Part shown: positions 1 through 29,403 of the stretch, piece after piece | Numbering within the stretch: position 1 is the stretch's first letter | Layout: each line of letters begins with the position of its first letter | Virus record (IMG/VR): IMGVR_UViG_3300032323_002966 | Location: 1-29,403 of that record | Direction: 5' to 3' (one strand) | Source of the DNA: a virus | DNA: 29,403 nucleotides | Translations under genes and position numbers: made by a program | Notes under the pieces: generated by a model | What the model was told of the DNA's origin: nothing | The model's input: only the letters and a program-made list of their open reading frames with translations | The model's database searches: none

Positions 1-1389
1 AAATTTGATCCGCTAAACATTGCAAAATTTCTAACTGGTGGTTCTAGTTTAGGTCCTGCTTTATTGGGTAAATTGACTGGTCGTTCAGATAGAGATATTC
101 AATATTTCTCTGGTCGTATGCAGCCAATTCGTGATAGGGGAACCGCATCCAGAATAGGTAAAGAACCCGGAACTGGCATGAATGAAGGTGTGAATGATGT
201 TCTTAGAAAAATATATCGTTTAATGCAATTATCTAGGGATCTTGATGTTCTGAGAAGAAAAGTTGAAACGAATTTTGCCGAAGAAAAGAAACTTGAAGAA
301 GAAAAAAGACATAAGGAATTATTAAAGATCCTTAGTTCAATGCGTGTTGAAACTGCAACAAAAGTTACAGAAGATAAGTTTTCACTGGCGAATTTGTTTG
401 GTAGTGCTTCGTTGGCTGCCAGATTAATGTCCATATTGAAATGGTTTGCTAGTCCAGTGGGCATTGCATTATTAGGTGTTGCTAGTCTTGGAGCACTGAT
501 TGCTCTCTTGTCGATTGGTTTGGACAGATTGGCAAAAAATACCGCCAACATGAAAGCTCTCAGCCCAAATGAAGCACAAGCTCTTTTACAATCGAACAAT
601 GTTAGAGATATAGAAGCACTTGGTGGTCGTGAAGCTTTAGTTGAAATGGTCAAAAACGGAAGACAGCGCGCAGTGGAAGCGTTGGCTATGCCTGAAGACA
701 CCGAAGAACAAAAAAGAGAAAAGAAATTAGTCTTGTTGGAAATGGGAGGAGAAAGAAAGGTTAGAGCAATTGCAGAAGATAAAACTGTTTATGAAGTTCC
801 GCCGCCAGCACCAGTCGGTGCAGGAATGGCAGAAAAATTGCCTCAAACCAAAAAAGAATTTATTGGAACAGGTCTTGCTGCAAAATCAAAAGAAGATTTC
901 TGGAACAAAAATTTTGCTCCTTACTATAATGATGATGGTACTAAAAAGACTGGCGTTACACCTCCTGCAAATGTACAAACTCCATCACAACAGATACCTT
1001 TGGCACCATCGTCAGAAACATCAGGTTCAATAAACCCTCCAGCTGCTGCAATGCCGGCACCAGGAACACGAAGCTTAGCTCCTGCAACAGCAACACCACC
1101 CGGCCCAGGTGTCACATCGATGGTACCACCATCATCAGCGGCACCATCAATGCCTGCATCTGTTCCTGGAACAGGTTTGTCTTCTAGATTAAACAATGCA
1201 ATCAATCAAAATCTGGATTCCAATTTACCAATGATTAGAACCAGCGGTGCGTCAACTGTTGTCAATAATGTTAATGGTACTCAACAACGACAAATGCCGC
1301 AGAAACCAGCGGATCTAGATACGATTGCTGTTAGAAATATGGATCCAACGTTCATGCGCCTGATCATGGACAACACAAGGGTTGTATAA
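1..1389 (+). CDS. Putative virion structural protein, 5'-truncated by window edge
   Basis: Frame 1 is open from the first base, so the gene begins upstream; a TTG at 64 is not needed as a start. The visible 462 residues have a charged, probably coiled-coil stretch (Glu/Lys-rich, about residues 90-115), a hydrophobic, probably membrane-spanning segment (about residues 140-172, VGIALLGVASLGALIALLSI), an Ala/Glu-rich region and then a long Pro/Ala/Ser/Thr-rich low-complexity stretch (about 330-420). The C-terminus is again conserved-looking, with an Asn-rich VVNNVNGT segment. It is the only long plus-strand gene on this side of the window and converges on the minus-strand replication block, as late structural genes do. 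I do not recognise the exact family; a baseplate, tail or internal virion protein is inferred from composition and position. Confidence 0.6.
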   Translation, partial: KFDPLNIAKFLTGGSSLGPALLGKLTGRSDRDIQYFSGRMQPIRDRGTASRIGKEPGTGMNEGVNDVLRKIYRLMQLSRDLDVLRRKVETNFAEEKKLEEEKRHKELLKILSSMRVETATKVTEDKFSLANLFGSASLAARLMSILKWFASPVGIALLGVASLGALIALLSIGLDRLAKNTANMKALSPNEAQALLQSNNVRDIEALGGREALVEMVKNGRQRAVEALAMPEDTEEQKREKKLVLLEMGGERKVRAIAEDKTVYEVPPPAPVGAGMAEKLPQTKKEFIGTGLAAKSKEDFWNKNFAPYYNDDGTKKTGVTPPANVQTPSQQIPLAPSSETSGSINPPAAAMPAPGTRSLAPATATPPGPGVTSMVPPSSAAPSMPASVPGTGLSSRLNNAINQNLDSNLPMIRTSGASTVVNNVNGTQQRQMPQKPADLDTIAVRNMDPTFMRLIMDNTRVV

Positions 1390-1391
1390 AC

Positions 1392-1414
1392 AAAAAACCC
1401 CGCACTAGGCGGGG
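1392..1414 (-). terminator. Intrinsic terminator between converging genes
   Basis: A perfect 6-bp GC stem (CCCCGC at 1398-1403, GCGGGG at 1409-1414) with a 5-nt loop is followed, in minus-strand reading, by six T residues. It lies just past the gp32 stop and just past the plus-strand gene's stop. The T-run favours termination of minus-strand transcripts; the hairpin may also slow plus-strand transcription. A weaker hairpin (AACGAG/CTCGTT, 1418-1439) is adjacent. Confidence 0.85.
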
Positions 1415-1438
1415 TCGAACGAGGAGGATTAGTCTCGT

Positions 1439-2323
1439 TTAGTCTTCATTTGCCAATTTGGAAAAGTAAGACATTTCATCATCATCACTTCCAGTATCAA
1501 AAGGTGCATCATCAGCAACAACTGGTTTCTTAGGACCAGAACGCATCTGCTCAACCGTAGTCTTTGCAGGTGCATCAGAAGCACCAAGAACTTTATCCAG
1601 TCTGGCTTTCAGAGCATCATAAGTCTTGAATTCTTTTTCAGAAACCAATTCAGCCAGAGAGTGTTCTGATTTCCAAATCTTTTCAAGTTCATCGTCATCA
1701 TCAAGAAGTGCAGAAGATGACATGAATTCTGATTTATCGTAGTTCTGATAACCAGCAACTTTGGTGATCTTCAGTTTGAAGTTTGCACCTTTCCACAGAT
1801 CAAACGGATTGATTGCGGTTTCATCTTCAAACTGTGGGTTCATTGCTTCGGTGATCTTCTCGAAAATCTTTGCGCCGAAACGATACAGTTTGACCTTGCC
1901 CTCATTCTCTGGATGCTTAGGATCAGATACGATATAAACGTTTGCAACGTAATTCAATTTACGTTTTTGTTTGCGAACGATTTCTTTGTTGGCTTCAATG
2001 CCAGAATTCCACAGGCGACTATTGTGTTCACAAATAGGGCACTGTTGATTCTTGGATGTCAGGCAATTATCGATCAGCCAACCACCAGGACCTTGGAATC
2101 CATGAGAATAGATTTTGACCCAAGGCAGACCATCATCACCATCAACAGCAGGTGCAGGTAGAAAACGAATTGTTGCCATGCCGTTGCCAGCCTTGTCAAC
2201 TTCTGGTTTCCAGAAATTATCGCTATCGGATTTACCATCTGTAGAAGCGCTGAGGGCTTCAATGGCTTTGGTGAGTTTGTCCAGATTGCCGGACGATTTT
2301 TTGAGATTAGCAAAATTGCTCAT
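1439..2323 (-). CDS. 32: gp32-like single-stranded DNA-binding protein
   Basis: 294 residues. T4 gp32 coats single-stranded DNA during replication, recombination and repair. Seen here: a basic N-terminal region; a zinc site H-x12-C-x7-C-x2-C (the CPIC segment) whose first interval equals that of T4 gp32 (His64 to Cys77) and whose second is slightly shorter; aromatic and basic residues typical of the OB-fold core; and an Asp/Glu-rich C-terminal tail (residues ~265-294) of the kind that recruits partner proteins. The ATG at 2323 follows an AAAGGAA ribosome site. It is the last gene of a 33-59-32 series and has its own consensus promoter at 2384-2412 and a repeat-bearing leader that may carry autogenous control. 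Identification is firm from motifs plus synteny. Confidence 0.95.
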   Translation of the reverse strand: MSNFANLKKSSGNLDKLTKAIEALSASTDGKSDSDNFWKPEVDKAGNGMATIRFLPAPAVDGDDGLPWVKIYSHGFQGPGGWLIDNCLTSKNQQCPICEHNSRLWNSGIEANKEIVRKQKRKLNYVANVYIVSDPKHPENEGKVKLYRFGAKIFEKITEAMNPQFEDETAINPFDLWKGANFKLKITKVAGYQNYDKSEFMSSSALLDDDDELEKIWKSEHSLAELVSEKEFKTYDALKARLDKVLGASDAPAKTTVEQMRSGPKKPVVADDAPFDTGSDDDEMSYFSKLANED

Positions 2324-2337
2324 TGTATTTCCTTTTT

Positions 2338-2388
2338 AAACGGAGTATAAACGGATTATCCACACTATTCATAACAAAAACGGATTAT
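2338..2388 (-). repeat. Direct repeats in the gp32 mRNA leader and promoter
   Basis: The plus-strand 11-mer AAACGGATTAT occurs at 2349-2359 and 2378-2388, and a shorter AAACGGA at 2338-2344. The first two lie in the transcribed leader just upstream of the gp32 ribosome site; the third overlaps the -10 element. In T4, gp32 represses its own translation by binding the leader; whether these repeats have that role is inference. Confidence 0.6.
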
Positions 2389-2412
2389 AACACGATAAAG
2401 AAACCGTGTCAA
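2384..2412 (-). promoter_or_regulatory. Consensus sigma70-type promoter of the gp32 gene
   Basis: Minus-strand TTGACA (2412-2407), 17-nt spacer, TATAAT (2389-2384): both hexamers are perfect. The inverted repeat ACACG/CGTGT spans the spacer, so a repressor or activator site overlapping the promoter is possible. Predicted start near 2377, giving a leader of about 54 nt. Confidence 0.9.
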
Positions 2413-2418
2413 TATTAT

Positions 2419-3039
2419 TTAGGCACATTCTTTGATTGCCTCTTTAAATGTCTCTTTGAATTTCGATTCATCGTAATGTATGAACGGTGTGTATTTCTCA
2501 CACTTTCTTTTCCAGGTGGGCCAAATAATTGTATCGGAAATCTTTTTGTTCCACATTTCAAAAAAGCCCATCATGTGATTTAGTATGGACAAAGTTTCGA
2601 TGGTCACAGATCCTTGCATTGTTTCTTTTAACAACAAAGGATACTGGCCATCTTTCACCTTAATCATATCAGAACCAACTGAAACTTTGTCCATGAGGTT
2701 CATTATATCTTCTTTGAATCGGTAATTCAAGCTCTGGTTTCTTTTCTGCCACATCTTGTAGTTCTCTTCACCTTCTACACCAGTTATATCACCGATCCAT
2801 GATATATCTTTCACCAAAAAATTGGCAATGTAGAAATTCATCAACTCTTCATTTTTGTATTTTCTGGATAGTTTATAGAACGTATACTTGTCCTTTCGAT
2901 TGGCGAAGTTTTGCTTAGTAACGTTCGACTTACCGTTATACCTAAAAAAATCGTAAGAATCAGAAGTAAAATGAAGTTTGATGGCATTGAATATGGCAAA
3001 GGCAGAGAAGCCAGAACCCTCTTCATACGTTAGAATCAT
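2419..3039 (-). CDS. 59: gp59-like replicative helicase loader
   Basis: 206 residues, close to the 217 of T4 gp59, which binds forked DNA and gp32 and loads the gp41 helicase. Shared features I recognise: the N-terminal FFRYNGK segment, the basic RKDKYTFYKLSRKY block (residues ~48-61), the WIGDI motif (~80-84), and a helical C-terminal half ending in an FKEAIKECA-type helix matching the FIETVKSC end of T4 gp59. The ATG at 3039 overlaps the gp33 stop by ATGA, so the two are translationally coupled, and gp32 follows downstream as in T4. Confidence comes from sequence resemblance plus gene order. Confidence 0.9.
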   Translation of the reverse strand: MILTYEEGSGFSAFAIFNAIKLHFTSDSYDFFRYNGKSNVTKQNFANRKDKYTFYKLSRKYKNEELMNFYIANFLVKDISWIGDITGVEGEENYKMWQKRNQSLNYRFKEDIMNLMDKVSVGSDMIKVKDGQYPLLLKETMQGSVTIETLSILNHMMGFFEMWNKKISDTIIWPTWKRKCEKYTPFIHYDESKFKETFKEAIKECA

Positions 3040-3257
3040 AGTGGCAATTTAGCACTCTTCTTCAGCATGTTAAGTGATTCTGCTTCTTCCCTCAATTTGC
3101 TCTTGAGAGAATTTGAAATGAGAGTCGATGCAACATCGATCTCCATACCAGTTTTTTCACATACACTAACGATAGCGTCCATGATTGTGCATCCATCAGA
3201 TTCAACCATTTCAATAATCTTGTTACTGAAATCACTAATTTCATTCTTTGTTGGCAT
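3036..3257 (-). CDS. 33: gp33-like late-transcription accessory protein
   Basis: 73 residues with the start taken at ATG 3257 (MPTKNEISDF), five bases after the upstream gene's stop; an in-frame ATG at 3293 would overlap that gene. In T4, gp33 bridges RNA polymerase and the sliding clamp to activate late promoters. The protein is small, helical and acidic, ending in a hydrophobic LPL. It resembles short proteins annotated as late promoter accessory factors in T4-like marine phages. The assignment rests mainly on its position directly before gp59 and gp32, the T4 order 33-59-32. A T4-late-type promoter is found at the adhesin gene of this window, consistent with this system being in use. Confidence 0.7.
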   Translation of the reverse strand: MPTKNEISDFSNKIIEMVESDGCTIMDAIVSVCEKTGMEIDVASTLISNSLKSKLREEAESLNMLKKSAKLPL

Positions 3258-3259
3258 GA

Positions 3260-3496
3260 TTACTTTTTCAGAGCCATTGCGTATGCAATGCATGTGGATG
3301 TTGAACTGACTTCATAAGAGCATTTAACGGAAATTGGATCGACACCTTTTTGAATGGCCGAATCGATATTCTTTGCCATGTTATTACGATCATTGATGTT
3401 GTACAAGAAACCACCAACGACAAGAGAACATGCAATGATTGTTACACAAACAATAATAGTCATCATTTCATTGGGTTTACTCACTTTTTCAGTCAT
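3260..3496 (-). CDS. Small single-pass membrane protein
   Basis: 78 residues. A hydrophobic segment (about residues 12-33, IIVCVTIIACSLVVGGFLY) follows a short polar N-terminus, leaving a ~45-residue tail with two cysteines. The ATG at 3496 overlaps the hydrolase stop (ATGA) and has a strong AAGGAG ribosome site. I do not recognise the family. Position immediately after a cell-wall hydrolase suggests a possible lysis accessory (holin- or spanin-like) role, but nothing in the sequence proves it. Confidence 0.75.
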   Translation of the reverse strand: MTEKVSKPNEMMTIIVCVTIIACSLVVGGFLYNINDRNNMAKNIDSAIQKGVDPISVKCSYEVSSTSTCIAYAMALKK

Positions 3497-4050
3497 ATAA
3501 TCTCCTTATTTCTATCAATATTATCCTTGTTGCTTCGATAAAAGATGTGGCGACCAATCTGATCGACCTTCTTTAGTTTCCACCCAGGATTCACATAATC
3601 CGCATGATAGTATGTTGCGCCACCCGTAACATCTTCCATACGTTCGTAATTGACAACCATATGAATTGCCAACTCACGAATCTCATTATACAGTTTTGTA
3701 TCACGTATTGTCAAGCGTTTTCTAAGAACGGATTCATCACAGTACCAAGAGAACTGGCATGTGCCATTAGTCTTTTGAAAGACAACATCGCAAATGCTTC
3801 GTGCGTAATTTCCCGATTGCAATCTATTAATTGTAACAAATGCAACTGCTTTTTTACCATCTAGTGGTTCGTGTGCAGCTTCAAAATAGATATTTTCCGC
3901 GAGACATGTAACTTGTTTCTGAACATCTTTAGATAAAAGTTCATAAGATGTTTTGAATGGTAGTATACGATGAAGATCAACGTTAATCATACCCAAAAAC
4001 AGAATTGTCGCAGAAAAAGCAATGGATAAAAGTATTGGTTTACTTTTCAT
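3493..4050 (-). CDS. SleB-type cell wall hydrolase (Hydrolase_2 family), probable endolysin
   Basis: 185 residues. The catalytic domain (~50-165) shows the family's ENIYFEAAHEP start with its catalytic-type Glu, the VAFVTINRL helix, the CQFSWYCD motif and the GGATYYHADYVNP segment. Such enzymes cleave peptidoglycan glycan strands. No peptidoglycan-binding domain is present. Residues ~5-25 are hydrophobic after a KSK start, so it could be exported by the host Sec system or act as a signal-anchor endolysin that is released later. ATG 4050 has an AAAGGAAA ribosome site. It lies directly downstream of the tmRNA gene and may share its transcript. The gene also contains an internal consensus promoter at 3685-3714. 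Confidence 0.85.
   Translation of the reverse strand: MKSKPILLSIAFSATILFLGMINVDLHRILPFKTSYELLSKDVQKQVTCLAENIYFEAAHEPLDGKKAVAFVTINRLQSGNYARSICDVVFQKTNGTCQFSWYCDESVLRKRLTIRDTKLYNEIRELAIHMVVNYERMEDVTGGATYYHADYVNPGWKLKKVDQIGRHIFYRSNKDNIDRNKEII
3685..3714 (-). promoter_or_regulatory. Probable internal promoter inside the hydrolase gene
   Basis: Minus-strand TTGACA (3714-3709), 18-nt spacer, TATAAT (3690-3685). Both hexamers are perfect, but the site lies within coding sequence, so chance occurrence cannot be excluded. If active it would drive the membrane protein, gp33 and gp59 independently of the hydrolase. Confidence 0.55.
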
Positions 4051-4070
4051 TGTTTTCCTTTCAATATAGT

Positions 4071-4403
4071 GATAGGTTATTCTGTTACGAGGAAACCTAT
4101 CGAAACCCTAGTCAGCGTTTAGGCTGCCAATGCGAACTTTTCATCGTTTGCGTTTACTTTGTTTTGCTTCTTCGGAAGGGAACAACCCACATCCTTAAGG
4201 CTTCTGCATTACCTAGTTGTCCACTTCTATACTTGTTGCCCTGTCGAAACCATGGCTGGCCCATCAAAAGCATTGTAGATGATTGATCCGTTACACTTCT
4301 GCTACAACAGATGGCGCCGTGATAGGACCTCATGCTTTTGGTGGACCAGGTGGGAGTCGAACCCACGTCCAGAACACTTTTCTAGTTGCTTCATACAACC
4401 ATA
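4071..4403 (-). ncRNA. ssrA: Circularly permuted (two-piece) tmRNA
   Basis: tmRNA rescues stalled ribosomes and tags their products for proteolysis. In minus-strand order the gene has: (1) the acceptor piece, about 4403-4339, with GTGGG-TTCGACT-CCCAC T-arm (4366-4350), 3' acceptor strand CTGGTCC (4349-4343) and ACCA (4342-4339); (2) a spacer 4338-4263, whose ends (with adjoining bases) carry an AAAAGCAT/ATGCTTTT pairing; (3) the coding piece from 4262, starting GGGCCAG, which pairs with CTGGTCC as a 7-bp stem, then a tmRNA-type GGTTTCGACAGGG segment, a pseudoknot-like region and the tag frame (4151-4119). A final 8-bp stem GATAGGTT/AACCTATC (4101-4094 with 4078-4071 on the plus map) probably marks the 3' end. 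Because the CCA half precedes the tag half, the mature RNA must be two chains. Exact outer ends are inferred. Confidence 0.93.
4119..4151 (-). other. tmRNA tag-peptide reading frame (ANDEKFALAA, stop)
   Basis: Eleven codons from GCA to TAA encode ANDEKFALAA. The resume alanine codon GCA, the AND start and the ALAA end match proteobacterial degradation tags (E. coli ANDENYALAA). The ALAA end is what ClpXP and related proteases recognise. The EKF variant is closest, from memory, to betaproteobacterial tags of the ANDERFALAA type. Confidence 0.95.
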
Positions 4404-4409
4404 AACACT

Positions 4410-4438
4410 ATTATAGTGGTAATTTATTTAGTTGTCAA
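4410..4438 (-). promoter_or_regulatory. Perfect sigma70 promoter of the tmRNA gene
   Basis: Minus-strand TTGACA (4438-4433), exactly 17 nt, TATAAT (4415-4410). The -35 overlaps the TGA stop of the upstream nuclease gene. Predicted start near 4403, only about 40 nt before the T-arm, which fits a short acceptor-piece 5' part. Confidence 0.92.
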
Positions 4439-5088
4439 GAGTTTTTTCGGTAATAATCAATTGCTTTCACCAAACCAACGATATGATCCGAGGTCTTCTG
4501 CTTGAAAAGAATTGGTTCACCATCTTGCACAGCCATGATGATGACAAGTTCATCAATCGGTTTACCGACCAATTCCTCATACATTAATGCATATGCGGTG
4601 GTCTGCCAAAAGTAATCTTCAATGTCTTCTAGATTCTTAACTTTCTTAGAAGTTTTAAAGTCAATCACCGACAGTTCACCATCAAATTCACCGATACAGT
4701 CAACACGGCCTGCCAATCCCAATTGTTCAGACCACAATGCAACCTCTTGATAGTGAATGTTGTTGATACGATTCAATAGAGGCTTAAGTGATTTAAACAT
4801 TTCGAGTGCATCAGGCATCATTTCACCCAATGCCTCATTGTTCAAATACTTTTCGCAAAGCGTATGAACATTAGTGCCCCTTGAAGTTGCCTGTTTAGAA
4901 ATCTTATTTGCAGTTTCTTCACCAACCCTACGGCGCCAGGCCATGATGGCCTCTTTCTTCTGTGCGCCGACTACAGTGGTGACTGAAGGCAGTTTTGATC
5001 CACTTGGTGTGACATAATATCTTTTACCATCTGGAAATGTTTCCGACTTCAGATCAGGCAACTTCATTGGTGGGCAATAATTAAACAT
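4435..5088 (-). CDS. RecB/Cas4-like PD-(D/E)XK exonuclease
   Basis: 217 residues. The nuclease core is visible: an upstream helix with RGTNVHTLCEKYL (~70-82), the VDCIGEFDGELSVIDFKTSKK region (~132-152; note D and the D-F-K motif with catalytic Asp and Lys), and a downstream QTTAYALMYEEL helix carrying the Q-x3-Y signature of RecB-type nucleases. These enzymes resect DNA in repair and recombination. The N-terminus (PSVTTVVGAQKKEAIMAWRR) is typical of phage members. ATG 5088 lies 15 bases after the PhoH stop. Its stop codon overlaps the tmRNA -35 element. Confidence 0.85.
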   Translation of the reverse strand: MFNYCPPMKLPDLKSETFPDGKRYYVTPSGSKLPSVTTVVGAQKKEAIMAWRRRVGEETANKISKQATSRGTNVHTLCEKYLNNEALGEMMPDALEMFKSLKPLLNRINNIHYQEVALWSEQLGLAGRVDCIGEFDGELSVIDFKTSKKVKNLEDIEDYFWQTTAYALMYEELVGKPIDELVIIMAVQDGEPILFKQKTSDHIVGLVKAIDYYRKNS

Positions 5089-5103
5089 ATCAAAATCTTT
5101 CTA

Positions 5104-5865
5104 TTAATAACCGAGTTCTTCGCAAGCCACAATCCATTGCTTAACTAAACTGCTTCTAACAATATCATCAGGCGTAAAATAAATCTCCTGAAACGATGGC
5201 ATCTTTCTTGCAACTTCCAAGAAACTATGGAATGCAGACTGATCTCTATTATTCTTAATTAGGTCAGTTTGTTTGAAGTCGCCAGAGAAAATAATCTTTG
5301 AACGGTGACCAACACGTGTAATGATTGTGTTGACTTCAGACCAGTTTAAGTTCTGGTTCTCATCAACAATGATAATTGCATCATCAATAGAGATACCACG
5401 AATTGCAGTTGTCGAAATGAACCTAATATATCCTTGCTCTTTCAATCTGTCCCACGCATCGGATCTTCCGAATAGTGTATGACAAATCTCTTTGTATGGC
5501 AACTCATAGATTTCTTGTTTCTCATCTAGTGAACCTGGCAAGAAACCAACATCACGTAATTGTACCAAGCTGCGAACTACCACAACCTGTTTGAACGAAT
5601 TGGTTTTATCCAAAACTTCTTCTAAGGATTTATATAGTGCCAAAAAAGTTTTGCCTACTCCTGGGCTTCCAAAGAGACCCATGAAGTAGGCACCGCCTTT
5701 GTACATCTCAAAAAACAATTTCTGATTTTCTGTCAGAGGATCAAATGTTTTGAGATGATCTAATTTTATCTTAAGTGAATTGTTTGTTACCGGTTGGTGT
5801 CTTGTTTTAACGATGTCTTCATCTTGTGGTTCGACATACTTGGCTGGTGTTTTCTTCGTGACCAT
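5104..5865 (-). CDS. phoH: PhoH-like ATPase
   Basis: 253 residues from ATG 5865, which has an AGGGAGAG ribosome site. Walker A GSPGVGKT (~66-73), Walker B IIIVDENQN (~164-172) and the SGDFKQTD sensor-like motif (~196-203) are those of PhoH proteins, RNA-helicase-related ATPases common in phages. An N-terminal ~40-residue polar extension precedes the core. It overlaps the upstream small gene by about 47 bases and is followed by the nuclease. The function in phage infection is not settled for the family; a role in nucleic-acid metabolism is usual inference. Confidence 0.93.
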   Translation of the reverse strand: MVTKKTPAKYVEPQDEDIVKTRHQPVTNNSLKIKLDHLKTFDPLTENQKLFFEMYKGGAYFMGLFGSPGVGKTFLALYKSLEEVLDKTNSFKQVVVVRSLVQLRDVGFLPGSLDEKQEIYELPYKEICHTLFGRSDAWDRLKEQGYIRFISTTAIRGISIDDAIIIVDENQNLNWSEVNTIITRVGHRSKIIFSGDFKQTDLIKNNRDQSAFHSFLEVARKMPSFQEIYFTPDDIVRSSLVKQWIVACEELGY

Positions 5866-6004
5866 CAACTCTCCCTTTTAGTAATGCAGAAACTTTTTTA
5901 ACAGAACCTTTATAAACTTTTTCTTGTTTTTTTGGTTCTTTGTACTGAGCTTTCTTTTTCTCAGTCCATTTCTTGGGTAGGAACAATGCGGGAACTTGAG
6001 CCAT
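5819..6004 (-). CDS. Small basic hypothetical protein
   Basis: 61 residues from ATG 6004 (MAQVPALF), which overlaps the preceding stop as TAATG. An in-frame ATG at 6010 is also possible. Lys/Glu-rich in the middle (KKWTEKKKAQYKEPKKQEK). It overlaps the PhoH start by 47 bases. I do not recognise a family. Confidence 0.65.
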   Translation of the reverse strand: MAQVPALFLPKKWTEKKKAQYKEPKKQEKVYKGSVKKVSALLKGRVDGHEENTSQVCRTTR

Positions 6005-6282
6005 TACCATTCCCTTGGCATTTTGGTTTTGTGGCCAGATTTAACCGTGTTTCCAGGCACGGTTTCTTTGATACGGTTGATGACGTACTTCTCAAAGGTG
6101 GAATCTGCCTTGCCTGTTCCTGGCGTGTCCATACGCATTCCATCACCTAACCCAGGGATGCTGTCAGATGAGAAATATCGTTGGAGGTGTGGATTGTTTT
6201 CTTTGAAGGCTTCATATTCTGAAAGCCTCATTGTGTGTTCTTCAACTTCACCAGTGTTTGTGTTTAAAAATGTATAAATCAT
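6004..6282 (-). CDS. Conserved small phage protein
   Basis: 92 residues from ATG 6282, overlapping the upstream stop as ATGA. The start (MIYTFLNTNTGEVEEHTM) and the YEAFKENNPHLQRY segment resemble the FmdB-like short proteins of T4-like phages, but no zinc-ribbon cysteines are present. Function unknown. Confidence 0.75.
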   Translation of the reverse strand: MIYTFLNTNTGEVEEHTMRLSEYEAFKENNPHLQRYFSSDSIPGLGDGMRMDTPGTGKADSTFEKYVINRIKETVPGNTVKSGHKTKMPREW

Positions 6283-6860
6283 GCAGTTTGGAACCAATCC
6301 GGAATATTACGTGAATTAATTTTGCCTTTCCATGAGGCAAAACGAATCTTATCCTTTATATAGTAATTATGATAGGACTTAAGTGAATCATATTTGCGTC
6401 CAGGCACTGGATTTTCGGCAACAATCTTCAGTTCTTGTGGCATTGCTGGTGTCGGTGCAAAGAATTCACCATCAGGAATATTTTCGGGTGTCAAATAAAG
6501 TGCAGCGCGTAGTTTTGCACATTCATGTTGTCTACCATAACGATAGGTGTATTCTTGCAACAGGTAAAACCACATGCGGTAAAGCCACACATAATTTTCT
6601 TTGTTCTCACGGCACCAGATAGCCGATGGGTGATTGATATGTGATGCTTTGTACAATGTAGATTCCAAGACTGGATCACTCATGCGCCAACGTTGAATGC
6701 GCCGACCATTGGCGGTCAGGTCAGTGTATTGTGTGCCATCAATCACACGATGCGCCGTTGACATGAGCTGTGCATACTCAATAATCATTTTGACAACATG
6801 CTTTGACACATGCATTTCTGCACAGATTTTGGGATCAGGATCAAGATAGAAGATATTCAT
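6279..6860 (-). CDS. Conserved phage protein of unknown function
   Basis: 193 residues. The start is ATG 6860 (MNIFYLDPDP), two bases after the upstream stop, rather than the TTG at 6869. The N-terminal block with DPDPKICAEMHVSKHVVKMI, followed by the AQLMSTAHRV helix, a NHPSAIWCRENKENYVWLY segment and a C-terminal YYIKDKIRFASWK, recurs in proteins of many large phages, which I remember as hypothetical. Conserved His, Lys and Trp residues suggest an enzyme acting on nucleic acid or a nucleotide, but this is a guess. Confidence 0.8.
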   Translation of the reverse strand: MNIFYLDPDPKICAEMHVSKHVVKMIIEYAQLMSTAHRVIDGTQYTDLTANGRRIQRWRMSDPVLESTLYKASHINHPSAIWCRENKENYVWLYRMWFYLLQEYTYRYGRQHECAKLRAALYLTPENIPDGEFFAPTPAMPQELKIVAENPVPGRKYDSLKSYHNYYIKDKIRFASWKGKINSRNIPDWFQTA

Positions 6861-6862
6861 GT

Positions 6863-7012
6863 TTACCAATGGCGGATTACGCCTGCAATAATAAAAATGT
6901 TTGTGATCAGGTATGATAACACGATAAGAGTTCGAATGAAAGCGATTTTATCGGATTCACTGTCTGTCTTACCATGTTTCTCACCAATCGCTTTAGCCCA
7001 CAAACGCCACAT
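6863..7012 (-). CDS. Small membrane protein (49 aa)
   Basis: Translated by hand. Starts MWRLWAKAIGEKHGK; a basic amphipathic N-terminus is followed by a hydrophobic segment (~28-45, LIVLSYLITNIFIIAGVI). The stop is two bases before the next start and the start is two bases after the upstream stop, so it sits inside a tightly coupled series. The WRLWAKA motif is familiar from small phage membrane proteins of unknown role. Confidence 0.75.
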   Translation of the reverse strand: MWRLWAKAIGEKHGKTDSESDKIAFIRTLIVLSYLITNIFIIAGVIRHW

Positions 7013-7014
7013 AT

Positions 7015-7194
7015 TTAAGAATAATCACCACTAAGTTGAGATTTCACGTAGTTTATCACTCTTTCTGGTTGTTTGGCAAACATATCCTCAGGACTTTCAT
7101 TATCAAAAGCCTTATTCTTGGATTTCCACCACTGGTTTACCAGTTCATGGGATCCTAACAATGAAAGCAATAGGAGATTCAGTCGAGGTACCAT
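7015..7194 (-). CDS. Small phage protein with MbcA/ParS-like 'NKAFD' signature (59 aa)
   Basis: Translated by hand. The segment SKNKAFDNESPEDMFAKQPERVINYV resembles the C-terminal toxin-binding signature of Xre/MbcA/ParS antitoxins (W-x-NKAF-G-x-P-E-hydrophobic...V-x-x-Y), here without the HTH half. ATG 7194 overlaps the previous stop as TAATG. No toxin gene is evident beside it. The resemblance is from memory and may only be superficial. Confidence 0.7.
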   Translation of the reverse strand: MVPRLNLLLLSLLGSHELVNQWWKSKNKAFDNESPEDMFAKQPERVINYVKSQLSGDYS

Positions 7195-7484
7195 TACGTC
7201 AACATCCTAATCAAACCAACAGTATCAATAGTTGTTAACAAGAGGTAGTTAGCCAACATGCCAAAAGACTTTCTAGTATAAGCAGCCCAAGCATAGAGAG
7301 AACAACCAAGAATCCAAATGGGATAAAGAGCAAGCAACGGAGGGTTGGGTACAGTGAGTGCCATTGTAATACTACAACCAATGCTAATAGCCCAAGCAAG
7401 AAGTTCAACACAAAAACGAAACTTATTACTGCGCCAGTCATCTTTGATCCAATCAAATGTTGGCTTTAATGCATCAATTAACAT
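7194..7484 (-). CDS. Multi-pass membrane protein
   Basis: 96 residues. A polar N-terminus with WIKDDWRSNKFRF is followed by three hydrophobic segments (~28-46, ~50-68, ~74-92). The pattern matches short phage inner-membrane proteins of unknown function. Overlaps the upstream gene by 7 bases and the downstream start by one. Confidence 0.8.
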   Translation of the reverse strand: MLIDALKPTFDWIKDDWRSNKFRFCVELLAWAISIGCSITMALTVPNPPLLALYPIWILGCSLYAWAAYTRKSFGMLANYLLLTTIDTVGLIRMLT

Positions 7485-7693
7485 CGACCATCACCATCAA
7501 ATTCATCGTCTACGATGTAATTATGCGCCATCGGTTCTCCCTCTTCAACAATTTCCAAGATGCCATCGAAAACGAAACCACAACCTTTTAGGAAGTTTTG
7601 AAAATTGTCGAGTGTGTCAGCCAAAAGAATATTTTGAAATTCGTAAGTAACTTTCGGTCCACTATCATGTTCACAAATCAAAGTGAACTTCAT
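7478..7693 (-). CDS. Hypothetical acidic protein
   Basis: 71 residues with a strong GGAGGTC ribosome site before ATG 7693. Starts MKFTLICEHD and ends in an Asp-rich DDEFDGDGRC. Conserved type among T4-like phages as far as I recall; no known domain. ATGA overlap with the upstream gene. Confidence 0.78.
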   Translation of the reverse strand: MKFTLICEHDSGPKVTYEFQNILLADTLDNFQNFLKGCGFVFDGILEIVEEGEPMAHNYIVDDEFDGDGRC

Positions 7694-8049
7694 TTTTGAC
7701 CTCCAAGTGTGGGAATTTCCATATAATCATCAGGCATTACATTACTTGCAGACTTACCTTTTGTGTTCTTTTGTGGTGGAATGATATCACTCACAGGTGC
7801 AGGTTCTTTTTTGGTCTTAGGAAAACGTGCAGCAATGTCTTCAGCGGTTACAGTTTGCATTGCAAATTGTTTGAACTGATCATAACTATCTGAAACGCGC
7901 AGAGCAGATTTAGAATTCATGCCAGCGTTATCGACCATAAACAGAGCACAACCACCATCAATCAATGGTGCAATCTCTACGATATGATCCAAATTGATGA
8001 TAACGGGACAACCTTTTTCAAGGGAATTAACTTCAACAAACAAACTCAT
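7690..8049 (-). CDS. FlbD-like small protein
   Basis: 119 residues. The first ~55 residues (FVEVNSLEKGCPVIINLDHIVEIAP..., then an SYDQFKQF helix) follow the beta-hairpin pattern of FlbD-like proteins (V-x-INLDxIVx-hydrophobic) seen in many phages and bacteria. The C-terminal half is Lys/Pro-rich and probably disordered. ATG 8049 has a GAGGAG ribosome site. Role unknown. Confidence 0.75.
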   Translation of the reverse strand: MSLFVEVNSLEKGCPVIINLDHIVEIAPLIDGGCALFMVDNAGMNSKSALRVSDSYDQFKQFAMQTVTAEDIAARFPKTKKEPAPVSDIIPPQKNTKGKSASNVMPDDYMEIPTLGGQK

Positions 8050-8077
8050 TTTAACACTCCTCAGTTTTTATAAAAAA

Positions 8078-8317
8078 TTAAACACCAACCATCTTCACAT
8101 AAAAAGTTAAACCCATAAGAACAACAAAGAAGATAACAGAAAAGTAAAATGCAAACTTGATAGACTCTTCTTTGTAGTAATCTCTTTCGAGCTTAATCAT
8201 TTCGTTTTGTGCAAGAATCATTGCATCACAATCTTCTTTACCACCTAACATATAGATGGTTTTGTCCGATTCTTTTAGTCGGCGCGAAGCCGAAATGTAA
8301 TGTAGTACAGAAAACAT
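8078..8317 (-). CDS. Small membrane protein, possibly leaderless
   Basis: 79 residues with one strong hydrophobic segment near the C-terminus (~55-75, FAFYFSVIFFVVLMGLTFYV). The ATG at 8317 has no ribosome site and begins seven bases downstream of a TATAAT, so the predicted transcript starts at or next to the start codon. An internal Met at residue 23 also lacks a ribosome site. Function unknown. Confidence 0.7.
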   Translation of the reverse strand: MFSVLHYISASRRLKESDKTIYMLGGKEDCDAMILAQNEMIKLERDYYKEESIKFAFYFSVIFFVVLMGLTFYVKMVGV

Positions 8318-8323
8318 AGTAAT

Positions 8324-8352
8324 ATTATATCACGATTCTGGTTGGTTGGCAA
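8324..8352 (-). promoter_or_regulatory. Promoter with palindromic -35 upstream of the membrane protein gene
   Basis: Minus-strand TTGCCA (8352-8347) inside GGTTGCCAACC, 17 nt, TATAAT (8329-8324). It overlaps the end of the upstream gene. Same extended -35 as the promoter at 15060-15088. Confidence 0.82.
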
Positions 8353-8842
8353 CCTCTAGTACTTCATTAGGGAATTCTTCAGTCGGCACGAAAACATATT
8401 CACGCTTTGGTACATATGGGAAAGTAATCGGTATCTGTGATTCGGCACTAGTATAATATGATTTAAATGGTTTTCCGTCTTCACCTTTGTACCATTCCCA
8501 GAAGATTTTACCATCGATATCATATGCCTGGCCATTAAACCTGTTGGCCTGTTTGAATACGTGACCACATCGTTTGTTCTGCATACATTCTCCGTGGTCA
8601 ACCCATTCCCAATCTTCACCAGTAATAGGAACAACAGGTTCGAATGATGCTAGTTTACTGAATAGATTAATCGTGTACGGTGCAGTTGTACCAGAATGGC
8701 CTTCATCACCAAATACATCCAACAGTTTTAAAATATGAAGGCAGATAGCCTCTTGCATTTCATCGATGTATTTACCATCTTCATCGATCCAGCCTGCGGC
8801 TCTGAATTCGCTCATTGCATGTATTCTATAATTACTCATCAT
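8330..8842 (-). CDS. Conserved phage protein of unknown function
   Basis: 170 residues from ATG 8842 (or 8839), with an AAGGAA ribosome site; the TTG at 8845 is not needed. A C-terminal region with KRCGHVF, AYDIDGKIFW, YYTSAESQIPITFPYVP and EYVFVP is a pattern seen repeatedly in large myophages. No catalytic motif recognised. Confidence 0.78.
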   Translation of the reverse strand: MMSNYRIHAMSEFRAAGWIDEDGKYIDEMQEAICLHILKLLDVFGDEGHSGTTAPYTINLFSKLASFEPVVPITGEDWEWVDHGECMQNKRCGHVFKQANRFNGQAYDIDGKIFWEWYKGEDGKPFKSYYTSAESQIPITFPYVPKREYVFVPTEEFPNEVLEVANQPES

Positions 8843-9284
8843 CAAATTCCTTCAATTCAAAAATATAATGACCACCACGGCGAGACTGCACCCAATTTAA
8901 GAACCACATCATCTCATTCTTCTGCATTGATTTAATGATAGATTCGTTGCCTGACCAACCAGCAGTAGAGATATGAAATCTTTTTGTGGTTTCAGGAAGT
9001 TGTTCTTGTGTCCAGTCATCAACACCACCATCACATTCACTCCAACCCCAAGAACGTAGATGCCAAATGGATTCAATAAAAGCAAAGAATGCTTTTGCAT
9101 CAGAGAAGTGCCACTCTTCAATCAAATGCAATGCATCATTGGTCGGATAACCATCTTCATCTAAAAATTCACAATCTCTTTTAGATTCATAAAGGTTCTT
9201 CCAATCTAATTTTGCTTGTTCATATTTGGCTTTGGCTTCAGCCATGAAAGCCTCACGTGCAGCACGTTTTTCTTCATCAGTCAT
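8832..9284 (-). CDS. Conserved phage protein of unknown function
   Basis: 150 residues from ATG 9284 (MTDEEKRAAREAF), one base after the preceding stop; an upstream ATG at 9308 would add eight residues and overlap that gene. N-terminal ~45 residues form a charged helix; the C-terminal part has the SECDGGVDDWTQEQLPETTKRFHISTAGWSGNE stretch (note Cys, Asp and Trp clusters) that I associate with a phage family of unknown role. Confidence 0.77.
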   Translation of the reverse strand: MTDEEKRAAREAFMAEAKAKYEQAKLDWKNLYESKRDCEFLDEDGYPTNDALHLIEEWHFSDAKAFFAFIESIWHLRSWGWSECDGGVDDWTQEQLPETTKRFHISTAGWSGNESIIKSMQKNEMMWFLNWVQSRRGGHYIFELKEFDDE

Positions 9285-9285
9285 T

Positions 9286-9645
9286 TTAATAATACTCACC
9301 TTTTTCATTCTTCAATGCAGGTTTACGGCGTAACATACGAGAAATTTTCCAACCCAATTGTGAATAAGCGTGGCGAATGCCAAAAGTGATACGCAACCAA
9401 GGTAGAACAGCACCAACATAAATTTCATCGGTGCTTACACTAGCATCAACACCAAAAGAAAAATGTTCCATGGTCCAAATACTAATAAACAACCAATGCA
9501 AAGAATAATTATTCGCATTGAATTCATCACCTTTACTAAACTTAAACCGTGGCACTAGTGGACACAAATCATTGCACCATATTTTGTGTAGTGGATAATG
9601 TTCCCACCATTCTTTCTCTCGCATTGCGACCATATCTTCGTTCAT
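9286..9645 (-). CDS. Conserved phage protein of unknown function
   Basis: 119 residues from ATG 9645 (MNEDMVAMREKEWWEHY), coupled to the preceding stop as TAATTATG. Rich in Trp and His. The LHWLFISIWTMEHFSFG and DEIYVGAVLPWLRI segments look like a compact beta/alpha fold rather than membrane spans. Usually found next to the 222-residue gene upstream, in my recollection. Confidence 0.75.
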   Translation of the reverse strand: MNEDMVAMREKEWWEHYPLHKIWCNDLCPLVPRFKFSKGDEFNANNYSLHWLFISIWTMEHFSFGVDASVSTDEIYVGAVLPWLRITFGIRHAYSQLGWKISRMLRRKPALKNEKGEYY

Positions 9646-9647
9646 AA

Positions 9648-10316
9648 TTAATCCCACAAAGTTTGATAGTATTTGCCGAACAGCCTCAAACCATTATTGA
9701 TTCGTTCTTGATGTTTTTCGCGGCCTTCCCAGTCACATTCACCATGAACTTTCCAACGAACTGGTGTAACCTCTTTACCTTCATCTTCGGCATGCTTGGT
9801 GAAATCAATCTCTGGTGATTTGATCCAATACTGACTTTCCCAATCATCATCAACCAATTGTTCGAAAGCCCAAATCATTTCACTCAATGCCCAATCATAA
9901 CGAACATGAATGTCACATTCAATTTTCTCTGTGCGTTCATCTTTGTAGAAATCAAATGTTTCTTGTGCATCATACTCTTCTGTGGTCGTGTAACGCAGGT
10001 TCTCCGGCACATCTTCAAGATCAATATAACCCGAACCTTGTTTAGTTGCCTTCAGTTGTTTCAACATAGGAAGAATAATAGGCGACAGTGTGCAGTCCAT
10101 GCTCCACGTATCGTAATGATCAATCTTCACATATTTAATTTCGGGATGAACAAAGTCCAAAACCTTTTGCAGACCAACACAAAAAGGATTTAAGATGTTG
10201 GACAGTTTATCAATCAGCGGTTCATCATAATCAATCTCACGCCAAAAGAATACCTTCTCCAAAATCGTGTAAGGAGAAACCCAATGATTGCGATATTTGG
10301 AGATGTATACTTTCAT
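9648..10316 (-). CDS. Conserved phage protein starting MKVYISKYRNHW
   Basis: 222 residues. The N-terminus (MKVYISKYRNHWVSPYTIL), central VKIDHYDTWSMDCTLSPIIL and C-terminal LSEMIWAFEQLVDDDWESQY ... ERINNGLRLFGKYYQTLWD are all typical of a widespread large-phage family without assigned function. Many Asp, Trp and Tyr residues. Starts three bases after the epimerase stop region, in the same transcript series. Confidence 0.8.
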   Translation of the reverse strand: MKVYISKYRNHWVSPYTILEKVFFWREIDYDEPLIDKLSNILNPFCVGLQKVLDFVHPEIKYVKIDHYDTWSMDCTLSPIILPMLKQLKATKQGSGYIDLEDVPENLRYTTTEEYDAQETFDFYKDERTEKIECDIHVRYDWALSEMIWAFEQLVDDDWESQYWIKSPEIDFTKHAEDEGKEVTPVRWKVHGECDWEGREKHQERINNGLRLFGKYYQTLWD

Positions 10317-10318
10317 AA

Positions 10319-11149
10319 TTAAACCTTCATCATTTCTTCTATTGTAAACCTTTTCTGCATGTATGGCGAGATATCAGCCAATACAGATGCAGGAAGATCA
10401 CCTGGTCGCCGAGGTAAATTGTTCACTTTGAAGTCACAGTTGTTAACCTTCTTAAATGTATCTATCATCTGTTGAACAGTGTAACCTGTGCCTGAGCCTA
10501 GATTTTCCAGGTCATTACCTCTTGCAGGTTGCTCAATAGCGTTTCTGATGGATTCACATACTTCAAGTACGTGTAGGTAATCACGCACACAGGTGCCATC
10601 AGATGTATCGTAGTCAGTACCGTATAGATTAAACTCACCTGTTTGCCTCGCTTTCATCAAGTTATACATTAAACCATCAACATTTGTTGGTTCATAACCA
10701 TCAGAACCAACGACATTATAAAAACGAAAAATCGTAGATTGCTTACCATTCGCACCACAGAATTCTCTTACAATTCTTTCTGCAGCCAACTTTGAGGTTG
10801 CATATGGGCTGGTTGGTTTTGCTGCAGCACCAGTAGATGCAAAAATGAAATGATTGTAATCAACATTTTCAAGCATCGCCATTGTGCCACTAATGTTATT
10901 TCGATAATACTCCATTGGAGCATTCATCGACATGCCAACATTCACGTGTGCAGCCAAATGAACAACAACATCATAACCACCATCTGGATGCCAAATGCGT
11001 TGGTGATCATTGATATTGTGTTCAATAAAAACATCGTTCAATTGAGGGCGAAATACTCTGTCTAGACCAACAATAAAATTTTCTTGAAGAACTTTACAAA
11101 GGTGTCGCCCAATATATCCGGAACTACCAGTTATGAGAATTGATTTCAT
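10319..11149 (-). CDS. NAD-dependent sugar-nucleotide epimerase (GalE-like)
   Basis: 276 residues from ATG 11149, which overlaps the upstream stop as ATGA. Extended short-chain dehydrogenase fold: N-terminal Rossmann motif GSSGYIG (G-x-x-G-x-x-G), the LAAHVNV segment, the catalytic Y-x-x-x-K (YATSK, ~118-122) and the DGTCVRDYLHV motif characteristic of UDP-glucose/UDP-GlcNAc 4-epimerases. Somewhat shorter than typical GalE (~340). With the dehydratase upstream it likely supplies a modified sugar nucleotide for glycosylating phage DNA, a virion protein or the host envelope. The exact substrate cannot be read from sequence. Confidence 0.88.
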   Translation of the reverse strand: MKSILITGSSGYIGRHLCKVLQENFIVGLDRVFRPQLNDVFIEHNINDHQRIWHPDGGYDVVVHLAAHVNVGMSMNAPMEYYRNNISGTMAMLENVDYNHFIFASTGAAAKPTSPYATSKLAAERIVREFCGANGKQSTIFRFYNVVGSDGYEPTNVDGLMYNLMKARQTGEFNLYGTDYDTSDGTCVRDYLHVLEVCESIRNAIEQPARGNDLENLGSGTGYTVQQMIDTFKKVNNCDFKVNNLPRRPGDLPASVLADISPYMQKRFTIEEMMKV

Positions 11150-12165
11150 TTGCTTAACCACCGTTCATTAGCTAAACTCCAATGAACCACCTGTTGAATA
11201 CGTTCACTGAATTTAATTTTAGGTTCCCAACCCAATGACTTCATTCTACTACCATCCAAAGCATAACGCAAATCATGTCCCGGTCTTGCTGAATGGAAGT
11301 CGGTCAATTCATATTTCATTTCTTTACCTTGTGCTGCAGCAATCATCTTAGCTAAAGAAAGATTATCTGTTTCTTCTGGTCCAACAAGATTGAACTTGGG
11401 GATAACCCTCAATCCATTTGGTTCAAAGTACGTATAGTCTTTCAGTTGTGTAAGAATAAACAACAGTCCCTCAGAAACATCTTTTGCGTGAATGTAGTGT
11501 CGGCTACCAGGGATAGTTTTAGATGGGTCAGCATGAATACGTACCATCTCGCCATCTCTTGCTTTCTTAATACAGAGAGGAATAAATTTTTCAGGATGTT
11601 GCCGTTCACCAAACACATTCATTGTGTGAGTGATAACAATAGGCATTTTATATGTGTTCTCAAAAGCCACACACATTTCTTCACCGCCAGCTTTAGCGGC
11701 AGAATAGGGATTGGTAGAATTGTAACGATCATATTCATCGTATTTTACACCAACTGGTGCAGGTCCAAACACCTCATCGGTTGAGAAGTAAACAAACTTT
11801 TCAAGGTTTTTAAGTGTGCGTGAATAGTTCAACAGATTGACAGTACCAACAACATTGTCCATTACAAATTCCATAGGGAATTCAATTGAACGATCAACAT
11901 GCGAACCTGCAGCCAAGTGCAATACAATGTTGACATCACCCAACATATCAGCAATCATTGGGCTAATTTCAGACTTCAAGTCATGGTATACAATTTTCAC
12001 ACGACCTTTGTCATGCAGTTCCATAACTTCAGCAAGGCGATTAAGATTGCCACTAAAATCAAGTCGATCAAGTGTAACAATTTTCCAATCGGTTGTAGAT
12101 AGAATATGGTCAATCAGATGATGTGCAATAAAACCTGCGCCACCGGTAATTAATACTGTTTTCAT
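11146..12165 (-). CDS. dTDP-glucose 4,6-dehydratase-like enzyme
   Basis: 339 residues, full length for the RmlB family. Rossmann motif GGAGFIA at the N-terminus, LAAGSHVDRSI, the FSTDEVFGP motif (active-site Thr-Asp-Glu) and Y-x-x-x-K (YSAAK) are all diagnostic of NDP-sugar 4,6-dehydratases. The product would be a 4-keto-6-deoxy sugar nucleotide, which the adjacent epimerase could process further. C-terminal RPGHDLRYALD matches the family. ATG 12165. Such genes in phages are usually linked to surface or DNA glycosylation. Confidence 0.9.
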   Translation of the reverse strand: MKTVLITGGAGFIAHHLIDHILSTTDWKIVTLDRLDFSGNLNRLAEVMELHDKGRVKIVYHDLKSEISPMIADMLGDVNIVLHLAAGSHVDRSIEFPMEFVMDNVVGTVNLLNYSRTLKNLEKFVYFSTDEVFGPAPVGVKYDEYDRYNSTNPYSAAKAGGEEMCVAFENTYKMPIVITHTMNVFGERQHPEKFIPLCIKKARDGEMVRIHADPSKTIPGSRHYIHAKDVSEGLLFILTQLKDYTYFEPNGLRVIPKFNLVGPEETDNLSLAKMIAAAQGKEMKYELTDFHSARPGHDLRYALDGSRMKSLGWEPKIKFSERIQQVVHWSLANERWLSK

Positions 12166-12171
12166 TATTTT

Positions 12172-12456
12172 TCACCCTGTATAATCAATAACGTTAACTG
12201 TTTCCATTTTTTGTGGAATACTCCATTTACTTAGGTAGTCATTATCCACATCAAACAATTTTAGATATTCATCCACAGAGATTTCGCGTGTGGATGTAAC
12301 CAACTCACTAATGTGTTTTTGTGAAAACTCTTTGAAATCCGGATTGCCTGATTCCATCACAACCTCATCGGCTGCATGTTCAGCTTCACGTGCTTCGACA
12401 ACATAACGCTGACGAAAGATAGAGACAGTCTCAACAAGATAAAGTTTCTTTTCCAT
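12172..12456 (-). CDS. Small conserved hypothetical protein
   Basis: 94 residues from ATG 12456 with a GAGG ribosome site, one base after the preceding stop (TAAAATG). A beta-strand-rich start (KKLYLVETVSIFRQRYVVEA) followed by an AREAEHAADEV helix resembles short phage proteins that fold as a ferredoxin-like unit. Function unknown. Confidence 0.75.
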   Translation of the reverse strand: MEKKLYLVETVSIFRQRYVVEAREAEHAADEVVMESGNPDFKEFSQKHISELVTSTREISVDEYLKLFDVDNDYLSKWSIPQKMETVNVIDYTG

Positions 12457-12457
12457 T

Positions 12458-13312
12458 TTAAACCTCAACAAATTTCAATTTAAAGTTATCGGCTTGATCT
12501 TCATAACCAATGTAACCACGAGGATTGGCAACCACTCGCGTACCACCAACCATATAGTCAAAATCATGGTGTGTATGTCCATGCGTCCACAGTTTGATCT
12601 GAGGATGATCCAACATGAATTCACTCAGATCAGAACTGTATGCACCATTTACAATCACATCTTTTTCATACTGTGGCTTAGTAGAGAGTTTGCTAGGTGC
12701 ATGGTGCCCAACAACAACCCACTTTTCTGTTGGTCGAGAAGCAATGCTTTCTCTTAGAACACGTAGAGTTTCTTTATGTTCACTCACAGATTTTTCTGGA
12801 CTAAACTTGGCTGGGCGTGTGAGGAAGTTACCATCAGAATCACGGAAGTGAACAGACTCAGAAGAATCTTCAATGATACGATAATCATTCATGTAACTTT
12901 TAATACGATACAAGGTGTTCGGATCTTCCTTGTTCATATCAGTCCACAGAGTGGCACCAAAGAACATGTGATCACCAATTTCTACAAATTCTTTTTCTAG
13001 AATGTGGAGATTGCGTAGATAACCAAGATGGGTACGGAGAATTGTAAGAGAGTTAGCAAAATCACCATGATAATGTTCATGGTTTCCCAAGATGTAAATA
13101 ACATTAGGGAATCTTGCACAGCATTCTTGGAAGAATGTATGAATTTTATTGGACTTATCATTTTCACCTCGGATATTGTAACTGTCACGTTCACGCAAAT
13201 CATTTACGACACAGATATCACCGGACAGAATCAAAACATCCGCGTTTTCGGTGTTCTCTAGTGAGATAGTACCGAATTCTAGGTGAAGATCAGAACAGAT
13301 TGCGACTTTCAT
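12458..13312 (-). CDS. Calcineurin-like metallophosphoesterase
   Basis: 284 residues. Metal-binding motifs in order: SDLHLE (D-x-H), LSGDI (G-D), LGNHEHY (G-N-H-E), VVGHHAPS and WTHGHTHHDFDY (G-H-x-H). These define binuclear metallophosphoesterases, which cleave phosphodiesters or phosphomonoesters in nucleotides, nucleic acids or proteins. No extra domains. Phage members are common; the substrate cannot be told. Confidence 0.93.
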   Translation of the reverse strand: MKVAICSDLHLEFGTISLENTENADVLILSGDICVVNDLRERDSYNIRGENDKSNKIHTFFQECCARFPNVIYILGNHEHYHGDFANSLTILRTHLGYLRNLHILEKEFVEIGDHMFFGATLWTDMNKEDPNTLYRIKSYMNDYRIIEDSSESVHFRDSDGNFLTRPAKFSPEKSVSEHKETLRVLRESIASRPTEKWVVVGHHAPSKLSTKPQYEKDVIVNGAYSSDLSEFMLDHPQIKLWTHGHTHHDFDYMVGGTRVVANPRGYIGYEDQADNFKLKFVEV

Positions 13313-13530
13313 TTTTTCCTTATTTGTTCAATAAAATTATTTGCTGTAGAAGTATCCTGCACCATGTCTAAAACTTCCATCTGTTGAACAATTAGTTCAG
13401 ACTTTGCAGCACGTAAGAGTTCAATTGCATAATCAATATCGTCTTCATCGGCTTGCTGAAGCCAATCTTCAAAAGTTTCTGAATCAATTGTCAGAAGAAA
13501 ATTTAGATTGTCTCGATCCCAATCATTCAT
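13309..13530 (-). CDS. Small acidic hypothetical protein
   Basis: 73 residues from ATG 13530 (MNDWDRDNLNFLL), which overlaps the end of the preceding gene by 8 bases; the frame is open further upstream but would overlap that gene heavily. Acidic helical protein with ETFEDWLQQADEDDIDYAIELL. ATGA-type overlap with the phosphoesterase. A conserved early-gene type in large phages; role unknown. Confidence 0.72.
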   Translation of the reverse strand: MNDWDRDNLNFLLTIDSETFEDWLQQADEDDIDYAIELLRAAKSELIVQQMEVLDMVQDTSTANNFIEQIRKK

Positions 13531-13849
13531 TGGTAACAGATTCTTGTTCTTGCACAGTCGCAGCAGGTTGACCTTCGGTAGGTCCAACATAACGACCGTT
13601 TGTATCAAACTCATTGTGGTTCACCAGTTGATACGCAACAACGTTTCGACCATTCTTATGCACCTTGATGATGCCGCCATCCTTGCGGATGTTATAGATG
13701 TTGGTCGGCAGTCGGTACAGGACCGATTCCTGATCCGTGCCCTTGAACACGGCTTTGATTTCATCAGGCGTCACGGGTTTGCCAGACAGCAGAGTGACGG
13801 TGATTTTCTCATGGCGATTTTGTTTGCCTTTGCGAACAGTGTTAGTCAT
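13523..13849 (-). CDS. Small basic protein, possibly winged-helix-like
   Basis: 108 residues. Basic N-terminus (RKGKQNRHEKI), a PVTPDEIKAVF helix, then RLPTNIYNIRKDGGIIKVHKNGRNVVAYQLV, whose helix plus beta-hairpin pattern resembles a winged helix. C-terminal tail is Gln/Glu-rich. Ribosome site AAGGAAA before ATG 13849. DNA binding is inference only. Confidence 0.68.
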   Translation of the reverse strand: MTNTVRKGKQNRHEKITVTLLSGKPVTPDEIKAVFKGTDQESVLYRLPTNIYNIRKDGGIIKVHKNGRNVVAYQLVNHNEFDTNGRYVGPTEGQPAATVQEQESVTNE

Positions 13850-13879
13850 ATAATTTCCTTTTCAAGTTAACATTACAAA

Positions 13880-15028
13880 TTAAAACGGGATTTCTGCCGT
13901 TGTGGTGGTAATAGTATTCTGATCTGGTGCCTCAACTTTGGCATCAACTTTAGAATACAGGTCCATGAAAGCCGTCTTGGTTTCAGCATCAAAACGGCTG
14001 ACACACAATTCAATTGCTTTCATACGATCACCAAAGATTTTGAAGGCTTTGGCGATATGAACAAGGCGGCGAGTCGAAATGATTTCATCAACAGCACCTT
14101 GGTCAAACGATTGTCGAACAACATCGGCCCACTGCACGAGGTTTTCAACAAATTCTTTATCTTCAATAAGAGGCGAGAGAATTTTCTTCTCAGTCCTGGT
14201 ATCAGGATAATCCTGTTCAACAGTAATAGGGAAACGCTCAAGAAATGCATCATCAAGAATCTGCGACAGGTAACGGCCTTCTTCAGAACCACGGCCTTTG
14301 GTGTTTGCAGTAGCAACGATGTTGAAGCCTTCAGCAGGATAAACCATCTCGCCGTTCTTCTTATTGTAATAAGGTTTGCCCTCAAGAATGCCTTGCAGAC
14401 ACATCAGTTTATTAGAACCACGGTCAACTTCATCAATCAACAGAACTGCACCACGTTTCATCGCAGTGATAACAGGACCATCACGGTTGACAACGTTACC
14501 ATTAACAAGGGTAGGACCACCAAGAAGATCGGATTCATCAGTTTCAATCGAAATGTTAACACGAATACACTCACGCTTTAGATCGGCACAGACTTGCTCG
14601 ACCATCAGTGTTTTGCCATTACCAGAAAGACCGGTAACAAAGATAGGATAGAATTGTGAAGACTTAATAATGTTACGCATGTCTTTAAAGAAGCCAAACG
14701 GAACATAGTCAGGATACTTTGAGGGGATCGAAACATCGGAATCATCAATCAGTTTAGGTTGTTTGAAAGACAGAACCTGTGCAGCAAGAGCCATCTCGGC
14801 CTCAGGTTCGGGTTGAACTTCTTTTGCTTTGGGTTTGGTGCCAATGTCAGGCAGTTTGTAACGGCCACGGTCATAACGGAACTCCGATTTGGTCACCAAC
14901 CAATAGGGAAAGGGAGCACCAGATTCATCGACAACATGCTGAATGCCGTCACGTGTCAGAATTGAACCAACACCGAAAATGTTCTCTGCGGCTTTGATGA
15001 AAGCCATTTGATTTTTGTTGAAACTCAT
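13880..15028 (-). CDS. AAA+ ATPase, CobS/MoxR-like
   Basis: 382 residues. A ~110-residue N-terminal region precedes the ATPase core: Walker A GLSGNGKT (~133-140), Walker B VLLIDEVD (~190-197), sensor-1-type NIVATANTKG and an arginine-finger-type DDAFLERF. This arrangement matches MoxR/CobS-type ATPases encoded by many T4-like phages, which remodel protein partners or help load cofactors; the phage role is unknown. It is the first gene after a strong promoter (15060-15088) with a TGGAG ribosome site and heads a new minus-strand unit. Confidence 0.88.
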   Translation of the reverse strand: MSFNKNQMAFIKAAENIFGVGSILTRDGIQHVVDESGAPFPYWLVTKSEFRYDRGRYKLPDIGTKPKAKEVQPEPEAEMALAAQVLSFKQPKLIDDSDVSIPSKYPDYVPFGFFKDMRNIIKSSQFYPIFVTGLSGNGKTLMVEQVCADLKRECIRVNISIETDESDLLGGPTLVNGNVVNRDGPVITAMKRGAVLLIDEVDRGSNKLMCLQGILEGKPYYNKKNGEMVYPAEGFNIVATANTKGRGSEEGRYLSQILDDAFLERFPITVEQDYPDTRTEKKILSPLIEDKEFVENLVQWADVVRQSFDQGAVDEIISTRRLVHIAKAFKIFGDRMKAIELCVSRFDAETKTAFMDLYSKVDAKVEAPDQNTITTTTAEIPF

Positions 15029-15059
15029 TCAAAAAACTCCATGATTAAAAGGTGTACTG

Positions 15060-15088
15060 ATTATATACCAACCGGATGTGGTTGGCAA
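15060..15088 (-). promoter_or_regulatory. Promoter of the AAA+ ATPase gene with spacer palindrome
   Basis: Minus-strand TTGCCA (15088-15083), 17 nt, TATAAT (15065-15060). The perfect inverted repeat CCAACC/GGTTGG (15068-15073, 15080-15085) lies in the spacer and -35, likely an operator. The -35 is again in the context GGTTGCCAACC. Confidence 0.85.
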
Positions 15089-15091
15089 CCA

Positions 15092-15340
15092 TCATTCGTT
15101 CCAGGATTCTGTCTGTTTAAAAGATTCTTCTTGAATAGTAGGTTCTTTGTACAGTTTCCTAGGATTACCACACAGCATACACTTAGGATTTCCACAGTCC
15201 ATTGCATGGTGTTTGGCAAACCTGTGGGTTTGTTTTACGTCAAGCCCATTGCTCTTAGCAATCTTAGCCTGTCTCTTAATTGCATTCTCTTTGGTTTGAA
15301 TGCGCTTATTGCGTTTCACTCGGTCTTCTTCAAAACTCAT
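15092..15340 (-). CDS. Small CGNPRK zinc-motif protein
   Basis: 82 residues. A basic N-terminus is followed by HHAMDCGNPKCMLCGNPRK, with four potential zinc ligands (His-His, Cys-x5-Cys-x2-Cys). This CGNPRK motif occurs in small proteins of phages, plasmids and bacteria, function unknown. ATG 15340 has an AAGGAT ribosome site. Confidence 0.78.
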   Translation of the reverse strand: MSFEEDRVKRNKRIQTKENAIKRQAKIAKSNGLDVKQTHRFAKHHAMDCGNPKCMLCGNPRKLYKEPTIQEESFKQTESWNE

Positions 15341-15349
15341 ATTTAATCC

Positions 15350-15568
15350 TTAGACAGAATAATTATCACGAAGCCTACGGTCATATTCGACCCACTTTTC
15401 AACCTTTTCAAAAGTAAAACTCTTTACATGAGTTTTAAGTTCACACATTGAGGTGTAAGTTTCCAACCAAACAATATGGTCTTCGACTTTGATAGGGCAC
15501 CAAGCGAACTTGACAAACGATTTAATGGCGCCTATCTTATATTCTTTCTTTTTTAGTTTGAATCGCAT
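15350..15568 (-). CDS. Small hypothetical protein
   Basis: 72 residues, Lys- and aromatic-rich, beta-strand pattern with FAWCPIKVEDHIVWLETY. ATG 15568 follows the preceding stop as TAATTATG. Not recognised. Confidence 0.7.
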   Translation of the reverse strand: MRFKLKKKEYKIGAIKSFVKFAWCPIKVEDHIVWLETYTSMCELKTHVKSFTFEKVEKWVEYDRRLRDNYSV

Positions 15569-15570
15569 AA

Positions 15571-15840
15571 TTAAGAATTGTAAATAACAAGGGTTTCAAC
15601 GGCAGGACACAAATGTAAGTGTCTGGAAATTGGTTCATAGATCATTTGTTCACCATCCCATTGGTCTTGATCAAACAAAGGATGAGTTACGCCAATGGGC
15701 ATGAAATGAATTCTAACGCCAGTAATATGGCTTACGACAATCAATTGACCAGGTATACGACCAGTGTTCCTGCTACTGGTTTTCAATTGTTTTCTTTTCT
15801 TGTCGTATTCGAAAATCTTGAGAGAATATTCAGAAATCAT
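15571..15840 (-). CDS. Small hypothetical protein
   Basis: 89 residues from ATG 15840 (MISEYSLKIFEYDKK), which has an AAGGAAAG ribosome site. An upstream in-frame ATG at 15870 overlaps the -10 of the promoter and so would not be in the mRNA. Basic N-terminal half, Asp/Trp-containing C-terminal half. Not recognised. Confidence 0.7.
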   Translation of the reverse strand: MISEYSLKIFEYDKKRKQLKTSSRNTGRIPGQLIVVSHITGVRIHFMPIGVTHPLFDQDQWDGEQMIYEPISRHLHLCPAVETLVIYNS

Positions 15841-15868
15841 AAACACTTTCCTTATCAACTGAAATACC

Positions 15869-15910
15869 ATTGTAACACAACAGGCCCGGATGGCAACCAG
15901 GCACTGTTGT
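15869..15910 (-). promoter_or_regulatory. Promoter embedded in a long inverted repeat
   Basis: Minus-strand TTGCCA (15896-15891), 16 nt, TACAAT (15874-15869). The inverted repeat ACAACAG-GCC / GGC-a-CTGTTGT (15877-15886 and 15900-15910) encloses the -35, so the element may be an operator, or the hairpin may terminate the adhesin transcript that ends at 15925. Confidence 0.7.
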
Positions 15911-15924
15911 GGGAAAGCAACAAT

Positions 15925-18900
15925 TTATTTCTGTGGCAATCTACCTGGAGGAGTAAAGTTTGCTGTATAACGTGCAATACCATTGGTAATTCGGAAATCA
16001 TCAATATAACCATTTAGAGCTTGACTATTGGTTGGATCAAAACCTATATTGATGGTTTGATTTGTATTATACAACGCAGCAGAACTTGTAGCGGTCGCTC
16101 CCAAAACACCATTTAAGAAACTACGAAAATTTGATCCACTTCTTGTTACCGCAACATGATACCAAGTTCCGGCAGCAACAGTACCAATTATATTACTAGA
16201 AGTTAAAATATCCCAAGTGTTCGCGGTTGTTCCCAAGTAATATCGTAATGATGTAGTGGATCCTGTATTTGTAACTATAGTTAATTGACCAAATGGTGAA
16301 GAATATGGAACATAAATGCCTTGACCCGTTGCGGTAGAATTAAAATATACCCAAAATTCTACAGTGAAATTTTGACTTCCAAAATTAAAATTTTGATTGT
16401 AAGGTATTCTTAAATAGTCGCCAGTTCCATCAAAGAAAATGCTACTGTTTCCATATCTTTTAATACTTGTGCTCAATCTTACATCACCAACAGTCTCAAT
16501 GTCATTTTTGATAGATGCATCGGTTATCACTGCATCAGTACCATTCAACATCAACAATGTATTATTAGCAGGTGTCATTGTGCTCAATGGTGGAACAAAA
16601 CTTGATGTATAAATTGCCTGTCCACCAGTCAGAGAAACATCAGAGAGATATCCTGTCCATTGTTCGGAACCGTTGCCGTTAGCACCAACTGAACCACTTG
16701 ATACTGTATAGTTTTGTAAAGATGTTCTTGAGTTTGCTAATGCACCATTGACAAACAAACGCATAGTCGAACCAGAACGAGTTACTGCCAAATGTGTCCA
16801 CGATCTTAATGGAACTGTGTTAGCGGTACCTGTTACTTGGAAATCACCAGTATAAATGTATGGATATCCACTGTTATGAACACCCAACACAAATACGTTT
16901 GACCATCCACCAGTTGATGCCGTTGGTCTTGTACTGATAACACTGTTCCATTCAACTGTCCATGCTGTTGGATGCACCCAAGCCTGCACTGTGAAATTGT
17001 TTGCACCAACATTCAAGTTATTACCAATGGTTAGATAGTCACCTGTACCATCAAAGAACATACTACCACCTAAAGTAGATGTTGAATAGGTTTGCTTTGT
17101 TGCATATGTTGGTGTGAAAGGTGAGAACAGTGTTGGTATTGAGTTTCCGCTAACAGTTATTGCAAAGTTGTTGTTGGATAAATCAATATTTGTATTTGAA
17201 CGACATGTCAATAGTGTGGTGTTTGCAATTGCTGTTAATGGCGTGGCACTTGGTGTAAAGTTGGATGTGTAAACTGCTGACTTTGTAATTCTCAAATTAC
17301 TAATATGAGAAGCTGGGCAAGTGCCATTAGAAATATAAAATGGTTCAGTTGAACTTCCTAATGTGGAACTGTTTGTTGCTGTGTTGGCTGAAGCAACTCC
17401 ATTTACATATAATCTCACTGTAGTACCGGAACGAACTAAAGCTATGTGTGACCACGCATTTTGAGCAGGTCTAACATCAGTACAAGTGAACGCTGCAGTA
17501 CCGGCATTTAGAAAAGCTTCAATGTAAGACCCTGCTACCATGTTTATTGCAAAGTAAGTCGTGCTAGGTAACAGCATTAATACGTAACTAGGTGATGTGG
17601 TTGAATTTGTGAGTAAATAAACCCAAAATTCCACTGTAAAATCTCCAGGAAATGAAGCGGCGGAACTAGCAGGTACAGTTAAAAAGTCCCCAGCACCATC
17701 AAAATAAGTACCATAATACGGTGTTGACAATAAAGTTGTTGTAAATGGGCTGAATTTTTGTACAGCAACATCACCAAACCTACTAATTGCAAGTCTGTTT
17801 GGTGAATAGTCTGCAAAATTGTATTCATTACATGTTAACAAACTTGTATTTGCAACTGGTAATAGTGGTGTGGTGCTTGGTGTAAATGCAGAGGTATACA
17901 AACCTGTTCCTTTGATAATTCTTAAATTACTCAAGAAACCAGTAAAATATTCTGCTAGACCTACACCAGCCGCTATTGTCAATTGTCGTGCTGATTGATA
18001 ATCTATAGAGTTGGATGCTGAATATGCCTGAACACCATTAACATAAATTCTCAGTGTACCACCTGATCTTGAATAAGCACAATGTGTCCAAGTATTTAAT
18101 GAAATAGGTTGACTAGATGTTGTAACATCGGCCGTTCCATTAAAGAAACCTAGATAAAGAGTTCCTGAAGAATTATTTACATAAACAGTGTGTGGTGCTC
18201 CAGTAGCACTAGGTCTAAAATCTAATAAGGTATATTTTGATCCTGAACCGGGAGATGCTGTTAGATACATCCAGAATTCTACTGTATAATCACCAGTACC
18301 AAAACCTAATACTGTGTTATTTGCAACACTCAAATAATCACCAGTACCATCAAAGAAATGACTCCAATTTTCACCATATGGGCTGAATGTGCCTTGTGTT
18401 GGATTTCCAATACGAGTCACCACGTTGTTATGAGAACTCTTATCAACAAATACGTTATTGTTGATTGGCTGGTTGTTTTGTAGTGTTAATAAAGTGGTGT
18501 TTGCAACTGCTGTGAGTGGTGTGGTTGGTGGAGTAAATGCACTGGTGTAAAGTGCTGTGCCTTTAACAATTCTTAAATTAGACATCCATCCATTAAACGA
18601 CCAACCCATTTGTGTTGCATTACCTATTTGAAGCTCGGCAGTAGTGCTAAGATCCGTGGAAACAGTACGTGTGTCCATCAGCGTACCATCTAAGAAAAAT
18701 CTTAAAGTAGATCCCGAGCGAGTTACTGCAATATGAAACCAAAAACCAGCATATGAACCTGCAATGGTACTTGTTTGTATTGTACTAGTGCCGTTCACCG
18801 GAAAACCCCAGCCTTGAAGGCTACCCTTTTCTACAAGCCAAGCGCCGCCGGTGCCAACACCACCTCGGCCGAGATAGACTTGAGAACCAGAAACAGAATT

Positions 18901-20427
18901 GTGATAAGCCCAAAACTCTATGGTGAAATCTGAGGTTGCAGGTCTCAATGCAACGTTGTCTGGTATTGATACATAGTCTCCACTGCCGTCAAAAAATGCA
19001 CTACCGAGATTTTCGAATTCACTAGGAAGAACAAAGGGATCAAAAGATGTTACTCTTACATCACCTGTACGCGAAACGGCAAAATTGTTTGTTGAAGCAT
19101 CATCAAATCTATTACTACGACAGGTCAACAAACTTGTATTCGCAACTGCTGTTAATGGTGTACTGCTTGGTGTAAAGCTTGTGGTATATAAAGATGTACC
19201 TTTTACAACACGTAGATTGGAAATATATCCAACGAAATAAAATGGATCAGCTATTGCACCTATACGCGGAGTTGAAGTTGCATTTACCGCAGAAGTAAGG
19301 GTTGCAGTATTTGTGTCCAGAACACCATTAATGAACAGACGGAGGGTTCCGGAAGTTCTAGTAACTGCACAGTGATTCCATTGATTTGGAAGCATAGTTG
19401 ATGCACTTGTTAATCTAGAACCACTAACGCCTCCCCAAAAGAAATCCAACTTCAAACCACTTGAATTTACCACACCGAAAACATAAGTTTCTCCAGTAGC
19501 ACCCGATCTAGTGTCAATGAAACCTGCATAAACTGCCGGTTCTCCCGACATATAAATCCATCCTTCGATGGTAAAATCTCCAGTACCAAAACTAAGAGCT
19601 GTTTGTGAAGCAGATGATGTTAAGAAATCGCCGTTTCCATCAAAAAAGTTACTATAGTATCCTGGTGTGAATGGGCTAAATCTGTTTGGTTTCGTATCAT
19701 TAACGGGTGTTCCGGTAAAATTGTTCGTACTTGCATCCGTAACAAATGTATTTCCATTTGCAGTTAAAGTATCACCAGTAAACAATGCTGTCACATAATT
19801 AATATATGCATCACCGGCTGAAATTGTTACACTAAATGTTCTTGGAGAATCTTGTGCTTGAGCATCAATTGCGACAATCGTGAAACTATAAACTGTATCA
19901 TCGTTTATACCTGTAACTGTGCCGGCCAGGTATCCGTTCGCAGACAATGTAATGCCTGGTGGTAAAGTGCTTCCAGCCTGCAATGTATAAGATGTTGCAT
20001 CTGTTGCACTCAAATTATAAGAAATGAATGTGTCTGTTTCACCTGGAGTCAATGTACTTGAAGTAACCCAGCCAGGTAAAGCACTGTATGTTATGCCACT
20101 AATACGAATTGCGGTGCCGCCATCTGTATTTGTTAGGTAAACGTTATATGTTCCTGCTGCTCTTGGTCCAACTTGAGCGCGCACGGTTGTAGAATTTACA
20201 AAAGTTGTAGATGTTGCAACAACATCGTTAATAATAACTTGACAACCAGTATTGAAACCTGTTCCCGTTATAACAATGTAACCACCGGCAGTATCAACAG
20301 CGGTATCATCTAAAACGGTATAAGAAGAGTTGGTGACTGCGATACTTGTTATTTTTGGACCACCACCAGCAACAATTACATTAAGTAATGATGATTGCAG
20401 GTTGTCGGCAGAAATTTTAGTTGGCAT
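15925..20427 (-). CDS. Giant LamG-repeat adhesin / tail fibre protein
   Basis: 1500 residues. Order: short N-terminus (MPTKISADNLQSSLLNVIV, possibly the virion-anchor); IPT/TIG-like domain (~20-105, with VITGTGFNTGCQVIINDVV); a putative Ig-type domain (~125-205, LPPGITLSANGYLAGT); then six concanavalin/LamG-like repeats of about 200-220 residues, each beginning near FDGxGDxL, with an EFWVY/EGWIY strand, WxHxAVTRSGxTLRxFxNG and an NLRxxKGxxLYTxxFTP end. LamG folds bind carbohydrate, so this is likely a receptor-binding or capsule-binding fibre. Repeats have diverged, so the expansion is not recent. No cleavage or chaperone domain seen at the C-terminus. Upstream lies a T4-late-type promoter, fitting a structural gene. 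Confidence 0.88.
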   Translation of the reverse strand: MPTKISADNLQSSLLNVIVAGGGPKITSIAVTNSSYTVLDDTAVDTAGGYIVITGTGFNTGCQVIINDVVATSTTFVNSTTVRAQVGPRAAGTYNVYLTNTDGGTAIRISGITYSALPGWVTSSTLTPGETDTFISYNLSATDATSYTLQAGSTLPPGITLSANGYLAGTVTGINDDTVYSFTIVAIDAQAQDSPRTFSVTISAGDAYINYVTALFTGDTLTANGNTFVTDASTNNFTGTPVNDTKPNRFSPFTPGYYSNFFDGNGDFLTSSASQTALSFGTGDFTIEGWIYMSGEPAVYAGFIDTRSGATGETYVFGVVNSSGLKLDFFWGGVSGSRLTSASTMLPNQWNHCAVTRTSGTLRLFINGVLDTNTATLTSAVNATSTPRIGAIADPFYFVGYISNLRVVKGTSLYTTSFTPSSTPLTAVANTSLLTCRSNRFDDASTNNFAVSRTGDVRVTSFDPFVLPSEFENLGSAFFDGSGDYVSIPDNVALRPATSDFTIEFWAYHNSVSGSQVYLGRGGVGTGGAWLVEKGSLQGWGFPVNGTSTIQTSTIAGSYAGFWFHIAVTRSGSTLRFFLDGTLMDTRTVSTDLSTTAELQIGNATQMGWSFNGWMSNLRIVKGTALYTSAFTPPTTPLTAVANTTLLTLQNNQPINNNVFVDKSSHNNVVTRIGNPTQGTFSPYGENWSHFFDGTGDYLSVANNTVLGFGTGDYTVEFWMYLTASPGSGSKYTLLDFRPSATGAPHTVYVNNSSGTLYLGFFNGTADVTTSSQPISLNTWTHCAYSRSGGTLRIYVNGVQAYSASNSIDYQSARQLTIAAGVGLAEYFTGFLSNLRIIKGTGLYTSAFTPSTTPLLPVANTSLLTCNEYNFADYSPNRLAISRFGDVAVQKFSPFTTTLLSTPYYGTYFDGAGDFLTVPASSAASFPGDFTVEFWVYLLTNSTTSPSYVLMLLPSTTYFAINMVAGSYIEAFLNAGTAAFTCTDVRPAQNAWSHIALVRSGTTVRLYVNGVASANTATNSSTLGSSTEPFYISNGTCPASHISNLRITKSAVYTSNFTPSATPLTAIANTTLLTCRSNTNIDLSNNNFAITVSGNSIPTLFSPFTPTYATKQTYSTSTLGGSMFFDGTGDYLTIGNNLNVGANNFTVQAWVHPTAWTVEWNSVISTRPTASTGGWSNVFVLGVHNSGYPYIYTGDFQVTGTANTVPLRSWTHLAVTRSGSTMRLFVNGALANSRTSLQNYTVSSGSVGANGNGSEQWTGYLSDVSLTGGQAIYTSSFVPPLSTMTPANNTLLMLNGTDAVITDASIKNDIETVGDVRLSTSIKRYGNSSIFFDGTGDYLRIPYNQNFNFGSQNFTVEFWVYFNSTATGQGIYVPYSSPFGQLTIVTNTGSTTSLRYYLGTTANTWDILTSSNIIGTVAAGTWYHVAVTRSGSNFRSFLNGVLGATATSSAALYNTNQTINIGFDPTNSQALNGYIDDFRITNGIARYTANFTPPGRLPQK

Positions 20428-20495
20428 TTATGTTTACCTTTTCATGGCATTTATTTCATACAGATTCACTTTCACATAAAAAATAGTCTACAAGA

Positions 20496-20503
20496 TATTT
20501 ATC
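20496..20503 (-). promoter_or_regulatory. Candidate T4-type late promoter of the adhesin gene
   Basis: Minus-strand GATAAATA matches 7 of 8 bases of the T4 late element TATAAATA. It lies 69 bases upstream of the adhesin ATG, whose ribosome site is AAAAGGTAA. The gp33-like gene in this window makes use of such promoters plausible. No sigma70-type -35 is seen for this gene. Confidence 0.5.
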
Positions 20504-20525
20504 TTATTACCTGGCTCGAATTTAC

Positions 20526-20696
20526 TCAGTTTTCACCATGAATCCACTTTCTGGGTGAATATGCTGCACCAGACAAAAGAACTGCAAGTAACATCCACCA
20601 TCCGCTGTGATCCAACACGAACACCGCATAACCGGTGCCACCTAGAACCAGTGTTTCATACAGTAAGATATAGATTAGATAGGTAACATATTTCAT
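20526..20696 (-). CDS. Small membrane protein (56 aa)
   Basis: Translated by hand. Two hydrophobic segments (residues ~5-28 and ~33-45), with GTGYAVFVLDHSGWWMLL and a C-terminal YSPRKWIHG, a sequence type I recognise from other large phages. ATG 20696 overlaps the upstream stop as ATGA. Unknown function. Confidence 0.8.
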   Translation of the reverse strand: MKYVTYLIYILLYETLVLGGTGYAVFVLDHSGWWMLLAVLLSGAAYSPRKWIHGEN

Positions 20697-20947
20697 TTCT
20701 TATTTTTTAGAAATGCTTTAACGTTTTGTTCGAACACTGTACGATCAACATCTTTGTTTACATGCATACTCACAAGATCATGCACTAGTTTTCGACCAAC
20801 TTCACCAGACTGGTAGATATCTTCAGGTGTATACAAATTGAAATTGACGTTCTCGGAATGCCACCAACTTTCAACCGAGTTCATATTGCCAAGAATGCCA
20901 TAGAGCATCTTGTTAACATCACTCTTGATAATCGTCTGACCCATCAT
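20693..20947 (-). CDS. Hypothetical protein
   Basis: 84 residues from ATG 20947 (MMGQTIIKSDVNKM) with an AAAGGA ribosome site 6 bases upstream; a longer frame lacks one. Contains NMNSVESWWHSENVNFN and ends Lys-rich. Overlaps the preceding gene by 29 bases. Not recognised. Confidence 0.7.
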   Translation of the reverse strand: MMGQTIIKSDVNKMLYGILGNMNSVESWWHSENVNFNLYTPEDIYQSGEVGRKLVHDLVSMHVNKDVDRTVFEQNVKAFLKNKK

Positions 20948-21398
20948 CGATCCTTTCTGCAATAATTTTCTTCGCCATATCTTCACCAAATGACATGTTC
21001 TGTGGGTGAGATTTAACTAGGCCCTTCCTTGCCAATGATTCTACTGCAAGAAACGCAATCAATTGGTTAACCCTATGTTGCACCTTATCATAATCATCAG
21101 AACCTTCTAGCCCTTCAGCACATGCCAACATCTCAGAAATTAGAATAAGGTCTTCCAAATATTTTTCACCAACATCACCTTCAACCAAATCATCATCGTC
21201 TTCTTCATCACCTGCGGTAGATTCTAGCAATTGCCTAATATCACCATCAGAAGCTTCACTGATAAATTGACCAACAGTCATGTAAGGTTTCTTCATCAAA
21301 TCGCTGGCGAGCTTACGTGTAATTGCCAAGTGATTTTTAGAATGCATCAGCATTTCGTAGTTGACAGTGAAACCACTGCCATCATCAAAGATTTCCAT
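20919..21398 (-). CDS. Hypothetical acidic protein
   Basis: 159 residues from ATG 21398 (MEIFDDGSGFTVNYEML) with an AAGGAT ribosome site. A central EDDDDLVEGDVG acidic stretch and several helices. Not recognised; the position between small genes after the AAA+ ATPase is the only context. Confidence 0.72.
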   Translation of the reverse strand: MEIFDDGSGFTVNYEMLMHSKNHLAITRKLASDLMKKPYMTVGQFISEASDGDIRQLLESTAGDEEDDDDLVEGDVGEKYLEDLILISEMLACAEGLEGSDDYDKVQHRVNQLIAFLAVESLARKGLVKSHPQNMSFGEDMAKKIIAERIDDGSDDYQE

Positions 21399-21618
21399 TT
21401 TTTTTATCCTTTTTACCGAATTCTTTTGCAAAATAAAAACGCACCAACTTATTGTTTATCTCATGCGGCAATTCGGTGTAAGGTGCCTCAACCATAAACT
21501 GTACGGGACAATTTGACCAAGTGTTTGTTTGCAAAAACTTAAAATACTCCGTTCGATGCTGTTTGTTATTCGCATCGAATGTTGCATATGGTCGACTGTG
21601 TAATAGTGATTTGTACAT
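21385..21618 (-). CDS. Small hypothetical protein
   Basis: 77 residues from ATG 21618 (MYKSLLHSRPYATF), one base after the AAA+ ATPase stop (TAATATG), so coupled to it. Ends with a basic KKDKKNGNL. The NKQHRTEYFKFLQTNTW part suggests a helical fold. Not recognised; may act with the ATPase. Confidence 0.7.
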   Translation of the reverse strand: MYKSLLHSRPYATFDANNKQHRTEYFKFLQTNTWSNCPVQFMVEAPYTELPHEINNKLVRFYFAKEFGKKDKKNGNL

Positions 21619-21619
21619 A

Positions 21620-22462
21620 TTAACCGCAGATGGTGTACTCTGCAAGATTGCGCCAGTTGGCACCTGCACTCTTGCGAATTTTTGTTACCTGAATGAGCGT
21701 GCGAAGCGACAGCTCTTTGACAGTATCTTTGAGAGAATCGATAAGGTTCATAGCATCGACCTTGTGTGCCATGTCAAACTCAGGCATAAACTCACCAGAA
21801 TCCAACAGGTGGCGCATACGCTCGACCTTCTGATCATTGGTCATAGTCAGATCAACCGCCATAGAACGGGTGATAATCGCCTGATCGATTTGCGTGGATG
21901 ACAGGTTAGAGATAAACACCACGCGACCTTTGAATTCAAAGGACGTAGGCAGCTCTTCATCACGCATATCAGCACGCCAAGAGATAATGCGGCGCGAATA
22001 AGAATCAAGAGCACCTTTAAGAAGGTTAAGAGAGGTAGGGTCTTTGAGAACCGAATCACAATCATCAAACACAATCACACCATCGCGGTTCTCATAAAGG
22101 GTACGGTACAGACCTTTAGGCGTAGAGTAACCTTTGATAACACGGAAAGACTTTTTGGTGTTGACAGTAGAACCAACGGCCAATTCATCAACCAGAGAAA
22201 CATCAGTCATGCCAATGTCTGCCAATGCCTTGGTGACGGTGAAGGACTTACCAAGACCGCCAGGACCAGTGACAACAACGGACGCCTGGTCACCACGTGC
22301 AAGCATTGTCACCATGTCAGAAACGAAACCAAAGCGCTCATTGATAGAGAACCGGGACTCTACAGGTGCGGCAACAGGTGCGCTGGTGGTGGTAGGAACA
22401 CCGCCAGAAGCGATACGATTCTTGGTCATACGAAAACCTGCTTTGGGTACGCCACGTGGCAT
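21620..22462 (-). CDS. AAA+ type ATPase
   Basis: 280 residues. Walker A GPGGLGKS (~67-74), Walker B VIVFDDCD (~126-133), a sensor-1-like VVFISNLS and an arginine-containing IITRSMAVDLTM segment. Starts MPRGVPKAGFRM with a short basic, Ala/Pro-rich N-terminus. Similar phage proteins are annotated simply as ATPases. Own promoter at 22498-22525 and AAGGAG ribosome site. Codons here are GC-richer than in the neighbours. With the CobS/MoxR-like ATPase it makes a second AAA+ enzyme in this window. Confidence 0.85.
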   Translation of the reverse strand: MPRGVPKAGFRMTKNRIASGGVPTTTSAPVAAPVESRFSINERFGFVSDMVTMLARGDQASVVVTGPGGLGKSFTVTKALADIGMTDVSLVDELAVGSTVNTKKSFRVIKGYSTPKGLYRTLYENRDGVIVFDDCDSVLKDPTSLNLLKGALDSYSRRIISWRADMRDEELPTSFEFKGRVVFISNLSSTQIDQAIITRSMAVDLTMTNDQKVERMRHLLDSGEFMPEFDMAHKVDAMNLIDSLKDTVKELSLRTLIQVTKIRKSAGANWRNLAEYTICG

Positions 22463-22497
22463 AAGGAAACTCCTTGTGTTACTGAATGAATGAGAGA

Positions 22498-22525
22498 ATT
22501 ATACCAGAACCAGACGGAAAGGCAA
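22498..22525 (-). promoter_or_regulatory. Promoter of the second AAA+ ATPase gene
   Basis: Minus-strand TTGCCT (22525-22520), 16 nt, TATAAT (22503-22498), preceded by the TTGACCGG element 25 nt upstream. Confidence 0.8.
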
Positions 22526-22534
22526 CCTACTACT

Positions 22535-22566
22535 AAAGTACTCCATCCGTCCGGTCAACTATTATC
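22535..22566 (-). repeat. 32-bp dispersed repeat with TTGACCGG core (copy 1)
   Basis: This segment matches 25800-25831 at 30 of 32 positions. It covers the stop codon of the 22562-22783 gene and ends upstream of a -35 box. The core CCGGTCAA is at 22551-22558. Confidence 0.85.
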
Positions 22567-22783
22567 GGTGGTAGTGTACCGGACGCTCATACCGACCATC
22601 CTCTGCACGGTAGATGGAGACAAACCGACCATGCCTGGAACCGTCCTGGTAGGTGTAGGAGTAGGTCTGACCGTATCCGATGGGTGGGAATGTCATCTCC
22701 CAAGAGTCCAAAAGACCCTCCGCATCAAGGGCGGCATTGAGGGTTGGAAAGTAATTGGGGAGAGAGGTACGGTGCGTTTTCAT
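22562..22783 (-). CDS. Small hypothetical protein, probably leaderless
   Basis: 73 residues, rich in Tyr, Arg and His, with GYGQTYSYTYQDGSRHGRF. The ATG is 8 bases past the last base of a TATAAT element, with no ribosome site, so the mRNA should start at or one base before the start codon. It ends in the 32-bp repeat, as does the region after the 25845-26060 gene, whose PTQGYG segment is distantly similar. Confidence 0.68.
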   Translation of the reverse strand: MKTHRTSLPNYFPTLNAALDAEGLLDSWEMTFPPIGYGQTYSYTYQDGSRHGRFVSIYRAEDGRYERPVHYHR

Positions 22784-22790
22784 GTTTTGG

Positions 22791-22818
22791 ATTATACTAA
22801 AACCAAGACAAGAGGCAA
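22791..22818 (-). promoter_or_regulatory. Promoter giving a leaderless transcript
   Basis: Minus-strand TTGCCT (22818-22813), 16 nt, TATAAT (22796-22791). Predicted start at 22784 or 22783, the latter being the A of the ATG. A weak hairpin (AAAAGT/ACTTTT) just upstream may end the previous unit. Confidence 0.78.
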
Positions 22819-22851
22819 TATCAGTAAAAAGTCTTACTTTTATTTGTAGTG

Positions 22852-22974
22852 TTATTGTAAGAAGAAAGTATTAACGATGCCGTATATAAAAACAATAACA
22901 GCAAGAGAGAAAGCGGTATATTGTATTGTTTTAAATGCAATAAACACAATCAAATTGGCAAAGTTATTTTTCAT
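22852..22974 (-). CDS. Very small membrane protein (40 aa)
   Basis: Translated by hand. Hydrophobic segment at residues ~20-36. ATG 22974 overlaps the stop of the upstream gene as ATGA. Third in a run of tiny membrane proteins. Not recognised. Confidence 0.55.
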   Translation of the reverse strand: MKNNFANLIVFIAFKTIQYTAFSLAVIVFIYGIVNTFFLQ

Positions 22975-23102
22975 TTACATGAACCAATAAGGGAAAATAA
23001 ACTAATAATGCCTGATTGGATTAATGCAACTGTACAGACAACAAACAATGTAATCAATACAAAGAATAAGATGTTATCTAAGATGGTGGGTTTATCATTC
23101 AT
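22971..23102 (-). CDS. Very small membrane protein (43 aa)
   Basis: Translated by hand. One hydrophobic segment (~10-38) after a polar start MNDKPTILDN. No clear ribosome site; a second ATG is at 23098. Coupled to the next gene by ATGA overlap. Not recognised. Confidence 0.55.
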   Translation of the reverse strand: MNDKPTILDNILFFVLITLFVVCTVALIQSGIISLFSLIGSCK

Positions 23103-23163
23103 AATATATTCTCAAAGGGGCTACACCGCGATTCTATATGATTTGTTTTGTCTTGGCAAGCCC

Positions 23164-23307
23164 TTAAATTATGGCATCAAGAAAGAATGCCATATTTGCA
23201 GCAGAAAATACCAAATTCATCCAACCAGATCCATTGAGGCCATTTTCAAATGCCCGTTTAGATACGACTGCACACAATACAGAAACGAATAGGTTTAAGA
23301 TTAACAT
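23164..23307 (-). CDS. Very small membrane protein (47 aa)
   Basis: Translated by hand. Hydrophobic ends (MLILNLFVSVLCAVV and NLVFSAANMAFFLDAII) around an RAFENGLNGSGWM loop. Starts one base after the preceding stop (TAAAATG). Not recognised. Confidence 0.6.
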   Translation of the reverse strand: MLILNLFVSVLCAVVSKRAFENGLNGSGWMNLVFSAANMAFFLDAII

Positions 23308-23308
23308 T

Positions 23309-23593
23309 TTATCTCCAAGTGCGGTGACGTTCGGCTACCCACTCTGAGCCATCATATTCCTCAATATACCAATTCACATCATCTGGAATTTCCACAATTT
23401 TCAATGCAGAAAAAGTGCCGTCTGCCTTGTCACCCAATTCTTCTACAATTTGAATAAGAACGGGATCATTACGGGGAATATCTTTATACCACCAATCTGG
23501 ATCGGTGATACCTTTGCGTTCTTTGTATAGTGTTTCAGCCTCATCAGACAAATCAAATCCACCAAAATCTTTGTTAATTACAACTTTTATCAT
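23309..23593 (-). CDS. Conserved phage protein starting MIKVVINKDFGGF
   Basis: 94 residues. The N-terminal VVINKDFGGFDLSDEA, central DPVLIQIVEELG, and C-terminal LKIVEIPDDVNWYIEEYDG are a pattern I recognise from many phages, always without assigned function. ATGA overlap with the exonuclease gene. Confidence 0.82.
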   Translation of the reverse strand: MIKVVINKDFGGFDLSDEAETLYKERKGITDPDWWYKDIPRNDPVLIQIVEELGDKADGTFSALKIVEIPDDVNWYIEEYDGSEWVAERHRTWR

Positions 23594-24024
23594 AGTCTCT
23601 TTTCTCGCCTCATATAAAAATCACGTATAGCCCTTGCATCATGCAATGCATTGTGTGGCACCAGTGAATCATAATCAATACCAAAGTCCAATTCAAATTT
23701 GATATTGTTCACGAATTTCATCATCATGCCAGGACCAGTAATCAGTGATTCACAGAAATGCCGAATGTCATCTGGCCAATCGGCAATGATGGTACATTCA
23801 CCAATTTTCCAAAGATAGTTACCGAGTGCATTCTGAAACTCGGAGAAACTACACGGTGGTAGAAACAAATGTGGTACAACATTATCACGCACCCAAGGAT
23901 GCAACTGGTCTTTAATTTCAAGTTCTTTATAAAACTCAGGTGCCGATGTATCTTCAGGCACAAGAGCCATAGAGATTAGTTTGCCTTGAAAGCCATTAAA
24001 CTCAGTATCAAGAAAAAGACGCAT
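23590..24024 (-). CDS. DEDD-type 3'-5' exonuclease (Rv2179c-like)
   Basis: 144 residues. Motif I DTEF (Asp, Glu at residues 6 and 8), motif II ADWPDDIRHF (~81-90) and motif III HNALHDARAI (~124-133, His and Asp) give the DEDDh catalytic set. This compact form fits the Rv2179c-like 3'-5' exoribonuclease family. Probably degrades or trims RNA. Overlaps by one base the next gene's stop/start junction. Confidence 0.85.
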   Translation of the reverse strand: MRLFLDTEFNGFQGKLISMALVPEDTSAPEFYKELEIKDQLHPWVRDNVVPHLFLPPCSFSEFQNALGNYLWKIGECTIIADWPDDIRHFCESLITGPGMMMKFVNNIKFELDFGIDYDSLVPHNALHDARAIRDFYMRREKRL

Positions 24025-24212
24025 TATGAAATCTCACTTTTTGCCCTTTGGCGTTCAACAAAGGTGTCCATCCATTCCACTAGAATGTCTCTAGCTTCAT
24101 ATCGACTCAGACCAAATGCATCTTGCAAATATGGTCCAGCACCAAACATATTGATAGCACCAGTTTCACGGATGTTATCCAAGTAAACAAAATATTCTTC
24201 TTTATTCATCAT
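24024..24212 (-). CDS. Small conserved phage protein
   Basis: 62 residues, MMNKEEYFVYLDNIRETGAINMFG, with the YLQDAFGLSRYEARDIL helix; such short proteins are common in large phages and often carry an AINMFGA motif. GGAG ribosome site; stop of the previous gene overlaps its ATG (ATGA). Confidence 0.8.
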   Translation of the reverse strand: MMNKEEYFVYLDNIRETGAINMFGAGPYLQDAFGLSRYEARDILVEWMDTFVERQRAKSEIS

Positions 24213-24457
24213 TCAACTCCAAAATGTTTCTTTAAATCATCAATACAACGGCGGACTTCCATATCTTCACGATTTAAATCACCCATGAATCGTTTTTGGA
24301 GCACTCCAATCGCTTCGGTGACCATCAGGTCAGCAAACCTCTGCAATTCATCATCATAACGTGCCGACCAATCGATAATGTCACCGGGACTCCATGTTTC
24401 ATCGGCCCACAGCATGAAACCAGCCTGTTCGGCAATTTGTTTTGTCTTATCTTTCAT
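24209..24457 (-). CDS. HFGV-family paralogue 1
   Basis: 82 residues from ATG 24457 (GTG 24460 also possible). Shares with the next two genes the plan K/ER-x-x-x-LAEQA...FADLMVTEA...KKHFGVE. Member of a tandem family of three. Function unknown. Confidence 0.78.
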   Translation of the reverse strand: MKDKTKQIAEQAGFMLWADETWSPGDIIDWSARYDDELQRFADLMVTEAIGVLQKRFMGDLNREDMEVRRCIDDLKKHFGVE

Positions 24458-24687
24458 CACTTAACTCCAAAATGCACACGAATCAAAGATGCTGCAAGGT
24501 CTTCATCAAAAGGAAAAGGTTCGTTTTTCCATTTAAGTAAAACATCACAGCAATCCTGAATAATCAAATTGGCAAATCTTTCAACATCAGAACCAAGCAA
24601 TACATTTGCCGTTTTATATTCATCTTGAGATACCAATGCCTCTTTTGGTTTAGATGCACGGTACAATTCAACCAATCGTTCGTTCAT
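24457..24687 (-). CDS. HFGV-family paralogue 2
   Basis: 76 residues, MNERLVELYRASKPK, then VERFANLIIQDCCDVLL and a C-terminal IRVHFGVK. Overlaps the next gene as TAATG. The least similar N-terminal half of the trio. Confidence 0.78.
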   Translation of the reverse strand: MNERLVELYRASKPKEALVSQDEYKTANVLLGSDVERFANLIIQDCCDVLLKWKNEPFPFDEDLAASLIRVHFGVK

Positions 24688-24923
24688 TACTTAACTCCAA
24701 AATGTTTAGAAATCACTACTGCTGCGGTGTCAGCACCATAAATCATATCATCAGTAATGCCACGGAGATTTGATACTTTGTGTGCCTGTTCAATACATTC
24801 CCGAACAATTGAATCCACAAACTTTTCGAAATCTTCCATTTCACCAAAGACAACGGCATATTCCAACCGTTCACCAAAACTGGCATTGGCCTGTTCAGCA
24901 AGTTCCCGAATTCGTTCGTTCAT
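24687..24923 (-). CDS. HFGV-family paralogue 3
   Basis: 78 residues, MNERIRELAEQANASFG, then EKFVDSIVRECIEQAH and C-terminal VISKHFGVK. The fullest copy of the family motif. Such tandem copies are frequent in T4-like phages; role unknown. Confidence 0.8.
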   Translation of the reverse strand: MNERIRELAEQANASFGERLEYAVVFGEMEDFEKFVDSIVRECIEQAHKVSNLRGITDDMIYGADTAAVVISKHFGVK

Positions 24924-24928
24924 ATTCT

Positions 24929-25219
24929 TTATTTCAGAAAATCTTTTGCAAACTCTTTATCAAACCAGCGATACGCTTTTTTGACTTTTTCAATACCAAC
25001 TTTTTTAACACCATGGGAATTTTGTGGTGAAGTACAACCGGTACGGAATTGTAATGCCCAATTCAAATTGGTAATACCAGCTTTACGCATTAGAAAAAGG
25101 GTTTCTAGTGCCTCTTTAGCGGCTTCTCTAGATTGTTCATCTTCAAAATTCATAGTGAGATTAAGTTTATATAACTTAACTTCTTCTTTATTCAATTTAA
25201 CATTCATTTTATACACCAT
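24929..25219 (-). CDS. Hypothetical protein
   Basis: 96 residues. MVYKMNVKLNKEEV start overlaps the preceding stop as TAATG; a second ATG is at 25207. Contains an EDEQSREAAKEALETL helix and a basic C-terminus. Not recognised. Confidence 0.7.
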   Translation of the reverse strand: MVYKMNVKLNKEEVKLYKLNLTMNFEDEQSREAAKEALETLFLMRKAGITNLNWALQFRTGCTSPQNSHGVKKVGIEKVKKAYRWFDKEFAKDFLK

Positions 25220-25725
25220 TATTTGGTAATTACAACACCGACAACATCATATTTTTTCTTAAGAAACTTAAGGCACGCTTCAACAGTAGGGCGTGCTGCC
25301 TCTTGTTTGCCATTCATCATAGCAACCCACTTTTGGCGGTCTTCACGGAAGAAAACGGTACCATCAGGATGCACTGCGGCAGACCGAACACGCGGTGCCT
25401 TGACCTTAGGCGCAACAGGTGCATTGGTTGCAACTGGCGCAGGATTACGCATCCGTGCCATCTTACGCGCTGCAGGTTTACGCTTTGCAGGCTTTTCCAC
25501 GATCTCTTCCGCTTTCTTATTGTAGTTGGGACCAGTCAAAGGACCAACCCAAGGGAAGAAACCAACAGCTGTCTTATCTTTGTTGGCATCAGCCTCTGCC
25601 ATATCAAAACCACACATACCCCAGGAATCGGTATCTGCATTGTAATAGCGGTATGCTTTGCCTTGCATTTCACGATTCACAAGATACATGCCAGAGCGGG
25701 TAGGTTTTTCGGTGTTAAATTCCAT
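25219..25725 (-). CDS. Hypothetical protein with basic linker and DNA-binding-like end
   Basis: 168 residues: N-terminal ~75-residue domain (PTRSGMYLVNREMQGKAYRYYN), a Lys/Ala/Pro/Arg-rich linker (~76-120, KPAKRKPAARKMARMRNP), and a C-terminal segment (VHPDGTVFFREDRQKWVAMM ... CLKFLKKKY) with the three-strand-plus-helix look of an AP2/arm-type DNA-binding domain. DNA binding is inference. First gene behind a good promoter with a spacer inverted repeat. Confidence 0.72.
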   Translation of the reverse strand: MEFNTEKPTRSGMYLVNREMQGKAYRYYNADTDSWGMCGFDMAEADANKDKTAVGFFPWVGPLTGPNYNKKAEEIVEKPAKRKPAARKMARMRNPAPVATNAPVAPKVKAPRVRSAAVHPDGTVFFREDRQKWVAMMNGKQEAARPTVEACLKFLKKKYDVVGVVITK

Positions 25726-25762
25726 AATAATTAAGACTCCATGTCAATCAAAGAAAGATACC

Positions 25763-25791
25763 ATTGTAACGGTTTTCCGTAGGAATGTCAA
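25763..25791 (-). promoter_or_regulatory. Promoter with spacer inverted repeat
   Basis: Minus-strand TTGACA (25791-25786), 17 nt, TACAAT (25768-25763). ACGG/CCGT inverted repeat (25769-25772, 25777-25780) in the spacer. TTGACCGG element 24 nt upstream. Confidence 0.82.
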
Positions 25792-25799
25792 GTACAACA

Positions 25800-25831
25800 A
25801 AAGTACTCCATCTGTCCGGTCAAGTATTATC
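25800..25831 (-). repeat. 32-bp dispersed repeat with TTGACCGG core (copy 2)
   Basis: 30 of 32 bases identical to 22535-22566. Core CCGGTCAA at 25816-25823. Same position as copy 1: after a small early-type gene and directly upstream of a promoter in minus-strand reading. Confidence 0.85.
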
Positions 25832-25844
25832 TGTAAGTTAGTGG

Positions 25845-26060
25845 TCAATCACAACTGGTAAACCGACTAAAATCAGCGTGCCAGAGCGCCCCGGTTGGGT
25901 CCTGGCGAATGTTGGTCATCATGGTACCGTACCCCTGGGTGGGGTAGGACCTCTCTACCGACTCAAAGGTTTCGATTAACTCTTCCTTTGTATCGGCTGT
26001 CCAATGTTCTTTAATCATAGAAAAAAGAGCCATTTTAATAGGTGTACGAATAACTGCCAT
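25845..26060 (-). CDS. Small hypothetical protein
   Basis: 71 residues from ATG 26060 (MAVIRTPIKMALFSMIKEHW), one base after the preceding stop (TAATATG). An upstream in-frame ATG would overlap a real gene. Contains an ELIETFESVER helix and a YPTQGYG segment shared in style with the 22562-22783 product. Confidence 0.7.
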   Translation of the reverse strand: MAVIRTPIKMALFSMIKEHWTADTKEELIETFESVERSYPTQGYGTMMTNIRQDPTGALWHADFSRFTSCD

Positions 26061-26061
26061 A

Positions 26062-26241
26062 TTATAGATTAGCAAACTTCTCCGCACTGGTCGGTTCATA
26101 ATTACGATCAGTCATAAGAGTATATTGTTTAGTTTCAATTACATCACCACAGTTAATCTGAGCCATTTGGTGCAGCCCATAATTAGTAAACTTGGCGCCA
26201 GAAAGAATATCCAGCATCATAATCCAATTCAAATCTTTCAT
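26062..26241 (-). CDS. Small hypothetical protein (59 aa)
   Basis: Translated by hand. MKDLNWIMMLDILSGAKFTN start; ATG 26241 overlaps the upstream stop as ATGA and the stop is one base before the next start. Not recognised. Confidence 0.7.
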   Translation of the reverse strand: MKDLNWIMMLDILSGAKFTNYGLHQMAQINCGDVIETKQYTLMTDRNYEPTSAEKFANL

Positions 26242-26420
26242 ACTTGTTCCTTAAACGTTTTAAACTCTTGCACCAAAAACGATGCATCACTAGGGTGGCA
26301 ATATTCAATACCTTGTACTGCCCAGACATACTGAGAATGATATTTAAAGCAGTAATCTACAAACTGATTAATATCTAGTTTATGATCTTCTGCAATATAG
26401 ACCAAATGTGATTTTTGCAT
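26238..26420 (-). CDS. Small hypothetical protein
   Basis: 60 residues, MQKSHLVYIAEDHKLD, Tyr- and His-rich middle with YCFKYHSQYVWAVQG. Two bases after the preceding stop. Not recognised. Confidence 0.7.
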   Translation of the reverse strand: MQKSHLVYIAEDHKLDINQFVDYCFKYHSQYVWAVQGIEYCHPSDASFLVQEFKTFKEQV

Positions 26421-26422
26421 AA

Positions 26423-26644
26423 TCAGTCCAAAAGCACCATATATTCTTCGGGAAAGTATTTACGGAACCAATTCAGACCTTTTTGCATACGTTTATAATC
26501 ACCGAGCATCTCTGCACCGATAATCGAATCATAGACTGCAATAGCGTCAGGTTCAAGGGTACACGATTCACCAGAGAATCGGTTAGTGACCACTTGGGGT
26601 TCAGAATCCAAAATCAGACATTCAAAGGGCAATTTGCGGTTCAT
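26423..26644 (-). CDS. Conserved phage protein ending FRKYFPEEYMVLLD
   Basis: 73 residues from ATG 26644 with a GGAG ribosome site. The segment LEPDAIAVYDSIIGAEMLGD plus the C-terminal GLNWFRKYFPEEYMVLLD is common in small proteins of many phages. Function unknown. Confidence 0.82.
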   Translation of the reverse strand: MNRKLPFECLILDSEPQVVTNRFSGESCTLEPDAIAVYDSIIGAEMLGDYKRMQKGLNWFRKYFPEEYMVLLD

Positions 26645-26655
26645 AATAACTCCAA

Positions 26656-26844
26656 TCATTCAAACAAATCACAATAAACGGCTTCACGCACCGCAGTATC
26701 GGTTGCCTCACCATATCCCTCAATTTCGGAGATGGTACTGAGCAAATCATATACTTCGCTCCATTTCAGACCCTTATATTGTGCAGCAATTACAATGCCA
26801 TGCACAATTGCATTGCCTTTGTCGGTAAACATACCATAATCCAT
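26656..26844 (-). CDS. Small hypothetical protein
   Basis: 62 residues, ATG with AAGGAG ribosome site. Helical; no known motif. Part of the continuous early-type series. Confidence 0.7.
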   Translation of the reverse strand: MDYGMFTDKGNAIVHGIVIAAQYKGLKWSEVYDLLSTISEIEGYGEATDTAVREAVYCDLFE

Positions 26845-26853
26845 AATATCTCC

Positions 26854-27168
26854 TTACACCTTCAATTCTTTGGGTGCAAAACGAATCACACCCTCATATT
26901 CCAGTTGGTCCTTTTCGAATTGAGTGAGATAATCATCGGCGACAACCTCCCAATCGATAATGGCTTCACGGAAATAATGATTATCCGATTCTACCTGAGG
27001 GCGGAGTGCCATGACAGTTTCCGTCACATTACCAAAATCGGTAATATTACGAACCACATAATCATTACCACCCTTTGCCTTCCAATATTGGGGGCATTCA
27101 CCAAAACCATCCCAATCATGGGCACCATAGTTTTCGTGAACCTGGGTGGTAATTAACAATTTTGCCAT
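26854..27168 (-). CDS. Conserved phage protein starting MAKLLITTQVHENYG
   Basis: 104 residues. MAKLLITTQVHENYGAHDWDG and the PQYWKAKGGNDYVV segment are recognisable from phages and bacterial mobile elements; unknown function. GAGGTAAGAG ribosome site. Confidence 0.82.
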   Translation of the reverse strand: MAKLLITTQVHENYGAHDWDGFGECPQYWKAKGGNDYVVRNITDFGNVTETVMALRPQVESDNHYFREAIIDWEVVADDYLTQFEKDQLEYEGVIRFAPKELKV

Positions 27169-27177
27169 TCTCTTACC

Positions 27178-27384
27178 TCAAACAAAATCAACAGCGAAAC
27201 CATCACCAATAGTAGAGAAAATGATATTTTCCTTACCTAGACGTTTCACCAAGCGATTATAGATCCGCTTACCTGTTTCACCTGATACATTCTCCAAGAA
27301 CAATGTACCATTATAGAATTCAACATGAGTATCTGAATCCAACAAAGGATCAATCTCATTTAGAATACGTTTTTCGAAACCCAT
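27178..27384 (-). CDS. Small hypothetical protein
   Basis: 68 residues, alpha/beta, MGFEKRILNEIDPLL start, ribosome site TTGAGGTAA. Not recognised. Confidence 0.72.
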   Translation of the reverse strand: MGFEKRILNEIDPLLDSDTHVEFYNGTLFLENVSGETGKRIYNRLVKRLGKENIIFSTIGDGFAVDFV

Positions 27385-27392
27385 ACTTTACC

Positions 27393-27647
27393 TCAAATAT
27401 AAGAATCTTCAAGATGAGCAATTTGCTCTTTCAAATCTACCTGCTCATCCTCATCATCGGTACGCTCAAGATCATATTCCAAATCTTGAATCATATTATC
27501 GATATATTCATTGACAGTAATCCGATAAGCAGTAGGATCACATTTACGCAGAATATCAGAAGGATAGAATGTCAGATTACCAATAGTAACCTCACCTTGC
27601 TCATCCAGCAAATCGTCCACCATCTCAATAATATCAGAATGTCGCAT
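27393..27647 (-). CDS. Acidic hypothetical protein
   Basis: 84 residues with Asp/Glu-rich helices (DDEDEQVDLKEQIAHLED). Ribosome site GAGGTAA, own promoter at 27684-27712. First gene after the noncoding segment at 27.7-27.9 kb. Not recognised. Confidence 0.72.
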   Translation of the reverse strand: MRHSDIIEMVDDLLDEQGEVTIGNLTFYPSDILRKCDPTAYRITVNEYIDNMIQDLEYDLERTDDEDEQVDLKEQIAHLEDSYI

Positions 27648-27683
27648 AATGTTACCTCATCAAAGAATCAATCAATGACATGG

Positions 27684-27712
27684 ATCATACATGCCATTCC
27701 TAGGTTTGTCAA
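27684..27712 (-). promoter_or_regulatory. Promoter of the 27.2-27.6 kb gene series
   Basis: Minus-strand TTGACA (27712-27707), 17 nt, TATGAT (27689-27684). The -35 sits in the palindrome AGGTT-TGTC-AACCT, another variant of the palindromic -35. Confidence 0.78.
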
Positions 27713-27769
27713 CCTAATACAATAGTTCTCCAGTGTTTTAGTATGAGAACCATTGTATTAAATAGAGTT

Positions 27770-27813
27770 TACCTCAATGCTACCTCAGCGTTACCTCAAT
27801 GATACCTGATATG
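27770..27813. repeat. Four tandem 11-bp repeats (TACCTCA, helical phase)
   Basis: TACCTCA, TACCTCA, TACCTCA and TACCTGA begin at 27770, 27781, 27792 and 27803, exactly 11 bp apart. On the minus strand they read TGAGGTA, the same as nearby ribosome sites, but no genes follow them at the right distance. Phasing suggests a protein-binding array. Confidence 0.75.
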
Positions 27814-27842
27814 CATTATAGTACTATGCAATATAATGCATA
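27810..27842. repeat. Perfect 11-bp-stem palindrome
   Basis: TATGCATTATA (27810-27820) and TATAATGCATA (27832-27842) are exact inverted copies around an 11-nt spacer. AT-rich, no T-run, directly next to the 11-bp repeats. A pair of CGCGGAGT direct repeats (27847, 27859) follows. Confidence 0.8.
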
Positions 27843-27943
27843 CCTGCGCGGAGTATGTCGCGGAGTGGTAATAGGATTGGATACTTAGTTTCTGCATTGC
27901 ACCGAAATATATCCAAAACTTACCAAAATCACGCAGGAGACGC

Positions 27944-28117
27944 TCAAACCATCTCAATATCCCACTCGGTACCATAGTCCTGAAAGGCATTATCTCGCTC
28001 CCAAATCATAATAGCGCGATAATCCTGTGCTTCACTCAGAGACCAAAAGGTTTCTAAATGAGTATCTCCATAATATACATTATAGAATTCGCCATCATAT
28101 TCGATTTTATAGTCCAT
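27944..28117 (-). CDS. Small hypothetical protein
   Basis: 57 residues from ATG 28117 (MDYKIEYDGEFYNVYYG), one base after the upstream stop (TAATATG). Tyr/Glu-rich small beta fold; such proteins are common in phages. Not assigned. Confidence 0.75.
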   Translation of the reverse strand: MDYKIEYDGEFYNVYYGDTHLETFWSLSEAQDYRAIMIWERDNAFQDYGTEWDIEMV

Positions 28118-28118
28118 A

Positions 28119-28328
28119 TTATGCCTTTTGCAAATCATTAATGGTCCGCTGAAGCGTTTTGATAATATCAATTTGCTTATTAGCGGGTAAATCGGCCATT
28201 ACTTGCGCCAATTGAGATTCCAGATAACCAGCAGAATATGAATATGAACCATATTTGGAATATGATGCATCGGACATATTGCTGATAATACTCCGAATTT
28301 CCGCATACTGAAGTTTTACTGCTTTCAT
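28119..28328 (-). CDS. Small hypothetical protein
   Basis: 69 residues, SDASYSKYGSYSYSAGYLESQL in the middle, helical C-terminus. AAAGG ribosome site, own promoter. First minus-strand gene of the divergent region. Not recognised. Confidence 0.75.
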   Translation of the reverse strand: MKAVKLQYAEIRSIISNMSDASYSKYGSYSYSAGYLESQLAQVMADLPANKQIDIIKTLQRTINDLQKA

Positions 28329-28358
28329 GGTGTCGCCTTTCGTTGAATCAATAATGAG

Positions 28359-28386
28359 ATAATACAGGCATTGGTGGGTTTGTCAA
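28359..28386 (-). promoter_or_regulatory. Leftward promoter of the divergent region
   Basis: Minus-strand TTGACA (28386-28381), 16 nt, TATTAT (28364-28359), 31 bases before the ATG at 28328. Drives the minus-strand series. Confidence 0.78.
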
Positions 28387-28588
28387 GCGCTTTTTTTATA
28401 GTTGACCGGAGTGCTATGGCAAGCGTTTCGCCATTGGAAATTTCTATCGGGATTCTTGGATCGATAGTCGTGGATCAGTCACGCAGCCCCAGCGTCCACC
28501 CCAGTCGCTTTCGAATAGGTCCCATTATACAGGGGCTGGAGCATCCGTCAAGCATTCTTGACCGGTCCGCTGGATCATTCCTGGGTGG
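28387..28588. promoter_or_regulatory. Divergent noncoding control region with two TTGACCGG elements
   Basis: No convincing gene on either strand. Contains plus-strand TTGACCGG at 28402-28409 and 28558-28565. The second is 23 nt upstream of a -35 box, matching the 24 and 25 nt spacings at the two minus-strand copies. The rest has no clear function by eye. Confidence 0.6.
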
Positions 28589-28617
28589 TTGCCAATCCTT
28601 TCATCCTCCGCCACAAT
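28589..28617 (+). promoter_or_regulatory. Rightward promoter giving a leaderless transcript
   Basis: Plus-strand TTGCCA (28589-28594), 17 nt, CACAAT (28612-28617). The ATG at 28625 begins eight bases after the -10, so the transcript would start at or next to it. Confidence 0.68.
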
Positions 28618-28624
28618 CCATTCC

Positions 28625-28789
28625 ATGGTAAATCGATTCACTTTAATCCTCCCCACTGGCCGGGTTCTGGTGTTCTCCGTTTTGGCTTGTGCTAAGACAT
28701 TCCAGCAGGCTTATGGTGGTACGCTGGTAACCCAGCAAACCGGTCAAGTATCCGAAAAATGCTTGCCGAATCCTGTGGTTCTGTCATAA
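28625..28789 (+). CDS. Small hypothetical protein (54 aa), probably leaderless
   Basis: Translated by hand. MVNRFTLILPTGRVLVFSVL start, then AKTFQQAYGGTLV. GC-richer codons than the minus-strand genes. No ribosome site. Its stop lies in the -10 of the next promoter. Not recognised. Confidence 0.55.
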   Translation: MVNRFTLILPTGRVLVFSVLACAKTFQQAYGGTLVTQQTGQVSEKCLPNPVVLS

Positions 28790-28790
28790 T
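28740..28790 (+). promoter_or_regulatory. Repeated early-type promoter unit, copy A
   Basis: CCGGTCAAGTATCC (28740-28753), TTGCCG (28763-28768), 16 nt, CATAAT (28785-28790). About 65 bp closely resemble 29007-29057 and its flanks. Drives the 57-residue gene at 28821. Confidence 0.78.
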
Positions 28791-28820
28791 CCATTCCATC
28801 GGTTAAACAAAGGACGCAAA

Positions 28821-28994
28821 ATGCAATTCCAAGAGGCTATCAAGGTTATCGAGCGTATCAAAGCAGAGCTGGGGCTCCCTCTGCTGGAGACCATGGAATA
28901 CATCATGGACAATCCGCACGAATTCGGTTACCAAACCAAGCTGGCCCACCGCGTGGTGTTCAATGAAATGGCTAAGCTGTTCGCTCCCGCATAA
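28821..28994 (+). CDS. Small hypothetical protein (57 aa)
   Basis: Translated by hand. MQFQEAIKVIERIKAELGLP, all-helical, charged. AAAGGA ribosome site 7 bases upstream and a promoter of the repeated type. Codons strongly favour G/C endings (CTG, CGC, AAG), unlike the minus-strand genes. Not recognised. Confidence 0.75.
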   Translation: MQFQEAIKVIERIKAELGLPLLETMEYIMDNPHEFGYQTKLAHRVVFNEMAKLFAPA

Positions 28995-29006
28995 TAGTCT
29001 AGCATT

Positions 29007-29057
29007 CCGGTCAAGTATCCAACGGATGCTTGCCAAAACCTCCGATTCTGTCATAAT
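29007..29057 (+). promoter_or_regulatory. Repeated early-type promoter unit, copy B
   Basis: CCGGTCAAGTATCC (29007-29020), TTGCCA (29030-29035), 16 nt, CATAAT (29052-29057). Shares the TTCTGTCATAAT end and ATGCTTGCC with copy A. Confidence 0.8.
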
Positions 29058-29087
29058 TCAACCATCGTAATTTGAAAGGAAGACAAT

Positions 29088-29351
29088 ATGTCCAAGACAC
29101 TCTCCCCCTCCGTTGCAGCTCTCCGTAAGGCTCGCGCTGATGTTAAGGAAATTAAGGCTATGATCCAGCAGCTGGCTGCTCGGGTGAAAGCAGAGAAGCT
29201 GGAGGCTGCTGAAGCCAAGCGCAGCGCTGCTATCGCTAAGGCAGAGGCTCGCCTCCAGAAGCTGCTGTCCAAGCAGGTTGGCAAGGTTGGTGCCAAAGCC
29301 GCCAAAGCCAACCGCAAGGCTGGTGCCGTTACCGTTACCAAGGGTGTATAA
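29088..29351 (+). CDS. Lys/Ala-rich histone-like basic protein
   Basis: 87 residues, AAGGAAG ribosome site. Helical region rich in Ala, Lys and Glu (~10-60), then a basic Gly/Ala/Lys tail (KVGAKAAKANRKAGAVTV). The composition is like H1-type bacterial histones and nucleoid proteins, but no defined fold is recognised. An early-expressed DNA- or RNA-binding role is inference. GC-rich, CTG/GCT/AAG-biased codons suggest high expression or foreign origin. Confidence 0.75.
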   Translation: MSKTLSPSVAALRKARADVKEIKAMIQQLAARVKAEKLEAAEAKRSAAIAKAEARLQKLLSKQVGKVGAKAAKANRKAGAVTVTKGV

Positions 29352-29403
29352 TGTCCTTTTTTAATCGCCATGAGCTGCTGATCCTGTCCGTGGTCGGTGT
29401 GCT
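29351..29403 (+). CDS. Small membrane protein, 3'-truncated by window edge
   Basis: Starts MSFFNRHELLILSVVGV; its ATG overlaps the preceding stop as TAATG. Hydrophobic from residue 9. Only 17 residues are visible. Confidence 0.6.
   Translation, partial: MSFFNRHELLILSVVGV

Follow-up and report, generated by a model that had tools for sequence, protein, structure and literature searches.

Palindromic candidate operators at fixed positions upstream of strong sigma70-type promoters in a group of T4-like phages

A repeated word upstream of promoters

The right-hand part of the virus record analyzed here (29.4 kb; its full 29,403 nt are referred to as the window) carries a short word repeated beside promoters, which raises the question of what might recognize this word and to what effect. 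The first-pass annotation had read it as the site of an early phage activator or repressor, or as a DNA-modification-sensitive switch. Exact search of the whole window recovers six copies, as TTGACCGG or CCGGTCAA, at the positions first reported (22551, 25816, 28402, 28558, 28740, and 29007), all within the right 7 kb and none in the left 22 kb. With the window modeled as a second-order Markov chain, 0.85 copies of TTGACCGG are expected (probability of at least six, ~2.5e-4). No other 8-mer in the window occurs at least six times after position 22500 while being absent before it, and none in 40 simulated windows had at least six copies restricted to the right end. At one mismatch the count falls to chance level (16 observed versus 15.5 expected), so it is the exact core, together with the sequence around it, that carries the signal. 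All six copies sit upstream of a sigma70-type promoter, in agreement with the initial remark that they adjoin promoters. The 32-bp repeat described at two sites 3.3 kb apart, identical at 30 of 32 positions, is the inner part of a 42-nt repeat at 22528 and 25793 (88% identical).

The word is one half of a palindrome

We find that TTGACCGG is the strong, best-conserved half of an imperfect 27-bp palindrome, AATACTTGACC-N5-GGTCAAGTATT, which we term type I. The weaker half is degenerate in the window (e.g., AGTACTCCATC), and near-perfect dyads are seen in relatives (TTGACCAATCCGGTCAA and TTGACCTGTCCGGTCAAGTAT). A position-weight matrix (PWM) built from more distant loci recovers all six window sites, with scores of 22.7 to 32.

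Operator 1 (22537 to 22563, minus strand; PWM score, 31.5) has its center at 22550 and its TTGACCGG half distal to the promoter TTGCCT-16-TATAAT (22498 to 22525, minus; extended −10 TG), which lies 35 nt ahead of the ATG of an AAA ATPase gene (phrog_1250; 21620 to 22462, minus). Operator 2 (25802 to 25828, minus; center, 25815) shares the 42-nt repeat with operator 1 and precedes the promoter TTGACA-17-TACAAT (25763 to 25791, minus), 37 nt ahead of the ATG of a gene for a 168-amino-acid (aa) protein with no assigned function (25219 to 25725, minus). Operator 3 (28397 to 28423, minus; center, 28410; score, 22.7) is followed by TTGACA-16-TATTAT (28359 to 28386, minus), 30 nt ahead of the ATG of the open reading frame (ORF) at 28119 to 28328. 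On the plus strand, operator 5 (28726 to 28752; center, 28739; score, 28.5) stands before TTGCCG-16-CATAAT (28763 to 28790; TG), and operator 6 (28993 to 29019; center, 29006; score, 30.2) before TTGCCA-16-CATAAT (29030 to 29057; TG), each promoter 30 nt ahead of an ATG (ORFs 28821 to 28994 and 29088 to 29351, respectively).

Operator 4 (28553 to 28579; score, 28.0), to which no strand is assigned, is flanked by two promoters, both conserved in the relative L003. The strong one on the minus strand (TTGACG-16-TATAAT, 28524 to 28551) lies in a near spacing class, whereas the weaker divergent one on the plus strand (TTGCCA-17-CACAAT, 28589 to 28617; CATAAT in L003) faces the operator center, 28566, at 23 nt. 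No ATG follows the minus promoter inside 80 nt, and it may drive the gene at 28328 as a tandem promoter; the remaining five of the six main window promoters end 30 to 37 nt ahead of an ATG (22462, 25725, 28328, 28821, and 29088).

Measured from palindrome center to the start of the −35, the distances for operators 1 to 6 are 25, 24, 24, 15, 24, and 24 nt, and they are the same whichever direction TTGACCGG points. The gaps of 25, 24, and 23 nt noted at first do exist between TTGACCGG and the −35 of the promoters at 22525 (−), 25791 (−), and 28589 (+). Not noted at first was that the promoters lie on the opposite side of the word at 28402, 28740, 29007, and, minus-ward, 28558. Because distance is measured from the dyad center, the two orientations of the word reduce to a single geometry, and the directional 8-mer of the first-pass annotation is replaced by a palindrome. 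In the window, five of the six operators are located entirely upstream of the −35, from which ~10 nt separate them, and the 27-bp site of the near class extends almost up to it.

Occurrence and spacing in related phages

Using the AAA ATPase gene as a query, we obtained 80 IMG/VR loci, which come from T4-like phages carrying T4-type gene families, including regA, gp59, and gp33. The contigs are metagenomic and often fragments, and their genes are simple ORF calls. At least one side of 81 of the 85 distinct type I sites bears a strong sigma70-type promoter (random positions, 10%), and 13 of the 85 have a strong promoter on each side, counts that overstate independence, as the relatives share descent. 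Nearly all distances from center to −35 are 15 to 17 or 22 to 26 nt.

Two further comparisons depend less on promoter selection. Across 14 contigs, mostly of near-genome length, promoter-linked exact copies of CCGGTCAA always have the palindrome center 15 to 17 or 22 to 26 nt from the −35, and exact copies without a promoter are scattered and isolated. When all of IMG/VR was scanned for CCGGTCAAGTAT-N{2,12}-TTGCCA, 33 stretches matched. In loci with genes like those of the group the gap takes only the values 3 or 11 to 12, of 11 allowed; in one divergent relative of 177 kb (L307/G023), two sites have a gap of 10 and promoters. Matches outside the group show mixed gaps without the matching promoter architecture and are probably chance matches in coding sequence. 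Loci considered as candidates for operators in unrelated phages (L278, L280, L283, L287, L289, L290, L294, L295, L297, L304, and L305) were discarded, as they lack the type I promoter architecture.

Type I sites are also clustered along the genome. At a PWM score above 15, a 156-kb contig has five sites, all within 9.1 to 13.3 kb, and a 172-kb contig has five at 42.1 to 45.0 kb, compared to 0.2 to 0.6 sites in simulated sequence. Six long contigs contain 6 to 8 operators per genome, mostly inside 5 to 8 kb, and each genome keeps most of its type I sites in a single divergent region, with lone outliers in G016 and G017. The initial proposal of a regulator site thus survives the whole-contig motif check, with hits in promoter context clustering in one region and the remaining exact hits being isolated background. 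The long stretches of structural genes in G002 and G005 have almost no such promoters. Judged by promoter type and gene content, the divergent region is probably early. Among named relatives, Melnitz has no type I operators, nor any of the second type described below, at strong promoters, and the part of V45v66 that was searched has no strong promoter and no operators of either type at such promoters.

A second palindrome in the same two places

Once promoters with 8 or fewer differences over 60 positions had been removed, 393 non-redundant strong promoters remained; of these, 123 carry the type I dyad, compared to 4 after shuffling, and ~84 carry a different dyad, TGTTGT-N6-ACAACA (type II), compared to 2 after shuffling. 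Both peak at 15 to 16 and 24 to 25 nt from the −35 (type II at 15.5 and 24.5). Unlike the clustered type I, type II is dispersed along the genome. The two replace each other at orthologous promoters. At the AAA ATPase promoter, the window, G005, G011, G016, and G017 carry type I and G004 carries type II. Many orthologues of the 168-aa gene have an operator of one type or the other at their promoter, which is type I for the window, G002, G011, and G017 but type II for G020 and G021. No type I is seen in G008 and G014, each with two type II sites, or in G021, with five. We tentatively suggest that this T4-like group could possess a two-operator early code, in which two dyads, read by two undescribed dimeric regulators, occupy the same two positions ahead of near-consensus sigma70 promoters and are exchangeable among orthologous ones, one of them serving chiefly a single divergent take-over region.

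Comparison with known promoter systems

The site of CRP as a class I activator is centered at −61.5. The type I arrangement resembles class I activator-dependent sigma70 promoters in placing a dyad near −59, upstream of the −35, and in serving divergent promoters as well, but it differs in that the core promoters are near consensus and the dyad center lies at about −50 or −59 and not at −61.5. In T4 middle promoters the MotA box, centered at −30, replaces the −35. Here, too, a phage-specific element is added to a sigma70 −10, yet the −35 (TTGMCA) is intact and the element lies upstream at about −50/−59. Fnr and Crp boxes read TTGAT-N4-ATCAA or TGTGA-N6-TCACA. Type I shares with them a TTGA...TCAA dyad, but its TTGACC-N5-GGTCAA with conserved outer AATAC/GTATT departs from the Fnr/Crp spacing.

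T4 early promoters are the closest in setting. PMC2988021 describes their −35, TGn, −10, and UP elements as excellent and Alt as helping in part. Both systems are found in T4-like phages and combine host-sigma70 recognition, a near-consensus −35, and an (extended) −10 with additional conserved sequence around and upstream of the −35 (T4 features as given in PMC2988021). For T4, the passages of PMC2988021 considered here describe UP elements and no palindromic operator; in the present phages the region ahead of the −35 has two dyads at two fixed positions, G+C-rich in type I and AT-centered in type II.

What the operators may bind

We consider it somewhat more probable than not that type I is the operator of a sequence-specific, probably dimeric protein at strong, probably early promoters served by host sigma70, and that the bound dimer contacts RNA polymerase and boosts transcription. 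A dyad used in either orientation, shared by divergent promoters, and held at two fixed positions fits a dimeric regulator that contacts RNA polymerase. From about −59 or −50 the dimer would touch the alpha-CTD or sigma region 4 in the style of a class I activator, and the boosted promoters would outcompete those of the host. The 8 to 9 bp between the two positions falls short of a full helical turn, which counts against this reading, and the two classes may therefore use different contacts. With core promoters this close to consensus, the need for an activator is not obvious either. The original suggestion of an early-regulator site is strongly supported by the fixed distances to strong sigma70-type promoters across many related phages. 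Its alternative of activator or repressor holds as far as a regulator site is concerned, and sequence is compatible with either sign. For both types, operators for dimeric regulators touching sigma70 RNA polymerase appear more likely to activate than to repress.

A separate question is whether the regulator is encoded by the phage or borrowed from the host. The hosts are probably betaproteobacteria, with a beta-type permuted tmRNA in 11 of the 12 records tested, and the nearest capsid among named phages (66%) belongs to Methylophilales phages; the absence of type I from the related G008, G014, and G021 is what a change of host could cause. On these grounds a borrowed host transcription regulator is a real, if less probable, possibility. 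However, within IMG/VR the type I architecture is confined to this T4-like group, and for this reason we regard a phage-encoded factor as somewhat more likely. The perfect palindrome has 12 exact matches in 84,980 species genomes, none in a named betaproteobacterium, and 114 genomes of one class show no enrichment of a 19-bp core, although these negatives weigh little, since real phage sites are imperfect.

For 60 conserved proteins, no HTH family is present among the best 25 of 55 Pfam families, and ten proteins of the divergent region have no Pfam match above the cutoff. Every first-round contig with clear type I or type II sites encodes the 168-aa protein, which has a predicted C-terminal beta-beta-beta-alpha domain; it was rejected as the regulator on its absence from G024 and G025, which bear type I, and for want of a convincing match in a fold comparison. 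A GP88-family protein (PF17338) was likewise set aside, with no match in the type I-bearing G024, G025, and G026. The presence of a 73-aa protein (G024_88841_89062) fits the type I profile except in G020 and in G023, which has few sites. A literature search, with most subscription journals outside its coverage, gave no description of the motif among the papers listed.

Less probably, the operators would serve an early-made phage repressor that shuts the promoters off after the first minutes, or keeps them off in a superinfecting genome, through polymerase contact or DNA bending and not through simple occlusion. Near-consensus promoters would fire unaided, the near-class site runs almost to the −35, and the 168-aa gene carries an operator at its own promoter, as an autoregulator would. 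Steric repressors, however, usually overlap the −35, −10, or +1. The operators do not overlap the −35 or −10 and keep to restricted positions, which favors an activator over a steric repressor, and two fixed positions with no spread argue for contact with RNA polymerase. T4 offers a parallel in favor of shut-off, in that its early transcription is turned off by a route beyond what AsiA explains (PMC2988021).

If RNA polymerase itself read the site as an extended promoter determinant, UP-like and bound by the alpha-CTD, perhaps after modification by an injected phage enzyme as with T4 Alt, no separate regulator would be needed; we judge this improbable. The operators do overlap the UP-element zone, the 16-nt spacer between −35 and −10 is conserved in these phages as well, and T4 early promoters have extra consensus beyond the −35 and −10, some of them responding to Alt (PMC2988021). 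Yet the type I core, a dyad rich in G+C and with a defined sequence, does not resemble A-tract UP elements, and a dimeric protein better explains two unrelated palindromes that share the same spots and are used in either orientation. Chance, coding constraint, or a modification switch is very improbable: exact copies beyond the early region do resemble background, but promoter spacing is fixed across the group and accounts for the conservation, fewer than one copy is expected in the window, and no sequence feature indicates modification.

Implications for early control

To our knowledge, the early promoters of T4 are regarded as strong promoters of the host kind that work without a dedicated regulator, modification of RNA polymerase being the only addition. 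A conserved operator at fixed positions implies an added layer of early control in these phages and a new transcription factor, which a defined bait could recover. The motif and its spacing rule also provide a direct means of annotating early promoters in this uncultured group.

Promoter-associated elements in related phages

Besides the type I operator, an imperfect 27-bp palindrome with a TTGACC half, a second palindrome, TGTTGT-N6-ACAACA (type II), is tied to promoters in related IMG/VR loci (e.g., L009, L013, and L080) and in related phage contigs (e.g., G004, G020, and G025). Its sites are scattered genome-wide in these phages and lie upstream of the -35 at the same two distances as type I (15 to 17 or 22 to 26 nt from the palindrome center).

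Strong promoters in the related loci also show conservation of the 16 nt that separate the -35 from the -10 (approximately TTTCCNCCGGTTCTGG). This spacer often contains a small dyad, such as AATCC..GGATT, and its conservation suggests a further determinant within these promoters. Some promoters (L003, plus strand; L012; L251) lack the TTGACC half and have TGGAGTACTTT/GAGAACT half-sites alone, which precede the -35 by approximately 20 nt; in an alternative layout these halves are inverted and approximately 28 bp apart. They are possibly a variant half-site or the site of another factor.

Permuted tmRNA

The window also encodes a permuted two-piece tmRNA of betaproteobacterial type (4061-4452, minus strand; Rfam beta_tmRNA, 109 bits) with the tag peptide ANDEKFALAA, and 11 of 12 related records tested contain a tmRNA of this type. 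Phage two-piece tmRNAs are a known kind, since one has already been reported in phage Melnitz (PMC9004378).

Genes associated with the operators

A 168-aa protein (25219-25725, minus strand), conserved within the phage group, contains a basic linker and a predicted beta-beta-beta-alpha C-terminal domain, with one group member showing a weak AP2 match (E = 0.48). A putative candidate for the regulator is a 73-aa protein within the operator region (G024, 88841-89062); most of the contigs whose type I operators are clear encode it, G020 excepted, and none of the three contigs without such operators does. Finally, the small genes adjoining operator 1 (22562-22783, minus strand) and operator 2 (25845-26099, minus strand) resemble each other by eye, and thus gene and operator may have been duplicated as one unit.
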